Positions 1 to 64,000 of a stretch of DNA of 64,000 nucleotides are shown here, piece after piece (the stretch's first letter is position 1; each line of letters starts with the position of its first letter). The notes below the pieces were generated by a model. That model was not told the origin of the DNA. It saw only the letters and a list, made by a program, of their open reading frames with translations, and made no database searches. The DNA comes from Geodermatophilus bullaregiensis (GTDB lineage Bacteria > Actinomycetota > Actinomycetes > Mycobacteriales > Geodermatophilaceae). The stretch lies in NCBI RefSeq assembly GCF_016907675.1, contig NZ_JAFBCJ010000001.1:3720001-3784000 (forward strand). The letters run 5' to 3'. The position numbers were made by a program, and so were the translations under genes.

Positions 1-1
1 C

Positions 2-1561
2 GAGACGTACGACGTCCTCGTCGTCGGTGCCGGCCCCGCCGGCCTCACCACGGCTGCCGGCCTGGCCCGTGCCGGCACCCGGGTCCTGGTCGCCGAGCGG
101 CACCCGGGCACGTCGATCTTCCCGAAGGCGGCCGGCGTCCGGCCGCGGACCATGGAGATCCTCCGGTCCTGGGGCCTGGACGAGCGCGTCTCCGCGGCCG
201 GGCAGGACGTCCGGCTGGACCTGGGGATCTCCCCGGTGCTGGCCGCTCCGGTGGTGGCGGTGGAGTCGCTGGGCGCGCCCGCCGCCCAGTACGTCTCCAC
301 CATGAGCCCCTCGCCGTTCGCGTTCGTCCCGCAGGACCACCTCGAGCCGGTGCTCCTCGAGCACGTGAGGGACCGGGGAGGGCAGGTGCGGTTCGGCACG
401 GAGCTGGTGGGCTTCGAGGTCGACGGCGACGGCGTGCGCGCGAGGCTGCGCCGGCGGTCCGGACCCGCGCCGGAGTACGACGTCCGTGCCCGGTACCTCG
501 TCGGCGCGGACGGTCCGCGCAGCACCGTCCGCGGCGCCCTCGGCATCGAGGTGGAGCACCTGGGTTCGGAGGGGCGCCAGCTGACGTACCTGTTCGCCGC
601 CGACCTCGACGGGGTGGTCCCCGATCCGCCGTTCGCCCTGCACTGGGTCACGACCCCTGGGGCGGAGGGGCTGTTCGTGGCGTCGGGCCGGCACCGGTGG
701 GGCTACGGCTGGGAACCCGGGGACGACGACCCCGCCGACCCCACGGCCGAGCAGGTGGTCGCCCGCATCCGCGCCTCCGCCGGCATCCCGGACCTCGACG
801 TCGAGCTGCAGGGTGCGTTCGAGTGGACCTTCGGTGCCGAGATCGCCACCCGGTTCCGCAGCGGCCCGGTCTTCCTCGTGGGTGATGCGGCCACCCGCAC
901 GTCACCGCGGCGGGCCACCGGCATGAACACGGGCATCGCGGCGGCGCACGGCCTGGCGTGGAAGCTCGCCTGGGTGCTGCGCGGATGGGCCGACGAGGCA
1001 CTGCTCGACACGTACGAGCAGGAGCGGCGCCCGGTGGGTCTGGCCAACGCGCTGCGGTCGCTGCAGCCGCGCGAGGGAGCCCACGAGGCGTCGGGTCTCG
1101 AGGACTTCGGCGTCACCTACGTCTCCGCGGCCATCGCGCCCACCGAGCACGCAGAGCCGCCGGCGACCGCCGGCGAGCGTGCCGCTCCCGGGCGCCGGGC
1201 GCCGCACGCCTGGCTGGACAGGACCGGTCGACGGGTCTCGACCCTCGACCTGTTCGACGGCCGGCTGACGCTGCTCACCGGCCCCGGGGGCGGCGACTGG
1301 TGCGCGGCCGCGGACCGGCTGGGGTCGGGTGACCTGCCGCTCGCGGTGCTCCGCCTCGGGCCGGACCTGCCCGATCCCGACGGCTCGCTGGCCCTCCGGT
1401 ACGGCGTCGGGGTGCGGGGGGCGGTCCTCGTCCGCCCTGACGGGTTCGTGGCGTGGCAGGCCCCGTCCCCGTCCGCGGACCGGGTCGCGCTGCTCCGCTC
1501 CGCGGTCCACCTGGCCACGGGGCGCTCGGCTGCGGCCGACGTCGCCGACCTGTCGGCCTGA
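2..1561 (+). CDS. FAD-dependent aromatic monooxygenase (5' end outside window)
   Basis: Flavoprotein hydroxylase of the PheA/TfdB/MhpA type, which uses NAD(P)H and O2 to hydroxylate an aromatic or polyketide substrate. The reading frame is already open at base 2, so the start codon lies upstream; 519 residues are visible. Seen: dinucleotide motif VVGAGPAGL near visible residues 6-14, the acidic end of the second strand (VLVAER), a DG motif (VGADGPRSTVR, about 166-176) and the GD motif that binds FAD ribityl (FLVGDAATR, about 291). The C-terminal 120 residues resemble the thioredoxin-like tail of this family. The substrate cannot be told from sequence. The downstream esterase is on the opposite strand and convergent. 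Confidence 0.9.
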   Translation, partial: ETYDVLVVGAGPAGLTTAAGLARAGTRVLVAERHPGTSIFPKAAGVRPRTMEILRSWGLDERVSAAGQDVRLDLGISPVLAAPVVAVESLGAPAAQYVSTMSPSPFAFVPQDHLEPVLLEHVRDRGGQVRFGTELVGFEVDGDGVRARLRRRSGPAPEYDVRARYLVGADGPRSTVRGALGIEVEHLGSEGRQLTYLFAADLDGVVPDPPFALHWVTTPGAEGLFVASGRHRWGYGWEPGDDDPADPTAEQVVARIRASAGIPDLDVELQGAFEWTFGAEIATRFRSGPVFLVGDAATRTSPRRATGMNTGIAAAHGLAWKLAWVLRGWADEALLDTYEQERRPVGLANALRSLQPREGAHEASGLEDFGVTYVSAAIAPTEHAEPPATAGERAAPGRRAPHAWLDRTGRRVSTLDLFDGRLTLLTGPGGGDWCAAADRLGSGDLPLAVLRLGPDLPDPDGSLALRYGVGVRGAVLVRPDGFVAWQAPSPSADRVALLRSAVHLATGRSAAADVADLSA

Positions 1562-1577
1562 GTCCGGGTCCCGGGTG

Positions 1578-2687
1578 TCAGAGGTCGGCGGCGAAGCCGT
1601 GGATGTCGCGCACCACCGCCTTGTAGGCCTCGACGACGGCCTGGCGGAAGCTCATGTCCGCCGCGTGGGTCAGGCCGAGGTTCACGCGTCCGACGACCGG
1701 GACGCCGGCCCGCTGGAGCGTGCGGAAGTAGGCGATGCCCTCGTCCCGGAGCGGGTCGAGCTCGTTGACCGTGACGACGTGCGGCGGCATGCCCTCGACG
1801 TCGGCCTCGGTGGCGAAGTAGGGCCAGCACAGCGGGTTCTCGGCGTTCTCGCCGGTCGGGTCGTAGACCGCGACGAGCACGTCCATCATCCCGCAGTCGA
1901 GGTAGTGCCCGTCGTTCTCCACCAGCGACGGCAGCTCCCGCAGCTTGCGGTCGCGGTCCCACCCGTAGCCGCCGCTGATGTAGGGGACCATCGCGTAGAC
2001 GCCGTCGATGCGGTCCAGCCACCCCTCTCGCTTGGCCTTCAGGGCGGTCGCCAGCACGAGGTTCGCGCCGCCGGACTCGCCCTGCAGGACGAGCTTCGTG
2101 ATGCCCAGCTCGGCGCGGTGTCCGTGGATCCAGTCCAGGGCGGTGCTGCAGTCCTCCAGCCCGGCCGGGAAGGGGTTGAGCCGCTGGTCGGTCCAGGCGT
2201 TCCGGAAACCGACCGTGACCACGACCATCCCGGTCGCGGCGAGGTCCTCGCTCCACTGCCGGTGCACGCGGTTGTCCGCGTCGAGGATCGTCATCCCCCC
2301 GCCGTGGACGTAGACCGTGCACGGCAGCGGTCCCTCGACGCCGGCGGGACGGAAGACGTGCAGTGGGATGTCGTGGCCCTCGGGGGCGTGCACCGTCTCG
2401 GTCCGGTGGGTGACGTCGGCGCGGGTCTCGTCCGGCCACTCCCACGGCAGGGCCGCGTACAGCCCCTCGAAGGCCGCGTGCGACTGGCCGACGAACTCCG
2501 CGACCTGCTCCGCTGGCGCGCCGCGGCCGATCGGCGCGGCAGCCGCGTGACCGTCGAGCCCGAAGGCGGCGAGTGCCGCCCGCAGGCGCGGGTGCAGCCG
2601 GGGATCGGTGCGCAGCTCGACCGAGGGATCGGCCAGCCGACCCTCCCGCCGTGCCGTCGGTGCCGGGTCCTGCGTCGTGTCGGTCAT
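1578..2687 (-). CDS. Alpha/beta hydrolase, HSL/acetyl-esterase family
   Basis: Carboxylesterase of the hormone-sensitive-lipase group, 369 residues. The oxyanion motif HGGG is at 128-131 and the nucleophile elbow GESGG at 203-207 (Ser205). A likely acid lies in the NELDPLRDEG segment and the catalytic His in GLTHAAD near the C-terminus. No signal peptide, so it is cytoplasmic. The ATG start at 2687 is the first in frame and gives the family's usual 350-380 residues. It is convergent with the monooxygenase, 16 bp apart, and could de-esterify aromatic or polyketide substrates; that link is only positional. Confidence 0.88.
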   Translation of the reverse strand: MTDTTQDPAPTARREGRLADPSVELRTDPRLHPRLRAALAAFGLDGHAAAAPIGRGAPAEQVAEFVGQSHAAFEGLYAALPWEWPDETRADVTHRTETVHAPEGHDIPLHVFRPAGVEGPLPCTVYVHGGGMTILDADNRVHRQWSEDLAATGMVVVTVGFRNAWTDQRLNPFPAGLEDCSTALDWIHGHRAELGITKLVLQGESGGANLVLATALKAKREGWLDRIDGVYAMVPYISGGYGWDRDRKLRELPSLVENDGHYLDCGMMDVLVAVYDPTGENAENPLCWPYFATEADVEGMPPHVVTVNELDPLRDEGIAYFRTLQRAGVPVVGRVNLGLTHAADMSFRQAVVEAYKAVVRDIHGFAADL

Positions 2688-2850
2688 CGGTGCCCTCGCA
2701 GCCAGGAGTGCGGTTCAGGTGTCCGGCACTGTGGCGTGGCTCACGGAGGACGGTCAACCGGTCGTCCGGCCGATGAGCGAGGACCGCCCCGCCCGGGCCG
2801 CGACCTGCTCGCCGTCCCCGAGCTGCCGAGGGGCGGCCGGGTCCGACAGA

Positions 2851-2864
2851 GTGACGGCCGTCAC
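2851..2864. promoter_or_regulatory. Perfect 14-bp palindrome, candidate operator
   Basis: GTGACGGCCGTCAC is self-complementary over all 14 bases and sits 25 bp before the GTG start at 2889, between two divergent hydrolase genes. Its form suits a dimeric TetR/GntR-type repressor. No cognate regulator gene is adjacent. Confidence 0.4.
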
Positions 2865-2888
2865 CCCACCCGAGGAGAGGGAGCCGCC

Positions 2889-3956
2889 GTGATCGAGAAC
2901 GCCTTCTACACGCCCGAGGTGCAGGGCGCCTACCAGCTGCACTCGCTGGGCGGCTTCGACCTCGAGGAGGGCGGCCGGATCCCCGACCTGCAGCTCGCCT
3001 ACGCCACCTACGGGGAGCTGAACGCGGCCAGGGACAACGCGATCCTCATCCCCACCTGGTTCAGCGGCACGCACGCCACCTGGGAGCAGGTCTACATCGG
3101 CCCGGGCCGGGCGCTGGACCCGGGCCGCTGGTTCATCGTGGTGGTCAACCAGATCGGCAACGGGCTGTCCACCTCACCGCACAACGCCGACGGCGAGATC
3201 GCCATGTCGCGCTTCCCGCACGTCCGCATCGGCGACGACGTCCGGGCGCAGCAGCAGCTCGCCGCCGGGCTGTTCGGCATCGAGCGGTGGGCGCTCGTCG
3301 TCGGCGGCTCGATGGGCGCGCAGCAGGTCTACGAGTGGGCGGTCCGTTTCCCCGACCAGGTGCTGCGCGCCGCCCCCATCGCCGGGACCGCGCAGAACAC
3401 CCCGCACGACTTCCTGTTCACCCGCACCCTCATGGAGGCCATCACCTCCGACCCGGGGTGGAACGGCGGGGAGTACCGCTCGCACACCGAGGTCGCCGGT
3501 GGCCTGCGCCGGCACGCCGACATCTGGGCGGTGGTCGGCCTGTCCACGGAGTTCTGGAAGACGGAGTTCTGGCGCGGGGTCGAGCTGCCCGACGTCACCT
3601 GGTCGACGTTCGAGGAGTTCCAGGAGCGGTTCGTGCAGGCCGTCTTCAGCGCCATGGACCCCAACGCCCTGCTCTGCCAGGGGTGGAAGTGGCAGCGCGG
3701 CGACGTCGCCCGCCACACCGGCGGCGACCTGGCCGCGGCGCTGGGCCGGATCACCGCGAAGACCTTCGTCATGCCGATCGACGAGGACATGTTCTTCCCC
3801 GTGCGCGACTGCGCGGCCGAGCAGGCCCTGGTCGGGGACAGCAAGCTGCGGGTGCTGCCGAGCATCGCCGGCCACTTCGGGCTCTTCGGCTTCGAGCAGA
3901 CCTACCTGGCCGAGGTCGACCGCAACCTCGGGGAGCTGCTCGACACCCGGGTGTGA
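2889..3956 (+). CDS. Alpha/beta fold hydrolase, homoserine acetyltransferase (MetX)-like
   Basis: 355-residue member of the MetX-like branch of the alpha/beta hydrolases. The start GTG is chosen because GAGGAGAGGG lies 8 bp upstream and the N-terminus then matches the family. Seen: nucleophile elbow GGSMGAQQ (Ser about 141), acid in IDEDMFFP and catalytic His in AGHFGLFG near the end, which is the Ser-Asp-His order of MetX. Without methionine or sulfur genes nearby, an acyltransfer to homoserine is not assured; many such paralogues are esterases or acyltransferases of unknown substrate. It is divergent from the esterase at 2687. Confidence 0.85.
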   Translation: MIENAFYTPEVQGAYQLHSLGGFDLEEGGRIPDLQLAYATYGELNAARDNAILIPTWFSGTHATWEQVYIGPGRALDPGRWFIVVVNQIGNGLSTSPHNADGEIAMSRFPHVRIGDDVRAQQQLAAGLFGIERWALVVGGSMGAQQVYEWAVRFPDQVLRAAPIAGTAQNTPHDFLFTRTLMEAITSDPGWNGGEYRSHTEVAGGLRRHADIWAVVGLSTEFWKTEFWRGVELPDVTWSTFEEFQERFVQAVFSAMDPNALLCQGWKWQRGDVARHTGGDLAAALGRITAKTFVMPIDEDMFFPVRDCAAEQALVGDSKLRVLPSIAGHFGLFGFEQTYLAEVDRNLGELLDTRV

Positions 3957-3962
3957 GCACTG

Positions 3963-3997
3963 GGGGAAGGCGGCTCCACCGTGGGGCCGCCCTCCCC
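3963..3997 (+). terminator. Hairpin after the MetX-like gene
   Basis: 12-base arms (GGGGAAGGCGGC at 3963-3974 and GCCGCCCTCCCC at 3986-3997) pair with one G-T wobble, starting 6 bp after the stop codon. It lacks a U-tract, as is common for high-GC actinobacterial terminators. Confidence 0.6.
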
Positions 3998-4086
3998 GCT
4001 CCCGGGTGGGGCACGGAGGGAATGGCCGGCGGCCCCGTCGGGTTGGCGCCGTCCGCAGACGCGCGACCGAGCCGAGGAGCACCCGC

Positions 4087-4944
4087 ATGACCACCTATGC
4101 CGTCACCGGGGCGACCGGCCACCTGGGCCACCGCGCCGTCGAGGAGCTGCTCGACCGTGGCGTCCCCGCCGGCGACGTCGTCGCCGTCGCCCGCCGTCCC
4201 GGGGCCGCCGCGGACCTGGCCGCCCGCGGCGTGCAGGTGCGCGAGGGCGACTACTCCCGGCCGGACACCCTGCCCGCCGCCCTCGCCGGCGTCGACCGGC
4301 TGCTGCTGGTCTCCGGCAGCGAGGCCGGTCAGCGGGTGGCCCAGCACCGCGCTGTGATCGAGGCGGCGGCCGCGGCCGGCGTGCAGCGGGTCGTCTACAC
4401 GAGCATCGCGCACGCCGACACCTCCACCAACCCGCTGGCCGGTGAGCACCGCGCCACCGAGGAGGTGCTGCGCGAGGTCGGCGTCCCGGCCACCGTGCTG
4501 CGCAACAGCTGGTACGCCGAGAACTACACCGCCCAGCTCGACACCCACCTGGCCACCGGGGAGGTCCTGGGTGCCGCGGGCGAGGGCCGCGTCTCGATCG
4601 CTCCGCGCGCCGACTACGCCGTCGCGGCCGCCGCCGCGCTGCTGGCCGACGACGACGGCAGCGTCGTCCGCGAGCTCGGCGGCCCCGGTGTCACGCTGGC
4701 CGACCTCGCCGCCGCGATCAGCGAGGTCACCGGCGCGACCGTCCGGTACCGCGACCTCCCGGCCGACGAGTTCGCCGCCGCCCTCGAGGCCGCGGGCCTC
4801 GACGCCGGCACCGCCGGGTTCGTCGCCGCCGTCGACACCTCGATCGCCCGCGGTGAGCTCGACACCGGCGACGCCGACCTCGCCGCGCTGCTGGGCCGCC
4901 CGGTCACCCCGCTGGTCGAGGCCGTCCGCGCCGCGCGGGGCTGA
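4087..4944 (+). CDS. NmrA-like NAD(P)-binding oxidoreductase (QOR2 type)
   Basis: 285-residue atypical short-chain dehydrogenase. The N-terminal Rossmann motif is GATGHLG (residues 8-14). The middle holds the VYTSIAHAD segment and a YAENY motif seen in type-2 NADPH:quinone oxidoreductases (YtfG family). The ATG at 4087 follows GAGGAG at 8 bp spacing. Members reduce quinones or act as redox sensors; the sequence alone does not decide. It stands alone between a terminator hairpin and a 240-bp spacer. Confidence 0.85.
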   Translation: MTTYAVTGATGHLGHRAVEELLDRGVPAGDVVAVARRPGAAADLAARGVQVREGDYSRPDTLPAALAGVDRLLLVSGSEAGQRVAQHRAVIEAAAAAGVQRVVYTSIAHADTSTNPLAGEHRATEEVLREVGVPATVLRNSWYAENYTAQLDTHLATGEVLGAAGEGRVSIAPRADYAVAAAAALLADDDGSVVRELGGPGVTLADLAAAISEVTGATVRYRDLPADEFAAALEAAGLDAGTAGFVAAVDTSIARGELDTGDADLAALLGRPVTPLVEAVRAARG

Positions 4945-5183
4945 CGCCACTCCCTGACCGTCGGCCGGCCCGACGATGTGCGCTCGGGGCGCATCCCACC
5001 GCGAGACTGCGCCCTGGGCGCACACCGTCAGGACGCCGGGACCGAGTGGTGCTCGTGGGCGGTCAGCCGCCGGCCGTCCACCCGGCGCAGCGCGAGCCCC
5101 CTCCGAGGGGTGAGGTGTGTCCCAGCGCTCCAGTCCTGCGCCGTCCGTGCCGATCCCTGCTGCACGGACGACAGGAGAGACCC

Positions 5184-5366
5184 ATGAACCCCATCGCGTG
5201 CCGCGCCGTGGCGCAGGCCGGCCTGGTCGCAGCGACCGCCTCGGCCGACGACGAGCAGCCCTGGCCGCTGCTGCTGGTGGCCGGCTGGCACACCACCGCC
5301 GTCGACCTCGTGCTCCAGGACGGCCGGCTGGCCGACGCCCTGGCGGAGCTGGAGCTGCGCGTCTGA
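5184..5366 (+). CDS. Small hypothetical protein, 60 residues
   Basis: A short frame beginning ATG at 5184, with AGGAGAG 5 bp upstream, a good ribosome-binding site. The product is acidic and Ala/Leu-rich, without a clear membrane segment or cysteines. I do not recognise a family. It ends 13 bp before the convergent stop of the potassium-channel gene. The ribosome-binding site is the main support. Confidence 0.5.
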   Translation: MNPIACRAVAQAGLVAATASADDEQPWPLLLVAGWHTTAVDLVLQDGRLADALAELELRV

Positions 5367-5379
5367 CCGCGGGACCCGG

Positions 5380-6435
5380 CTACGCGCGCGCGAGCGAGTG
5401 GCTGCCGTCGGGCCCGTGCGAGCGCACCACCACGAGCACGTCCTCGTTCTGCAGCGTGCCGATCAGCGGGTCGTCGAAGCGCAGCGTGCGCCCTCCGCGG
5501 GTCACCGAGAGGACGATGTCGCGCAGGTCGCGCGGGCCCAGCCCGACCTCGCCGGAGTTGACGACGCGCTGGGAGAGGTCCAGCCCCTGCCCACCGGTGA
5601 GCAGGTCCTCGACGACGGAGACCACCCGCGGGCTGTCGGTGGACAGGCCCAGCAGCCGGCCCGACGTCGCCGAGGTGGTGATCACCGTGTCGGCGCCGGA
5701 CTGGCGCAGCAGCTGCGCGTTCTCCTCCTCGCGGACGCTGGTGGTGATCGGCACGCTGGGGTTGAGCTGGCGCACGGTGAGCGTGATGAGCACCGACGCG
5801 TCGTCGCGGTTGGCCGCCACGATCACCGCCCGCGCCCGCTCCACGTGCGCCCGGCGCAACACGTCGGTGCGGCCGGCGTCGCCCACGATGCCGTTCAGGC
5901 CGATGGAGTTCGCCTCGTCGATGGCCCGCGGCTCGGCGTCGACGATGACGATGCTCTCCATCGGGGTGCCGGTGGCCCGCAGCGACCGGACGGCGCTGCG
6001 CCCCTTGGTGCCGTAGCCGCACACGATGACGTGCTGACGCACGCGGGACCTCCAGCGTCGGATGCGGAACTCCTCGCGCGAGCGCGCGGTCAGCGCCTCG
6101 AGCGTCGTCCCGATGAGCACGATCAGGAACATGACGCGCAGCGGCGTGATGAACAGGATGTTCACCAGCCGCGCGCCCTCGGTGAGCGGCGTGATGTCGC
6201 CGTACCCGGTGGTCGAGAGGGTGACCGTGGAGTAGTAGAAGGCGTCGAGCAGGTCGATGCCGACCTCGTCGCCGTCGCGGTAGGCGTCGCGGTCCAGCCA
6301 GACGATGAAGACCGTCAGCGCCAGGAAGAACGCCGCCAGCGCCACCCGCCACAGCACCTGGCGCACCGGTGACTGCTCGACGTGGGCGATCTGCACCCCG
6401 GTGTGCGGGTCCTCCGCGCCGTGTCCGCCGATCAC
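5380..6435 (-). CDS. Two-TM potassium channel with RCK (TrkA-N) domain
   Basis: 351-residue K+ channel subunit of the MthK/Kch kind. Helix 1 is about 30-47, the pore loop carries the selectivity filter TTGYGD (75-80), and helix 2 is about 88-110. The cytoplasmic RCK_N domain starts with the nucleotide-binding motif VIVCGYGTKG (about 136-145), and an RCK_C-like region fills the last 80 residues. The start is an ATG at 6435. It acts as a tetramer in the membrane, gated by ligand through the RCK ring. It stands alone, separated from the synthetase upstream by a strong terminator. Confidence 0.93.
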   Translation of the reverse strand: MIGGHGAEDPHTGVQIAHVEQSPVRQVLWRVALAAFFLALTVFIVWLDRDAYRDGDEVGIDLLDAFYYSTVTLSTTGYGDITPLTEGARLVNILFITPLRVMFLIVLIGTTLEALTARSREEFRIRRWRSRVRQHVIVCGYGTKGRSAVRSLRATGTPMESIVIVDAEPRAIDEANSIGLNGIVGDAGRTDVLRRAHVERARAVIVAANRDDASVLITLTVRQLNPSVPITTSVREEENAQLLRQSGADTVITTSATSGRLLGLSTDSPRVVSVVEDLLTGGQGLDLSQRVVNSGEVGLGPRDLRDIVLSVTRGGRTLRFDDPLIGTLQNEDVLVVVRSHGPDGSHSLARA

Positions 6436-6449
6436 GACGCGGACGATAG

Positions 6450-6498
6450 CGAGCGGGTGGCGTCCCCACCCCAGGGTGGGCGGGACGCCACCCGCTCG
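6450..6498 (-). terminator. Perfect 16-bp stem terminator
   Basis: Arms 6450-6465 and 6483-6498 are exact reverse complements (CGAGCGGGTGGCGTCC and its partner), with a further CCCACCC/GGGTGGG pairing inside. It lies just past the stop of the acyl-CoA synthetase gene at 6512. Confidence 0.75.
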
Positions 6499-6511
6499 GG
6501 TCGCCGGGAGG

Positions 6512-8266
6512 TCAGGCCCCGGCGGCCTCCCGCTCCCGCGCGGCCAGCTCCCGCTTGAGCACCTTGCCCGCCGCCGACACCGGGATCGCGTCGATGAAGA
6601 CGACGTCGCGCAGCCGCTTGTAGTGCGTGACCCGGTCGTTGACCGCGGCCATGACCGACTCGGCGGTCAGCGCCCGGCCCGCGTCGTCGTCCCGGCGGAC
6701 GACGTAGGCCACCGGCAGCTCCCCGGCCGCCTCGTCGGGCCGGCCGACCACCGCCGCGCCGGCCACCCCCGGGACGCCGAAGAGGACCTCCTCCAACTCG
6801 CGCGGGAACACGTTGTAGCCCTTGTAGAGCAGCATGTCCTTGGTGCGGTCGACGATCGACAGGTAGCCGTCCTCGTCGAGGACGCCGACGTCGCCGGTGT
6901 GGAACCAGCCGTCGGGGTCGATGCTCTCGGCCGTCGCCTCGGGCCGGTGCGCGTAGCCGCGCATCACCTGCGGCCCGCGGATGCACACCTCGCCGCGCTC
7001 ACCGACCGGCAGCGGGTCGCCGCCGCCGAGCGGGCGGATGGTGATCTCGGTGTCGAACACCGGCACGCCGACCGTGCCGGCCCTGCGGGTGCCCGAGCGG
7101 AACGTGGGGTTGCCGGTGGCCTGCATGGTCACCTCGGTCAGCCCGTAGCCCTCGCCGATGACGGCGTTCGGCAGCAGCGCCTGCAGCCGCTCGATCAGCG
7201 GCACCGGCAGGGGAGCCGCGCCGCTGGAGACCCCTCGGACGCCGGAGAGGTCGGCCTCCTCGATGCCCGGCACCTGCAGCAGCGCGACGAACACCGGCGG
7301 GGCGCCGCCGATGCTGGTCACCCGGTACCGGACGGCGTCCTCGACGTACCTCACCGGGTCGAACCGCATGTGGATGACGGTCGTTGTGCCGCCCATGACC
7401 ATGCCGTTGAGGTAGCCGATCGCCCCCATCGCGTGGAACCACGGCGTCAGGTTGATCAGCCGCGCCTCCCCGAGCCGGGTCGGGTACTCGTCCTCGCCGA
7501 GCACCTGCCGGAGGGTCACGTCGCCGGCCTCGTCGAGCTCCGGGAGCGATCCCGACGTCCAGCACGCCGACTGCAGCACGTTGGTGACGACGTTGCGGTG
7601 CGGCAGCTCCACGCCCTTGCTCACGCCGGTGGTGCCGCCGGTGTAGGCCAGGTGCGCGAGGTCGGCGGCCGGGTCGACGGCGGCGTCGAGCCGGCGGTCC
7701 TCCGGGTCGGCGGCCAGCAGGTCGGCGAGGTCGACGTCGGTGGCCTCCAGGCCGTCGAGGCGGGCCGAGAAGTCGAGGGTGTGCGCCTCGCCGGTGACGA
7801 CCACGGTCTGCACCGGCGTGGCCGCCAGCGCGGGGCGGACGAACGGCAGCACCTGGTCCCAGGTCACGAGCACCGTCGCGCCGGCGTCGGTGAGCTGGGC
7901 GGCGAGGTCGGCCGCGGGCAGCAGCGGGTTGGTGGGGGAGAAGACCGCGCCGGCCATCACCACGCCGTAGTAGACGGCCGGGTACTGGCGGCAGTTGGGG
8001 ATGTGCACCGCGACGACGTCGCCGCGGCCGATGCCGGCGTCGGCCAGCCAGTTGGCGACCGCGGCGGCCCGCCGGCCCAGCTCCTCGAACGTCAGCTCGA
8101 CGTCGTGGTCGACGAACGCCGTCCGCGTGCCCCAGCGGCGCACCGCCGCCCGCAGGATCGACCCCACCGGGACCAGGGGGTAGTCCAGCGAGCGCGGCAG
8201 CCCGGGCGGCCAGCCGGCGGCCGCCGGGCCGTCCGTGGGCGGGGGTGCGGCCTGCGTGGCGGTCAT
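6512..8266 (-). CDS. Long-chain acyl-CoA synthetase (AMP-binding)
   Basis: 584-residue ANL-superfamily ligase that activates a carboxylic acid to acyl-AMP and then acyl-CoA. Seen: P-loop YTGGTTGVSKG, GEGYGLTE (A5), GWFHTGDVG (A7) and the catalytic lysine in SAAGKVLKREL at the C-terminal end. Length and motif order are normal for FadD proteins. It is cytoplasmic or membrane-peripheral. Divergent from a patatin-like lipase gene, it may use fatty acids released by that enzyme (inference). Confidence 0.92.
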   Translation of the reverse strand: MTATQAAPPPTDGPAAAGWPPGLPRSLDYPLVPVGSILRAAVRRWGTRTAFVDHDVELTFEELGRRAAAVANWLADAGIGRGDVVAVHIPNCRQYPAVYYGVVMAGAVFSPTNPLLPAADLAAQLTDAGATVLVTWDQVLPFVRPALAATPVQTVVVTGEAHTLDFSARLDGLEATDVDLADLLAADPEDRRLDAAVDPAADLAHLAYTGGTTGVSKGVELPHRNVVTNVLQSACWTSGSLPELDEAGDVTLRQVLGEDEYPTRLGEARLINLTPWFHAMGAIGYLNGMVMGGTTTVIHMRFDPVRYVEDAVRYRVTSIGGAPPVFVALLQVPGIEEADLSGVRGVSSGAAPLPVPLIERLQALLPNAVIGEGYGLTEVTMQATGNPTFRSGTRRAGTVGVPVFDTEITIRPLGGGDPLPVGERGEVCIRGPQVMRGYAHRPEATAESIDPDGWFHTGDVGVLDEDGYLSIVDRTKDMLLYKGYNVFPRELEEVLFGVPGVAGAAVVGRPDEAAGELPVAYVVRRDDDAGRALTAESVMAAVNDRVTHYKRLRDVVFIDAIPVSAAGKVLKRELAAREREAAGA

Positions 8267-8367
8267 GCGCGTCCTTCCGTCCGGTTCCGTCCGGACAGCG
8301 TGGCCCAGCTCACAGGCCGCTGTCGAGCACGTGCAGGCCGCTGCGGCGCGGCTGTCAGGATGGCCGG

Positions 8368-9219
8368 GTGAGCGACCAGCGCAGGGCCCTCGTCCTCGGC
8401 GGCGGCGGCATCACCGGCATCGCCTGGGAGGTCGGCCTGCTGGCCGGCCTGGCCGAGCGCGGCGTCGACCTCACCGACGCCGACCTCGTCGTCGGCACGT
8501 CGGCCGGCAGCGTCGTGGGCGCGCAGGTCACCAGCGGTGCCGACCTGGAGACGCTGTACGGCCGCCAGCTCGAGCCCCCGGCCGCCGAGCGGGCCGCCCG
8601 GATGCGTCGGTCGGACCTGGCCTCCTACGGCTGGGCGCTGCTGCGCAGCCGGGGCGACGACGCCGCCTTCCGCCGGCGGGTGGGCGCGCTCGCGCTGCGG
8701 GCCGAGGCCGCCGGGCTGACGCCGTCGGAGCAGGAGCGGCTCGACGTCATCGGCTCCCGGCTGGTGTCGCGCGAGTGGCCCGCGCGGGCGCTGACGGTCA
8801 CCGCCGTCGACGCCGACACCGGTGAGTTCCGCGCCCTCGACCGCGCCTCCGGGGTGCCGCTGGTGACGGCGGTGGCGGCCAGCTGCGCCGTCCCGGGGGT
8901 GTACCCGCCGGTGACGATCGACGGACGGCGCTACGTCGACGGCGGCATGCGCTCGGCGGCCAACGCCGACCTGGCCGCCGGGTACGAGCGGGTCGTCGTC
9001 CTGGCGCCGATCGCGCGGGGCGTGGGCCCGATGGCCAGCGTCGACGCGCAGGTCAGCGGCATGGTGGCGCGGGTCGCCGTCGTGTCGCCGGACGAGGCGA
9101 GCCGCCGGGCGATCGGCCGCAACGTGCTCGACCCGGTCGCCCGCCGTCCCTCGGCCGAGGCAGGGCGGGCGCAGGCGGCGTCGGTGGCCGGGCACGTGGC
9201 CGCCGCCTGGACCGGCTGA
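8368..9219 (+). CDS. Patatin-like phospholipase
   Basis: 283-residue patatin-domain lipid acyl hydrolase with a Ser-Asp dyad. Seen: oxyanion loop LGGGGITG near residues 8-15, nucleophile motif GTSAGS (about 44-49), and the catalytic Asp in VDGGMRS. The GTG start at 8368 places the GGG motif ten residues from the N-terminus, as usual in this family. No signal peptide. It diverges from the acyl-CoA synthetase across 101 bp, which suggests release of fatty acids followed by CoA activation. Confidence 0.88.
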   Translation: MSDQRRALVLGGGGITGIAWEVGLLAGLAERGVDLTDADLVVGTSAGSVVGAQVTSGADLETLYGRQLEPPAAERAARMRRSDLASYGWALLRSRGDDAAFRRRVGALALRAEAAGLTPSEQERLDVIGSRLVSREWPARALTVTAVDADTGEFRALDRASGVPLVTAVAASCAVPGVYPPVTIDGRRYVDGGMRSAANADLAAGYERVVVLAPIARGVGPMASVDAQVSGMVARVAVVSPDEASRRAIGRNVLDPVARRPSAEAGRAQAASVAGHVAAAWTG

Positions 9220-9340
9220 GCGGCCGCCGGAGGGGACCACCGGCCGTCCGGTCGACGGTCCCGCTCGCGGCCGCGTCGCCGGGCTGGGATCGTCCGGGCC
9301 GGCGACGACCGTCGCCGTCCGAGCCCGGGGGAGTGCACCC

Positions 9341-10459
9341 ATGTCACGTGCCCACCGCCGGACCGCCGCGCTGAGCGCCGCGGTCCTCGCCGTCCCGCTG
9401 TTCCTGACCGGCCCGGCCACGGCCGCCCCACCGCCGGAGGTGGACGGGACCGGCGCGGAGGAGCTGCTGGTCATCGGGCACCGCGGCGCCTCGGGCTACC
9501 GGCCCGAGCACACGCTGGCCTCCTACGAGCTGGCCGCCCGGATGGGAGCGGACTACGTCGAGCCCGACGTGGTGAGCACGTCGGACGGCGTGCTGGTCGC
9601 GCGACACGAGAACGAGATCTCCGAGACGACGGACGTCGCCGAGCACCCCGAGTTCGCCGACCGGCGCACCACGAGGACGATCGACGGGGTCGAGCTGACC
9701 GGCTGGTTCACCGAGGACTTCACGCTCGCCGAGCTGCGCACGCTCCGGGCCGTCGAGCGGCTGCCCGACGTCCGCGAGGAGAACACCCTCTACGACGGTC
9801 TCTACCAGGTGCCCACGCTCGAGGAGGTGCTCGACCTGCGCGAGGACCTCAGCCGCGAGCTGGACCGGGAGATCGGCGTGTACGTCGAGACCAAGCACCC
9901 GACCTACTTCGACGGCATCGGGCTGTCGCTGGAGGAGCCGCTGCTGGCCGCGCTCGCCGAGGCCGGGCTCGACCGTGACCACTCGCCGGTCTTCGTCCAG
10001 TCGTTCGAGACCGCGAACCTGCGCGAGCTCGACGCGGTCGCCGACGTGCCGCTGGTGCAGCTGGTGTCCGCCACCGGCGCGCCCGCCGACCTGGTCGCGG
10101 CGGGTGACCCGCGGACCTACGCCGACCTGGCCACCGCCGAGGGGCTGGCCGGCATCGGCGAGTACGCCGACGGGGTGGGCCCGGACAAGAACCTGGTCAT
10201 CCCGCGCGAGGCCGACGGCACGCTGGGCGAGCCGACGGCCTTCGTGGACGACGCGCACGCGGCGGACCTGCTGGTGCACCCGTACACGTTCCGCAACGAG
10301 AACACCTTCCTGCCGGTCGACCTGCGCGAGGGCGCGGCGGAGGACGACTACGGCCGGGCCATCGACGAGCAGCTGGCCTTCTGGGAGACCGGCATCGACG
10401 GGCTGTTCACCGACAACCCGGACACCGGCGTCGTCTCCCGGGAGCTGTTCACCGACTGA
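9341..10459 (+). CDS. Secreted glycerophosphodiester phosphodiesterase
   Basis: 372-residue GlpQ-type GDPD enzyme that splits glycerophosphodiesters to sn-glycerol 3-phosphate plus alcohol. It has a Sec signal peptide (about residues 1-29, ending ATA-AP). The catalytic HRGASGYRPEHT segment (first His about 48) precedes EPDVV metal ligands and a second catalytic His in ARHEN. C-terminal residues GLFTDNPDTG are the usual terminal metal-side motif. It acts outside the cell. It is followed by a long perfect inverted repeat. Confidence 0.93.
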   Translation: MSRAHRRTAALSAAVLAVPLFLTGPATAAPPPEVDGTGAEELLVIGHRGASGYRPEHTLASYELAARMGADYVEPDVVSTSDGVLVARHENEISETTDVAEHPEFADRRTTRTIDGVELTGWFTEDFTLAELRTLRAVERLPDVREENTLYDGLYQVPTLEEVLDLREDLSRELDREIGVYVETKHPTYFDGIGLSLEEPLLAALAEAGLDRDHSPVFVQSFETANLRELDAVADVPLVQLVSATGAPADLVAAGDPRTYADLATAEGLAGIGEYADGVGPDKNLVIPREADGTLGEPTAFVDDAHAADLLVHPYTFRNENTFLPVDLREGAAEDDYGRAIDEQLAFWETGIDGLFTDNPDTGVVSRELFTD

Positions 10460-10468
10460 GGACCCGCC

Positions 10469-10532
10469 CGACGATCACGGAGCCCGGACCACTGGTCCTG
10501 CCGCGGACGTGGTCAGGGCTCCGTGATCGTCG
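10469..10532. repeat. Perfect 17-bp inverted repeat (terminator-like)
   Basis: Arms 10469-10485 and 10516-10532 (CGACGATCACGGAGCCC and its exact complement) are separated by a 30-base loop that contains a near-palindrome. It begins 10 bp after the phosphodiesterase stop. It could terminate transcription or be a dispersed intergenic repeat. Confidence 0.7.
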
Positions 10533-10552
10533 CGGGGTGGTGACCGGGGTCT

Positions 10553-10933
10553 CCGGATGCCGGCGAGCGCGGGGTGCAGGACGCGGTGGAGGAGCGGCTG
10601 CTGACCGCGTACTCCAGCGAGGGTCAGGCGGTCGGCGACCGCGACACCCTCGTCCGGCTGGCCGCCGAGGCCGGACTGGACGCCGGCGAGGTGCGCGTGG
10701 CACTGGCGGACCAGCGGTACGCCGGCGCGGTCCGGGCCGACGAGGCCGAGGCGCAGGCGCTGGGCATCAGCGGCGTGCCGTTCTTCGTCGTCGACCGGAG
10801 GTACGCCGTCGACGGCGCCCAGCCGGCCGACGCGCTGCTCCAGGTGCTCGAGCGGGCCTGGTCCGAGCGGACGCCGCTCATCCCGGTGGTCAGCGGCGGC
10901 GAGGTCTGCGGCCCCGAGGGCTGTTCCGTCTAG
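10553..10933 (+). pseudogene. 5'-truncated DsbA/FrnE-family oxidoreductase remnant
   Basis: The frame reads as the C-terminal half of a FrnE-type DsbA protein: helical insert (ERGVQDAVEERLL...), then the cis-Pro motif GISGVPFFVVD and the tail YAVDGAQP. The family is about 220-240 residues and begins with the thioredoxin strand and CPWC active site; both are absent here. Homology-like sequence starts about 10556, 24 bp after the inverted repeat. The only in-frame start is a GTG at 10574, giving 119 residues without a redox centre. The C-terminal end (CGPEGC) is intact. Most likely a dead remnant left by a deletion. Confidence 0.75.
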
Positions 10934-11002
10934 CGTCGCTCAGGGCAGGTGCCGGCGCTCGCACCGCGGACCCGGTGCGGTCGCCGGCCCGCGGTCACTC
11001 GC

Positions 11003-12568
<1,566 letters not shown>

Positions 12569-12590
12569 GGGGTCCTCCTCGATCGGGGTG

Positions 12591-12602
12591 TGACGCGCGT
12601 CA
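12591..12602. promoter_or_regulatory. Perfect 12-bp palindrome upstream of synthetase
   Basis: TGACGCGCGTCA is fully self-complementary and lies 23 bp before the GTG start of the acyl-CoA synthetase on the minus strand. Position and symmetry suit a repressor of fatty-acid genes, perhaps the TetR protein at 13509-14153. Confidence 0.35.
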
Positions 12603-12640
12603 TGCTGCTGGGCGCGCGAAGCGGCGGTCAACCCTGACCG

Positions 12641-13474
12641 TCACGGCACCCGGGTCGCGGCCCCCACCACCAGCGGGTTGACCAGGACGGCGTCGTGCTC
12701 GGCCGCCTGCGCGCGCAGCCGCTGCTCGAAGGTGGCGGGCCCGACCTCCTCCGCCGTGGTCACGCCGGTGCGCTCCAGCACCGGCAGCAGGCTGGTCACG
12801 TCACCGGCGACGATCGACCAGCCGACCGCCTCGCCGCCCCGCTCCAGGGGCGAGTCCGTGGTGAGCACCGGCTCGGGCAGCCCGGCGGCGCGGAACACCC
12901 CGGCCAGCCGCAGGCCCATGTCCACCGGCCGGCCCGAGCGGCGGAGCGTCTCGACGAACCAGCGGGCGTGGGCGTCGAGCAGCGGCAGCGGTGGCTGGGC
13001 GGCGCGGGTGACCAGGACGACGTCGGCGAACGCCACGACGGCGCCCGGACCGAGCGCGCCGGCCAGCCGCCGCACCAGCCCGACCGGGTCGGGCAGGTGC
13101 AGCAGGATGCACCGGCCGACGACGGCGTCCACGGGCCCGTCCGGCTCCCAGCGGGTCACGTCGGCCCGTTCGAAGCTGACCTGCGCGAGCCCCTGCTCGT
13201 CCGCGCGGCGGCGGGCGAGCTCGAGCGGCCGCACCGCCTCGTCGAGGCCGAGCACCCGCCCGGTGGGCCCCACCCGGCCGGCGACGGCGAGGGCGACGTC
13301 GCCGGGCCCGCACCCGAGGTCGACCACGGTCATCCCGCGGCGCAGGCCGGCGCTGTCGAGCCAGGCCTCGGTCAGCGGTCGGTAGAGCCGGGAGATGGCG
13401 GCCAGCCGGGCCATCTCCCGGTCGGTCGAGCCCAGCACGTAGCCCGTGGAGGTGTCGCCGGTGCCGCTCGCCAT
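12641..13474 (-). CDS. Class I SAM-dependent methyltransferase
   Basis: 277 residues with the Rossmann methyltransferase core. Motif I VDLGCGPGDVA is near residues 51-61, the acidic residue after the second strand is in LGLDEAV, and the third motif is DAVVGRCILLHLPDP. It resembles the UbiE/Methyltransf_25 group acting on small molecules or lipids. The substrate is unknown. The C-terminal extension of about 100 residues resembles polyketide or sterol methyltransferases. It ends 73 bp before the next gene's start on the same strand. Confidence 0.85.
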   Translation of the reverse strand: MASGTGDTSTGYVLGSTDREMARLAAISRLYRPLTEAWLDSAGLRRGMTVVDLGCGPGDVALAVAGRVGPTGRVLGLDEAVRPLELARRRADEQGLAQVSFERADVTRWEPDGPVDAVVGRCILLHLPDPVGLVRRLAGALGPGAVVAFADVVLVTRAAQPPLPLLDAHARWFVETLRRSGRPVDMGLRLAGVFRAAGLPEPVLTTDSPLERGGEAVGWSIVAGDVTSLLPVLERTGVTTAEEVGPATFEQRLRAQAAEHDAVLVNPLVVGAATRVP

Positions 13475-13508
13475 GCCCGCACATGCTGGCCCGGCGGCGG
13501 CCGCGGCG

Positions 13509-14153
13509 TCAGCCCTCCGGGCGCGCGAACAGCATCCGGGCGGCGAGCCGCTTCCACAGCGCCAGGTGCGGGTCGGTGGCCGCCGGGCGGTCGGCGAAGG
13601 CGTACACGCAGGCCACGCCGCGCATGCTGGTGGACAACAGCTCGCACAGCTCGGCGTACAGCGGCGCGGCGGCGACCTCCGGCCCCCAGATGCCGTCGGC
13701 CACGCGGCGGATGGCCGCGCGCAGCCGGCGCTCCTCGGCCTGCAGCGCCGTGCGCAGGCCGGGGTCGGTGCGGGCCGCCGTCCACAGCTCCATCGCCGCC
13801 CAGAACGGTGGCTCCTGGAAGGTCGCCCACATCAGGTCGACGGCGCGGTCGACCCGTTCGGGCCCGGGCGGCTGGTCGGCCATCAGCGCCGCCGCGCGGT
13901 GCTCGACCTCGGCCAGCAGCGTCGTCGACAGGTGCCCGGCGGCGGCGACCAGCAGCTCGGCGCGCGAGGGGAAGTGGTGCAGCAGCCGCCCCCGCGACAC
14001 CCCGGCCCGGGCCTGGACGGCGAGGGTCGAGGCGCCCGCGTAGCCGTCCTCGACCAGGCACGCGACGGCGGCGTCGAGGATGAGTGCCCGGCTGCCCTCC
14101 GACCGGGCCGAGCGCCCCGGCGGTCCGGCGGGAGGGGCGGGAGCAGCGGTCAC
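13509..14153 (-). CDS. TetR/AcrR family transcriptional regulator
   Basis: 214 residues with a GTG start at 14153. The N-terminal HTH (about 22-68) includes AGVSRGRLLHHFPSRAELL, the typical TetR recognition helix and following segment. The C-terminal ligand domain is variable. It is divergent from the acyl-CoA dehydrogenase operon across 107 bp that contain GTCACC and GGTGAC half-sites, so control of that operon by an acyl-CoA ligand is likely. Confidence 0.9.
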   Translation of the reverse strand: MTAAPAPPAGPPGRSARSEGSRALILDAAVACLVEDGYAGASTLAVQARAGVSRGRLLHHFPSRAELLVAAAGHLSTTLLAEVEHRAAALMADQPPGPERVDRAVDLMWATFQEPPFWAAMELWTAARTDPGLRTALQAEERRLRAAIRRVADGIWGPEVAAAPLYAELCELLSTSMRGVACVYAFADRPAATDPHLALWKRLAARMLFARPEG

Positions 14154-14260
14154 CCGGCGCAGGGTAGGCGCGACCCGCGTCGTCCGACAGTCACCGTTGA
14201 CCGTTCGGGGTGACCGCTGTCACGCTGCCGCCGTCCCGCCGACGACGAGAGGTGCTGCCC

Positions 14261-15481
14261 GTGGACTTCGACGACACCGCCGAGGAGGCCGCCTACCGCG
14301 CGCGCGTCCGGGCCACGCTGGAGGAGCGCGACGCCGAGCTGCTGCACGTGCGGCCGGGGCAGTCCGCCGACGCCCGCCGGTACGAGGCCGAGCTGCGGGC
14401 CACCGAGCGGGTGCTGGCCGAGGCGGGGCTGGTCGGCGTCACCTGGCCGCAGGAGTACGGCGGGCAGGGCGGCACGCTGGTGCAGCAGGCGATCGTGGCC
14501 CAGGAGCTGGCCCGCGCCCGCGTGCCCACGCTGATCAACCACATCGGCATCGGCATGTGCGGGCCCACCGTCATCGCGCACGGCAGCGACGACCAGCGGC
14601 AGCGCTACCTCGCCCGCCTGCTGCGCGCCGACGACGTGTGGTGCCAGCTGTTCAGCGAGCCGGCGTCCGGGTCCGACCTCGCCGCGCTCCGGACCTCGGC
14701 CGTCCGCGACGGCGAGAACTGGGTGGTCAACGGCCAGAAGGTCTGGACGACGCTCGCCCACGTCGCCGACTTCGGCATCCTGCTCACCCGCACCGACCCG
14801 GAGCGGCCCAAGCACGCCGGGCTGACGATGTTCGTCGTCGACATGCACGCCCCCGGCGTCACCGTCCGGCCGCTGCGCCAGATGAGCGGCGACGCCGGGT
14901 TCAACGAGGTCTTCTTCGACGACGTCCGCATCCCCGACTCCGAGCGGCTCGGCGAGCCCGGCGAGGGCTGGCGGGTCGCGCTGACCACCCTGATGAACGA
15001 GCGCGTGGCCATCGGCGGCGCCGGCAGCGACATCGGCCAGTCCGCGGAGGCGCTGGCCGCGCACGCCCGCGACCGGCTGCCCGCCCTCGGCGCCGAGCAG
15101 CAGGTCCTCGCCCGCCAGGCGGTGGGCCGGGCGCTGGTCGCGTCGCTGGCCACCCGGTACACCGGCTACCGCCGGTTCACCACGCTGAGCCAGGGCGGCG
15201 TGCCCGGTCCGGAGGCCAGCGCCGGCAAGCTCGGCGGCACGGCCGCGGCACGGCTGGTCTCCGACGCCGGCGTCCGGCTGCTCGGCGACGACGCCGTGTT
15301 CGGCGCCACCGGCGACGGCGACGAGACCTGGCAGAAGGCGGCGGCCTACGTGCCCGGCGTCGCGATCGCCGGCGGCACCGACCAGGTGCTGCGCAACATC
15401 CTCGGCGAGCGGGTGCTCGGCCTGCCGCCGGAGCCGCGCACCGACAAGAGCGCTCCCTTCTCCTCCGGAGGACGACGGTGA
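14261..15481 (+). CDS. Acyl-CoA dehydrogenase, larger subunit of a pair
   Basis: 406-residue FAD-dependent acyl-CoA dehydrogenase. The GTG at 14261 follows GAGAGGTG and fits the family N-terminus better than the upstream in-frame GTG. Seen: the FAD/substrate segment QLFSEPASGSDLA, the strand ENWVVNGQKVWTT, and GTDQVLRNILGERVLGLP at the C-terminus. It overlaps the next acyl-CoA dehydrogenase by 4 bp (GTGA). Paired genes of this kind in actinobacteria encode alpha2beta2 enzymes that act on steroid or other bulky acyl-CoAs, in which the larger chain carries most FAD contacts (known for mycobacterial FadE pairs; applied here by inference). Confidence 0.9.
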   Translation: MDFDDTAEEAAYRARVRATLEERDAELLHVRPGQSADARRYEAELRATERVLAEAGLVGVTWPQEYGGQGGTLVQQAIVAQELARARVPTLINHIGIGMCGPTVIAHGSDDQRQRYLARLLRADDVWCQLFSEPASGSDLAALRTSAVRDGENWVVNGQKVWTTLAHVADFGILLTRTDPERPKHAGLTMFVVDMHAPGVTVRPLRQMSGDAGFNEVFFDDVRIPDSERLGEPGEGWRVALTTLMNERVAIGGAGSDIGQSAEALAAHARDRLPALGAEQQVLARQAVGRALVASLATRYTGYRRFTTLSQGGVPGPEASAGKLGGTAAARLVSDAGVRLLGDDAVFGATGDGDETWQKAAAYVPGVAIAGGTDQVLRNILGERVLGLPPEPRTDKSAPFSSGGRR

Positions 15482-16470
15482 ACTTCGACCTGTCCGACGA
15501 CCAGCGCGACGCCGCCGCCGGCGCCCGCGCCTTCTTCACCGGCTCGGCGTCGCCCGCCGCGGCCCGCGCCGCCCTGGAGGGCACCGCCGCCCCGGCGCCC
15601 GGGCGCAAGGCGCTGGCCGACATCGGCTTCCTCGGCATCACCGTCCCGGAGTCGGCCGGGGGCGCCGGCGGCAGCGTGCTCGACCTCGCCGTCGTCGCCG
15701 AGCAGGGCGGTGCGGTCCTCGCCGGGCCCTCGCTGGTGACCGCGGCGCGGGCGGCGGTGCTGCTCGAGGGCGCGCCCGACCTCGCCGCGCAGCTGGCCGA
15801 CGGGTCGGCCGCGCTCGCCGTGCTGGACGGGCCGGTCAGCGGCTCGGCGCCCTCGGTCGACGCCGCCGACGCCACGCTCTTCCTCGGCCTGGACGACGGC
15901 GTCCTCGTCGTCGGGGAGGGCGAGGTCGTGCCGGGTGCACCGCTGGACGCCACCCGCGGGCTGGCCCGGGTGCGGATGACCTCGCGCCGGGTGCTGGCCG
16001 AGGACGCCGCGCAGCTGTGGGCGCGGGCCCGGCAGGTCGGGGCCGTGGTCATGGCCGCGGAGGACCTCGGCGCCGCCGACCGGGCGGTGCTCATGGGCGT
16101 CGACTACGCCCAGCAGCGCGAGGCGTTCGGCCGGGTGATCGGCTCCTACCAGGCGGTCAAGCACATGCTGGTCGACGCGTGGGTGGGTGTGGACCAGCTG
16201 CGCTCGCTGGTGTGGTGGGCCGCCTGGGCCGCCGACTCCGCGCCCGCCGAGCTGCCGCTGGCCGCCTCGGCCGCCAAGGCCTACGCCGCGGAGGTGTTCG
16301 AGCGGGCCGCGGAGACGGTGGTGCAGGTGCACGGCGGGATCGGCTTCACCTGGGAGCACGACGCGCACCTGTACTGGCGCCGCGCCAAGGTCGACCGGCT
16401 GCTGCTCGGTGACGCCGCCGAGCACCTCGACGCCGTCGCCCGCCTCGCCGTCGCGGGCGCCCTGGGGTGA
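15478..16470 (+). CDS. Acyl-CoA dehydrogenase, smaller subunit of a pair
   Basis: 330-residue acyl-CoA dehydrogenase-like protein. It is shorter than canonical enzymes (about 380) and begins directly in the N-terminal helical domain (NFDLSDDQRD). It keeps the C-terminal helices with YAQQREAFGRVIGSYQAVKH and VQVHGGIGFTWEHD. The middle beta domain is reduced. Start and stop overlap its neighbours by 4 bp each, so it is made in step with them. It probably forms a heteromer with the preceding protein. Confidence 0.9.
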   Translation: MNFDLSDDQRDAAAGARAFFTGSASPAAARAALEGTAAPAPGRKALADIGFLGITVPESAGGAGGSVLDLAVVAEQGGAVLAGPSLVTAARAAVLLEGAPDLAAQLADGSAALAVLDGPVSGSAPSVDAADATLFLGLDDGVLVVGEGEVVPGAPLDATRGLARVRMTSRRVLAEDAAQLWARARQVGAVVMAAEDLGAADRAVLMGVDYAQQREAFGRVIGSYQAVKHMLVDAWVGVDQLRSLVWWAAWAADSAPAELPLAASAAKAYAAEVFERAAETVVQVHGGIGFTWEHDAHLYWRRAKVDRLLLGDAAEHLDAVARLAVAGALG

Positions 16471-17357
16471 ACCCCACCCAGCTGCGCTACGAGGTGGCCG
16501 ACCGGGTCGCCACGATCACGCTGTCGCGGCCCGAGCGGCTCAACGCCTTCACCCCCGTGATGGCCGCCGAGCTCGCACGGGCCGCGGCCACCGCCGACGC
16601 CGACGAGGCGGTGCGGGTCGTCGTCGTCACCGGGGCCGGGCGGGCCTTCTGCGCCGGTGCCGACCTCGGCACCGGCTCCGGCGGGCTGGGCGACCGCTCC
16701 CGCGGCGACGTCGCCGAGGTGCCCGGCCGGGGCTCGGTGGACGGCGTCCCGCGCGACTGGGGCGGGGTGGCGTCGCTGCCGTTCGCCGCGCTGCGCAAGC
16801 CGGTGATCGCCGCGGTCAACGGCCCGGCGGTGGGCATCGGCGCGACGATGACGCTGCCGATGGACGTGCGGATCGCCGCGGAGTCGGCCCGCTTCGGCTT
16901 CGTCTTCGCCCGCCGCGGCATCGTCCCGGAGGCCGCCTCGTCTTGGTTCCTGCCGCGGGTGGTCGGCATCAGCCAGGCCGTGGAGTGGGTGGCCACCGGG
17001 CGGGTGTTCGACGCGGCCGAGGCTCTGCGCGGGCGGCTGGTGTCACGGGTGGTGCCCGACGCCGACCTGCTGCCCACCGCCCTCGGCCTGGCCCGCGAGA
17101 TCGCCGACAACACCTCCGGGGTCGCCGTCGCCGCCGCCCGGCAGATGCTGTGGTCGATGCTCGGCGCGCCCTCGCCGTGGGACGCCCACCGGGTGGAGTC
17201 CCGGGCGCTGGCCGAGCTGGCCCACGGCCCGGACGCCGCGGAGGGCGTGGCCGCCTTCCTCGCCAAGCGGGACGCGGACTTCACCACCCCGCTGGGCGAC
17301 GGCGCCGTCGCCGGGGTGCCGCGCTGGCCGCAGCCCCCCGACGACGTCACCGGCTGA
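16467..17357 (+). CDS. Enoyl-CoA hydratase/isomerase
   Basis: 296-residue crotonase-fold enzyme. Oxyanion-hole segments are GAGRAFCAGADLG (about 56-68) and the second, NGPAVGIGATMTLPMDVRIA. The GTG at 16467 overlaps the previous stop. In this operon it would hydrate the enoyl-CoA made by the dehydrogenase pair. One glutamate expected in hydratases is present in GIVPEAASSW. It is convergent with the PIN gene 6 bp away. Confidence 0.92.
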   Translation: MNPTQLRYEVADRVATITLSRPERLNAFTPVMAAELARAAATADADEAVRVVVVTGAGRAFCAGADLGTGSGGLGDRSRGDVAEVPGRGSVDGVPRDWGGVASLPFAALRKPVIAAVNGPAVGIGATMTLPMDVRIAAESARFGFVFARRGIVPEAASSWFLPRVVGISQAVEWVATGRVFDAAEALRGRLVSRVVPDADLLPTALGLAREIADNTSGVAVAAARQMLWSMLGAPSPWDAHRVESRALAELAHGPDAAEGVAAFLAKRDADFTTPLGDGAVAGVPRWPQPPDDVTG

Positions 17358-17363
17358 CGCCTC

Positions 17364-17765
17364 TCAGGACACCAGCCGGTGGGCTGCACCCAGCGCCCGG
17401 TACGTGGTCGCTGCACGGGCGTCGAGTGAGACCAGTTCGGCGCCGTGGTGCAGCGCGGTGGCCGCGATCAGCGCGTCGTAGGCCGCGCCGCCGGAGACCC
17501 CGCGGTCGGCCAGCACGCGCGGTAGCCGGCCGACCTCGCCGGCCGGCAGGGTCAGCGGTGCGGACCGTGCGAGTCGCTGCAGGAACTCGGCCGCCAGCTC
17601 GGGGAGGACCCGGTGCGGCGGAGGGAGCCGGGTGAGCACCGAGTAGGTCTCGAGCACGCGGTGCGCCACGGGCCGGGCGCCGGACAGTGCTGCCCGGGCG
17701 GGCTCGTGCGCCTCGTGCCACGAGGCGAAGGCGGCGACCAGCACGCTCGTGTCGGCCGCGATCAC
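17364..17765 (-). CDS. PIN-domain protein, VapC-like toxin
   Basis: 133 residues. It begins with the PIN motif AADTSVLVAAF (first catalytic Asp about residue 5), has the central acidic LETYSVLTRLPP, the second cluster YDALIAATAL (Asp about 97) and a late VSLDARA Asp. These four acids make the Mg2+-dependent RNase site of VapC toxins. The GTG start at 17765 overlaps the stop of an upstream minus-strand frame as GTGA, the arrangement of vapBC operons. RNase activity on tRNA or rRNA is known for the family, not shown here. Confidence 0.82.
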   Translation of the reverse strand: MIAADTSVLVAAFASWHEAHEPARAALSGARPVAHRVLETYSVLTRLPPPHRVLPELAAEFLQRLARSAPLTLPAGEVGRLPRVLADRGVSGGAAYDALIAATALHHGAELVSLDARAATTYRALGAAHRLVS

Positions 17766-17956
17766 CGCCGCGTGTGCTCGAGCGTGGCACGCACCTGGTC
17801 GGCGCTCAGGGAGGGGAGGGCGACGTCGGTCACCTGCCGCCAGCGCAGCACGGGGTCGGCGGCGACGGCGTCGGCCTGCAGGTGGGACGCCGACCGGCCG
17901 GGGAAGGCGGCCTGGACGCCGGTGGTCGTGGTCGGGCCGACGGCGGGCGACCCCAG
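17762..17956 (-). other. Frame overlapping vapC; possible antitoxin, no clear start
   Basis: A minus-strand frame ends in TGA at 17762, overlapping the PIN start. Its last 30 residues (VTDVALPSLSADQVRATLEHTRR) look protein-like and could be the toxin-binding tail of a VapB. No ATG and no GTG with a ribosome-binding site precedes it; the first plausible initiator is CTG at 17956. A GGAG-GTG exists at about 17977 but in another frame, so a frameshift is possible. No AbrB or RHH DNA-binding motif is seen. Weak call. Confidence 0.25.
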
Positions 17957-18017
17957 GGAGCGCGGCGCCGGTCGTCGTCCACCTCCGGGAGGACCCGCCG
18001 GTCGGAGCGGTCCTCCC

Positions 18018-18518
18018 TCAGTCCGGGTCGAGGTGGCGCAGCAACGTCTCGCCGATGTCGCGCATCGCGGCGACCTGCTCGGGGGAGAGCTGGTCGAACA
18101 GGTGCGTGCGCACGCCCTCGACGTGGATCGGGGCGGCGGCCTCCAGTGCTGTGAAGCCCTCGTCGGTGAGCACGGCGAGCAGGCCGCGGCCGTCCTCGGC
18201 GCACTCCTGGCGGCGCACCCAGCCACGCTCCTCGAGGCGGGACACCGCGTGCGAGAGGCGGCTGCGGGAGGACAGGCAGCGGTCGGCGAGCTCGCTCATC
18301 CGCATCTGGCGGCCCGGCGTCTCCGACAGCTGCACGAGGATCTCGTAGTAGGCGTGCGGAATGCCGGTGGCCCGCATCAGCTCGCGGTCGAGCCGGTCGT
18401 TGAGCAGCTGGCTGCTGTAGAGCCACGCCCGCCAGGCGCGCTGCTCACCGGCGTCGAGCCAGCGCGTCCCGCCGTCGGGCGACCCCGTCCCGCCGGCGCG
18501 CGACACCTCTGTCGTCAT
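18018..18518 (-). CDS. MarR family transcriptional regulator
   Basis: 166 residues with a winged-helix core: MRMSELADRCLSSRSRLSHAVSRLEERGWVRR is the recognition helix and wing. The N-terminal 25 residues are disordered. ATG start at 18518. It is divergent from the YceI gene across 88 bp, a common pairing in actinobacteria, so it probably represses yceI and itself. The spacer contains ATGAGCTCTCAA and TCAAACGCTCAA, which share CTCAA half-sites. Confidence 0.9.
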   Translation of the reverse strand: MTTEVSRAGGTGSPDGGTRWLDAGEQRAWRAWLYSSQLLNDRLDRELMRATGIPHAYYEILVQLSETPGRQMRMSELADRCLSSRSRLSHAVSRLEERGWVRRQECAEDGRGLLAVLTDEGFTALEAAAPIHVEGVRTHLFDQLSPEQVAAMRDIGETLLRHLDPD

Positions 18519-18606
18519 GGGCCCATCCTACTGGCGGAATAGATGAGCTCTCAACTACGCTGCGGGCGTAGAAGGTCAAACGCTCAACCATCGAGAGGTC
18601 CCTGTC

Positions 18607-19173
18607 ATGACCAGCAGCACCGCCGTCCAGATCCCCGGCTACCTCGCCGGCACCTGGGACATCGACGCCGCCCACTCCACCGTCGGCTTCTCCGTCCGCC
18701 ACATGATGGTCAGCAAGGTGCGCGGCTACTTCACCCGGTTCTCCGGCGAGATCGTCACCGCCGAGGACCCGGCGCAGTCCACCGTGACCGCCACGGTCGA
18801 CATGGACTCGATCGACACCCGTCAGGAGCAGCGCGACGCGCACATCCGCTCGGCGGACTTCTTCGACGTCGGCAACCACACCGTGATGACCTTCCGGTCG
18901 ACCCGCGTGGTGAGCCTCGACGGCGGCGACTGGACCCTCGAGGGTGACCTGACCATCAAGGGCACCACCGAGCCGGTCACCCTGGAGCTCGAGGTCAACG
19001 GCTTCGGCCCCGACGCCTACGGCGGCACGCGCGCCGGCTTCAGCGCCAAGACCTCCATCTCCCGCAAGGCCTACGGCGTCGACATCGACCTGCCGATGGA
19101 CGGCGGCGGCGTCGTCGTCGGCGACAAGATCGACGTCGAGCTCGAGATCGAGGCCGTGCTCCGCACCGCCTGA
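18607..19173 (+). CDS. YceI family lipocalin-like protein
   Basis: 188 residues forming the YceI lipid-binding beta-barrel. Seen: the N-terminal GTWDIDAAHSTVGFSVRHMM signature, RSADFFDVGNHTVMTF, and the C-terminal segment with EIEAVLR. There is no signal peptide, so unlike the E. coli protein it is cytoplasmic. It may bind isoprenoid or amphiphilic molecules. AGAGG lies 8 bp before the ATG. It is divergently arranged with a MarR regulator and followed by a strong terminator. Confidence 0.93.
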   Translation: MTSSTAVQIPGYLAGTWDIDAAHSTVGFSVRHMMVSKVRGYFTRFSGEIVTAEDPAQSTVTATVDMDSIDTRQEQRDAHIRSADFFDVGNHTVMTFRSTRVVSLDGGDWTLEGDLTIKGTTEPVTLELEVNGFGPDAYGGTRAGFSAKTSISRKAYGVDIDLPMDGGGVVVGDKIDVELEIEAVLRTA

Positions 19174-19196
19174 CGGAGGACCACCCCCCACGTCGC

Positions 19197-19233
19197 CGAG
19201 GGGCCCGGACGCTGTGCGCGTCCGGGCCCCTCG
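19197..19233 (+). terminator. Perfect 15-bp stem terminator after yceI
   Basis: CGAGGGGCCCGGACG (19197-19211) pairs exactly with 19219-19233 around a 7-base loop. Confidence 0.8.
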
Positions 19234-19267
19234 CGTGTCCGGGGGCGCACCGTCAGGATCTCCAGGG

Positions 19268-20050
19268 GTGAGCACCGCGCGGACGGTCCCGCTGGCCACG
19301 GACGTCGAGGGTTCCGGTCCACCCCTGGTCCTCGTGCACGGCCTCGCCGAGGACCGGTCCTTCTGGGGTCCGCTGGTCCCGCCGCTGGCCCGGTCCGCCA
19401 CCGTCGTCCGGGTCGACCTGCGCGGCCACGGCGACTCACCCGAGGCGGACGGCTACGAGCTGGCCGACATGGCCGACGACGTCCAGGCGGCCTTCGCCGC
19501 GACGGGGCTGCCGGGCCTCCCGCTGGTCGTCGGCCACAGCCTCGGGGGACTGGTCTCCCTCGTCCACGCCGGGCGGCACGCCACCCGCGGGCTGGTCGTC
19601 GTGGACCTGCCGTTGACGCTCGCCCGCGTGCAGCCGAGCGTGCGGACGGCCGTGTCGCTGATCGGGCGGATGGGCTTCGACGCCGTCGTGGCGGGGATGT
19701 TCGAGTGGAGCCGGGGAGCCATGGACGACGAGACGGCAGCCGCCCTGGCCCGGCGCCGCCGGATCCGGCAGGAGGTGGTCATGGCCACCTGGAGGCCGTA
19801 CCTCGAGGGGACGCCGGAGTCCCTGACCGCGCTCGCCGAGGAGATCGCCGCGGGTGTCACCGTGCCGGCCCTCGCCCTCCACGGCCTCGAGCCGGAGCCG
19901 GGGTACGCGGCGTGGTTCGCGAGCCGGATGCCCACCGCGACCATCGAGGTCTGGACCGACGACCGCGGCCGTCCCCTGGGCCACCACCCGCACCTCGTGG
20001 CACCCGAGCGCTTCGTCGCACGGGTGCGGGAGTTCGCCGCGACCTGCTGA
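19268..20050 (+). CDS. Alpha/beta hydrolase
   Basis: 260 residues from a GTG at 19268. Seen: [10 protein letters not shown] oxyanion region, [10 protein letters not shown] and the nucleophile elbow [11 protein letters not shown] late His in GHHPHLV completes the likely triad. It is a generic esterase or lipase-like enzyme; the substrate is unknown. An upstream in-frame ATG at 19214 would overlap the preceding terminator and is less likely. Confidence 0.82.
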
Positions 20051-20131
20051 CGTGCACCCGTGGCCGGCCTCGACGACGGGCGGGCCGGGGGCCGGTGGGC
20101 GCCGCTCCGCGGCCGGGGGAGACTCGGGGCC

Positions 20132-20485
20132 ATGACGACGTCCGTGCTGACCCGCGCCCGCACCCGGCTGTCCTCCGCCGTCCTCGTCGCCGTCGGGCTG
20201 GCGGCCGGCTTCGGCGTCGCGCAGGGCACCGGGATCCGCGCGCTGGGTGGCGCGGTGTTCCTCGCCGGCGGGCTGGGCGCCGCGTACCTGTGGGTGCAGC
20301 GCCGCGGGTGGGCGGTCGCGCTGGGGCTGGGCGCCCTCTACGTCGGCGCCTTCGTCCTGGCGCACGTCCTGGCGCTCGGTGTCGGGATGGCGTCGTGGCT
20401 GGCGGTGGGGCTGGTGACGCTCGCGGCGGCGGGGGTCACCTACGCGGTGGCCGACCGCCCGCAGCCGGGGCAGCTCACCCGCTGA
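20132..20485 (+). CDS. Small integral membrane protein
   Basis: 117 residues with about four hydrophobic segments (roughly 12-30, 33-49, 54-76, 79-100), separated by short Arg-rich turns, and a polar C-terminus. I do not recognise the family; it resembles unnamed actinobacterial membrane proteins. The ATG at 20132 is preceded by GGGGGAGA. Confidence 0.65.
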
Positions 20486-20858
20486 CGCGTCCGGCGCAGG
20501 GTGACGCGTCCGAGCGGTCCTCGCCAGGCTGACGGTGTGACGACGCGCGCCGACCCGGCGTGGCTGTCCGGCTCCCCGTGGCCGACCTCTCCGGCGGCGC
20601 GGGCGCACCGCCGCCTGGGGACCGCCGACCGGTCGTCCGCCGAGCTGGAGGAGCGCCTCACCCGCGTCCGGGTCGGTGAGCCTGCTCACGGATCGCCGGT
20701 CGGCCCCCTGCAGGGTCCCGCCGCGAGCTCGCGCGCGGAGGGCGGCAGGGGGTCCTTCCACTAACATGGGAAGGTCGCCGGGCCGGCGGCCGTTACTCGT
20801 GATGCCGCGTGCGCGCACTGCCGCGGCGTCCCCTGACTCCCCCGAGGTGCCCTTCCGC
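20486..20858 (+). other. 373-bp spacer before typA with a weak small frame
   Basis: A GTG frame from 20537 to 20764 could encode 75 residues (starts [14 protein letters not shown]), Arg/Ser/Pro-rich and unlike any family I know; weakly supported. Bases 20754-20774 hold a CCTTCC/GGAAGG inverted repeat around TAACAT (20762-20767), a plausible -10 element for the typA promoter. Confidence 0.35.
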
Positions 20859-22748
<1,890 letters not shown>

Positions 22749-22756
22749 GCCGGCCG

Positions 22757-22794
22757 CAGCGGCCCCCGCCCGGTACGCCGGGCGGGGGCCGCTG
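22757..22794 (+). terminator. Perfect 17-bp stem terminator after typA
   Basis: CAGCGGCCCCCGCCCGG (22757-22773) pairs exactly with 22778-22794 around the tetraloop TACG, 8 bp after the stop. Confidence 0.88.
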
Positions 22795-22973
22795 TGCACC
22801 TCCGCGGACGTCCACCCGGAACGTCGTGACCGGATCGTGACCGCTGGTGATGACGGGCCGGAGGGCGCCGACAGGCCCGGCCGGTACGCGCGGGGGCGCG
22901 CCGGGACGCCGACCTACGGTCGTCGTGCGGACCCGGACGCGGGCCCGCGGTGGCGAGCAGGAGGCGGACACTG

Positions 22974-23471
22974 ATGACGACGACCCGGGTGGTGCGGGGC
23001 CCCGAGGGCTTCCGCGGTGGCATCGACGTCCGTGTGAGCCTGCGGGCCGACGCCGGGTCGGGGGAGAACGCCTTCGACGGGGCCTGGTACCCGCGCAGCC
23101 GGGACCTGGCCGTCGAGGTGCCCGAGCTGGTGGCGGCGCTGGACCGGCGCGGCCTGCGCATCGAGCGCTTCACCTACCCGCTCGGCCCGTGGCAGCCGGC
23201 CCCGCGCAAGCTCGTCGTCGACGACCGGGTCGTCCGGACCGGCGGGTTCAGCAGCATGGACCCCGGCGTGGTCTGCCTGAGCTGGGCCGGCGGCAGCCGG
23301 CTCGCGAACCTGCTCGTCGTCCCGCCGGAGACCGACGTCATCACCGGTGTCCGCGCGCTGCGGCTGTGCACCCGGCGTGGGCTGCCCCGCTCCCCGCAGA
23401 TGGTGATGGCCGCCGCGCGGTCCCAGCCGCTGCCCCAAGTGCCCGACCTCCCGGTGACCCGGGCCGTCTGA
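22974..23471 (+). CDS. DUF5994 family protein
   Basis: 165 residues, matching the pattern I know for DUF5994: VRVSLRADAGSGENAFDGAWYPRSRD near the start, PELVAALDRRG, then FTYPLGPWQPAPRKLVVD and ANLLVVPPET. Function unknown; such proteins are common in several copies in actinobacteria. AGGAGG lies 10 bp before the ATG at 22974. No membrane or signal segment. It is followed by an epimerase gene on the same strand, 63 bp on. Confidence 0.7.
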   Translation: MTTTRVVRGPEGFRGGIDVRVSLRADAGSGENAFDGAWYPRSRDLAVEVPELVAALDRRGLRIERFTYPLGPWQPAPRKLVVDDRVVRTGGFSSMDPGVVCLSWAGGSRLANLLVVPPETDVITGVRALRLCTRRGLPRSPQMVMAAARSQPLPQVPDLPVTRAV

Positions 23472-23534
23472 GGCGCCTGCGCCCTCGGCGAACCGGCTGG
23501 ACGGCGGGGGCGCGGCTCGGCTGGGGTGGGTGCC

Positions 23535-24521
23535 ATGCGACTCCTGGTCCTCGGCGGCACCCACTTCCTCGGCCGGTACGTGGCGACGGCGGCGCTCGAG
23601 CGCGGCCACGACGTGGCGACGTTCACCCGCGGGGTCAGCGGCCCGCCGCCGGCCGGCGTCCGCGCCCTGACCGGGGACCGCGACGACCCCGGCGCCCTCC
23701 CGCGCGCCCTGCAGGGCCGGACGCCGGACCTCGTCGTCGACACCTCCTGCCAGACCCGCGCGGCGGCCGTCCACGCCGCCGCGGCCCTCGGCGGGGACGC
23801 GGGCGTGCGGTCCTACGTGTTCGTCAGCAGCCTCAACGCCTACACCGGCTGGCCACCCGGGCCGGTCCGGAGCGAGGACGAACCGGTCGGGGAGAGCGCG
23901 GGGGACGAGTACGGGTCGACGAAGGCCGAGGCCGAACGGGTGCTCGGGACCGCCTTCCCGGGCCGCTTCCTCACCGCCCGCGCGGGCCTGATCGCCGGAC
24001 CGCACGACCTCGTCCACCGGATCGGGTGGTGGCTGGAGCGGATCGCCCGGGGCGGGCGGGTCGTCGTCCCCGACGCGCTCGACCAGCCCATGGCGCTGGT
24101 CGACGTCCGCGACCTCGCCGGCTGGCTGGTCGCGATGGCCGAACGGGGGGAGACCGGCGCGGTGAACGCCACCGGCCCGGCCGGCATGACCACCTACGGC
24201 GACCTGCTGACGCTGTGCCGCGAGGTCACCGGCGGCGGCGCGGAACTCGTACCGGTGCCCGAGGAGGACCTGCTGGCCGCCGGCGTGCAGCCGTGGCTGC
24301 ACCTGCCGCTGTGGCTGCCCCGCGAGACGGCCCGCACCGCCTGGGACGTCGCCACCGCGCGCGCCCGCGAGCTCGGCCTGCCCAGCCGGCCGCTGCGCGA
24401 GACGCTGGCCGACACCTGGGCCTGGCTGCAGGCGACGCCGCACCGGCTGCCCCCGCCGCACGGCCTGTCCGAGCCGGGCCTGCCTCCCGAGCTCGAGGCG
24501 GCGCTGCTGTCCGGCCGCTGA
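23535..24521 (+). CDS. NAD-dependent epimerase/dehydratase (extended SDR)
   Basis: 328 residues with the Rossmann motif LVLGGTHFLGRYV at the N-terminus. The characteristic GGTxFLG places it with the atypical extended SDRs close to UDP-glucose epimerases and plant CSP41/isoflavone-reductase-like proteins. An active-site-type YGSTKAEAE (YxxxK) follows. ATG at 23535 is chosen over a GTG 9 bp upstream. Substrate unknown. Confidence 0.82.
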   Translation: MRLLVLGGTHFLGRYVATAALERGHDVATFTRGVSGPPPAGVRALTGDRDDPGALPRALQGRTPDLVVDTSCQTRAAAVHAAAALGGDAGVRSYVFVSSLNAYTGWPPGPVRSEDEPVGESAGDEYGSTKAEAERVLGTAFPGRFLTARAGLIAGPHDLVHRIGWWLERIARGGRVVVPDALDQPMALVDVRDLAGWLVAMAERGETGAVNATGPAGMTTYGDLLTLCREVTGGGAELVPVPEEDLLAAGVQPWLHLPLWLPRETARTAWDVATARARELGLPSRPLRETLADTWAWLQATPHRLPPPHGLSEPGLPPELEAALLSGR

Positions 24522-24529
24522 GACGGCCG

Positions 24530-24559
24530 GGCCCCGCCCGGCAGTCGCCGAGCGGGGCC
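24530..24559. terminator. Hairpin between convergent genes
   Basis: GGCCCCGC (24530-24537) pairs with GCGGGGCC (24552-24559) between the convergent stops of the epimerase and the TSUP transporter. It could serve both. Confidence 0.55.
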
Positions 24560-24597
24560 TCGCCCGGTCCCCGTCGCGGGGAGGACGGGTCCTCCTG

Positions 24598-25614
24598 CTA
24601 GTCGCGCGGATCGGCGGGGCGGCCGGCCCCGATGCTGCGCTGGAGGTCGGCGGCGTCCGCGGCGTCGGCCGGCGGGACCGGGTGCCGGCCCGCCTCGTCC
24701 TCGACCAGGCGGGCGGCCTCGGCGGCCAGGGCGTCGGCGGACTCCTGCGCGCGGTCCTTGCGGTACTGGCGGTAGGAGTGGACGACGGCGGCGGCCCAGA
24801 CGGCGTAGATCACCGCGTAGACGGCGTAGCGGACCGGGTCGGAGGCGTCGATCCAGTCGCTGCGCAGCAGCGTGCGGCTGTTCGTGAGGATGATCATCCC
24901 GCCGACCAGCGAACCGAGCATGCGCGGCGGGACGTGGTGCACCAGCCAGGCCGCGATGGGGGCGGCGACCAGGCCGCCGGCGAGCAGACCCAGCGCCCAC
25001 AGGAAGTTGATCCCCTGGGACCCGAGGGCGATGAGGAAGCCCAGGCTGGCGGCGAGGGCGACGAGGAACTCGGAGGTGTCGATGGAGCCGATGACCTTCC
25101 GCGGCTCCATCCGGCCGCTGGCCAGCAGCGCCGGCGTGCCGACCGGTCCCCAGCCGCCGCCACCGGTGGCGTCGACGAAGCCGGCCACCAGGCCGAGCGG
25201 GGCGAGGAAACGCTTGCGCGCCGGCTTGCCCAGGTTGCGGCGGTCGATGCCGCGCAGGGTGAAGCGGACCACCAGGTAGACGCCGAGCGACAGGAGGATC
25301 AGCGACATCACCGGGGCGGCGACCTCGGTCGAGAGGCTCGACAGCACGTGGGCGCCGATGAACGCGCCGATGGCGCCGGGGAAGCCGACCTTGGCGACGA
25401 CCTTCCAGTCGACGTTGCCGAACCGCCAGTGCGCCACGCCGGACATCAGGCTGGTGCCGATCTCGGCGAAGTGGACGGTGGCCGAGGCCGCGGCGGGGTT
25501 GGTGCCGAAGGCCAGCAGCAGCGTCGTGGAGGTGACGCCGTAGGCCATGCCCAGGCTGCCGTCCACGAGCTGGGCGCCCAGGCCGGCGAGCGCGAGCACG
25601 ATGAGGGTCTTCAC
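24598..25614 (-). CDS. TSUP family (TauE/SafE) sulfite/sulfonate exporter-like transporter
   Basis: 338 residues, with about eight predicted membrane helices and a cytoplasmic C-terminal tail (last 70 residues). The start LAGLGAQLVDGSLGMAYGV and the repeat-like GATGGGGWGP segment after the middle loop are the two family signatures. Members move sulfite, sulfoacetate or other organosulfur anions. GTG start at 25614. A cysteine-rich leader peptide lies 107 bp upstream on the same strand, which supports a sulfur role and cysteine-dependent attenuation. Confidence 0.9.
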   Translation of the reverse strand: MKTLIVLALAGLGAQLVDGSLGMAYGVTSTTLLLAFGTNPAAASATVHFAEIGTSLMSGVAHWRFGNVDWKVVAKVGFPGAIGAFIGAHVLSSLSTEVAAPVMSLILLSLGVYLVVRFTLRGIDRRNLGKPARKRFLAPLGLVAGFVDATGGGGWGPVGTPALLASGRMEPRKVIGSIDTSEFLVALAASLGFLIALGSQGINFLWALGLLAGGLVAAPIAAWLVHHVPPRMLGSLVGGMIILTNSRTLLRSDWIDASDPVRYAVYAVIYAVWAAAVVHSYRQYRKDRAQESADALAAEAARLVEDEAGRHPVPPADAADAADLQRSIGAGRPADPRD

Positions 25615-25720
25615 GGGGCTGACTCCGAGGAGAGGCGCCGGGCGCGCGCAGGCGCGGCTTCCGGCGGGGACGAGCGGGGGACGGGGCGCGCACGGAGCGC
25701 GGGACCCAAGGGGCGCGGGG

Positions 25721-25834
25721 TCAGCAGCCCGGACAGGCGGCGGCGCAGACGCGCAGCAGGTCGACGTGGATCCGCCCCACCAGGAGCACCCGCGTCACCG
25801 CCACGGGTGCTATGTCTACCAGATCGATCGACAT
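25721..25834 (-). CDS. Cysteine-rich leader peptide (putative attenuator uORF)
   Basis: 37 residues from ATG at 25834. The C-terminal part carries RIHVDLLRVCAAACPGC: the RxHVDLLR motif followed by three cysteines within the last eight residues. This is the pattern of the short 'putative leader peptides' placed before sulfur-assimilation genes in actinobacteria, for which cysteine-dependent attenuation has been shown in mycobacteria. The start is nearly leaderless in context (no strong ribosome site is seen). It lies 107 bp before the TSUP transporter start, on the same strand. Confidence 0.75.
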   Translation of the reverse strand: MSIDLVDIAPVAVTRVLLVGRIHVDLLRVCAAACPGC

Positions 25835-25881
25835 TTGCCGACCCGTGTCCGGCGAGTCGCCGGGTGCCCGTGCGGCGCGGC

Positions 25882-26883
25882 TCAGCCGACGACGAGGTCG
25901 GTGAGGACGTACGCCAGCGCCGCCACCGCGCCGGCCGCGGGGAGCGTCACGACCCAGGCGACGACGATGTTGCCGGCCACGCCCCAGCGCACGGCCGAGA
26001 GCCGCCGGGTGGACCCGACGCCCATGATCGACGTCGTCGTGATGTGCGTGGTGGAGACCGGGACGGCGAACACCGTCGCGGTGGTGACCATGACGCCGGA
26101 GGCGACGGTCTGCGCGGCGAAGCCACCGGCCGGGGTGAGCTGGATGATCCGCCGGCCCATGGTGCGCATGATGCGGAACCCGCCGGCGTAGGTGCCCGCG
26201 CTGATGGCGCCGGCCGCGGCCAGCACGACCCACAGCGGCACCTCGAAGGTGTCGATCTCGCCTGCGGTGAACAGCGCCAGCGTGATGATGCCCATCGTCT
26301 TCTGGGCGTCCTGCAGGCCGTGGCCCAGCGCCATGGTGGCCGAGCTGACGATCTGGGCGTAGCGGAAGCCGCGGTTGGCGCGGGTGACGTTGGCCCGCCG
26401 GAAACCCCAGAGGATCGCCAGCATGAACAGGTAGCCCAGCCCGAAGCCGACCAGCGGCGAGAGCACCATCGGGATGACGACCTTGTCGAGGATCCCCATC
26501 CACTGCACCGAGTGGGCCGCGGCCAGCGCCGCGCCGACCAGACCGCCGATCAGCGCGTGCGACGACGACGAGGGCAGCCCGAAGTACCAGGTGATCATGT
26601 TCCAGGTGATCGCCCCGATCAGAGCGGCGAAGACGATCTCCAGCCCGCCGCCGCCCTCCGGGGGGTCGATGATCCCGGCGCCGACGGTCTTGGCCACCTC
26701 GGTGGACAGCACCGCGCCGACCAGGTTCATCACCGCCGCCAGGGCCAGCGCGACCCGCGGGGTCAGGGCCTTGGTGGAGACGGCGACCGCGATGGCGTTC
26801 GCCGCGTCGTGGAAGCCGTTGGTGTAGTCGAAGGCCAGCGCGACGACGACGATGACGACCAGCGCGAGGAAGGCCGCGTCCAC
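25882..26883 (-). CDS. PiT family inorganic phosphate transporter
   Basis: 333 residues with about nine to ten membrane helices. N-terminal FDYTNGFHDAANAIA is the PiT signature (GFHDxANA), and the internal repeat appears as GLPSSSSHALIGGLVG and later VPVSTTHITTTSIMG. It is a low-affinity, cation-coupled phosphate or metal-phosphate symporter. The GTG start at 26883 lies 4 bp after the stop of the DUF47 gene, so the two are co-transcribed. Confidence 0.94.
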   Translation of the reverse strand: MDAAFLALVVIVVVALAFDYTNGFHDAANAIAVAVSTKALTPRVALALAAVMNLVGAVLSTEVAKTVGAGIIDPPEGGGGLEIVFAALIGAITWNMITWYFGLPSSSSHALIGGLVGAALAAAHSVQWMGILDKVVIPMVLSPLVGFGLGYLFMLAILWGFRRANVTRANRGFRYAQIVSSATMALGHGLQDAQKTMGIITLALFTAGEIDTFEVPLWVVLAAAGAISAGTYAGGFRIMRTMGRRIIQLTPAGGFAAQTVASGVMVTTATVFAVPVSTTHITTTSIMGVGSTRRLSAVRWGVAGNIVVAWVVTLPAAGAVAALAYVLTDLVVG

Positions 26884-26887
26884 CGGG

Positions 26888-27505
26888 TCAGGACTCCTTG
26901 ACCGCGATGGTCTCGACGACGTTGGCCACGTGCTCGAAGGCGTCGGCGGCCTCCTCGAGCTGGTCGGCCACCTCCTTGAGCTTGAGGATCTCCAGCGCGT
27001 CGAACTCCCCGCTGTAGAGCCGCGAGAGCAGCCGCCGGTAGAGCTTGTCGGCCTCGTTCTCGATGCGGTTGACCTCGATCCAGTACTCGGAGAGGTCCTT
27101 CAGCGTGCGCAGCCGCGGCATCGCCTCGGCGGTGGTCTGCGCGGCCCGCTGCAGCAGCGCCGTCTGCTGGCTCATCTCCGCCGGCAGGGTGCCCAGGCCG
27201 GTGAGGACCACCAGGTCGGCGGCGGCCTCGACGAAGTCCATGACGTCGTCGAGGTCACTGGCCAGCCGGTAGATGTCCTCCCGGTCGAACGGCGTCACGA
27301 AGCTGGAGTTCAGCTGGCGGAAGACCGCGTGCGTCGACTGGTCGCCGATGTGCTCGAGCTCGCGCAGCCGCGCCGCCAGCTCCTCGCGCCGCGCGTGGTC
27401 GTGGATGAACTCGCTCAGGACGTCGGTGGCCGTCACCAGGTTCTCCGCCGAGGCGGTGAACAGCGGGTAGAAGCTGGAGTCCTTGGGGGTCAGGCTGAAG
27501 GGCAC
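26888..27505 (-). CDS. DUF47 / PhoU-like phosphate transport regulator
   Basis: 205 residues, the normal size for the family, from a GTG at 27505; a longer reading to 27577 adds residues unlike the family. All-helical, with paired PhoU-like motifs LEHIGDQSTHAVFRQL and FDREDIYRLASDLDDVMDFVE (metal-binding acidic repeats). It is known to accompany PiT transporters and thought to modulate them. It is the first gene of a two-gene operon. Confidence 0.93.
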   Translation of the reverse strand: MPFSLTPKDSSFYPLFTASAENLVTATDVLSEFIHDHARREELAARLRELEHIGDQSTHAVFRQLNSSFVTPFDREDIYRLASDLDDVMDFVEAAADLVVLTGLGTLPAEMSQQTALLQRAAQTTAEAMPRLRTLKDLSEYWIEVNRIENEADKLYRRLLSRLYSGEFDALEILKLKEVADQLEEAADAFEHVANVVETIAVKES

Positions 27506-27609
27506 GCGGGGCTCCCGATCGGCGGGTGGGTGCGGTCGCCTGCCGCGGGAGGCGGTGGAACGGCCGTCGGGCAGCATAGGTACCCGTCCACGGTCCGTTC
27601 ACCTCGCCG

Positions 27610-28176
27610 TCACGCGCGCGCTGCGTCGGCTCCCGTCGCGTCCTGCGCGCCGGCCCCGTCCAGCGCCGAGACGAGGTCGGCGCGGGCCCGCGCGACCCGC
27701 GAGCGGATCGTCCCGACCGGGCACCCGGCGATCTCCGCCGCCTCGGCGTAGGACAGCCCGAGCAGCTGGGTGAGCACGAAGGCCTCGCGGCGCTCGGGGT
27801 GCAGCCGGGCCAGCAGGTCGGTGACGGCGGCCCCCTCGCCCACCCGGTCGGCGCCGTCGGCGGGGCCGAGCGCCTCGAGGTCGGCGTCGTCGCGGACGAG
27901 GGTCAGCCGGCGCCGGCGGCGCGACCGGACGGCGTCGGCGCAGACCCGGCGGGCGATCGCCAGCAGCCACGTGCGCAGCGAGGAGCGGCCCTCGAAGCGG
28001 TGCAGGGAGGCGAACGCGCGCGCGTAGGTCTCCTGGGTGAGGTCGTCGGCCGAGTCCCGGTCGCCGAGCGCCGCGCACAGCCGCCAGACGTCGGACTGGG
28101 TGGCCCGGACGAGGGTGGCGGCGGCCAGCGGGTCGCCGTCCACGGCGGCCGCCGCGGCCCGCTCCAGCTCGTCCAC
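27610..28176 (-). CDS. ECF RNA polymerase sigma factor
   Basis: 188 residues from a GTG at 28176, which is preceded by GGAGGAGGG. Region 2 is seen in DRDSADDLTQETYARAFASL, followed by the -10-binding RSSLRTWLLAIARR. Region 4 HTH is LSYAEAAEIAGCPVGTIRSRVARAR. No extra C-terminal domain. It diverges from a zinc-finger anti-sigma gene across 68 bp, so it probably controls the copper/redox operon to its right. Confidence 0.93.
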   Translation of the reverse strand: MDELERAAAAAVDGDPLAAATLVRATQSDVWRLCAALGDRDSADDLTQETYARAFASLHRFEGRSSLRTWLLAIARRVCADAVRSRRRRRLTLVRDDADLEALGPADGADRVGEGAAVTDLLARLHPERREAFVLTQLLGLSYAEAAEIAGCPVGTIRSRVARARADLVSALDGAGAQDATGADAARA

Positions 28177-28209
28177 GTCCCTCCTCCGTGCGGAATCCCC
28201 GCCGAGCCG

Positions 28210-28236
28210 GGAACCGGACGGCCCTCGGCGACGACT
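28210..28236 (+). promoter_or_regulatory. Candidate ECF-type promoter for the anti-sigma/copper operon
   Basis: GGAAC at 28210-28214 and CGACT at 28232-28236 are separated by 17 bases, matching the GGAAC...CG(A/T) layout of ECF promoters. It lies just before the anti-sigma start at 28245, so transcription would be leaderless or nearly so. It would give autoregulation by the divergent sigma gene. Confidence 0.4.
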
Positions 28237-28244
28237 ACTGCTGC

Positions 28245-28892
28245 ATGCAGTGTGCACCGTTCCGCGAGGCCGCCTCGGCACGTCTCGACGGCGAGCCGCT
28301 CGGCATGCCCGCCGCCGACCTCGACCGCCACCTGGCCGTGTGCCCCGACTGCGCAGGCTGGGCGCGGGCGGCCGGGCAGGTCACCCGCCGCGCCCGGCTG
28401 GCCCCCGCGCCCGCTGTGCCCGATCTCACCGCCGCGGTCCTCGGCGCCCTGCCCCGGTCGCTGCCCGGCGCGGCCGCGGCCGCCCGCACCCGGCTGGTGC
28501 ACTCGGCGCTGCGGCTGGCCCTGCTGGCCGCGGGCGTGGCGCAGGCGGGACTGGCCTGGCCGGCGCTGGCGGGCGGCAGCGCGGCGATGAGTGCGCCGGT
28601 GCACATGGCGCACGAGGCCGGTGCCTGGAACCTCGCCGTCGCCGCGGCGTTCGTCGCCGTCGCGGCGCTGCCGCGGCTGGCCGCCGGTGCCCTGCCGTTC
28701 CTCGCGACGTTCACCGTGCTGCTCGCCGTCACCACGGTGCGCGACCTGCAGGCCGGGCACGTGCACGCCGACCGGGCCGCCACGCACCTGCTGCTGCTGG
28801 CCGGGGTGGTCCTGATCGCCGCCGTCGCCTGGCGGCAGCGGCCGCGCCGCCGACCGGCCGGGGTGCTGGGCCGGGAGCGGGTGCCCGCGTGA
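28245..28892 (+). CDS. Zinc-finger anti-sigma factor, membrane-anchored
   Basis: 215 residues. The N-terminus has the ZAS motif: Cys3 plus HLAVCPDC (His-x3-Cys-x2-Cys), the Zn2+-binding anti-sigma domain. About five hydrophobic segments follow from residue 70 to 205. It would hold the ECF factor at the membrane and release it on a redox or metal signal. The last 4 bp overlap the CopCD gene (GTGA). Encoding it divergent from its sigma factor, inside the target operon, is unusual. Confidence 0.85.
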   Translation: MQCAPFREAASARLDGEPLGMPAADLDRHLAVCPDCAGWARAAGQVTRRARLAPAPAVPDLTAAVLGALPRSLPGAAAAARTRLVHSALRLALLAAGVAQAGLAWPALAGGSAAMSAPVHMAHEAGAWNLAVAAAFVAVAALPRLAAGALPFLATFTVLLAVTTVRDLQAGHVHADRAATHLLLLAGVVLIAAVAWRQRPRRRPAGVLGRERVPA

Positions 28893-30694
28893 GTGCACCC
28901 GCCCCGCGGCGGCGCCCGCCGCTGCTGCTGCTCGTGCTGCTCGCCGGCTGGCTCGGCCTCGGTGTCGCCACCGCCGGCCCGGCCGCCGCGCACGCCGAGC
29001 TGGTGTCCACCGACCCGGGGGAGGGTGCCCGCCTCGACGCGGCACCCGACGCGGTGACCCTGCGCTTCACCGAGGGCGTGTCCCTCGGTGCCGGCTACGC
29101 GCGGGTGCTCGGTGAGGACGGTGAGCGGGCCGACACCGGCGCGCCCTCGGTGGACGGCGACACGGTCACCGTCCCGTTGCGCGACGACCTGCCCGACGCC
29201 AGCTACGTCGTCACCTACCGGATCGTCTCGGCCGACTCACACCCGATCAGCGGGGCCTACGCCTTCGTCGTCGGCGACGGCGCGCTGGCCGACGCCGGCT
29301 CGGTGGCCGCCGACCCCGACGTCGACCCGCTGGTGGCCGCGGCGCTGCCGGCCGCCCGGACCCTCGGCTTCGCCGGGCTGGCCGTCGGCCTCGGCGTCCC
29401 GGCGTTCCTCGTGCTGTGCTGGCCGGCGGGATGGGCCTCGCCCCGGATGCGCCGGCTGACCACCGCCGGCCTGGCCGCCGTCGCCGTCGGCGCGGTGCTG
29501 ACCTCCCTGCTGCAGGGGCCCTACGCGGCCGGGGCCGGGCTCGGCTCGCTGCTCGACCCGGCGCTGGTGGCCACCACCGGGTCGTCGGCCTTCGGCCTGA
29601 CCACGCTGGGCCGCGGGGCGCTGGCGCTGCTGCTGGCCGCGCTGCTGGTCCCGCTGTGGCGCCGCGGCAGCGCCCCGACGGCACAGGAGTCGGCCGGTCC
29701 GGCGGTGCTCGCCGGCGGCGTCGTCCTCGCCACCGCCGCGGTGGGACACCCGGTCGCCGGGCCGCTGCCGGTGTTCGCCACCGCGGTCACGGCCGTGCAC
29801 GTGGCGGCGATGGTGCTGTGGCTCGGCGGGCTGGCCGCGCTGCTGGCCGGGCTGGTCCGGCCCGGCGCCCAGGCCGGCGAGCTGGCCGGCGCGCTGCCGC
29901 GGTGGTCGCGGCTCGCGTCGGGCTCGGTGGCCGCGCTGGTGGTCACCGGCGTCGTCCAGTCGGTGCGCGAGGTCGGCTCGCCGACGGCGCTGGTGTCCAC
30001 GACCTACGGCTGGGTGCTGCTCGCCAAGCTCGCGCTGGTGCTGCTGCTCCTCGCCGCCGCCGGGGTCTCGCGGGTGTGGGTGCAGCAGCACCTCGGCGTC
30101 GCCCGGCCCCGGCCGGGCGGGCGGCGGCGGGTGACCGCGCACGCGTTCGCCGCACCGGCCCCCGGCGCCGACGAGCGGGCCGACGAGGGCACCGTCGCCG
30201 CCGCCCGGGTGCGGGCGGCCGCGCAGGCACGCGGCGCGGTCGAGGACGTCGGTCCGCTGCGCCGCTCGGTGCTGGTCGAGGCCGGCGTCGCCGCGGTCGT
30301 GCTCGCGCTGTCGGCGGTCCTGGTCGGCACCCCGCCGGCCCGCGCCACGCTCGCCGAGCCGGTCGACGTCACGCTGCCGCTGCGGTCGGCGGCGGGGGAG
30401 TCCGGCAGCGTGCAGCTGTCGGTCGACCCGGCCCGCCCCGGCGCCAACACCCTGCACCTGTACCTGTTCGACGACGCCGGTCGGCTCGCCCAGCCGGCCG
30501 ACCTGCGCGTCACGCTCACCGAGCCCGAGCAGGAGATCGGCCCGCTCGAGGTCGACCTCGAACCCGCCGGCCCCGGCCACTGGGTGGCCGACGGGATGTC
30601 GATCCCGGGGGCCGGCACCTGGACCGTGGCGGTCAGCGTCCGGCTCGACGAGTTCACCGCCACCACCGCCAGCACCGACTTCCCGGTGCGCTGA
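28889..30694 (+). CDS. CopC-CopD fusion, copper import/resistance protein (YcnJ-like)
   Basis: 601 residues. A signal segment (1-32) leads to mature HAELVSTDPGEGA, whose N-terminal His is the Cu-binding residue of CopC. The CopC beta-sandwich (about 33-130) ends with SADSHPISGAYAFVV. About eight CopD membrane helices follow (150-400), and a C-terminal extracytoplasmic domain of about 120 residues (VDVTLPLRSAAGESGS...) resembles FixH/YtkA-like sandwiches. It overlaps the anti-sigma stop by 4 bp. It would handle copper at the outer face of the membrane. Confidence 0.93.
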   Translation: MSAPAPRRRPPLLLLVLLAGWLGLGVATAGPAAAHAELVSTDPGEGARLDAAPDAVTLRFTEGVSLGAGYARVLGEDGERADTGAPSVDGDTVTVPLRDDLPDASYVVTYRIVSADSHPISGAYAFVVGDGALADAGSVAADPDVDPLVAAALPAARTLGFAGLAVGLGVPAFLVLCWPAGWASPRMRRLTTAGLAAVAVGAVLTSLLQGPYAAGAGLGSLLDPALVATTGSSAFGLTTLGRGALALLLAALLVPLWRRGSAPTAQESAGPAVLAGGVVLATAAVGHPVAGPLPVFATAVTAVHVAAMVLWLGGLAALLAGLVRPGAQAGELAGALPRWSRLASGSVAALVVTGVVQSVREVGSPTALVSTTYGWVLLAKLALVLLLLAAAGVSRVWVQQHLGVARPRPGGRRRVTAHAFAAPAPGADERADEGTVAAARVRAAAQARGAVEDVGPLRRSVLVEAGVAAVVLALSAVLVGTPPARATLAEPVDVTLPLRSAAGESGSVQLSVDPARPGANTLHLYLFDDAGRLAQPADLRVTLTEPEQEIGPLEVDLEPAGPGHWVADGMSIPGAGTWTVAVSVRLDEFTATTASTDFPVR

Positions 30695-30723
30695 TGCTCG
30701 TCGGAGCGAGGAGAAGGAGAACC

Positions 30724-31458
30724 GTGTCCCACCCCACCCTGCGACCGCTGGCCCGTGCCGGCGTCGTCCTGGCCGCCGTGCTGGCCGCCCTGGTCGCGTC
30801 CGTCGTGGTCGCGACCGGCGCGTCGGCCCACGTGACGGTCTCCTCGGACGACGCGGCCGCCGGCGGTTACGGGAAGCTCACCTTCCGGGTGCCCAACGAG
30901 AGCGACACCGCCAGCACCGTGGCCGTGCGCATCTCGGTCCCCGCGGACGCCGCCATGGCCTCCCTGCGGGCCCAGCCGGTGCCCGGCTGGAGCATCTCGA
31001 CGACCGCCGCGCAGCTCCACGAGCCGGTGAGCGTGCACGGGCAGGAGATCAGCGACTACGTCTCCGTGGTGGAGTTCCGCGCCGACCCGGGCGGCGGCGT
31101 CGCGCCCGGCCAGTTCCAGGAGTTCTCCCTGTCGGGCGGCCCCTTCCCGGACGCGGAGTCCCTGAGCTACCCGGTGGTGCAGACCTACAGCGACGGCACC
31201 GAGTCGGCCTGGATCGAGCCGACCGTCGACGGCGAGGCCGAGCCGGAGAGCCCCGCGCCGGTCCTGTCGCTGACGGCCGCGGACGGCGACACGGCGGCGG
31301 CCACCGGCACCGCGGCCGCCGAGGAGCACGCGCACGGCGACGAGGTGAGCGGCCAGCCGGCCGGCCTGGCGCTGTTCCTGGCCATCCTCGCGCTGGCCGT
31401 CGGGCTCGCGGGCGTCGTCCTCGGCTACCGCGCGGGCCGACGTACCGTGTCCTCGTGA
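30724..31458 (+). CDS. YcnI (DUF1775) copper-binding membrane protein
   Basis: 244 residues. Sec signal ending ATGASA, then mature HVTVSSDDAAAGGYGKLTFRV: the N-terminal His-Val start of YcnI, known to bind Cu(II). The domain continues to about residue 175 with conserved tryptophans (VPGWSIST, SAWIEP). A linker rich in Ala/Glu/His (EEHAHGDE) leads to a C-terminal membrane helix. GAAGGAGA before the GTG. Partner of the preceding CopCD protein. Confidence 0.93.
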   Translation: MSHPTLRPLARAGVVLAAVLAALVASVVVATGASAHVTVSSDDAAAGGYGKLTFRVPNESDTASTVAVRISVPADAAMASLRAQPVPGWSISTTAAQLHEPVSVHGQEISDYVSVVEFRADPGGGVAPGQFQEFSLSGGPFPDAESLSYPVVQTYSDGTESAWIEPTVDGEAEPESPAPVLSLTAADGDTAAATGTAAAEEHAHGDEVSGQPAGLALFLAILALAVGLAGVVLGYRAGRRTVSS

Positions 31459-32120
31459 TCCCTCCCGCTCGCGGCCGGCTCGCCGCGCTGCTCCTCGCCG
31501 TCGGCCTCGCGGTCAGCGCCTGCGGGGCCGACGGCGACACGGCCTCGGCCGACGAGGGCCACGACCACTCCGGCGGCGCGGCCGCCTCGCTGGAGGGCCC
31601 GGGCGACGAGTACGCCGGCATCGACCTGCGCGACCCCTACCAGCGGCCGTCGTTCACCCTCACCGACACCTCGGGCGCGGCCTACGACTTCGCGTCCGCG
31701 ACGGCGGGGCGGCCGACGCTGCTGTTCTTCGGCTACACGAACTGCCCGGACATCTGCCCCACGACCATGGCCGACGTCGCCCTCGCCCTGCGCGACGTCG
31801 ACCCGGCGCTGGCCGAGCAGGTGCAGGTGGTGTTCGTCACCACCGACCCGGCGGCCGACACCCCCGAGGTGCTCGCCGAGTACCTGGCCCGCTTCGACGC
31901 CGACCTGCCCACCCGCTTCGTCGGGCTGACCGGCGCGCAGGACGTGATCGACCAGGCGCAGCTGTCGGCCGGGGTGCCGCTGGCGGAGGACGCCGGCCGG
32001 CTGCACAGCTCGCTGCTGCTGCTGTACGGCGCCGACGACCAGGCGCACGTCGCCTTCGACGCCGGCAACACCTCCCGCGACATCGCCGGCGACCTGGACG
32101 CGGTCGCCTCCGCGGCCTAG
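31455..32120 (+). CDS. SCO1/SenC family copper chaperone lipoprotein
   Basis: 221 residues. A lipobox (AVSACG) marks a lipoprotein after the signal. The thioredoxin fold carries the copper-binding CxxxC in YTNCPDICPTTMAD, and the distal His is in GRLHSS. SCO proteins deliver copper to the CuA site of cytochrome oxidase or guard thiols. The GTG at 31455 overlaps the ycnI-type stop by 4 bp. Confidence 0.93.
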   Translation: MIPPARGRLAALLLAVGLAVSACGADGDTASADEGHDHSGGAAASLEGPGDEYAGIDLRDPYQRPSFTLTDTSGAAYDFASATAGRPTLLFFGYTNCPDICPTTMADVALALRDVDPALAEQVQVVFVTTDPAADTPEVLAEYLARFDADLPTRFVGLTGAQDVIDQAQLSAGVPLAEDAGRLHSSLLLLYGADDQAHVAFDAGNTSRDIAGDLDAVASAA

Positions 32121-32122
32121 CC

Positions 32123-33205
32123 GTGGTGCGCCCGTCGGCGGCCGGCCGCCTGGTCGTCGTCGTCCTGGGGGTGCTGGCCTGGCTGGCCCTGGCCGGGCCG
32201 GCCGCGGCACACGTCGGCGGGGGCGCCGCCGGCAGCGACTTCGACGGCCGGGTGACCTCGGTGCAGCCGGCGGTGGCCGGCGTGGACGTCCGGGTGCTGC
32301 AGTTCGGCGACGAGCTCGAGGTGGTCAACACCACCGGCACCGAGGTGACGGTGCCGGGTTACTCCGACGAGCCCTACCTGCGGATCGGCCCGGACGGCGT
32401 CTGGCGCAACGCGCACAGCCCGGCCACCTACATCAACCTCGACCGTTACGGCCGGGTGACCCTGCCGCCGGAGGCCGACCCCGCGGCCGAGCCGGAGTGG
32501 GTGCAGGTGTCCACCGAGCCGCAGTACCTGTGGCACGACCACCGCACGCACTGGATGAGCGAGGGGCAGCTGCCCCCCGTCGTCGCGGCCGACCCGACGC
32601 GGTCGCACACCGTGTCGGAGTGGACCGTCCCGATGGCGCACGGGACGACGGCGGTGACCGTGCGGGGCGAGCTCACCTGGAGCCCGCCGCCGGCACCGGC
32701 GCTGACCTGGACGCTGCACCTGGCGCTGGCCGCCGTCGTCGCCGCCACCGGGCTGCTGGCCCGGACGCCGCGGCCGCTGGTCGCGGCGCTGGCCCTGGGC
32801 GGGGCCGCGGCGCTGTGGCACGCGGCCGCCACGCCGGAGCCGCCGGTGACGGTGTCCTCGCACGCCGCCGCGGTGGTCTCGGCCCTGCTGCCGGCGGTCA
32901 CCGCGGCGCTGGTGGCCGTGCTGGGGGCGGCGGCCGCCCGCCGTGGCCGCGGCGTGGTGGCCGGGCTGTGCGCCGTCGTCCTGGGGTGGCTGCTGCTGGT
33001 GCAGGGCCTGCCCGACGTCGACGTGCTGTGGAGCGCGAACGTGGTGAGCAACGGCCCCGACGTGCTGGCCCGGGTCGCCGTCGGCGTGCTGGTGGCCGGC
33101 GGCGCCGGGCTGGTCGCCGCCGGGCTGGCCGCCGCGCGCCGGTTCCGCGACCCCGAGCGCACCGGCTCCGGTCGCCCGGCACCGGAGCCCCAGCCGGTCG
33201 GCTGA
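32123..33205 (+). CDS. Membrane protein of copper operon, unknown function
   Basis: 360 residues. Signal peptide (1-29), an extracytoplasmic domain (30-190) with WRNAHSPATYINLDRYGR and LWHDHRTHWM, the latter a His-rich segment able to bind metal, then about five membrane helices and a polar tail. It starts 2 bp after the SCO stop, so it belongs to the operon. I know it only as a conserved hypothetical that travels with CopC/YcnI/SCO genes. Confidence 0.8.
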   Translation: MVRPSAAGRLVVVVLGVLAWLALAGPAAAHVGGGAAGSDFDGRVTSVQPAVAGVDVRVLQFGDELEVVNTTGTEVTVPGYSDEPYLRIGPDGVWRNAHSPATYINLDRYGRVTLPPEADPAAEPEWVQVSTEPQYLWHDHRTHWMSEGQLPPVVAADPTRSHTVSEWTVPMAHGTTAVTVRGELTWSPPPAPALTWTLHLALAAVVAATGLLARTPRPLVAALALGGAAALWHAAATPEPPVTVSSHAAAVVSALLPAVTAALVAVLGAAAARRGRGVVAGLCAVVLGWLLLVQGLPDVDVLWSANVVSNGPDVLARVAVGVLVAGGAGLVAAGLAAARRFRDPERTGSGRPAPEPQPVG

Positions 33206-33212
33206 CGAAGGA

Positions 33213-33264
33213 CCCCGCTGCCCCCCACCACTCGCTCCGCTCGCGGCGGGCCCCTGCAGCGGGG
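33213..33264. terminator. Hairpin between convergent operons
   Basis: CCCCGCTG (33213-33220) pairs with CAGCGGGG (33257-33264) across a 36-base loop, between the convergent copper and polyol operons. Confidence 0.45.
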
Positions 33265-33273
33265 CCGTTCCAG

Positions 33274-34092
33274 CTAGTCGCTACTGCTGGGCACCGGGTG
33301 CAGGTGCAGGCGCGCGCTGGACAGCATCGCGTTGGCCCGGTCGAGGTCGGCCTCGAAGTCGACCTCCACGGCGGCGAACCGGGAGATGTCCAGCGGCCGG
33401 AACCGCAGGCCCGCCTCGGCGATCGCCGTCTCCATGCCGCGCTCGAAGTAGTCCTGGTCGCCGACGGCGTCCAGGTGCTCGACGAGGGTGGCCTTGTCCG
33501 CCGCGGACACGTAGTTGATGCCCACCGCCTCGCCGAGCCCGCCGGTCACCGTCTTCGACAGCCCGGCGATGAAGCCGTCCGCGTCGAGGGTGTACTTGAC
33601 CTCCTCCTCGGCGACGGTGGAGGTGTCGACGCACACGAAGCTCTCGTCGGCCTGCAGCGCGGGCAGCACGGCCTCCAGGACGGCGGCGTCGAACACGACG
33701 TCGCCGTTGAGCCACAGCGCCCCGCCCTCGCGGGTGGTCCGCAGCCCGCGCAGCAGGCTCTTGGACGTGTTGGTCCGCGCGAAGTGCGGGTTGTAGGCGA
33801 AGCGCAGGTCCGGCGCGGCCTGCATGAGCAGCTCGCACTGGAAGCCGACGACCGCGGTGACGTCGACGGCCGGGCCGAGCACCTGCTCGAGCGTGTCGAG
33901 CTGGCGGTGCAGGATGCTCCGCCCGTCGACCAGCGGGGTCAGCGGCTTGGGCAGCGGCCGGCCCAGGCGGGTGCCCATCCCGGCGGCCAGGATGACCACC
34001 TGGACGGGGACCGGCCGCGGGCGGGCGCCTGGCCGCGCAGCGAGCATCCTGCCGTGCAGTTGGGCGGTCTTCGCGAGGTCAGCGATGCGCAC
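33274..34092 (-). CDS. Nucleotidyltransferase, CTP:alditol/choline-phosphate type
   Basis: 272 residues. The NTP-transferase motif VVILAAGMGTRLG (33-45) and the following PKPLTPL are intact; the metal-binding Asp is in LWLNGDVVFD. It most resembles the small LicC/Mnp1-like cytidylyltransferases rather than glucose-1-phosphate enzymes, but base specificity is an inference. A GTG start at 34092 with GAGGAGG upstream overlaps the polymerase stop by 14 bp. It is the last gene of a four-gene operon and would make the CDP-activated alditol. Confidence 0.82.
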   Translation of the reverse strand: MRIADLAKTAQLHGRMLAARPGARPRPVPVQVVILAAGMGTRLGRPLPKPLTPLVDGRSILHRQLDTLEQVLGPAVDVTAVVGFQCELLMQAAPDLRFAYNPHFARTNTSKSLLRGLRTTREGGALWLNGDVVFDAAVLEAVLPALQADESFVCVDTSTVAEEEVKYTLDADGFIAGLSKTVTGGLGEAVGINYVSAADKATLVEHLDAVGDQDYFERGMETAIAEAGLRFRPLDISRFAAVEVDFEADLDRANAMLSSARLHLHPVPSSSD

Positions 34093-35209
34093 TGTGGTCC
34101 CCTCCTCGGGTCGTCGGAGCTGCGCCGGCGGGGGATCCGCCGGGCGGGAAGAACAGGTCGAGGACGCGCTCGGTGGCGTGCCCGTCCTCGAGGGCGGTGA
34201 AGGTCTCCCGGAACCGCGCGTAGCGCTCGGCGTGCGCGGCGGTGACCCGGTCGAGGTCGGCGACGGCGTCGACGAGCTCGCGGCTGGTCGCCAGCAGCGG
34301 CCCCGGCGCCACCTCCTCCAGGTCGAAGTAGAAGCCGCGCAGCCGGTCGCGGTACTCGGCCAGGTCGTAGGTGAAGAGCAGGATCGGCTTGCCGGTGATG
34401 GCGAAGTCGAACATCGTCGACGAGTAGTCGGTGACCAGCAGGTCCGCCGCCAGGTACAGGTCGCGGATGTCCGGGTAGGCGGACACGTCCCGCACCGGCA
34501 TGCCCTCGATCGGCTCGAGCCGGTCGGAGACCATGCTGTGCAGCCGCAGCAGCAGCACGTGGTCCCCGCCCAGCCGGGCGCTGAAGTCGGCGAGGTCGAC
34601 GGGGAAGTCGAAGTCCTTCGCGCCGGTGCCCTCGAAGACCAGGTCGTCGCGCCAGGTGGGCGTGTAGAGGACGACGCGGGTCCCCTCGCCGATGCCCAGC
34701 TGTGCCCGCACCTGCGCGCGCACCTCGTCGCGCCGCGGGCTGGAGAGCAGGTCGTTGCGGGGGTAGCCGGTCTCGTGCACCGGGCCGGTGAAGCCGAAGG
34801 CCTGCCGGAACCGCGGCGTGCTGACCGGGTTCGGCGACAGCAGCGCGTCCCAGCGGGCGATGTCGTGCTCCAGGTAGGCCAGCCGGCCCTCCGGCGCCCA
34901 GAGGACGTCGTTGTGGATCCGCTTGAGCGGCGTGCCGTGCCAGGTCTGCAGGTAGAGGGTGTCCGGCCGCTTCTCCCAGTCCAGGGGCACGTGGTCGTTG
35001 GACAGCACGACGTCGGCGGACTCGAGCGCGGCGATGCTCTCCGGGCTGCCGAAGGGGATCGTCTCGACGCCGGCCGGGAAGGCGTCCTCGGCGACGCTCG
35101 AGGTCAGCCAGGTGTGGGTGACGTCGTCGCCGCGGGCCACGAGTGCCTCGTAGACGGCGCGGGGGCTGTCGGAGAACAGCCCGCGGAAGCTGCTGTAGAC
35201 GATCCTCAT
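34079..35209 (-). CDS. CDP-glycerol glycerophosphotransferase-like polymerase (TagF/TarF type)
   Basis: 376 residues from ATG at 35209 with GGGAGGAG before it. The C-terminal catalytic half carries TWHGTPLKRI and VTDYSSTMFDFAITGKPIL (about 257-276), with RDRLRGFYFD after, the signature of poly(alditol-phosphate) transferases. It would transfer an alditol phosphate from a CDP donor to a wall polymer at the inner membrane face. The start overlaps the HAD stop (ATGA), so it is translationally coupled. Confidence 0.9.
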   Translation of the reverse strand: MRIVYSSFRGLFSDSPRAVYEALVARGDDVTHTWLTSSVAEDAFPAGVETIPFGSPESIAALESADVVLSNDHVPLDWEKRPDTLYLQTWHGTPLKRIHNDVLWAPEGRLAYLEHDIARWDALLSPNPVSTPRFRQAFGFTGPVHETGYPRNDLLSSPRRDEVRAQVRAQLGIGEGTRVVLYTPTWRDDLVFEGTGAKDFDFPVDLADFSARLGGDHVLLLRLHSMVSDRLEPIEGMPVRDVSAYPDIRDLYLAADLLVTDYSSTMFDFAITGKPILLFTYDLAEYRDRLRGFYFDLEEVAPGPLLATSRELVDAVADLDRVTAAHAERYARFRETFTALEDGHATERVLDLFFPPGGSPAGAAPTTRGGDHSAHR

Positions 35210-36003
35210 GGGGCTCCTCCCGGAGTGGCGGTCACGTCCCGGCCGGCGAGGACGGGCAGCAGCAGGTCGGCGAGCTCCTGCCAGGACGTGACGACGACCA
35301 GCACGCCGGCCTCCCGCAGTGCGGCCTCCCGGTCGGCGCGCTCGGCCGGCTGGACGAAGAGCAGGTTGCCCACCGTAGGGCAGCCCGCCCGCACCGCCGA
35401 CAGGGCACCGGGCACGGAGTCCTCGACCGCCAGGCCGGCCGCCGGGGCGATGCCCAGCTGTGCGCAGGCGTGCAGGTAGACGGCCGGGTCGGGCTTGCTG
35501 GTGGGCGTCGGGAGGGAGTCCTCGGCGCTGAAACGGGCCGCCGGCGGGATGAGCTCGTCGAGCCCGGTGGCGGTGAAGCAGGCGGCCAGGCGGCCCAGCG
35601 CGCTGGAGCTCACCGCGGCCAGCCGGAGGTGCGCAGCCAGCGCGGTGAGGGCGGACGTCGTCGGCTCGTGCGGGCGCAGGTGCTCCCCGAGGTACGCCGT
35701 GACCGCGCGGCGCTCCTCGGCCACCCACGGCTCGACGTCGACCTCGGGCCGGCCCGCCTCGGCGGCCAGCCGCCGCGACGTCGTCCGGAAGTTCATGCCG
35801 GTGGTGGCCAGGCGCAGCTCCTCCGGGGTGAACCGGCGCTCGTCGCCGAGCTCGCCGAGGAAGCGGTTGGTCACCTCCGCGGAGGCGACGAAGGCCGGCT
35901 CCTCGGAGGGGAAGAGGTTGCCGTCGGCGTCGCAGAGCAGGGTGGTGAGGCCGGCGACGACGTCCCGGGGGAGGGCCGTCGCGGCCGTGCGGAGAGCGCT
36001 CAC
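35206..36003 (-). CDS. HAD-superfamily phosphatase, subfamily IA
   Basis: 265 residues from a GTG at 36003. Motif I is LLCDADGNLFPSE (nucleophile Asp25, general acid Asp27). A helical cap follows, then motif II (SSSALGR), the motif III Lys in SKPDPAVY and motif IV EDSVPGAL. It dephosphorylates a small sugar or polyol phosphate, or acts as a phosphoglycolate-type enzyme. Both ends overlap neighbouring genes by 4 bp. Confidence 0.88.
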   Translation of the reverse strand: MSALRTAATALPRDVVAGLTTLLCDADGNLFPSEEPAFVASAEVTNRFLGELGDERRFTPEELRLATTGMNFRTTSRRLAAEAGRPEVDVEPWVAEERRAVTAYLGEHLRPHEPTTSALTALAAHLRLAAVSSSALGRLAACFTATGLDELIPPAARFSAEDSLPTPTSKPDPAVYLHACAQLGIAPAAGLAVEDSVPGALSAVRAGCPTVGNLLFVQPAERADREAALREAGVLVVVTSWQELADLLLPVLAGRDVTATPGGAP

Positions 36004-37577
36004 CGGGCGTCCGCGGCGGTGGCGGCGGAGGTGGCGGAGGTGGCGGAGGCGACGGTCGCCCGCACGCCGTCCCGCTCGAACCGGCACAGCACGGCGGCGA
36101 GCTCGTCGGCGAAGCCGGGCACGCGGCCGAGGTCGCCGAACACCGGCTCGTCGGCCAGCAGCGGCCGCGGGTCGGTGCCGCCGGCACGTGCGAGTGCCTG
36201 CAGGTGCGGCCCGCAGTCGTCCTCCACCGGCAGCGGGTGGCCGGCGTCGTCGGTCCGCTGCAGCCAGCGCACCCACCCGGCGACGGCGAGGGTGAGCAGC
36301 GCGTGCGGGCGGCCCTGTGCCAGCGCCTCGCGCAGCGAGGGCAGCAGGTGGTGCGGCAGCTTGGTCGAGCCGCGGCGGCAGAGCCGGGAGAGCCGGTCGG
36401 CGATGGCCGGGTTGGCGAAGCGCTGCAAGAGCACCGCCTTGTACTCGGCGAGGTCGACGCCCTCCGGGCACGGGATCAGCGGGGTGACCTCGTCGTCCAT
36501 GAGGGCGGTGACGTAGCGCGCGAAGACCGGGTCGCCCATCAGCTCGTCGATGCGCTCGTAGCCGGCGAGGACGCCGAGGTAGCCCAGCGCCGAGTGGCTG
36601 GCGTTGAGCAGCCGGGTCTTCATCAGCTCGTGCTCGGTGACGTCGCGGACGAACCGGACGCCGACCCGGTCCAGCGGCGGCCGGCCGTTGCAGAAGACGT
36701 CCTCGATCACCCACTGGGAGAACGGCTCGGTGATCACCGGCCAGCGGTCGTCGATGCCGTGCCGGGCGGCCACGGCGGCCCGCTCCTCCGGCGTGGTCTG
36801 CGGCGTGATCCGGTCGACCATGCTGCTCGGGAAGGCCACCCGGTCGGCGATCCAGCGGGCGAGCACCTCGTCGCGCAGGGCGGCGAACCCCACGACGGCG
36901 GTGCGGGTGGCGTCGCCGTTGCGGTGCAGGTTGTCGCAGGACAGGACCGTGAAGGGGGCGGTGCCCGCCCGCCGGCGGCGGTCGAGCGCCTCGACGAGGA
37001 GACCGAAGACGGTGCGCGGGGCGCCGGGGGAGGCGAGGTCGTGCTCGACGTCGTCGTCGGGGGTGAAGGCCCCGGTGGTGGGGTCGAGCAGGTAGCCCGC
37101 GCCGGTGATGGTCATCGTCACGATGCGGGTGCGCGGGTCGGCCAGCCGGTCGAGGACGGCGCCGGGGGCGTCGGGCGCGAACAGGTAGTCGGTGAGGACG
37201 CCGACGACGCGGGCGCGCTCGCCGTCGGGGCTGCGCTCGACGACGGTGTAGAGGTTGTCCTGGGGCGCGAGCGCCTCCTGCATGAGACGGGCCCGCAGGC
37301 CGACGCCGACGACGCCCCACTGGTCGGAGATCCGCCGCTCGGCGACCTCGTCGAAGTAGGTGAGCTGGTGGGCGCGCGAGAAGCCGCCGACGCTCAGGTG
37401 CACGACGGCCGGCACGAGCGCCGAGCGGTCGTAGGTGGGGACGGTGAGCCGGGTCCCGTGCTGCTCGAGCGTCGCGGCCGTCAGCGGCCGGATGCCGACG
37501 ACGGGAGCCGCCGCCGGTGCCGCAGCGACCGTGCCGGACCGCGGGTCGTCCCGCGGGGGGCGCTCGGGCAGTGCCAT
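36000..37577 (-). CDS. Mannitol dehydrogenase family polyol dehydrogenase
   Basis: 525 residues of the long-chain polyol dehydrogenase family (mannitol 2-dehydrogenase, fructuronate reductase, altronate or arabinitol enzymes). Seen: the N-terminal Rossmann entry VVHLSVGGFSRAHQ, CDNLHRNGDATR and the catalytic segment KTRLLNASHSALGYLG with its Lys/Asn/His. ATG at 37577 is the likely start; AAGGA lies further off than usual (about 15 bp). It is the first gene of the operon and would supply the alditol by reducing a ketose. Confidence 0.9.
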   Translation of the reverse strand: MALPERPPRDDPRSGTVAAAPAAAPVVGIRPLTAATLEQHGTRLTVPTYDRSALVPAVVHLSVGGFSRAHQLTYFDEVAERRISDQWGVVGVGLRARLMQEALAPQDNLYTVVERSPDGERARVVGVLTDYLFAPDAPGAVLDRLADPRTRIVTMTITGAGYLLDPTTGAFTPDDDVEHDLASPGAPRTVFGLLVEALDRRRRAGTAPFTVLSCDNLHRNGDATRTAVVGFAALRDEVLARWIADRVAFPSSMVDRITPQTTPEERAAVAARHGIDDRWPVITEPFSQWVIEDVFCNGRPPLDRVGVRFVRDVTEHELMKTRLLNASHSALGYLGVLAGYERIDELMGDPVFARYVTALMDDEVTPLIPCPEGVDLAEYKAVLLQRFANPAIADRLSRLCRRGSTKLPHHLLPSLREALAQGRPHALLTLAVAGWVRWLQRTDDAGHPLPVEDDCGPHLQALARAGGTDPRPLLADEPVFGDLGRVPGFADELAAVLCRFERDGVRATVASATSATSAATAADAR

Positions 37578-37850
37578 CGAGGCATCGGGTCCTTCCTGCT
37601 CGGGGCCCTGCGCGGGCCGTGCTCGTGCCGGTGCGGCCTGGGTGCGCCGCTCCCACGGGGTGGGGCGCGCCCGGGGCCGCACTGAGATGATCATGGGACC
37701 ACGCCGGTGTCGTCGTCTGCACCCGGGAGGTGCAACGGCCGGTGTACCTGCGACGTCCCCGGCGGGTCGTCCGCGGCGGACCGACGGCGATCCGTTCCCG
37801 CAGCCGTCCAGGCCGCGCGGTGGCGCTCGTCGGACCGGCGCGCGCTTTTT
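37578..37850. other. Divergent promoter region between polyol operon and riboswitch
   Basis: About 270 bp upstream of both the polyol operon (minus strand) and the riboswitch-peptidase unit (plus strand). No protein-like frame is convincing. Promoters for both should lie here; I cannot place them with confidence. Confidence 0.4.
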
Positions 37851-38030
37851 CACGCCGGGAGAACGGATCTGCCCCGTCCGTGATCGCGGCAAACGCACCC
37901 CGGCGTGGCGTGAGGGATGCCACAGCGGCGTGTCCACCTCCGACACGCCGCACGGATGGTCACGAAGCCGTTACGGGATGTTTGGATGCGTGCGACCGAA
38001 TCGGGGCTCACCTGAGTCCGCTTCCCACGA
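37851..38030 (+). ncRNA. Putative c-di-AMP riboswitch (ydaO-yuaA)
   Basis: The leader of the M23 peptidase shows the ordered pieces of this class. First comes GGGAGAACGGA, a short apical stem, and TCCGTGATCGCGG (like the GGGGAACC...GGTGAATCGC domain). Next come GTGAGGGATGCC and a perfect 9-bp peripheral stem (37926-37934 with 37942-37950). Last is CCGAATC...GCTCACCTG (like CCGAAYC...CAGCTAACCTCG). It ends 13 bp before the peptidase start. Control of cell-wall hydrolases by this riboswitch is well known in actinobacteria, where c-di-AMP turns expression off. Called by eye, not by covariance model. Confidence 0.65.
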
Positions 38031-38043
38031 GACGGGCTGATGC

Positions 38044-39144
38044 ATGGGCGTGCACCGGAGTGACGCGGACCTGTTGGTCCGGCCCGCGAGCGGATCGCAC
38101 GGGGCCGTGCCCGGTCCCCGGACCGGCGCCCACCGCCGCGCCGACGCCCGCCGGGTCTCCCCGCTGCGCGGCTTCCCCCCGGTCCGCCCCGACCTCGCCG
38201 GCCCGTCCGTCGTCCTGCCCACCCCGCGAGCGGCCCGTGAGGACTTCGGCGTCCCGGCTCCGGTCGCCGTCCCGTCCCGGGTCGCCGTCCCGTCCCCTGT
38301 CACCGTCGCCGCCCTGGCGACCGCGGTCCTGCCGGTCGACGAGCTGGCGGTCGACGAGGCGCCGGTCGACCAGGTCGCCGACGTCGAGGTCTCCCGGAGC
38401 GCGGTGGCCGACGTCCCCGCCGAGGCCGGCACGGCCGCTCCGCGCGCCGCCCGTCGGGGACGTGCCCGTGACCGCCGTCCGCACCTGCTGCTCGCCGCGC
38501 TCGTCGCCGGCGCCCTCGGCGCCGGCGCCTTCGGCCTGCACGGCGCCCCGGACGCCGCGGCGGAGCCCGCCTCGGCGCTGACCTCCCAGGACCAGCTGCT
38601 CACCGACGACGAGGCCGTCGAGGTGATGCCGATGGCCTCCATCACCGAGGCGGAGGCGCAGGCGCGCCTGCAGGAGGTGGCCGCGTCCCGCGCCGCGCGG
38701 GCCGCGGCGGAGGCCGCCGCCGCCGAGGCCGCCGCGGAGGCGGCGCGGCCCAAGACGGTCCTGCCCGTCGACGGTGCCCGGTTCACCAGCGGCTTCGGCG
38801 GGCGGTGGGGCACGTTCCACTACGGCATCGACCTGGCTGCGCCCATGCGGACGCCGGAGATGGCGGCGGCCGACGGCGTGGTGCTTCGCGCGGGTGCGGC
38901 CAGCGGCTTCGGCCTGGCCGTCTACGTCCTCCACGAGAACGGCGACGTGACCGTCTACGGCCACATGGACGAGATCCTGGTGGAGCCGGGGCAGTACGTG
39001 GAGGCCGGCGAGACGATCGCGCTGCTGGGCAACCGGGGGCAGTCGACCGGTCCGCACCTGCACTTCGAGGTGCACCAGGGCGGGATGAACGGCCAGCGGA
39101 TCGACCCGGTGGACTGGCTCGCCGAGCGCGGCGTCGAGATCTGA
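38044..39144 (+). CDS. M23 family metallopeptidase, membrane-anchored
   Basis: 366 residues. A Pro/Val-rich cytoplasmic N-terminus (1-145) is followed by a single membrane helix (about 147-166), an Ala/Glu coiled-coil linker (about 197-235) and a LytM domain (243-362). Zn ligands: His259 and Asp263 in HYGIDLAAP, and His340 in HLHFEVH, with His338 catalytic. It cleaves peptidoglycan cross-bridges outside the membrane. The preceding leader resembles a c-di-AMP riboswitch. ATG start with no strong ribosome site; sequestration by the riboswitch may matter. Confidence 0.93.
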   Translation: MGVHRSDADLLVRPASGSHGAVPGPRTGAHRRADARRVSPLRGFPPVRPDLAGPSVVLPTPRAAREDFGVPAPVAVPSRVAVPSPVTVAALATAVLPVDELAVDEAPVDQVADVEVSRSAVADVPAEAGTAAPRAARRGRARDRRPHLLLAALVAGALGAGAFGLHGAPDAAAEPASALTSQDQLLTDDEAVEVMPMASITEAEAQARLQEVAASRAARAAAEAAAAEAAAEAARPKTVLPVDGARFTSGFGGRWGTFHYGIDLAAPMRTPEMAAADGVVLRAGAASGFGLAVYVLHENGDVTVYGHMDEILVEPGQYVEAGETIALLGNRGQSTGPHLHFEVHQGGMNGQRIDPVDWLAERGVEI

Positions 39145-39245
39145 GCACGGTCCCCGGCGGCGCGACGCGCGGCCACCCCGCCGCAGTGGCGGCCGGCCGG
39201 CGATGTACAGTTCTCCCTGGCTCGAGCGAGACCGGGCCGAGGCAC

Positions 39246-39318
39246 GGGGCTGTGGCGCAGCTGGTAGCGCACCACACTGGCAGTGTGGGGGTCAGGGGTT
39301 CGAGTCCCCTCAGCTCCA
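39246..39318 (+). tRNA. tRNA-Ala(GGC)
   Basis: 73 bases with a complete cloverleaf. The acceptor GGGGCTG pairs with CAGCTCC and shows the G3-U70 wobble that marks tRNA-Ala. The anticodon stem is CCACA/TGTGG with loop CTGGCAG, anticodon GGC; the T arm is AGGGG-TTCGAGT-CCCCT. Discriminator A; CCA not encoded. The 3' part is the island's attachment site. Confidence 0.97.
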
Positions 39319-39321
39319 CCC
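39277..39321 (+). repeat. attL: 45-bp direct repeat covering the tRNA-Ala 3' end
   Basis: From the anticodon loop to 3 bases past the tRNA, identical to 61638-61682. It is the typical integration core of tyrosine integrases at tRNA genes. Confidence 0.92.
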
Positions 39322-39328
39322 GTGTGAC

Positions 39329-39359
39329 CAGGCCGTTCCCCCTTTGGGGGAGCGGCCTG
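39329..39359 (+). terminator. tRNA-Ala terminator hairpin
   Basis: CAGGCCGTTCCCCC (39329-39342) pairs with 39346-39359 around TTT, with one G-T wobble. A counterpart with altered but still paired bases stands after the second att copy. Confidence 0.8.
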
Positions 39360-39410
39360 AGTCGTCTCTGGTGCCAGCGTGGTGGCCACTGGAGCACTTC
39401 CGGTTCCAGA

Positions 39411-40607
39411 TCAGTCCCACAGGGCGCTTCCCATGCGGTCTGCCGCGTCGCGGCCGAGGGCGGGCATTACGTGGCTGTAGGTGTCCGTGGTGGTTCGCAT
39501 CTGTGCGTGGCCGAGCACCTCCATGACGACTCGGGGGTGCACGCCCTCGGACAGCAGCAGGGTCGCTGCGGTGTGCCGCCCGTCGTGCAGTCGGACCTCG
39601 CGCACGCCCGCCTGGCGCAGGAGGGCCTTCCAGGCACGCCAGTCCGACTTGCGCTCGATCGGCCGGCCGTTGGGCTGGGCGAAGACCAGGTCGTGATCCT
39701 CCCAGAGGGGACCGGCGGCGATGCGCTCCTCGAGCTGGGCCGCCCTCTGCGCCTTCAACGCATCGACGAGTTGTGCCGGCAGCGCCAGGTTCCGGCGGCT
39801 GCGGTCGGCCTTGGGCTCCTCATAGACCAGGCCTTGCCCGCTGACCCGGTGCAGGCCGCGCCGAACGCTGAGCGTGCCGTTGTCCAGGTCGACGTCGCTC
39901 CACCGCAGGGCGAGCGCTTCGGACTGACGCAGCCCGACGGCCAGCGCCACGGTCCACCGGGCGGCGTTGCGGTGCGTCTGCGCGGCGGCCATCACCTTCC
40001 TGGCCTCCTGCGCGCTCAGCGGCAGGGCGGTCTCCGGCCGCTTGACCGTGGGCGGATCGACGAGGGTGGCGACGTTGCGGGCGACCTTGGCGCGCTGCGA
40101 GGCGACGCGTAGAGCGCGGGAGAGCACCCGGTGGGCGCGGAGGATCGAGGCCGGGCTCAACCCCTTGTCAGAGAGCGCGCCGTAGAGGCGTTCCAGGTGT
40201 TCCGGTTGCAGCCGGTCGAGCCGGTGGTGCCCGATGCCTGGGCGGAGGTGCAGCCGCACGGTGCTGCGATAGCTCTCCAGAGTCCGCGCGCGGACCTTCC
40301 GGGCCGCGATGTTGTCCAGCCAGTGGTCCAACCACTCACCAACCGTGGGTGCACGGCCGGCTGCGTCGACCACACCGGCGTCCCGTTTGGCCTCGATGGC
40401 GCGGACCTTGGCCACCACATCGGCGCGCTTGGCGCCCGAGACGTGGCGTCGATCGCGCCGCCCGTTCTCCTTCTTGCCCATCGACACGAAGCCGTGCCAC
40501 CGACCGTCCTCGTCCCGGTAGATGGAGGACTCGCCGCTGGCGCGCTTCTTATTCCCTGCCGTCCGACGCCGCGGAGTCGTGCTGTCTCGTTCCTCGGCGT
40601 CCCTCAT
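39411..40607 (-). CDS. int: Tyrosine-type site-specific integrase
   Basis: 398 residues from ATG at 40607 (GGGAG 8 bp upstream; an upstream in-frame start at 40685 has no such site). The N-terminal AP2-like arm-binding part includes SIYRDEDGRWHGFVS. The SAM-like core-binding domain is around residues 85-170. The catalytic domain has Arg in VGLRQSEALAL (about 224), HDGRHTAA (His and Arg, about 339-342), LGHAQ (His, about 366) and the nucleophile Tyr in TYSHV (about 375). It recombines attP with the tRNA-Ala site, which lies 90 bp beyond its stop. Confidence 0.95.
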   Translation of the reverse strand: MRDAEERDSTTPRRRTAGNKKRASGESSIYRDEDGRWHGFVSMGKKENGRRDRRHVSGAKRADVVAKVRAIEAKRDAGVVDAAGRAPTVGEWLDHWLDNIAARKVRARTLESYRSTVRLHLRPGIGHHRLDRLQPEHLERLYGALSDKGLSPASILRAHRVLSRALRVASQRAKVARNVATLVDPPTVKRPETALPLSAQEARKVMAAAQTHRNAARWTVALAVGLRQSEALALRWSDVDLDNGTLSVRRGLHRVSGQGLVYEEPKADRSRRNLALPAQLVDALKAQRAAQLEERIAAGPLWEDHDLVFAQPNGRPIERKSDWRAWKALLRQAGVREVRLHDGRHTAATLLLSEGVHPRVVMEVLGHAQMRTTTDTYSHVMPALGRDAADRMGSALWD

Positions 40608-40688
40608 CGATCGCTCCCTGCGTCGCTGGTCCAGATCGGCGTCGAGTGTCGCGGTGCGCGCTGATCTCAGGTGCTGGGAATCCACAGG

Positions 40689-40994
40689 TCAGGCTCGTTC
40701 CACCGAATCGGAGGTGAGCTCGAACAAGCCGCGTTGGTTCGTGCTGGTTCGCCGGGGTCGGCGCGGTCGAGCCAGAACACTCGGGGGAGGAGTTCTCAGC
40801 CGACGGACGTAGCGCTCAAGCTCGGCCCGGGAGATCCGGCAGCTGCGGCCGATGTGCACCGGGCGCAGGTCGCCAGCCTTCATCAGGGCGTAGATCGTGG
40901 TGCGGCCGATGCGGAGCACTTGCGCCGCCTCTTCTGGCGTCAGTAGCAACGGCTCGCTGGTCGGGCCGTCCTGCAAGCGCTGTGGGTCTGCCAT
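40689..40994 (-). CDS. xis: Excisionase, MerR-like HTH_17 protein
   Basis: 101 residues from ATG at 40994 with a perfect AGGAGG 6 bp upstream. A winged HTH (about 15-62: LTPEEAAQVLRIGRTTIYALM...VHIGRSCRISRAELERYV) is the usual excisionase/AlpA-type DNA-binding domain. The C-terminal tail is basic (ARPRRPRR). It lies 82 bp upstream of the integrase start on the same strand, the normal order in actinobacterial elements. Confidence 0.88.
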   Translation of the reverse strand: MADPQRLQDGPTSEPLLLTPEEAAQVLRIGRTTIYALMKAGDLRPVHIGRSCRISRAELERYVRRLRTPPPSVLARPRRPRRTSTNQRGLFELTSDSVERA

Positions 40995-41936
40995 GTCGTC
41001 CTCCTGGTGCGGCGTCTGTCCGGACACGCCGTCGTTCGGCGCGGCACGCCTACCGGAGAAGGCGCCGTTTTGGTCCGATTGGTGACAGTGCCGCGGCAAT
41101 CTCCTGTACTTCTCCGGTTCTCCTCCTGCGCCAAGGGCTGTGAGCTCCGTGCGGCCGCCGACGTGGGCGACGGCAGCGGGACGGCCCTGGGGTGACGTGG
41201 CGTGACAGGTGACCGAGCGGTGTCACCCCGCAGGACGGTGGGACGTCACCCCGGTCCATGGCAGGAGGATCGGCGCCTGCTCGGGCGCGGTCGTGGCGCC
41301 ATCGGCTGCTGATCTCCAGCACGGGGTCGAGCCTGCCGGCGAGACCGTGGTGGCCTGGGCAGCGGACACACCCGTCGCCGAGCGTCCGGACGAGCTCGGG
41401 GAGCGGGTCCGCCTGCTTCGCCTGAGCCAGTTGCGGCAGGGGCGGAGCTGAATCGACGCTCCAGACCGCGTGCAGGTCGTGCCCGCTCACCGGCGATGAC
41501 GGGGCACCTCGCCTCGGTCGCTCGGCTCCTCGCCTGCGACCGGCGTCTACGGGCGCGGCCGTGCGGGCGCCTGGATGGGACCGCAGCGCCGCAGGCTGAC
41601 TCGCTGTCCGGGCCGCGTCGCTCACCACGGTCGCCAGCCGAGCGAGGGCTTCTGCTGAGCCTCGTGCTGCTGCCTCCCGATCCCGTCCGCCGAACTGCGC
41701 AACAAGACCACGAGCCGACACACCTGGTGCATCCAGGCCGAGCGAATCCGTTGTGACGAGAAGCGCGTCAGATCTGGGCGGTTCGTTGAGCGAGAAGGCG
41801 CTGGGGTGACGTCGGTGTGCGTCGACGACCCGGACGACGCCGGTGCGATCGGTCGGCGGCTCGGTACACCGGCTCTCCGGGCCCGTGCTCCAGCGCGTCG
41901 TCTCCTGGTACTGGAGGAGGACTGGAGGTTCGCGGC
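40995..41936. other. 942-bp stretch without a confident gene; repeated GGGGTGACGT boxes
   Basis: A long open minus-strand frame spans most of it, but composition is irregular and I recognise no domain. Repeated boxes are present: CTGGGGTGACGT at 41187-41198 and 41801-41812, and the inverted ACGTCACCCC at 41243-41252, with further GTGAC/GTCAC between. They may be excisionase or replication-type binding sites from the ancestral element. Confidence 0.4.
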
Positions 41937-42425
41937 TCAACGTACGTCGCGGGCGCCGGTCCGGCGGGCCCGCCAGCGGTAGGCCTCCAGCACAGGCTGC
42001 AGTGCCCGACTGAGGCCGGGCAGGTCGCGGTCGTAGATGCGGCCGTCGTCCAGCTGCCGGGTCAGCTCGCCGAGCAACGTCGGCCAGTCCCGCCGGGTCG
42101 GCTCCAGGGGGACGCGGATCTCGATCCGCCGTTCGACCACCTGCACCGCGGTTCGACCGGAGGCCGCGGCGCGGGTCTGCTCCCAGGCTCGGTGCCGGCA
42201 GGTGGCCGAGCACCACTTGGGGATCGGTCCCCGGCCGCGCGGCGTGATCGGCCCAGCACACCATCCGCAGGTCGTCGCGGCGGTGCGCCGTTCGCGCCCT
42301 GCCGCCGAAGCGCCGGCCCGGTCTGCGTCGGTGGGCCCGGTCGGTGTCTGGGCGACGTGCTGCCGCCGTTGCTGCTCACGAGCTCGGCGGCGGGCCTGGT
42401 GCTCGGGGGTTCCGCTCGTTCCCAT
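41937..42425 (-). CDS. Cys4 zinc-ribbon protein of mobile elements, unknown function
   Basis: 162 residues. The basic, Gln/Arg-rich N-terminus is followed by CGWC (53-56) and WCSATCRHRAW (Cys72, Cys76), a likely Zn-binding site like those of small DNA-binding proteins often found on actinobacterial integrative elements. The C-terminal helical part contains a duplicated Leu/Arg pattern. ATG at 42425 is the likely start, with no strong ribosome site; a GTG at 42467 is an alternative. Function unknown. Confidence 0.6.
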   Translation of the reverse strand: MGTSGTPEHQARRRAREQQRRQHVAQTPTGPTDADRAGASAAGRERRTAATTCGWCAGPITPRGRGPIPKWCSATCRHRAWEQTRAAASGRTAVQVVERRIEIRVPLEPTRRDWPTLLGELTRQLDDGRIYDRDLPGLSRALQPVLEAYRWRARRTGARDVR

Positions 42426-42631
42426 GGCACAGAGTCCGCAGACGACCCTGCAGCAACTCGTCACCACGAGTTCGGAGACCCGGAGTGCATAAGGTGTGAT
42501 AGCTCGCGATCTTGAATCCTTCTGGTGGTGTCGGCGGCGACGATGTCGCGGGCGATCGCCGTCCTGCCGGCCGACGATCCCGATCAGGCGCTGACGCCGC
42601 GCGGACGGCGGCGGCGGCCGGGCCGGCCGCT

Positions 42632-43000
42632 GAAGTCAACAGCCTGAGCGCCACCGAGCGCGACGAGACCGCGCGCGCCCAGTGGCACAGCGAGGTGGCC
42701 ACCACCGACCCGGCCCGGCTGGTGTTCATCGATGAGTGCAGCACCCACGCCTCGATGACCCGCCGCCGCGCGAGGGCCGCGCGCGGGGTTCGGGCTCGCG
42801 GCGCGGTGCCGCGTAACCGCGGTGCGGTGACCACGTTGATCACCGGGCTGGCGCTGTCGGGGATGAGCCCGGCGATGACGGTGGAAGGCGGCACGACCGC
42901 CGCGGTGTTCGCCGCCTATCTGCAGCAGGTGCTGCTGCCCTCGCTGCGGCCCCGGCAGGTGGTGGTGGTCGACAACGTCGTGCATACCTCGCCCGCTCCG
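42632..43000 (+). pseudogene. IS630-family transposase fragment, truncated in the DDE domain
   Basis: The frame gives the first part of the IS630 catalytic domain: RLVFIDECSTHASM (first Asp-Glu), a central strand-rich part and VVVVDNVVHTS (second Asp). After that the sequence leaves the family and the third acid and C-terminus are missing. The N-terminal HTH is also absent. It abuts the stop of the polysaccharide deacetylase gene. Confidence 0.78.
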
Positions 43001-43017
43001 CACGAGATCGGACGGGG

Positions 43018-44277
43018 TCAGGCGAGGAAGGACTCCCAGCCGGTGGCCGGGGGTGTGCCCACCGGCAGGGTCTGGAGCCGGTCGAGGACGGCGGGGTCCT
43101 GCGCGTCCAACCAGGCCACCAGCTGACGGAAGGACACCAGGTGCACCTCGGGCCGGCCGGCGATGGCCCGCAGCGCGTCCTCCACCGCGTCCATGTAGAT
43201 CCCGCCGTTCCACTGTTCGAAGTGGTTGCCGACGAAGAACGGCGCACGGTTGGTGGCGTAGGCCCGCTCGAAGCCGGCCAGATAGGCGTCGCGGGCCTGC
43301 TGGCGCCAGGTGGCGTACATCGCCGGGTCGCCGGTCACGTTTCCCTGGGTTTGCCGATACATGAAGTTGTAGTCCATGGCGAGCGCGCTGGCGCTCACGC
43401 CCGGGTCGGACGTCGGGAAGGGCACCGACGGCAGCGGGAAGTCCCACAGGCCGAGCTTCTTCCCGGGCCACACCTGCCGCCCCCCGGGTGAACTGGCGTC
43501 GTACTTCCACCCCAGCGCGGCCGCGGTCGGCAGCAACCCGTCCTGGCCTTCCAGGCACGGGGTGCGGCCCCCGATCAACTCGACGTCGTAGTCGAAGGGC
43601 AGCGGCGACAGGTCGCCTCGGCCGGTGGTGGTCTTCCACGTCTGCACGAACCGCTTCGCCTGGGCGATCTCGCTGGCCCAGTCCTCCGGGGACCAGAGCC
43701 GGACGCCGGACTCACCGCAGAAGTGACCGTTGAAGTGGGTGCCGATCTCGTGCCCGTCCAACCAGGCCAAGCGGACCTCCCCCATGGTGTCCAGCACCTC
43801 CTGGGTCGACAGGAAGCCGATGTCGGAGGAGCCCACCGGATGTCGCGGCGGGGCGTACTGCATCCGCTGGTCGGCCGGCAGCGCGTACACACCGCTGAGG
43901 AAGAAGGTCATCGACGCGCCGAGCTCCCGCGCCAGCGTCCGGAACCGGGGGAACAGGCCAGTGGACAGGTTGGCCGCACCGTCCCAGGAGAAGACCACGA
44001 ACTGGGGCGGACGCTCGCCGGGCACCAGCCGCCGCGGAACCGGCTGGTGAGGCTGCGGGCCGGTGTCGGCCGTGGACCCGTCGCCGATCAGCCGCACATC
44101 GGGTGTTGGGACCGGCGCGGGGTCAGGAGGCGGGATGGTCGATGGGGTGGCGGGCGGGGACGTCGTCGACGCCGACACCGAGGCCGTGAACGAGCGGGCT
44201 GCGGCACTGCAGCCGGTGGCGGCGAGCGCGGACGCCCCCATCCAGCCGAGCAGTGCCCGGCGGCTCAGCTCCCGCAC
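43018..44277 (-). CDS. Secreted polysaccharide deacetylase-like protein (Tat lipoprotein)
   Basis: 419 residues from a GTG at 44277. The N-terminus SRRALLGWMGASALAATGCS combines a twin-arginine motif with a lipobox Cys23, so the protein is exported folded and lipid-anchored. The linker is Thr/Pro-rich (24-70). The NodB-like domain starts at PPQFVVFSWDGAAN (catalytic Asp; the usual second D of the motif is changed to G-A) and includes HEIGTHFNGHF, with H-x3-H metal ligands. Substitutions leave deacetylase activity uncertain. It lies between IS fragments. Confidence 0.85.
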   Translation of the reverse strand: MRELSRRALLGWMGASALAATGCSAAARSFTASVSASTTSPPATPSTIPPPDPAPVPTPDVRLIGDGSTADTGPQPHQPVPRRLVPGERPPQFVVFSWDGAANLSTGLFPRFRTLARELGASMTFFLSGVYALPADQRMQYAPPRHPVGSSDIGFLSTQEVLDTMGEVRLAWLDGHEIGTHFNGHFCGESGVRLWSPEDWASEIAQAKRFVQTWKTTTGRGDLSPLPFDYDVELIGGRTPCLEGQDGLLPTAAALGWKYDASSPGGRQVWPGKKLGLWDFPLPSVPFPTSDPGVSASALAMDYNFMYRQTQGNVTGDPAMYATWRQQARDAYLAGFERAYATNRAPFFVGNHFEQWNGGIYMDAVEDALRAIAGRPEVHLVSFRQLVAWLDAQDPAVLDRLQTLPVGTPPATGWESFLA

Positions 44278-44654
44278 GAGTCGTCACCGGTGGCGGCCAT
44301 GCGTCCCCCATCACCAAGGCTGGCGCCCTCGCCATCCCTAGCGCGGCGGCCCGACGCACGGTATCGGCCCTGACGATGTACCGAAACCCCGTTGAACCGC
44401 TCAAGACGAGGACGTAGTAGGGGCAACGGTCGCCGAGCTCGGTCACCATCCGGGCGTGCTCGCTCATGATCGCGTCCGCGCCGCACGTGCTCAGCGGCGG
44501 TGGAACAGCAGCAGTCCCCCGCCCAGGGACGACGGCCACCGCACTAGCTGGTGTCGATACTGGGCAATCCCCCGGCCGTAGTCTTGTGGGTCAGTTGCCG
44601 ATGTGCTGTTGATGGGCTGGCTCGTTGTGGTCGACACCAGGCTCTCCAGCCAGA
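44278..44654. other. 377-bp spacer between deacetylase and IS481 fragment
   Basis: No convincing gene. A 10-bp inverted repeat (CTGGTGTCGA at 44548-44557 and its complement at 44631-44640) frames about 73 bp just before the IS481 remnant. A minus-strand frame at 44278-44467 (starts MSEHARMVTELGDRC) is protein-like for about 40 residues but runs into the deacetylase gene; left unassigned. Confidence 0.35.
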
Positions 44655-44820
44655 AGAGCGGTTCAACCGCACCCTGCAGACGGAGTGGGCCTACGCCACC
44701 GCCTGGACCAGCAATGACGAGCGCACCGCCGCCCTAGACAGCTGGCTGGAGCACTACAACACTGCCCGCAGCCACTCCGCCCTCGGAGGTCAACCGCCGG
44801 TCAGCCGCCTCGCCGCGTGA
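44655..44820 (+). pseudogene. IS481-family transposase C-terminal fragment
   Basis: ERFNRTLQTEWAYA and LEHYNTARSHSALGGQPP are the last part of the integrase core (rve) domain of IS481 transposases, including the final catalytic Glu and the HYNxxRxHSAL motif. The upstream 250 residues are missing. The following TGTCTGGTCACGACAG probably marks the IS end. Confidence 0.85.
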
Positions 44821-45023
44821 ACAACCTGTCTGGTCACGACAGCTAGGACCGCCATGTCGGCCATGACATCAGAGAGCACTGCAAGGCAGCATTAGCTCGG
44901 GCTGCGGTGCAGTCGTGCCATCCCGGTGGTGAGGCGTCGGCCGCAGCGATACGGCGATGACTTGAGTGGGTGGAGTGCGAACGGTCGCATCCGAGGAGCG
45001 CGGGACTCGGCCATACTGGACTG

Positions 45024-45683
45024 ATGAGTGAGCAGCCAGAGCCGCTCAGTGATTGGGCGCATCGTCAGCGGGAGCAGGCGGCCGGATTCGATGCGGTCGG
45101 CGCTCGCTATGACGAGCTGTTCCCCCACAAGGACGGCCAGATCCGAGCCGGTGAGCTGCTTCTCGACCGACTGCCCACCGGTGCCCGGGTCCTCGACGTC
45201 GGCTGCGGCACAGGTGTGCCGACCGCCCGCCAGCTGGTGGACGGGGGATGCGCAGTGACCGGCATCGACATCTCATCGCGCATGCTCGAGCTTGCTCGCC
45301 GTAACGTGCCGGAAGCGACGTTCGAGCAGCGGGACGCTGTGGACATCGACGCGCGCTGGGGCCCGTGTGACGCGGTCGTGGCGTTCTTCTCGTTGCTGAT
45401 GTTGCCGCGGCAGGAGATCGTCCAGGTCCTGGCCCGGATCCGTGAGGTGCTGGTGCCGGCGGGGTGGGTGGCCATGAGCATGGTGGAAGGCGACATCGAC
45501 GACCAGCCGGTGCCCTTCCTCGGCGTGCCGGTCCGAGTGACCGGCTGGCCGCGCGAGGAATTGCGTCGCGTCATCATCGACGCCGGTTTCACCGTCGAGA
45601 TCGAAGACGTGCGCTCCTACCGATCGTCGAGCCCCGATGTTGCACCGGAGACCCAGCTGTTCCTCCTCGCCCGCCGAAGGTGA
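45024..45683 (+). CDS. SAM-dependent methyltransferase
   Basis: 219 residues. Motif I is VLDVGCGTGVPTARQL (about 54-69), the acid after strand 2 is in VTGIDIS, and the motif near strand 4 is CDAVVAFFSLLMLP. Typical of the UbiE/Methyltransf_11 group. ATG at 45024 has CATACT about 10 bp upstream, a possible -10 box that would make it leaderless. Codon third positions are less GC-rich than in the flanking chromosome, consistent with island cargo. Confidence 0.82.
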   Translation: MSEQPEPLSDWAHRQREQAAGFDAVGARYDELFPHKDGQIRAGELLLDRLPTGARVLDVGCGTGVPTARQLVDGGCAVTGIDISSRMLELARRNVPEATFEQRDAVDIDARWGPCDAVVAFFSLLMLPRQEIVQVLARIREVLVPAGWVAMSMVEGDIDDQPVPFLGVPVRVTGWPREELRRVIIDAGFTVEIEDVRSYRSSSPDVAPETQLFLLARRR

Positions 45684-45752
45684 CCGGTCGCGCGGTCGCC
45701 TCCGCTTTTCGACACGGAGGCGTCGGCATTCGTCGGGATGACCCGACAGGCC

Positions 45753-46595
45753 TCAGGGCGATACCGCCCGAATCGCGTACATCAGCGGAGTCCGCGGCAT
45801 GTCGTCTGGCATCTGCCACCACCCTCGGTCGGTGGGCACCATGGCACTCCAGCGTGGCCACGGGAGCTGATCGATCTCCCGCAGCGTGGTGGTGTTGAGC
45901 CCGGCACCGGCGAGAGCGGTGACCAGCTCGCCGAGGCCGTGTGGCCACTCGTAGCTGACCGTCGGCCCGCTCAGCGCCGGCCCGTCCGTGTAGGTGTGGG
46001 CCTCGTCCAGCTCTAGCGGGCCGCGTCCGGGCAGGGAGTCGAAGCGAAGTACCAGGTCCGTGCTGGTGTCAGCGACCGGCAGCAGGCCGAGGGCCATGTG
46101 CACCGGGTGAAAGTCGATGATGTACACCAGTCCGCCGGGCTTGAGGAGCCGAGTGAGCACCGCGGCCCAGCGGTCGAGGTCTGGCAGGTACTGGAGGGCA
46201 CCCTTGCCGGTGTAGATCACGTCGAACCGCCGGCCGGCGAGGGCGTCTGCTGCGTCGTAGACGTTGGCGTGCACGTACTCGATGTCGTGCCCGGATAGTT
46301 CGGCGATCCGGCGAGCCTGCCGGATCGCCTCGCCGGACAAGTCGACGCCGACCACGCGAGCGCCGCGCTGGGCGAAGGCCGCGGTCTCGTTCCCCAGATG
46401 ACACTGCAGGTGCAGGACGTCGCGATCGGCCAGGTCGCCCAGATCTCCCCACTCGAACTCGGCGAACCACCAATCCGCGTCCTTGCTGCCGATCCCATAG
46501 AAGTCACTGGCGAGGTGCACCGGTGTCCGGGCATCCCAGTTCTCCTCGATTGCTCGCATCTGGCGGGTGGTGGACTCGCTGAAGTGGTCCGTCAT
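45753..46595 (-). CDS. SAM-dependent methyltransferase (second)
   Basis: 280 residues from ATG at 46595. It begins with DHFSESTTRQMRAIEENWDAR, then DVLHLQCHLGNETAAFAQRG as motif I (GCGxG altered to QCHLGNE, a known variant), VVGVDLSGEAIR, and DVIYTGKGALQYLPD. The variant groups it with a family of actinobacterial methyltransferases whose substrate is unknown. It is convergent with the first methyltransferase, 69 bp apart. Confidence 0.83.
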   Translation of the reverse strand: MTDHFSESTTRQMRAIEENWDARTPVHLASDFYGIGSKDADWWFAEFEWGDLGDLADRDVLHLQCHLGNETAAFAQRGARVVGVDLSGEAIRQARRIAELSGHDIEYVHANVYDAADALAGRRFDVIYTGKGALQYLPDLDRWAAVLTRLLKPGGLVYIIDFHPVHMALGLLPVADTSTDLVLRFDSLPGRGPLELDEAHTYTDGPALSGPTVSYEWPHGLGELVTALAGAGLNTTTLREIDQLPWPRWSAMVPTDRGWWQMPDDMPRTPLMYAIRAVSP

Positions 46596-46704
46596 GCCCC
46601 CATCCAGCCAGAGCCTCGCGTTGAGAGTCCAGAGCCGCACGGCTGGCAGATCCGTGCTCGTTCGACCGCGCTGATGGAGCGCGGTGTGAAGCTAGAGACC
46701 GTTA

Positions 46705-47838
46705 ACGGCGGGAGTTCCGTGGCCTGCTGACAGCCGGCGCGGCGCGCGTTATGCCATAGCCATGAGGTACGCCCAGGGCGGCGGGCTGACCGCCGTGGAC
46801 TGCGTCCGGCGAGAGCAGGTACGGCTGGAAGCCGCGGCGTGGATCGAGGAGGGCGCCACCGACGCCGAGGTGGCCGCCCGCTTCCGGGTCACCCGGATGT
46901 CGGCCAACCGCTGGCGCCGCGCGCTGGCCGACGGCGGCCGCCCGGCGCTGGCCTCCAAGGGCCCGGGCGGGGCCCGCTGCCGGCTCACCCCGGCTCAGCT
47001 TGAGGAGCTGCAGGCGCTTCTCGAGGCCGGCCCGGGTGCCTGGGGGTGGACCGATCAGTGCTGGACGCTGGCCCGCATCGCCGCGGTGGTACGCGAGCGC
47101 TTCGGCGTGGACTACACCCTGCCCGGGGTCGACCTGCTGCTGCACCGGATCGGCTGGAGCGTGCAGGTGCCCGCTCGGCGCGCCGCAGAACGGAACGAGG
47201 AGCAGATCGCCGCCTGGCGAGAGGAGACCTGGCCGCAGATAAAAAGGCCGCGGCGGACCTGGGCGCCTGGCTGATCTTCGAGGACGAATCCGGCCAGGGC
47301 CTGAGGCCGCCGAAGGGTCGCACCTGGGCCCGGCGGGGTTGCACGCCGGTGGTGCGGGTGACCGCGGCGATCAGCCCCCGAGTGTCGGTGGCCGCGCTGC
47401 TGGCGATCGGGCCCAGACAGCGGCCCCGGCTGATCTACCGCACGCTCCGACCTCGCAGAGACAGGCGGCGCAAGGGGTTCAGCGAGGCCGACTACGCCGC
47501 CCTGATCGACGCCGCCCACCAGCAACTGGGCGGGCCGATAGTGCTCGTCTGGGACAACCTGAACACGCACGTGTCCGCCGCGATCGTCCAGATGGTCGCC
47601 GCCCGGCCGTGGCTCACGGTCTTCCGACTGCCGCCGTACGCCCCCGAGCTCAACCCGGTCGAGCGAGTCTGGGCGCATCTGAAGCGGTCGCTGGCCAACC
47701 TGACCAAGCACACCATCGCCGAGCTGACCGCGCTGGTGAAGACCCGCCTCAGACGCATGCAGTACCGCCCCGGGCTCCTGGTCGGCTTCCTCGCCAGCAC
47801 CGGGCTCGACCTCGGATCCTTCCTGTAACACCCGCCGT
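46705..47838 (+). mobile_element. IS630-family insertion sequence, near complete
   Basis: 1134 bp with terminal repeats ACGGCGGGAGTT (46705-46716) and, inverted, ACGGCGGGTGTT (47827-47838), 11 of 12 identical. The left end is preceded by TA (TTA); the expected TA duplication at the right reads TG, so it has changed or the element is old. Confidence 0.82.
46762..47828 (+). CDS. IS630 transposase in two frames, likely -1 frameshift
   Basis: The first frame (46762-47274, 170 residues) holds the HTH part ([20 protein letters not shown]). The second (to 47828) holds the DDE domain: [16 protein letters not shown] and [10 protein letters not shown]. The frames join at ATAAAAAGG (about 47238), where a -1 slip of AAA gives the family's IKKAA-DLGAW reading. 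A slip on five A's is a credible programmed frameshift, as in other IS630 elements. The joined product, about 354 residues, has normal length and all three catalytic acids. Confidence 0.8.
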
Positions 47839-47874
47839 TGATGATCGTCAGCGTTGGAGCTCTAACAATCATTA

Positions 47875-48000
47875 ACGGCGGGAGTTCAGTACCCGGGTGA
47901 CGTCCCGCTGACAGTCGGCGCAGCGCACGCTATGCCAGAACCATGAGGTACTCCCAGGGTGGTGGGCTGACCGCCGAGGAGTGCGCCCGGCAAGGCCGTG
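47875..48000 (+). mobile_element. Left-end fragment of a second IS630 copy
   Basis: Starting 36 bp after the first element, ACGGCGGGAGTTC and the following 120 bp repeat the left end of that element, including the start MRYSQGGGLTAEECAR, with roughly 80% identity. Homology stops near 48000. It is a relic, not a tandem copy. Confidence 0.75.
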
Positions 48001-48115
48001 AGGGCTTGGGCTGCTGCGAAGGGGTACGAGGTCAGCAACCGTGGACGTGTACCTGCTGCGGTGATCAAGGCATACCGAGCGGCTGGCAACTAATCCGTAC
48101 GGAGAGGGCACCTAG

Positions 48116-49098
48116 ACGAGTAACGACCTCGTGCATGGTTGCCAGGGCAAGTTGCTCGTGACGGAAGGAGCAGGGTCGTGGTGTGTCCAGGACCCTGGCC
48201 CGTGCCGCCGCTGTCGCTGATCGCCGCGTGACCGGGCTGTCCCCACAGGTCCTCGCTGAACTGGTCGCCGAGCTGGGGCCGCGCTGGCAGGCGCGCCAGG
48301 ACGCCCGGCTGGCCGACCGCCCGCGCCGGCGCGCAGTCGGCGCCGGTGCCTCATACCGGCTGGTGTTCATTGACCGGTTGCTGGTCGCCCTCGTGCATCT
48401 GCGCCACGGGGTGACCCACGACGTGCTGGCCTGCTGGTTTGGGGTCTCTCGTTCGACCGGATGCTGGCCGCGGACACCGGCCTGTGGGCCGATCCGGTCT
48501 GGCTGGTCGACTCCACGCCGATCGAGTGCGCCCGCTCCCGGCCGGCCGTCTTGCGGTCGGACCTGGCCGGGATCGCCGGCTACAGCTACTGCCCGAGTCA
48601 CTCGCGCTGGTTCTGGGGGCTGCGGCTGCACCTGGTCTGCACGCCGGCCGGGTTGCCGATCACCTGGGCGCTAGCCGATCCGAAGCTCGATGAGCGCCAG
48701 GTGCTGATGTGCGTCCTGGATGCCGACACCGACCTGCTCGCCGCCCGTCCCGGGCTGCTGATCCTGGCCGACAAGGGCTACGTCTCCGCCGAGCTGGATG
48801 CCTATCTGCACGCCCGGGGCGCCGAGCTGCTGCGCCCGTCCTACCGCAACCGCGCACCCCGGCCCGGCCAAGCCCTGCTGGCGCCGATCCGCCAGCTGAT
48901 CGAGTCCGTCTACGACACCCTCAAAGGCCAGCTGGACCTGGAACTGCACGGCGGCCGCAGCCTGACCGGGGTCACCACCCGCATCGCCCAACGGCTGCTG
49001 GCGCTGACCGCCGCGATCTGGCACAACCGCGCCACCGGTTAGCCCGTCACCCGATCCCTGATCGCCTACGACCACTGACCGGCTTCGGACTTACTCGT
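48116..49098 (+). mobile_element. Chimeric IS (IS5-like left half, IS982-like right half) flanked by CTAG
   Basis: Outer ends are ACGAGTAA (48116-48123) and its inverse (49091-49098), each flanked by CTAG (48112-48115 and 49099-49102), like a 4-bp target duplication. The right CTAG includes the stop codon of the next gene. Inside, two unrelated transposase halves are joined (next entry). Confidence 0.6.
48183..49072 (+). pseudogene. Fused transposase remnants: IS5-type N-terminus and IS982-type catalytic domain
   Basis: 48183-48455 encodes an IS5-like N-terminal region (LVALVHLRHGVTHDVLACWFGVSRST). About base 48455 the frame changes and the sequence becomes the IS982 catalytic domain: LAADTGLW, WLVDSTPIEC, RWFWGLRLHLVCTPAG, LIESVYDTLKGQLDLE and IWHNRATG. 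The IS982 N-terminal 110 residues are missing. A TAG at 49040-49042 replaces a Gln codon; past it the frame reads PVTRSLIAYDH, the normal family end, to a TGA. So it is doubly dead: chimeric and with a nonsense codon. Confidence 0.75.
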
Positions 49099-50349
49099 CT
49101 AGCGGGTCGGGGGCGGATCGTTCGGTGCCAGCAGGGCTCCGATCGAGCGGAAGATCGTGTCGGAGGCGTTCGAGTAGTTGCCCTGGGCATCGAATGCGCC
49201 GGGAAGATAGGTCCCGACTACCGCGATGGCGATCTCCTCGGACGGGAGGTAGGCCTCCGTGGCGCCGTAGCCGCTCAGCAGCGGGTTCTGCAGGAGCCAC
49301 GATCCGGAGCGCACGACGCCGAGTCCGTAGTTGTACCCGTTGACCTGTTGGCCGCAGCTGGGGGCGCAGGCGGGGTCGGGGTGTCCGAAGCCCAGCAGAT
49401 TCGGATCGGTCATGGCGTGATAACTGGACTCCGACAGTAGCGAGCCGGTGCCGACCGCCACTGCAGTGGTGGCCATGTCATCGATCGTCGTCGTCTGGTT
49501 GGCTCCGACGGGGGTGCCCCATTGGGTGTTCCAGAACGTTGCCTCCTCGTAGAAGGGGGTCGTCGGCGGGATCCCGAGCGCCTCGCGACGCTCGGAGCTG
49601 TAGGAGTGCAGAACCGGGCTGGGAATGTCAGAGGTCTGCGTCGGCACGGTGTGGGTCAGCCCCATCGGGCCGAGCACCTTCTCACTCAGGAGCACGTCCA
49701 GCGGCTGACCACCGATCTGAGCGAGGATCTCACCGAGGATCATGAAGTTGGTGTGCGCGTAGCTCCAGTTCGTTCCGGGAGGAAAGTGCACGGGGCGGGA
49801 GAACGCGTAGTCCAGCCGCTCCTGGACCGTCCAGATGTGGAACGGGTCTGCGTTCCACGCGGCCTCCCACGCCGGATCGGCCTCGTAATCGGGGTAACCC
49901 GAGGTCTGATTGGCCAGCATCTTCAGCGTGACCTGGTCCGCGGCGGGCAACTCCGGCATCCAGCGGTCGATCGTGTCATCGAGCGTGACCTCGTGCTCAT
50001 CGACGAACTGCAGGAGCAGCGTGCCCAGGTAGGAGAAGGCGACGGCGCCGTTGCGGAAGTGCATGTCGGTGGTCGCCGGCACTCCCTCCATCGACGTGCC
50101 GAACGCCTGCCTGATCACGACCTGATCGCCCTGAGTGACCTTGACGATGACCGCGCGCAGGTGCCCGTCGGCCATCGCGCTCTGCACGATGTCCGCGATG
50201 GCTGCCGCCGACGACGGAGGCGGGGTGACGGTCGGGGTCGCCGGTGCAGCCGATGCCACCGTCGACAAGCCGAGCGACAGCGCCGCCAGGACGCATCCCA
50301 CGACGGGGACGCGCTGACCCCAACCGACCCCGTGCCTGTTCCTGCGCAT
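49099..50349 (-). CDS. Secreted beta-lactamase-fold (serine hydrolase family) protein lacking SxxK
   Basis: 416 residues from ATG at 50349, with AGAGGG 10 bp upstream. Signal peptide about 1-35 (ending ASAAPA). The beta-lactamase/PBP fold is clear from LLQFVDEHEVTLDDTIDRWMPELP, QVTLKMLANQTSGYPDY and FPPGTNWSYAHTNFMILGEIL, the latter giving the Y-x-N-type Tyr. Where class C enzymes have S-x-x-K (GSVTK), this reads GAVAFSY (101-107), so both nucleophile and base are absent. Possibly a binding protein, a divergent hydrolase or an inactive relic. Its stop codon lies in the CTAG that flanks the chimeric IS. Confidence 0.82.
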   Translation of the reverse strand: MRRNRHGVGWGQRVPVVGCVLAALSLGLSTVASAAPATPTVTPPPSSAAAIADIVQSAMADGHLRAVIVKVTQGDQVVIRQAFGTSMEGVPATTDMHFRNGAVAFSYLGTLLLQFVDEHEVTLDDTIDRWMPELPAADQVTLKMLANQTSGYPDYEADPAWEAAWNADPFHIWTVQERLDYAFSRPVHFPPGTNWSYAHTNFMILGEILAQIGGQPLDVLLSEKVLGPMGLTHTVPTQTSDIPSPVLHSYSSERREALGIPPTTPFYEEATFWNTQWGTPVGANQTTTIDDMATTAVAVGTGSLLSESSYHAMTDPNLLGFGHPDPACAPSCGQQVNGYNYGLGVVRSGSWLLQNPLLSGYGATEAYLPSEEIAIAVVGTYLPGAFDAQGNYSNASDTIFRSIGALLAPNDPPPTR

Positions 50350-50469
50350 CCTCACGAGACCCTCTTTCCCGGCTCGATACCACCCGGCGTGGTAGCCGAC
50401 CCTGAGCGAGATGGGCGGCCAGTGTTCCACTCGATGCCGCCGTGCAGCAGAGGTCTGAGCCGGATGATC

Positions 50470-50546
50470 GTCGAAGCTGTCGGAGGTGGCCGAAAGTAGG
50501 GGGCGATCCGCTCCCACAGCCCGTCGGGCACGGATTCTTCGATCAC
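50470..50546 (-). pseudogene. IS5-type transposase N-terminal fragment (DUF4096-like)
   Basis: From GTG at 50546 the frame reads VIEESVPDGLWERIAPYFRPPP, the usual first 22 residues of an IS5-group orfA. It is then lost. It lies in the upstream region of the secreted beta-lactamase-fold gene. Confidence 0.6.
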
Positions 50547-50617
50547 TCACCAGGGCCTCGACAGGGCTGGCCACCGCGCACGGAGGGCGCACCGAGCTCG
50601 AAGTGACACGGTCGCGA

Positions 50618-50747
50618 TATTGCAACGGCACGTCGTTTCTGGTGCTGGTGACTTCGCACCTTTTATTGTGTCATGACGCTCTCAGCGCCGTGTCGCCCCG
50701 TAGATTGTGCGATCAGGCCGACCCAGGGGACAAGTGCCGTTGCAATA
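50618..50747. repeat. 130-bp MITE-like element with 14-bp inverted ends
   Basis: TATTGCAACGGCAC (50618-50631) and its exact complement (50734-50747) bracket 102 bp of AT-richer, non-coding DNA. No transposase belongs to it. Confidence 0.55.
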
Positions 50748-50844
50748 CTGAAGCCGAAGCCGGGTCTGCTGCGCAAACCTGGCAAATGATGCCCTTGCGG
50801 AAGCGCTCGGCCCCTTGTCCCAGACACTCCCCGGCCCTGACAGT

Positions 50845-51865
50845 GAGCCATTCCCAGTAGGGGCGCCTGGAAGGTCGGGGAGGACACGCCGACGGTGGTG
50901 AGGTGACCAGGAGAAGCGCAGGACCCCGGTAGGAGGGACGTCTTCTCACGGATCGTCTTCCCCACCCGAGGTCCTGCTGTGTCCGATCCTGTCACCTACA
51001 CCGCCGTGCTTCCGGTCGCCGAGGAGTCCGTGCACTTCGTGTCGCGCCTGCTGGCGGCCGAGCGCCGCCGACGCGGGACTCGAGGTCGGCGGCGGGCGCT
51101 GGGCTGCTACCGGCAGGCGGTGCTGGTGCTGCGCTGGTTCTGTGACGGGACCCGGCTGGCCCAGCTGGCCAGAGACAACGCCATCGGCCGCTCGACGGCC
51201 TACCGGTATCCGCACGAGGGCATCGACGTCCTCGCCGCGCCCGCGCCGGGGCTGCGCGGCGCGCTGCTGGCCGCCCGCGCCGCCGGCCATCCACACGTGA
51301 CGGTGGACGGCACGCTGATCCGCACCGACCGCTGCCATGCCCCGGGTCCCACCGCCCGGGCCGACCGCGGGGATCGCCGGGTGGATCCGTGGTGGTCGGG
51401 CAAGCACGCCGCCCACGGCGGCAACGTGCAGGTCATCGCCGCGCCCGACGGCTGGCCGATGTGGACCTCTGCCGTGCGGCCGGGCCGCGAGCACGACACC
51501 ACCGCACTGCGCACCCACACCGAGGCGCTGCCGCTGCTGGCCGAATGGACCGACCAGGTCATGTCGTCCTGGCCGACCTGGGCTATGAAGGCGAGCGGGC
51601 GGCGCTGACGACGCCGATCAAGCACCGCACCGGCCGACGGTTGACCGCCAGCCAGCGCACCGTGAACCTGCTGCACGCAGCCACCCGCGCTCCGGCCGAA
51701 CGCGGCAACTCCCTGCTCAAGACCACCTTCAAGGCGCTGCGCCGAGTCAGCCTCTGCCCCTGGCGCATCGGCGCCATCACCGCCGCCGCCCTCGTCCTGC
51801 TCCACCACGCGCACGACCGCACTACATGATCAACGGGCCCGCGGCGCCGTTACTGGGAATGGCTC
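50845..51865 (+). mobile_element. IS5-family element with intact ends and 3-bp target duplication
   Basis: Perfect 15-bp inverted ends (GAGCCATTCCCAGTA, 50845-50859 and 51851-51865) flanked on both sides by AGT (50842-50844 and 51866-51868). Length 1021 bp. End sequence and 3-bp ANT-type duplication suit the ISL2 group. Confidence 0.88.
50979..51829 (+). CDS. IS5-family (ISL2-like) transposase, frameshifted
   Basis: Frame one (50979-51608, GTG start) carries the HTH (LARDNAIGRSTAYRYPHEGI) and DDE_Tnp_4 domain (VTVDGTLIRTDR with the first Asp, GKHAAHGGNVQVIAAPDG). Near 51560 the family continues in another frame: HVVLADLGYEGE, with the second Asp, to ERGNSLLKTTFKALRRV with the final Glu, ending 51829. 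There is no A-run at the junction, so a loss-of-function indel is more likely than programmed shifting. Confidence 0.82.
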
Positions 51866-51885
51866 AGTGAGCACCTCCCGCAGGT

Positions 51886-51987
51886 TCAGAGCCCTTGTCT
51901 GTGGTCGACTGGCGCCCCGAACACGTTGTCGCCGTTGAGCTCTGCGAGTCGGTTGGCCAGGTGGTCGGCGACGGTGAATGCCGTCAT
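51886..51987 (-). pseudogene. Truncated thiamine-diphosphate decarboxylase start
   Basis: ATG at 51987 overlaps the nitroreductase stop (ATGA). The first residues, FTVADHLANRLAELN and then DNVFGAP, are the N-terminus of pyruvate/indolepyruvate-type decarboxylases (usual TVADYLxxRLxELGVxHVFGVPGD). Homology ends after about 27 residues, and a TGA at 51886 follows, 20 bp short of the IS5 element. The other 520 residues are gone. Confidence 0.7.
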
Positions 51988-52589
51988 GGGTCGCTCCCCG
52001 GGGGCTCGGGTGCGTCCGCGCCGGGGCGGCGGTTGGGCGGAACCCAGGTGGTGAGGTCGCGCCAGGTCAGGTGGGGCCGGCCGCGGATCGGTGCCGGGCC
52101 GCCGGGCCGCGGGTGGCCGAGGCACACGACGAGTTCGGGAGCCCAGCTCTCTGGCAGGCGGAGGGCGACGCCAACCGCGGCGCGACTGAACGAGGTCACC
52201 GGCCCGGCCCCGATGCCGATCGCGTGCGCGGCCAGCATGAGGGTCGCCGCCGCCATGCCGACGTCGATGCGAGGGCCGGGCGCGTCCGACGGGAAGCCGT
52301 AGCTGGCCGCGAGAGCGTGGTCGGTGCAGATGGTGATGGCGGCGGTCGGGTGCTGGAGCATTCCCGGCGACACCGCGCGCAACACCCGCAGCGTCGCGGG
52401 GTCGTCGGTGGCGACGAAACGCTGCAGATGCCGATTGCCGGCGGTGGGTGCCCAGCGGGCGGCGTCGAGGATGGTCTCCAGCGCTAGGCGCTCGACCGGC
52501 TCCGCCGTCATCGCACGCACCACCCGGCGGCTGCGGATCGCCGCGAGCACGGCCGCGCCGCGTTCTGCGTCCGCGCCGACGCCGGTCAC
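51984..52589 (-). CDS. Nitroreductase family protein
   Basis: 201 residues from a GTG at 52589 that overlaps the previous stop (GTGA). FMN-binding features: AIRSRRVVRAMTAEPV at the start and ILDAARWAPTAGNRHLQRFV. In the middle is IDVGMAAATLMLAAHAIGIGAGPVTSF, and near the end LVVCLGHPRPG. It is a flavin oxidoreductase for nitro or quinone compounds. It is the middle gene of a small operon (DUF6092, nitroreductase, decarboxylase remnant). Confidence 0.9.
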   Translation of the reverse strand: MTGVGADAERGAAVLAAIRSRRVVRAMTAEPVERLALETILDAARWAPTAGNRHLQRFVATDDPATLRVLRAVSPGMLQHPTAAITICTDHALAASYGFPSDAPGPRIDVGMAAATLMLAAHAIGIGAGPVTSFSRAAVGVALRLPESWAPELVVCLGHPRPGGPAPIRGRPHLTWRDLTTWVPPNRRPGADAPEPPGSDP

Positions 52590-52921
52590 GCCGGCCCCGC
52601 TGGGTCCGGTGCCCACCGGGCGGTCAGGTGGGCGGCGAGTGACCGACACAGCTCGTCGAGGCGCGTGACGTATTCCTCTCGTCCGGTGCGAGGCACGGCC
52701 AGCTCGGGGACCTGCTCGAGCTCGTCGTGGACGAAGGCAGCGATTGCTCTCGAGGAGCGCGGCGCGATCTGTTCGGCGAGCCGGTGAGCGGCGGTAAGCA
52801 GCCGCATCGGGCCGTACTCCGCCGCCTCGTCCACTTGCGTGCGGGCGGCGGTGATCAGGTAGGCCAGCAGTTCAACCGCCTCGTCCTCGTCGAGGACCCA
52901 GACGTGGGCAGTGGTCGGCAT
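52586..52921 (-). CDS. DUF6092 family protein
   Basis: 111 residues, all helical. The EDEAVELLAYLITAARTQVDEAAEYGPMRLLTAA stretch is the family hallmark as I know it. Function unknown; it is often next to flavin or thiamine-diphosphate enzymes. ATG at 52921. A 9-bp inverted repeat (52964-52972 with 52990-52998) stands about 45 bp upstream and could be an operator. Confidence 0.75.
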   Translation of the reverse strand: MPTTAHVWVLDEDEAVELLAYLITAARTQVDEAAEYGPMRLLTAAHRLAEQIAPRSSRAIAAFVHDELEQVPELAVPRTGREEYVTRLDELCRSLAAHLTARWAPDPAGPA

Positions 52922-53144
52922 GGCGGCTCCTCACTACCGGGGATCTTGCCAGCGGATCCGGCCGAGGTGTCCCGTCCCGGACGCGAGTCGGACACCTCGA
53001 CCGGACCGAGCCACCAGTGCCCTGTCAGATACCACGAGGATCAAGCTCGAGCCTGCGCACCAGGCGAAGCGATGGCCAACTTGTGCACAGAGTCGTGAAG
53101 GCATGGGCGGAGGTCAACTCTCGCCGCAGGAGCCGCTGGGTCAA

Positions 53145-53654
53145 GTCCGCTGGCGTGGTGTGTGACGGCTACCGCGTGATCTTCATGTCGTATCAGGCGC
53201 TGAGCGCCGGGATGGTCACCTCCTCGGTGGTCGCGGAGTCGGTGCCGGCAACGCGTCGGATGCGGCAGCGGGCGAGGACGTCGAGGCCGAGGTAGCGGCG
53301 GCCTTCGGTCCATTCGTCGTGCTGCTCGGCGAGGACGGCTCCGACGAGGCGGATGAGCGCGTCGCGGTCGGGGAAGATGCCGACCACGTCGGTGCGGCGG
53401 CGGATTTCCCGGTTGAGCCGCTCGGAGGGGTTGTTGCGTGTTGATGAACGTGGTCAGCATCTGCCGCAGCAGGTCAGGGCTGGCCTGGGCCAGCTGCTCG
53501 TGCAGGAAGTGGGCAGGGTCGATACTGCTCGGTGCGGTCATCGCGTCGAACTCCTGAAGGACTGTGAGAGGTCTCCCAGAAGATCACGCGGTGGCCGCCT
53601 CGACGTTCAGGGCCCCCTACTCACCGGGGGCCGTCGCACACCACCTTGGTGGAC
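53145..53654 (-). mobile_element. Internally deleted IS256-family relic
   Basis: Ends 53145-53169 and 53630-53654 are imperfect 25-bp inverted repeats (19 of 25 match; core GCCGTC and CACACCAC). Within, on the minus strand, the frame starts as an IS256 transposase (DPAHFLHEQLAQASPDLLRQML, from 53541), then jumps in another frame to the C-terminus (VVGIFPDRDALIRLVGAVLAEQHDEW...EEVTIPALSA, ending 53193). About 300 residues of the DDE domain are missing. Confidence 0.8.
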
Positions 53655-53874
53655 GCCACTAGCCGCTGCGCCGACATGGAGAAGGCAAGGCGGTCCGGGA
53701 TGGAGACCCGCACTGCCCCCAGGCCGCCGTCCTGGCCAGCCAGCGAGTCTCACGACCTCGTGCATGGTCAGCCGCGGGCCGTCGTCGACCTGTCCAGGGC
53801 GGATTCGATCACCTGGTCGTGCCGGCTGGTAGAGCCTTCGGTGGGCGGTCCAGCTAGTGCTGCGTTCCTCAGAG
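53655..53874. other. Short spacer sharing a 16-bp word with the chimeric IS left end
   Basis: Contains CGACCTCGTGCATGGT (53754-53769), also found at 48124-48139 just inside the chimeric element. It probably marks a second left-end scrap of the same IS family. No gene seen. Confidence 0.45.
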
Positions 53875-54514
53875 CAGGTAGGTAAAGCGGCGGGGTCGGG
53901 GCGGTGGCGGTGGCCGTCCCCAGACCCATGGCTTGGCGTGGGTGTTCAGCTGTGCGGTGGCCAGCTCGGTGACCTGGGCGATCTCGCCCGGGTCGACGAA
54001 GGTCTGCCCGGCCAGGGCGTGCCGGCGGAAGATCCGCCACCAGGCCTCCTGCAGGTTCAGCCGGCAGGCGCCCTTGGGGATGAACACCTGCTCGATGCGC
54101 GGATGGGCGGCCAGCCAGATCCGGGTGGCGAGGCGGGAATGGCTGGAGAGGTTGTCGGTGATCACCGTCAGGGTTCCGGTCGGATTGGCCTGCTCCAGCC
54201 GGGCGGGGAACGCCTGCCAGTGGGCGCTGTTGCGCGAGGGCGCGCACATCGTCACCGCGTGCCCGTCGCCGATGCGCAGGCCACCGTCGATCCAGGTCTT
54301 CTCCGGTCCCCGGCTGTAGGTCAGCGGCGCCTTGGGGCGGTGGCCGTCGGGGCGTCCAGCCCGCCGGCGGGGCGAAGGTGCGCGGCATCACCGGGCCGAG
54401 TTCGTCGGCGGCGATGACCGTGGTATCCGCCGGTGGGTCGGTGTAGTAGTCCACGACCCGCGTTCTTTTGCCCCGGGAGCGGTGGACGGTGACGGTGACC
54501 GGACAAGCATGCAC
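53875..54514 (-). pseudogene. IS630-type transposase remnant with frameshifts
   Basis: Minus-strand pieces in different frames read KRTRVVDYYTDPPADTTVIAADELGPV (first catalytic acids) and then, from about 54330, a frame with RGPEKTWIDGGLRIGDGHAVTM. The final part is LTVITDNLSSHSRLATRIWLAAHP and VFIPKGACRLNLQEAWWRIF, ending with a PPPPRPRRFTYLL tail. The order matches a different IS630 subgroup from the element at 46705. The N-terminal HTH is absent. Confidence 0.75.
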
Positions 54515-54818
54515 CAGCTCGTCGGGCTCTCCGCGAGTCGTAGTCGATGACCTCGTCCTCGTCGGTGATGACGGTAGGGGTCTGCTCGACGGTGTCGATG
54601 GCGGTGCCGACGCCCTGGGTGCCGTTGTGCACGCCTGGGGCCCCGTTGTCGTGGTTGGTGCGGATCTGGGTGACCTGGCACGGGCTCAACAGCAGCTTAT
54701 GCGTGCCCGTCAGGCAGCGAGATGACGCCCGGGGCCGGGTGGCGCTGATGGCGAAGTTCGGCGGGCTCGGCGAGTATCTGTACCGGGCGGGCCAGCTGTA
54801 CCGAATGGATCTCGGCTG

Positions 54819-55082
54819 GTGCACGGATCGAGACACGCGACGCGAGGGTGGCAACTGGTGGTGGTGTTCCTGCTTACCGTGTTTACGGCTGTTGTGCTGC
54901 TGGCAGCTGGCTTCCTGCTCGGGGTGCTCTGGCTGCGCGACGAACACGCCCGGTTGCTCGTGTTGCGCGAGGAGGTCGGACACAGAACCGTGATGATGAA
55001 GCAGCTGGCTTCAGGCGCTGGTGCCGCCGTGACGTCGCGTGGTGCGGCGCCGCCCACCAGTTCCCCTCATCATGCCGACTGA
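54819..55082 (+). CDS. Small single-TM protein, unknown
   Basis: 87 residues. A membrane helix (VVVFLLTVFTAVVLLAAGFLL, about 14-34) is followed by an amphipathic helix (EHARLLVLREEVGHRT) and a polar Ala/Ser/Pro tail. GTG start. No family recognised; shape suggests a membrane-anchored coiled-coil peptide. Supported by composition only. Confidence 0.4.
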   Translation: MHGSRHATRGWQLVVVFLLTVFTAVVLLAAGFLLGVLWLRDEHARLLVLREEVGHRTVMMKQLASGAGAAVTSRGAAPPTSSPHHAD

Positions 55083-55330
55083 GCCGTGCTGCGTCGGGGG
55101 CGTTCCACGCAGGTATGCCCTCGTCCAGGTGGACCCGCCCCGATGGGTGCAGACAGCGGTGAGTCCGGCGACGGCGCTCGACAGCATTGATGCTGCCGCG
55201 GTCGAGGCGGAATGCAGACCCCGGCACGGGCGGCGACGGCCCGCTTACTGCATCCCATAGGGGTCAACCGAACCGGGGGCGGTTCCAGACCAGCGAAGTC
55301 ACCCCAACGGTTCGAAGGTGGCGCAGGGGC

Positions 55331-55528
55331 TCAGCGGAGGAAGAGGGGCTGCATCGGGGTGGGCTCATGGCGCCTGCCGGTCCGGGTCTTTGAGCCGACA
55401 CACGTCGGCGCAGGATGTGGCTGGCCTTTCGCGGCGGGAAGGACCCGGCCGCACCGCGGGCAGTGAAAGCCGATCAGCGTGCCGCCGGCTGGTTGCCGGG
55501 AGGGGTCCTCAGCGTCGTGCCGGTCCAC
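55331..55528 (-). CDS. Small CxxC protein, unknown
   Basis: 65 residues containing GFHCPRCGRVLPAAKG and a further Cys about 20 residues later (PAPTCVG), a possible zinc knuckle. Basic C-terminus. Part of a run of small minus-strand frames in the right half of the island. No family recognised. Confidence 0.4.
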   Translation of the reverse strand: MDRHDAEDPSRQPAGGTLIGFHCPRCGRVLPAAKGQPHPAPTCVGSKTRTGRRHEPTPMQPLFLR

Positions 55529-55840
55529 CGCTCCCAGCCTCCTCTGGCCTGCTCCACGAGATGGGTCGGCGCTTGGCAGGGGGTGCAGTCTGCGGCCGCT
55601 GTGCAGCGGCCTCGAGGCAACGCCCGTCCAAGCGCACGGGTTCGCCCACGTTGACGGGCGGGTGAGCCATGCTCGGCGGGGTCAGCCGCATACCGGCGGA
55701 GCGGGATGAGCGGGGGCGCGGCGATTGCGGCCAGCGCGATGACGAGGGCCAGCAGGATGGCGGCGATGCCGAGGAGGACGAGGCTCGGTGGCCTGGCCTG
55801 GCCTGGCCTGGGCGTTGAGTGGTCCAACGTCTGTGCTCAT
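55474..55840 (-). CDS. Small membrane protein frame interrupted by a 5-bp repeat
   Basis: An ATG at 55840 starts MSTDVGPLNAQARPGQ, which runs into the pentanucleotide repeat at 55791-55810. The membrane helix that should follow (SLVLLGIAAILLALVIALAA) is in another frame, which is open to 55474. Adding one 5-bp unit would join them. As it stands, only a TTG at 55827 starts the helix frame. It may be phase-variable or broken. Confidence 0.4.
55791..55810. repeat. Pentanucleotide repeat (GCCTG)x4
   Basis: Four exact tandem copies of GCCTG near the 5' end of the small membrane protein frame on the minus strand (CAGGC there). Unit length 5 means each gain or loss shifts the reading frame. Confidence 0.9.
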
Positions 55841-55860
55841 CGCGCGGCCGGCCACCCGAG

Positions 55861-56034
55861 TCAGGACCGAGGATGGGTCAGCGTGAGGCAAATCCAGCAC
55901 AGCGGCCAGTCCTCATCGCCGTCATCAGGCCAGCGCCAGTCGCGCGGGTCCAGCAGGGTCACCGGGGCCAGACACAGAGCCCGGCCGAGGATCAAGCCGG
56001 CGACGCTGACCGCATGCAGCCGACCGGAGGGCAT
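55861..56034 (-). CDS. 57-residue Cys protein of mobile elements
   Basis: ATG at 56034 with GGAGG 9 bp upstream. Sequence SGRLHAVSVAGLILGRALC, then DPRDWRWPDD and WPLCWICLTLTH: one His, a Cys, then a C-x2-C, the spacing of small Zn-binding proteins common on actinobacterial elements. Function unknown. Confidence 0.55.
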   Translation of the reverse strand: MPSGRLHAVSVAGLILGRALCLAPVTLLDPRDWRWPDDGDEDWPLCWICLTLTHPRS

Positions 56035-56123
56035 CGCCACGACCTCCCCGGACCAGCGCCGCGGCGCCATGCGGTCGGCGCCGACGGTCCATGGATTCTC
56101 GTGACAGCTCCTGCCGGAATCCC

Positions 56124-56471
56124 TCACCGCCCCCACCCGGCCGGATGTGCCCGCCAGGCGCGCGCCAGCGGCGTGTCCAACAGAGTGACGGTGGTTCGAT
56201 CGTCGGGTTGCTCGCTAAGTGCGTCGGGTTGCTCGCTGAGTGCGCTGGCGAGTGCGGCCAGCGCACCGCGCAGCTCGGCGGTCTGGGCAGTGGCTGGATC
56301 GTTAAGTATCGCTTCGATCTGGGTCAATACGCCCCTGGCCAGATGGCGGGCGACCGCGGCGGCCTCGTCGCTGGCGTAGCCCAGGTCGAGGATGAGGCGG
56401 ACCGTGCGTCCCGGCGGTGCGGCGGACAACTCTGCCTCGGCGACGACGACCGCGGCAGGCGGATGGAGCAC
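56124..56471 (-). CDS. Hypothetical protein, 115 residues
   Basis: GTG at 56471 with GGGGAG 6 bp upstream. Helical, acidic/Ala-rich: RTVRLILDLGYASDEAAAVARHL and later TAELRGALAALASAL. A 21-bp tandem duplication in the 3' third repeats SEQPDAL. No domain recognised. Good ribosome-binding site and balanced composition support it. Confidence 0.55.
   Translation of the reverse strand: MLHPPAAVVVAEAELSAAPPGRTVRLILDLGYASDEAAAVARHLARGVLTQIEAILNDPATAQTAELRGALAALASALSEQPDALSEQPDDRTTVTLLDTPLARAWRAHPAGWGR
56202..56243. repeat. 21-bp tandem duplication inside a gene
   Basis: Units 56202-56222 and 56223-56243 differ by one base; the length keeps the frame and doubles a seven-residue segment. Confidence 0.85.
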
Positions 56472-56971
56472 GACGGACTCCCCAGCTTCAGGATTGGACA
56501 GGTCATCAGCGGATGCCGGCGCTGCACCGGCAGCTGACGCTCGGTAGGTCGGCAGGGGCGGCAGTGAACACCGCAGGAGCCGCCCGGGTGGCCGCGCTGG
56601 GTTCGCGGGGCTGGGCGACCGCAGGCTGTGGATGTTGAGGCGGAGCGGTCGTCGACCACGCAGCGTGTGACATTAGTCACTAGTATGACCCGGCCCTGAT
56701 CGAGCGCGCATCCGTGGTCGGTTCAGTTTCCACTGGCTGGTCTCTGTGGCTGCCGCCTTCTCCAGACCAGGCCGGCGGTGGTCTGCTCGCCCGCACGTCG
56801 TGAACCGCCCCGGGTTCAGTGGAGGCTGACCATGGCAGCGGTGTAACAGTGAGGCCGCCCACCTCGGGTAGGGCAGGGGCAGGGCGTGCGGGGGAGGCCG
56901 GCTACTCAGGTGACCGCGGTTCGGCGGTTCATGTGTGCGGCCGCCGGGCCGCCTCCATGTGGGCGCCGCGA
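56472..56971. other. 500-bp stretch with no gene seen
   Basis: Promoter space for the 115-residue gene. An AT-richer patch (56665-56690, GACATTAGTCACTAGTATGAC) could hold a promoter or operator. Nothing else recognised. Confidence 0.4.
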
Positions 56972-57745
56972 CTACCGGCCGGGAGTGTCCCCCATGTCGA
57001 TCAGGTGCTGCGCCAGGTCGCGGAGCTCGACGTTGGCGTCCTGGGAGGCCCGGGTCAGAACCGTGAGAGCCTGCTCGGCGGTCATCTGGAATCGCTCCAT
57101 GAGGATGCCCTGAGCCTGGCTGATCAGGTGGTGCGAGGTCGTGGCGCGCAGGTGCCGTTCGGGCTGCGCGCTGCGCAGCGCGACCGCCGCCCGGGTAGCG
57201 AACGCCGGCCCCTCCCCGCGGGTCTGCGCGTGGAAGGCCTTCGGCTGCGAGGAGTACAGGTTGAGCACCCCCAGGCCGTCCGCGGTGGTGCACAACCGCA
57301 GGGACAGGCTGCTGCGGATCCCGGTCTCCGCAGCGACCCGCCGCGCCCAGTCCCGATAGCGCTGCTCGGAGGCCAGGTCATCGATCCGGACGGTGTCCTG
57401 TTCCCAGAGGGCATCCAGACAGGGACCCTGACCCGCCTCGTACTGCAGCCGGTCGGCGCGCGCCGCCCGCTCGTCGCTGGCCGCCGCGGTCAGCACCTCC
57501 CGGCGCCGTGCAACCAGTGAGACGCTGGCGTAGGCCTCCCCGTCGAGGTCGGCGGCGACCAACTCCGCGATCTGCTGCAGCAGGTGTCGCATCTTCGGCT
57601 CGTTGACCAGCCCGCGGGCGACCGCGGCGAACCGCTCGTCGAAGTTCCGCGCTTCGGCCACCGGTCTCACCTCACCCCGCTGTTCTCGGCCGGTGGACGT
57701 CAGCACCACCACCTGACGAAGCTGCTGCTCATCGATAAATCCCAC
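56972..57745 (-). CDS. GAF-ANTAR transcription antiterminator-type regulator
   Basis: 257 residues. GAF domain about 45-185 (LLQQIAELVAADLDGEAYASVSL ... GLGVLNLYSSQPKAF), then an ANTAR RNA-binding domain about 200-250 with ISQAQGILMERFQMTAEQALTVL, its three-helix signature. Such proteins bind paired hairpins in nascent RNA to prevent termination. GTG at 57745 is the outermost start; a GTG about 25 codons later is possible. It has no clear partner gene here; targets may lie elsewhere. Confidence 0.92.
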   Translation of the reverse strand: MGFIDEQQLRQVVVLTSTGREQRGEVRPVAEARNFDERFAAVARGLVNEPKMRHLLQQIAELVAADLDGEAYASVSLVARRREVLTAAASDERAARADRLQYEAGQGPCLDALWEQDTVRIDDLASEQRYRDWARRVAAETGIRSSLSLRLCTTADGLGVLNLYSSQPKAFHAQTRGEGPAFATRAAVALRSAQPERHLRATTSHHLISQAQGILMERFQMTAEQALTVLTRASQDANVELRDLAQHLIDMGDTPGR

Positions 57746-57766
57746 AGTCAGGTGTGTTGTGCTGCC

Positions 57767-58072
57767 TCAGTTCAGGCGCGGAAGTCGGTTTGCTCCGACG
57801 TGCTGAGCTCGGCATATCGGTTGTTCTCGTCGGTTTCGTCGGCTGCGCTCGCGGCGGGGAGCGGCGAGCTCATCAAGCTCATCGAATCGGCCGCCGGTCG
57901 GGGGTTCATCCATTCTCGCGAACAGAGCGTTGAGCAGTTCCATCCGCTCGTGCGGGGACATCAGCTCCACAAGGGTGTGGTTCAGTAGCACGACTGTCCG
58001 GTCCGGATGCTGAGCCGGTACCGCAATCACGGTGGGGGGCAACTCGTCACCGGCGTGGAACGAGATGGGCAT
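57767..58072 (-). CDS. Hypothetical protein, 101 residues
   Basis: ATG at 58072. The N-terminal half (PTVIAVPAQHPDRTVVLLNHTLVELMSPHERMELLNALF) looks like a folded small domain; the rest is basic and Arg-rich. It ends 22 bp before the start of the ANTAR gene on the same strand, so the two may be co-transcribed. Family not recognised. Confidence 0.5.
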   Translation of the reverse strand: MPISFHAGDELPPTVIAVPAQHPDRTVVLLNHTLVELMSPHERMELLNALFARMDEPPTGGRFDELDELAAPRRERSRRNRREQPICRAQHVGANRLPRLN

Positions 58073-58255
58073 CGACGCCCCTGACTGTGAGCCCGGATGG
58101 GCGGGCGTCCGGCTCGGTTGCTGACCTGATGAGTCTCCCGCAATGTCCGGCCTATGTCAACGGCTGACTACTCAGAGTGACCGGCGACCGGCTCGTCCGA
58201 CGGGTGCCGGTTTCACCGGCTTGGCGGCGACCAGCCAGGCCGCCCCACTGACAAG

Positions 58256-58667
58256 GTGACGCTCTGTGACGCCACGGGGTCGGAGACGAACCCGTACGTG
58301 GAGATCACCGTCAGCAAGAACGTCGTGGCCGCGCACACGGCTCACGGCGACTTCGTTTCAGACCCGGTCAAGGGCTGCACCGACCCCGACCTCGGAACCT
58401 TCGTTCCGTGCGTCGTCGGTGTCGGCGTGACGCAGACCGCCACGACGGTGACCGGACCTGGCGGCGATGACGCCATCGACTGCACCAACGCCAGCCCGGG
58501 CAAGACGACCAACGGCTTGGACGGCAACGACACCCTCACCGGTGGGCCCGACGATGACGTCATCGAGGGCGGCAACGGCAACGACACCCTCACCGGCAGC
58601 GCCGGCGACGACACCGTCACCGACGTCGGCGACGGCGACGGCGACGACACCATCACGACGGCGTCGC
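58256..58667 (+). pseudogene. RTX calcium-binding repeat protein fragment
   Basis: The N-terminal part reads VTLCDATGSETNPYVEITV, the start of a domain usually preceded by a signal peptide, here missing. After about 60 residues it has nonapeptide Ca2+-binding repeats: GLDGNDTLTGGPDDDVIEGGNGNDTLTGSAGDD. At 58668 the frame runs into antisense transposase DNA. Truncated at both ends. Confidence 0.75.
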
Positions 58668-58849
58668 TGCGGTCCGCGCCGGGAGCGGATGGCGGGCATG
58701 GCCTGCACCAAGGGGATGAGTGCGAGGCTGTCCTTGGTGTTGGCCGCGCTGACCGCCACGGCCAGCGGCAGGTCGGCGGCATCGGTGAGCACGTGCAACT
58801 TCGAGCCGGGTTTGCCGCGGTCGACCGGGTTCGGGCCGGTCAGCGGGCC
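58668..58849 (-). pseudogene. IS5-family transposase mid-domain fragment
   Basis: Minus-strand frame: NPVDRGKPGSKLHVLTDAADLPLAVAVSAANTKDSLAL and LIPLVQAMPAI, the centre of an IS5/IS427-type transposase around the first catalytic strands. Cut at both ends, joined to the RTX gene. Confidence 0.78.
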
Positions 58850-58932
58850 CCCTTATCTGTGGAGGGACCCCCGGTCAACCGGGTCCGTTCTTCGGGGTCT
58901 GCTCCGTCGGCCTGAAGCGGTGTCGGTCCGCT

Positions 58933-58980
58933 GCCGCGGTCAAGGTGGAGCGCCCGTGGACGAACGACCTTGACCGCGGC
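58933..58980. repeat. Perfect 14-bp inverted repeat, 20-bp loop
   Basis: GCCGCGGTCAAGGT (58933-58946) and its exact complement (58967-58980). In a gene-free area between IS fragments; may be a terminator or dispersed repeat. Confidence 0.7.
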
Positions 58981-59299
58981 GAGGTCCGGCGCATGCTGCT
59001 CGCCGCGGAGGAGGACGAGGGGCAAGTCAGGTCAGGGGCGGCTCCCGACTCGGCGTGCTGGCCGCAGGAGTGAGGAATCGGGGTGGGGTGCGCGGGCGCC
59101 CGGCCTTATCTCGGTGCGCGGAGCTGTTGGTGAGGTGGTGCGGCTCCGGCGACATGATGATCGATGGGGTGTCCCGGCAGGGTGCGGCCGCTCGGTCTTT
59201 TGAGGCCGATCGCGCTGGTTCGGCGCGCCGGCAGGGGGCGGGCAGGAGCAGGCCGCGGGCATCGGTGGGTGGGCTGATGCGCGCACCAGGGCTGCAGGA
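58981..59299. other. 319-bp gene-free stretch downstream of the IS110 fusion
   Basis: No convincing frame. Probably the 3' flank of the former IS110 element, whose C-terminal coding end is at 59300. Confidence 0.4.
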
Positions 59300-60160
59300 T
59301 CACACCGGGGCGAGGGCCTCCTCGCCGAGGGCACGCAGGGTGTGGTGCGCCCGCCGGGTGATCTTGCGGGCGACGGAGAGGGCGGCCCGGTTGCCGCCGA
59401 GCCGGTCGGCGACCGGCCGGTAGTAGGCGTGGTCCGGGGCGCCGGGGCGGGCGGCGCACTTCGCGGCCTCGAACAGTGCCCAGCACAGCAGCGGGGAGCC
59501 CTGCCGGGAGAGCTTGCCCGGGGTGCGCTTGCCGTCGGAGGAGTAGACGGTGATGTCCAGGCCGGTGTGCCGCATCGTCTTGCGCGAGGAGCCGAATCGG
59601 CGGGTGTCCCCGAGTTCGGCCCATAGGGCGGCCGCGGTGATCTCACTGACCCCGTACTGGGCCTGCAGCGCCTTGCAGCCGGGCTGGCGGCGAGCGAACG
59701 CAGCGATCTCACGGCGCAGCGGCGCCAGCTCGGCGTCCAGCGCGTCCGGGATCCGCAGCGCGGTGGCGACGGCCTGCCGGCCGGTGAGAGACAGCTGCTC
59801 TCCGGTCTCGAGTCGACGCCGGTTGTCCGCCCCCAGCAGGTCACCGACGATCGCCGGAGCGCCCTGGTGCAGCAGGATTGCGTGAATGCGCTGCACCCAG
59901 GCGGTGCCGGCGAGGATGCCGACGACCAGCAGGGCGACGGCCGAGGCGATCCTGACCCGCGCATCGAGCAGCGTCCGCACCACCTCGTTGATCAGCAGCA
60001 CCTGAGCCCACGTCCCCTGCCCTTGGTTGGCCGGGTTGTCAGCCCTCTGCCACCGGCGCAGGACACCGGCTGCGGTGCGCGCCTCGCGCACGATGAGGAC
60101 GACGCTGCCCAGCTCGGCCAGGCAGGCGATGACGAACAGGACGCCGGCAGCGACCCGCAC
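59300..60160 (-). CDS. In-frame fusion: membrane protein N-terminus with IS110 transposase C-terminus
   Basis: 286 residues from a GTG at 60160. Residues 1-87 are a two-helix membrane protein (GVLFVIACLAELGSVVLIV at about 6-24, SAVALLVVGILAGTA at 73-87). From residue 88 (about base 59899) the sequence is the IS110 C-terminal half: WVQRIHAILLHQG, LGADNRRRLE, the Transposase_20 helix-hairpin-helix part and KTMRHTGLDITVYSSDGKR, ending normally. The RuvC-like N-terminal domain of IS110 is absent, so it cannot transpose. One uninterrupted frame crosses the junction. Confidence 0.8.
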   Translation of the reverse strand: MRVAAGVLFVIACLAELGSVVLIVREARTAAGVLRRWQRADNPANQGQGTWAQVLLINEVVRTLLDARVRIASAVALLVVGILAGTAWVQRIHAILLHQGAPAIVGDLLGADNRRRLETGEQLSLTGRQAVATALRIPDALDAELAPLRREIAAFARRQPGCKALQAQYGVSEITAAALWAELGDTRRFGSSRKTMRHTGLDITVYSSDGKRTPGKLSRQGSPLLCWALFEAAKCAARPGAPDHAYYRPVADRLGGNRAALSVARKITRRAHHTLRALGEEALAPV

Positions 60161-60173
60161 GGCGACGTCCCGC

Positions 60174-60629
60174 CTACGAGCCGCTGATGGCGCCGGTGGC
60201 GACGCCGCTGGCTACGTCGACGGCGAAGTCCCGGCCTGCGGCAAGGAAGGCGTCGAGCGCTCGCCTGGCCTTGCCCTTGGCCTCGCCCTCGGGGGCCTGG
60301 TCGACGGCCTTCTGCAGCGCGGCCAGCAGCCGGTCGGCGACAGCCTCGGCGGTGGGCCAGGCGCCGGCCTCTCGGTACGCCTCTGCGGATACCTGCTTGA
60401 TGGAGCCTCCCGGCAGCGAGCTCATGCTGGCCCGCTGCTCCACCACGTAGCCGCCGCGGGCGAGGGCACGCACGGACGCCCTGACCGTCTCGACGTCCCA
60501 GCCCATCCGCTCAGCGATGGAGCTGGCCGTCAACGCTTGGGTCGAGGTGTCGAAGTGACGGACGGCCTCGACGAGCACCGGCAGGTCACGGCTGAACCAG
60601 GCGTCGGGCAGTAGCCCGGGTTGTCTCAT
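60174..60629 (-). CDS. Winged-helix hypothetical protein
   Basis: 151 residues. A DNA-binding-like segment LTASSIAERMGWDVETVRASVRALARGGYVVE (about 33-65) fits a winged HTH; the C-terminal 80 residues are helical and Ala-rich (LLAALQKAVDQAP, GKARRALDAFLAAG). ATG at 60629. It lies 13 bp upstream of the membrane-IS110 fusion frame and was probably its operon partner. Confidence 0.65.
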   Translation of the reverse strand: MRQPGLLPDAWFSRDLPVLVEAVRHFDTSTQALTASSIAERMGWDVETVRASVRALARGGYVVEQRASMSSLPGGSIKQVSAEAYREAGAWPTAEAVADRLLAALQKAVDQAPEGEAKGKARRALDAFLAAGRDFAVDVASGVATGAISGS

Positions 60630-60787
60630 GGCACGGGACGTTAGAACCCGGCACTGACAGTCTGTGATGACAAAAGATCGATGCGTGACTACTTGGCGGG
60701 TCCACCGTTTGGTCGGCTGGCGAGCAGGAGTCCCTGGGCGAGCCCCAGGGACTCCTGCTCGCCAGCCGGCGTCTTGCCACGCGGTCC

Positions 60788-61003
60788 CTACATCAAGGCC
60801 CGTCGTGCTCCCTCACCCGTTGCCAGTGCGCCGAAGAGCAGCGCAAGCCACGGGGCGACTGTGCCGACCGAGTCGGCCGACTTGGTGATCATGACTACGG
60901 CGACAAGCACTCCTGCCGTGGCCAAGATGGCGGTGCAGATGATCACGACCAGCTGTCGACCGCTCAGTCGGGGCGACGGGTCGCTGGGCTCATGAGTTGA
61001 CAA
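60788..61003 (-). CDS. Small two-TM protein
   Basis: 71 residues from a TTG at 61003 (GAGG just upstream): a short polar start, VVIICTAILATAGVLVAVVMI (about 18-38), then TVAPWLALLFGALATGEG as a second hydrophobic segment. Family unknown. Start codon uncertain. Confidence 0.45.
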   Translation of the reverse strand: MSTHEPSDPSPRLSGRQLVVIICTAILATAGVLVAVVMITKSADSVGTVAPWLALLFGALATGEGARRALM

Positions 61004-61101
61004 GTCCTCGTCAACGGGTGTGCTGGGATACCTCCGTGTAAGGCTGTGTACGTGCGCTTCTGCACGCACTGCTTCTCCCTGGTGATGGGCGCGGAGGCTA
61101 G

Positions 61102-61132
61102 GACGACCCGGCGCTGCGAACGCCGGGTCGTC
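61102..61132. terminator. Perfect 12-bp stem, 7-base loop
   Basis: GACGACCCGGCG (61102-61113) pairs exactly with 61121-61132. Confidence 0.75.
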
Positions 61133-61311
61133 TGCTGTCTGAGCTAGACGAATGCCGCCCTGACCTCCGCGAACAGCGTGCACGACGAGGTGGCTGCGCG
61201 TTAGTGGGCAGAGGGGCAAGGGCTGGCGGCTGACCGTAGTCATGCAGGTAACGGCGTGCTCACCTGGTGTACGCGCTGACCTGGTACTTCCAGCGATCTC
61301 GATGTCTAGGG

Positions 61312-61332
61312 CTGTACACCGGAGGTGTACAG
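61312..61332. promoter_or_regulatory. Perfect palindrome CTGTACACC-GGA-GGTGTACAG
   Basis: 9-bp arms around a 3-bp centre, operator-like; related GTGTAC half-sites occur within 300 bp on the left. Confidence 0.55.
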
Positions 61333-61637
61333 CGAGAGCGCAGGTCACAAGTTTGTAAGGATCCGCCGCTCATGGTCGGCCGGCTCCGAGGAGTCACACA
61401 GCTCCAGAGCCTTCTAGCCGCACCTGTGCAGTAAAGCTGGCTTCGAGCTCTGCGTCGCGCTGCCTGACGTCACTCAATCACGGTGCCTGATGGCATCAGG
61501 CTGCCTCGCGGCGGTGCCACTTTGGTAGCCAAAGCACCTTGTTCGCGGTCGTTCGAGCCCGTCCGTCACCGTTCCGTATGCCGTATGAACTGCGGGAATG
61601 GACGGCAGTGGGCCTCTGCGGACCCCTCCCAGCCGCC

Positions 61638-61682
61638 CTGGCAGTGTGGGGGTCAGGGGTTCGAGTCCCCTCAGCTCCACCC
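61638..61682 (+). repeat. attR: second copy of the 45-bp tRNA-Ala 3' repeat
   Basis: Identical to 39277-39321. The preceding bases do not complete a tRNA, so this is the displaced 3' end. Confidence 0.92.
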
Positions 61683-61689
61683 CGTCGAC

Positions 61690-61719
61690 CAGGCCGTTCT
61701 CCCTCGGGAGAGCGGCCTG
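61690..61719 (+). terminator. Hairpin paired with the displaced tRNA 3' end
   Basis: CAGGCCGTTCTCCC with its partner GGGAGAGCGGCCTG; compared with 39329-39359 the stem has compensating base changes, and the following GAGTCGTCTCTGGT is shared. It is probably the ancestral terminator. Confidence 0.75.
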
Positions 61720-61852
61720 AGTCGTCTCTGGTTGCAGTTTGCCTCAACTCCCGCCGCCGGCGCTGATCTCTCCGGGCGGTGACGGGAGGCCACGAGGTAG
61801 CGGTCGCTTCCGCCGCGCTGAACGCGTCCCGCCGCAGTCTCGGGGGCGATGG

Positions 61853-62668
61853 TCAGCTGACGCGATGGCGGGCGAGGAAGGGCACGAGTACCCCGAGCAG
61901 CGCATCGGGGTGGGTCAGTGCGACGTCGTGCCCGGCGCCTGCGATCACCACCTGGTCGGCCTGCGGCAGCCACGCGCGGATCAGGTCGCCGACCCCGTCG
62001 AAGAAGGGGCCGTGGTCGCTTCCGGCGACGTGCAGCACCGGACAGCGCACCCGGGTGGCAGTGGAGGCGTCGAACGGCCAGGCGAGCAGCGCCGGGATGT
62101 CGACGTCGAGGAAGGTCCGGCTGTCGCGCAACACCTGCGCCGAGCTGCCCGGGATGACGCCGTCGAGCCGGCCGCGCCAATCGGGCCCCATCGTGCGCGT
62201 GAGGAAGCGGTCGACGGCGACCTCCGCTCCCCGCGCCTGCCGGTCACCCAGGAGGTCGGCGTTGGCGGCGCGGAACATGGCATCCCCGGGGCCGTGCACC
62301 GGTGGCGGTTCGACCAGCGTGAGCGTGCGGATCAGGTCGGGGTGGTCCACGGCCATCTGGATGGCCACCGCGGCGCTGTAGGAGGCACCGAGGACGTGCA
62401 CCCTCTGGAGGCCGAGCGCCGCCAGCAGTCGTGCGCAGTCACCCGCGTCCTGTGCCACGGAACCGGGTGGCGTGGCCGGGCTGCTGCCGGCATAGCCGCG
62501 CCGGTGGTAGTGAACGACCCGGAACCGCCGCCGCAGCCGCTCGGCCAGCGGCAGGAACTCGTCCGCCGTCAGCGCGGTGGGCACGAGGGTGACGGGGTCG
62601 CCAGAGCCGAGGATCACCGTCTCCAGGTCGCCGCCGTCGATCGCGACCCGCGCCATCGACTCCCTCAT
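61853..62668 (-). CDS. Alpha/beta hydrolase
   Basis: 271 residues from ATG at 62668; a second ATG 12 bp downstream has AGGGAG closer and is also possible. Seen: VVHYHRRGYAGSSP, nucleophile elbow VLGASYSAAVA, VLHVAGSDHGPFF with the acid, and the catalytic His in IAGAGHDVAL. Generic hydrolase of small esters or epoxides. It is the only intact gene right of the island in this window. Confidence 0.86.
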   Translation of the reverse strand: MRESMARVAIDGGDLETVILGSGDPVTLVPTALTADEFLPLAERLRRRFRVVHYHRRGYAGSSPATPPGSVAQDAGDCARLLAALGLQRVHVLGASYSAAVAIQMAVDHPDLIRTLTLVEPPPVHGPGDAMFRAANADLLGDRQARGAEVAVDRFLTRTMGPDWRGRLDGVIPGSSAQVLRDSRTFLDVDIPALLAWPFDASTATRVRCPVLHVAGSDHGPFFDGVGDLIRAWLPQADQVVIAGAGHDVALTHPDALLGVLVPFLARHRVS

Positions 62669-62788
62669 GGCGGCGATGGTGGAAGGCCTATGGGGCCGCA
62701 GTCCAGGCATCGGGCACGCGGGAGCAGGCAGTTCGGCGAGTCACCGCTTGCACCTGATGGCGAACGGCGCGAGCAGCCCCGAGATCGG

Positions 62789-63031
62789 TCACGAAGCGCG
62801 GACGACGTGTGACATGTCCTCCGTGCCGCCGAACTGGCTGCCACGAGGAGCTGACGCTCTGGGGACCAGGCTGGCGACCGCGGGCAGGATCGTGTCCAGG
62901 TGTTCGCGTCGGCCGAGGTGTCGGGACAGGGCCCGCCAGTTCTTGAGATGGCTGATGCTGTGCTCGAAGCGGATCCTCGGGACGCGTGAGTTCGGCGGTC
63001 CAGTGCGCCGCGGCGAGGGCGTCGAGGGCAA
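62789..63031 (-). pseudogene. IS5-type transposase C-terminal remnant
   Basis: RIRFEHSISHLKNWRALSRHLGRREHLDTILPAVASL is the end of an IS5-group DDE_Tnp_4 transposase (final Glu in the R-x-E-H motif). The upstream part is in another frame and lost. Confidence 0.75.
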
Positions 63032-63129
63032 GTAGGTCCCGCGACACCGCGCGGGCGTGACGCGGCGGTGACGGAGGCGGGTTCCCCACTTGCACGTCGC
63101 CGAGAACAGGTCACCCTCAGGAGAGCGGA

Positions 63130-63495
63130 ATGCCGACGAACCAAGACTTCCACAACGGTGGTCAATGGTTCGACATCCATCTCCAGGAGGATGGCAACCT
63201 CCATCTTGGGGCCAATGGAAGGAGTGGCAGAGGCGTTACGCGGATGGTGATCGCCGATGACTCCGGTGAGGTTGCAGTCGGCGGCCACGGTCAGACGGCA
63301 CAACTACAACTCAAGGGTGTGTTGGACGAAACACAGTTCTTCTGGGGGGTTGGCGCAGGAAGCAGCTGCGGTCCTCGGTGGGTCGGCCGAGATGTCGGCC
63401 CAGGATCTGTAGCCGTTCCTCCGGTGGTCCGGGGATCTCGAGGCCGTCGGTCAGGGCGACCTCCAGTTACCCTCCGGCCACCCGTCAGCGGCTGA
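63130..63495 (+). CDS. Hypothetical protein of foreign composition
   Basis: ATG at 63130 with AGGAGAG 6 bp upstream. The first 70 residues (NQDFHNGGQWFDIHLQEDGNLHL ... LKGVLDETQFFW) use A/T-ending codons and low Arg/Ala, unlike all neighbours; after about residue 72 composition turns to high-GC Arg/Gly/Pro, so the true 3' end may be lost by fusion. No family recognised. Confidence 0.45.
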   Translation: MPTNQDFHNGGQWFDIHLQEDGNLHLGANGRSGRGVTRMVIADDSGEVAVGGHGQTAQLQLKGVLDETQFFWGVGAGSSCGPRWVGRDVGPGSVAVPPVVRGSRGRRSGRPPVTLRPPVSG

Positions 63496-63799
63496 CCTAC
63501 CGTACTTCTCGGCTGTCCAGCTGGATCATCCGCGTCGCCTCCGCGGCGGCCGGCGGCAGGTCATCGGGCTGGTGAGCGCTGTGCCAGCCTCACGAGGACG
63601 CCAGGATCGAGCGTCTTCGCTGGTCGGGTGCCTGACGCGGCTGGGCTGCACCCGCATCGGCTCGCCCGGGATCATCGGGCAGCGACCACCAGAAGCGCTG
63701 TGCAGAGCCGCGAACCGCAGTTGGCGCATGAGCGGAAGCGGGTGAGTCATCGGGCGAGTTCTCGCGCCCCGGATCCGCGTGGACACCGCCCTTGCCGCC

Positions 63800-64000
63800 A
63801 CACCCTCCGCTGACGACGCCCATCTGCGCAGTGTCTTCGCCAGACTCGGTGTCAGCTCGCGGACCCAGCTCGCGCTGCAGATCGACCACACACCGGTCGA
63901 CGACCGAAGGAACGCCCAGGCTCGCATAGCCGGCACCGGAGCACGGACACCCTGCCCCTCGTCGGCACGGGGTCGTGTCGGCGCGCGGGTCATCGACGCT
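63800..64000 (+). pseudogene. LuxR-type HTH C-terminal scrap, running to window end
   Basis: The frame reads DDAHLRSVFARLGVSSRTQLALQI, the last two helices of a LuxR/FixJ HTH. The first part of the HTH and any sensor domain are absent upstream. The frame stays open to base 64000. Confidence 0.4.

Follow-up and report, generated by a model that had tools for sequence, protein, structure and literature searches.

Organization of the operon

On the minus strand of the window (the whole 64,000-nt stretch analysed here) lies a compact operon of four overlapping genes, in the order MDH (polyol dehydrogenase), HAD (phosphatase or phosphotransferase), TagF-like (transferase) and NTP (nucleotidyltransferase), with consecutive overlaps of 4, 4 and 14 bp. 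Open reading frames, order and overlaps all agree with the first-pass annotation. The genes, and two intervals of tagF referred to below, are:

36000..37577, minus strand: MDH, first gene, 525 aa, ATG start; PF01232 and PF08125
35206..36003, minus strand: HAD, 265 aa, GTG start, overlapping MDH by 4 bp; PF00702/PF13419
34079..35209, minus strand: TagF-like, 376 aa, ATG start, overlapping HAD by 4 bp; PF04464
33274..34092, minus strand: NTP, last gene, 272 aa, GTG start, overlapping tagF by 14 bp; PF12804
34865..35101, minus strand: tagF codons 37–115, containing 10 of the 12 form-specific positions
34160..34345, minus strand: probable recombination boundary inside tagF, at about codons 290–350, from DNA identity windows and segment trees

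GGAGG-type sites are situated upstream of the TagF-like and NTP starts. A scan for promoters and terminators gave no promoter-like site. Two sites resembled terminators, where 0.6 were expected: one falls within tagF, the other on the opposite strand upstream of MDH.

By sequence, MDH belongs to the long-chain mannitol 2-dehydrogenase family. Its Mannitol_dh domains scored 154.7 and 166.9 bits (Pfam cut-offs 27 and 30.7), the nearest solved structures are the mannitol 2-dehydrogenases 7rk4 and 1lj8, and K320, N325 and H328 occupy, in the alignment with 1lj8, the positions of its K295, N300 and H303, which we take to be the catalytic Lys/Asn/His. Assignment as an M1P dehydrogenase was rejected, the NCBIfam models giving 28–63 bits against cut-offs of at least 269 (best, 62.8 of 368), as was assignment as a bifunctional MtlD (27 bits against a cut-off of 800). 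The earlier call of a polyol dehydrogenase thus stands, the type being mannitol 2-dehydrogenase and not M1P dehydrogenase.

HAD contains the DxD, Ser, Lys and (E)D motifs; in an alignment of 42 sequences, itself included, D25, D27, S133, E194 and D195 are invariant and K170 nearly so (at least 90 %). The matches to its structure model (pLDDT 94) include YniC, beta-phosphoglucomutases and, at rank 30, the MtlD phosphatase domain (7ocu), and many of the fold matches listed are phosphatases or pyrophosphatases. HAD is predicted to be an intact subclass IA HAD phosphatase or phosphotransferase; PF00702 and the conserved subclass IA motifs bear out the phosphatase family previously proposed.

The TagF-like product, the only PF04464 protein in the genome, matches this family over residues 3–353 with 306.8 bits (gathering cut-off 22.1). 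Its H91 and H224 correspond in the alignment to the histidines that are mutated in PDB 3l7j and 3l7m, presumably the catalytic pair, and it falls below the NCBIfam equivalog cut-offs for TarF (248 of 550 bits), TarL (81 of 1000) and TarB (41 of 500). Since it is short, like TarF and TarB, and the N-terminal ca. 350 residues of TagF are missing, only the family of the TagF-type polymerase first suggested can be retained, its designation as a polymerase being putative.

The nine best PDB fold matches of NTP are all CTP enzymes (PntC, IPCT-DIPPS and LicC; 19–21 % identity), followed by GlmU at rank 10, and sequence profiles placed GlmU above LicC, all with weak scores. NTP is thus predicted to be LicC/PntC-like by fold, with CTP as the probable nucleotide; the LicC half of its initial LicC/Mnp1-like description holds, whereas the Mnp1 half does not, the family being PF12804 and not PF01128. 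Some NTP relatives neighbour genes for TagF-like, LicD-like, CDP-alcohol phosphotransferase or ABC-2 export proteins. Elsewhere in the genome, PF01128 has one strong match (198 bits) and a weak one (31.8 bits, cut-off 27), inside a gene that appears GlmU-like by eye. No protein in the genome matched TagD above the cut-off; a TagD relative (54 of 165 bits) lies, by eye, inside an exopolysaccharide-type cluster, so CDP-glycerol may come from another source.

Two forms of the locus and their history

TagF was found in 89 of 112 genomes surveyed from the family, with NTP adjoining it in every one. HAD is present in 57 of these 89 loci (four-gene form) and absent from 31 (two-gene form), one being assigned to neither. 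MDH, HAD and TagF occur at one place in 56 genomes, the 57th HAD-carrying locus (G043) being split by a contig end; this recurrence indicates that the operon is not a product of chance. Four genus groups contain both forms; the syntenic site is the same in three of these groups and different in the fourth. An HAD orthologue was absent genome-wide from 30 of the 31 two-gene genomes (best E 2.4e-11), which for HAD rules out a mere relocation of the pair; the exception, G065, has an MDH-HAD pair located elsewhere. Of the 32 genomes without the MDH-HAD block (G095 and G065 included), 15 contain at least one MDH match and the other 17 lack any, identities among the matches listed being 45–49 %, and 61 % for the pair in G065.

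In trees of 35 genomes, residues 1–150 of TagF split cleanly by presence of MDH-HAD (one change of form vs. nine of genus), whereas residues 310–376 (11 vs. five) and NTP (10 vs. four) track genus, as do the flanking genes. Trees and residue counts drew on a subset of 36 or 35 loci out of 89, picked for spread, and the trees were quick ones without bootstrap, except for one built with a careful method in which the two-gene TagFs of three genus groups (g1, g2 and g3) form a single clade (11 rows, support 100/99). Mean identities among 25 genomes of the four genus groups showed the same pattern: TagF is less similar between forms within a genus than within a form between genera (63.4 vs. 71.2 %), with the opposite for NTP (77.9 vs. 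69.0 %) and the flanking genes (72.8 vs. 65.9 %). Form-specific positions number 12 of 376 in TagF, against none in each of 200 within-genus shuffles, and none of 272 in NTP. These results indicate that MDH, HAD and the 5′ part of tagF move as one exchangeable allele that crosses genera, with an NTP common to both forms, and this shared history couples MDH-HAD with TagF. It is unlikely that each genus lost MDH-HAD separately and that TagF then evolved under relaxed constraint, because the two-gene TagFs of g1, g2 and g3 form one clade and residues 1–150 split in a single change. Nevertheless, the two-gene TagFs of one genus also diverge from each other more in their 5′ than in their 3′ part in DNA identity windows, so part of the contrast reflects faster change there. 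A general residue signature of HAD-linked TagFs failed outside the family, N100 being present in 17 of 17 four-gene TagFs but missing from all five HAD-linked TagFs that were inspected beyond it. Kineococcus vitellinus has a TagF-NTP pair with H73 and without MDH-HAD.

Natural fusions divide the operon into the same two halves, with MDH and HAD joined in one protein, MDH first, in locus L156, and TagF and NTP in one reading frame in loci L128 and L051. The MDH-HAD half stands without TagF or NTP in all 17 loci fetched for that question, which suggests that it is useful without NTP, and MDH-HAD-TagF recurs without an adjoining NTP in Nocardioides and in loci L155 and L158. In three order-level relatives (L159–L161), the neighbours of MDH-HAD are a kinase-like gene and another MDH, an arrangement that fits catabolism.

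Proposed role of the operon

Our preferred reading, with a probability of about 0.4, is that a surface-phosphodiester locus exists in alternative alleles, of which the operon is one, with NTP making a constant donor and MDH-HAD supplying or processing a free alditol. NTP would use CTP to make a CDP-alcohol common to both alleles, and the TagF-like enzyme would transfer phospho-alcohol from it. HAD would most likely dephosphorylate a ketose phosphate (fructose-6-phosphate), and MDH would then reduce the ketose to an alditol, with mannitol as the default guess. TagF may use the alditol as acceptor or build it into the acceptor side of a product that may lie in the wall. The other allele would operate without MDH-HAD, through a TagF with a different N-terminal lobe.

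The first-pass annotation had envisaged instead a linear route from reductase through CTP activation to polymer. Of that interpretation, the four families, the compact operon, a nucleotidyltransferase with a CTP-enzyme fold and the coupling of MDH-HAD with TagF are supported. In the version of the route considered here, MDH would make the alditol, HAD would phosphorylate it as a phosphotransferase, NTP would make the CDP-alditol and TagF would polymerise it. HAD enzymes are seldom known to act as kinases. The proximity of HAD to the beta-phosphoglucomutase group and the same set of roles in pneumococcal gtp1-gtp2-gtp3-wchX for glycerol-2-phosphate, as given in the gene list of PMC3493582, agree with such a route. 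However, it is weakened by an NTP that does not differ between alleles, lacks form-specific residues and is common to genomes without HAD, as well as by MDH-HAD-TagF sets without NTP and the many phosphatases and pyrophosphatases among the listed HAD matches; even though a promiscuous NTP would rescue it, we consider it rather doubtful. The lack of allele-specificity in NTP also argues against a shorter route, in which MDH would reduce fructose-6-phosphate to mannitol-1-phosphate, NTP would make CDP-mannitol, TagF would polymerise it and HAD would remove excess mannitol phosphate. D-mannitol phosphate is known from Brevibacterium walls (cited in excerpts of PMC10918830), but this route is highly improbable, given that MDH groups with mannitol 2-dehydrogenases, far from the M1P dehydrogenase models, and that HAD would counteract the pathway.

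Alternatively, MDH-HAD might make or salvage a polyol such as mannitol as a compatible solute, sharing an operon with TagF-NTP for common regulation only. This would account for the stand-alone MDH-HAD pairs and for the MtlD phosphatase domain among the HAD fold matches. It is nevertheless unlikely, because a mere neighbour would hardly share the allele history of the TagF N-lobe over four genus groups while NTP does not, and MDH, of the mannitol 2-dehydrogenase type, falls far short of the score required for the bifunctional MtlD family.

The surface-phosphodiester reading can be extended, tentatively and with some doubt, to a modular synthase whose donor half (NTP together with the TagF C-terminus) is constant and whose acceptor half (MDH-HAD together with the TagF N-lobe) is exchangeable and would move between genera as one recombining allele. 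Its exchange would switch surface chemistry between alditol-containing and alditol-free, and the polymorphism might be kept by selection, for example where phages target the surface polymer. On the findings as a whole, the phosphatase and the polyol dehydrogenase probably take part in making surface phosphodiesters; genetically they are linked to a TagF-type enzyme and not to the nucleotidyltransferase, and MDH-HAD-TagF operons become candidate genes for alditol-phosphate polymers. The two alleles are distributed among four genus groups of actinobacteria from soil and rock, and closely related species differ by two complete genes and a single lobe of one enzyme, which makes wall-polymer switching testable in organisms other than pathogens.

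Comparison with known systems

Literature on Geodermatophilaceae and teichoic acids returned nothing relevant, as judged by titles and abstract openings, and the term CDP-mannitol appeared in none of the matches to a search for it. According to excerpts of PMC10918830 (2024), S. pneumoniae 35A alone has functionally annotated genes for D-mannitol phosphate, and Mnp1 and Mnp2 belong to PF01128 and PF01370. The operon has neither family, its counterparts being PF12804 and PF01232/PF08125, so that homology to Mnp1/Mnp2 was rejected and the claim that it is built from parts similar to pneumococcal mnp fails; what is shared is the predicted type of product, an activated hexitol, and the use of a reductase together with a nucleotidyltransferase.

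The bifunctional MtlD likewise partners a polyol dehydrogenase with an HAD phosphatase, as does the natural fusion in L156. The dehydrogenase of MtlD is of the M1P type, in contrast to that found here, and the order probably differs too: MDH matches positions 505–627 of the 683 of the MtlD model, which places HAD probably first in MtlD, whereas MDH is first in the fusion. Pneumococcal Gtp1 is a dihydroxyacetone reductase, and Gtp3 a glycerol-phosphorylating enzyme. The gene list of PMC3493582 gives together wchX (putative glycerol phosphotransferase), gtp1 (putative glycerol-2-phosphate dehydrogenase), gtp2 (putative nucleotidyl transferase) and gtp3 (putative phosphotransferase), so that in this CDP-2-glycerol system the roles of dehydrogenase, phosphotransferase, nucleotidyltransferase and polyol-phosphate transferase likewise meet at one locus; the likeness is by gene names only, and the nucleotidyltransferase of the operon is not linked to the remaining parts. 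With staphylococcal TagF/TarF (PDB 3l7i series) the TagF-like enzyme shares the PF04464 catalytic region and both histidines, although its partner genes are different, the TagF N-terminal region is missing and its TarF score is under half of the cut-off.

Capsule and serotype switching loci have alternative alleles at one site, recombined across species, between constant neighbours. The locus described here resembles them in its alternative alleles and constant neighbours, and differs in having two forms, in occurring in soil and rock actinobacteria, and in the position of the boundary, inside the transferase gene.

Organization of the operon and its proteins

The genome of Geodermatophilus bullaregiensis is a single contig of 5.2 Mb, and its four-gene operon is as described in the first-pass annotation in gene content, order and overlaps (4 bp for MDH/HAD, 4 bp for HAD/TagF-like and 14 bp for TagF-like/NTP). 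The features are listed below, the peptidase-like, CopC/YcnI/SCO1-like and integrase-like genes being named by eye.

36000-37577, minus strand: MDH, mannitol 2-dehydrogenase type
35206-36003, minus strand: HAD, phosphatase/phosphotransferase
34079-35209, minus strand: TagF-like, TagF/TarF-type transferase
33274-34092, minus strand: NTP, LicC/PntC-like nucleotidyltransferase
38044-39144, divergent, upstream of the operon: peptidase-like gene
39246-40607, adjoining the operon: tRNA-Ala and integrase-like gene (integrase-like part 39411-40607)
Downstream of the operon, convergent: CopC/YcnI/SCO1-like genes

Members of the cluster of the integrase-like gene occur near the operon locus in several relatives.

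MDH contains both Mannitol_dh domains, and its closest solved relatives are the mannitol 2-dehydrogenases 7rk4 and 1lj8, with K320, N325 and H328 aligning with K295, N300 and H303 of the latter. The motifs of HAD are kept in an alignment of 42; its predicted model (pLDDT 94) is closest to the uncharacterised HAD 2fdr, and also matches phosphatases, pyrophosphatases, beta-phosphoglucomutases, YniC and the mannitol-1-phosphate-bound phosphatase domain of MtlD. The TagF-like protein, the sole PF04464 member that the genome encodes, has the catalytic region with both histidines; it is TarF-sized and scores under all equivalog cut-offs. NTP belongs to PF12804; a single-sequence search gave no PDB match at 0.001 and a sequence-profile search gave weak matches (GlmU first, LicC seventh), and the folds closest to its predicted model (pLDDT 90) are PntC, IPCT-DIPPS and LicC, all CTP enzymes. 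Any role of the operon in the wall is a prediction. Elsewhere, the genome encodes a second MDH-family protein (G000:C1:4286000-4287466, 49% identity) and a TagD-like protein (G000:C1:3418712-3419083; 54 of 165 bits, under the TIGR01518 cut-off), whose gene sits in a cluster resembling, by eye, an exopolysaccharide cluster.

Distribution of the two forms and of their halves

TagF (identity of at least 57%) was found in 89 of 112 Geodermatophilaceae genomes, adjoined by NTP in all 89. HAD lies beside TagF in 57 of them, including G043, whose locus is broken by a contig end, and MDH too in 56 (four-gene form); neither is beside TagF in the other 32, of which 31 have the two-gene form and G095, cut at a contig end, may have either. 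No HAD orthologue was found anywhere in 30 of the 31 two-gene genomes, with G095 left out (best E 2.4e-11), the exception being G065, which has an MDH-HAD pair elsewhere (L090). Both forms occur in genus groups g1 (17 four-gene, 7 two-gene), g2 (17 and 5), g3 (9 and 7) and g9 (11 and 12, counting G095); g11 has three four-gene loci and g4 a two-gene one. Among 36 mapped loci, one syntenic site is common to those of g1, g2, g3 and g11, those of g9 lie at another, one of them (L067) differing upstream, and that of G065 (g4) at a third. One locus (L091, from G096) has a tandem arrangement, MDH-HAD fragment-MDH-HAD-TagF-NTP, with NTP cut by the contig end. Named species have the four-gene form (G. 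telluris, Blastococcus xanthinilyticus, B. aggregatus and Modestobacter caceresii) or the two-gene form (B. tunisiensis and M. muralis). When only same-strand partners inside the flank were scored, the best 80 of at least 587 named TagF loci comprised 12 with MDH, HAD and NTP, 7 with NTP only, 2 with MDH and HAD, and 59 with none of these.

The halves also occur apart. In each of 17 loci fetched to examine this, MDH-HAD had neither TagF nor NTP with it. HAD matched at 1e-30 in 10 of 394 class genomes, two of them from the family; the other eight contain MDH-HAD-TagF (L155 and L158), HAD-TagF (L157), MDH-HAD before a contig end (L154), an MDH-HAD fusion (L156), or MDH-HAD-second MDH-kinase-like gene (PfkB by eye; L159, L160 and L161), a possible polyol pathway. 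These last three are from order-level relatives. In another family of the class, L156:7754-10117 encodes MDH and HAD fused in one 787-residue protein; an alditol oxidase-like gene (by eye) and a sugar ABC transporter are its neighbours. L155 and L158 belong to family f29, which resembles named Nocardioides loci (L186 and L188), suggesting kinship; their two MDH proteins form a separate pair in the MDH tree, consistent with replacement or separate recruitment, the long branches making this placement unsure.

NTP matched at 1e-20 in 53 of 394 class genomes, apparently the same set; the genomes of L155, L158 and L157 (G313, G257 and G322) were not among the 53. Neighbours of NTP relatives in 20 loci fetched from these genomes were varied, and the genes shown, at most six per side, included neither MDH nor HAD. 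Pfam scans of chosen neighbours identified ABC-2 exporter parts along with two CDP-alcohol phosphotransferases in L125, both a weak TagF-like protein and a glycerophosphodiesterase in L129, and one LicD-like protein in L143. L127:7399-8854 holds a tandem pair of NTP-type genes, whose products are 40 and 64% identical to the G. bullaregiensis NTP, near genes of clusters seen elsewhere as ABC export parts. TagF-NTP is a single open frame in L128 and L051 (615 and 645 aa), which suggests true fusions.

Exchange within tagF

Segment trees were built for 35 genomes (17 four-gene and 18 two-gene, leaving out G065 and paralogues). The tree of TagF residues 1-150 split the forms with one change and mixed the genera (nine changes), and that of residues 151-290 required two changes for form and eight for genus; the figures were 11 and 5 for residues 310-376, and 10 and 4 for NTP. 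Whole-gene trees agreed, with three form changes over 36 labelled rows for TagF (0 of 500 shuffles as low), 10 for NTP (69 and 82 of 500 shuffles for two labels) and 7 for three flanking genes in 25 genomes (97 and 112 of 500). In 25 genomes of g1, g2, g3 and g11, mean TagF identity was 63.4% for same genus and different form versus 71.2% for different genus and same form, compared with 77.9% versus 69.0% for NTP and 72.8% versus 65.9% for the flanks. TagF had twelve form-specific positions, ten of which fall within residues 37-115, with none in 200 within-genus shuffles, and none of the 272 NTP positions was form-specific; a looser threshold gave 42 and, again, none.

In windows of 150 columns, tagF DNA from four close cross-form pairs was 66-77% identical in columns 1-750, 77-86% in the next 300 and 85-97% beyond, and a cross-genus pair of the same form (L041/L042) showed the reverse trend (78-90% in the first 900 columns, 61-83% after). 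In two within-genus control pairs of the two-gene form, identity likewise rose, from 78-89% over columns 1-1050 to 88-97% later, which cautions against over-reading this contrast. Taken together, the trees, identities and form-specific positions show that MDH-HAD-tagF(5′) moves as a unit, with NTP outside it. A putative tRNA integration hotspot beside the operon may aid such allele exchange.

Possible functions and comparison with pneumococcal systems

The proposal that the operon makes an alditol polymer is partly supported, with a further result: there are two alleles, exchanged within tagF, and this operon is one of them. Since NTP does not differ between the forms, it would most simply make the same CDP-alcohol in both; because MDH-HAD follow the TagF N-lobe, they would most simply supply what this lobe handles. 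From ordinary family chemistry, HAD would convert a ketose phosphate to a ketose and MDH this to an alditol, or the reverse for salvage; mannitol would be the default guess, from the MDH family, and the alditol might serve as acceptor, as chain unit or as end group. Several points count against this reading. Kineococcus vitellinus has TagF-NTP and no MDH-HAD, and the family residue signature does not hold in the five HAD-linked TagFs examined outside the family. H73 is common in outgroup TagFs, which may make the N-lobe of the two-gene form the derived one. The MDH-HAD-MDH-kinase-like clusters look catabolic.

Alternatively, a linear route is possible in which HAD would be a phosphotransferase, as in the pneumococcal gtp set; this route needs a broad NTP. 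PMC3493582 lists the genes of that set as gtp1-gtp2-gtp3-wchX. The suggested likeness to pneumococcal Mnp1 and Mnp2, the CDP-mannitol enzymes, fails at the family level, since these belong to PF01128 and PF01370 (PMC10918830), as opposed to PF12804 for NTP and Mannitol_dh for MDH.
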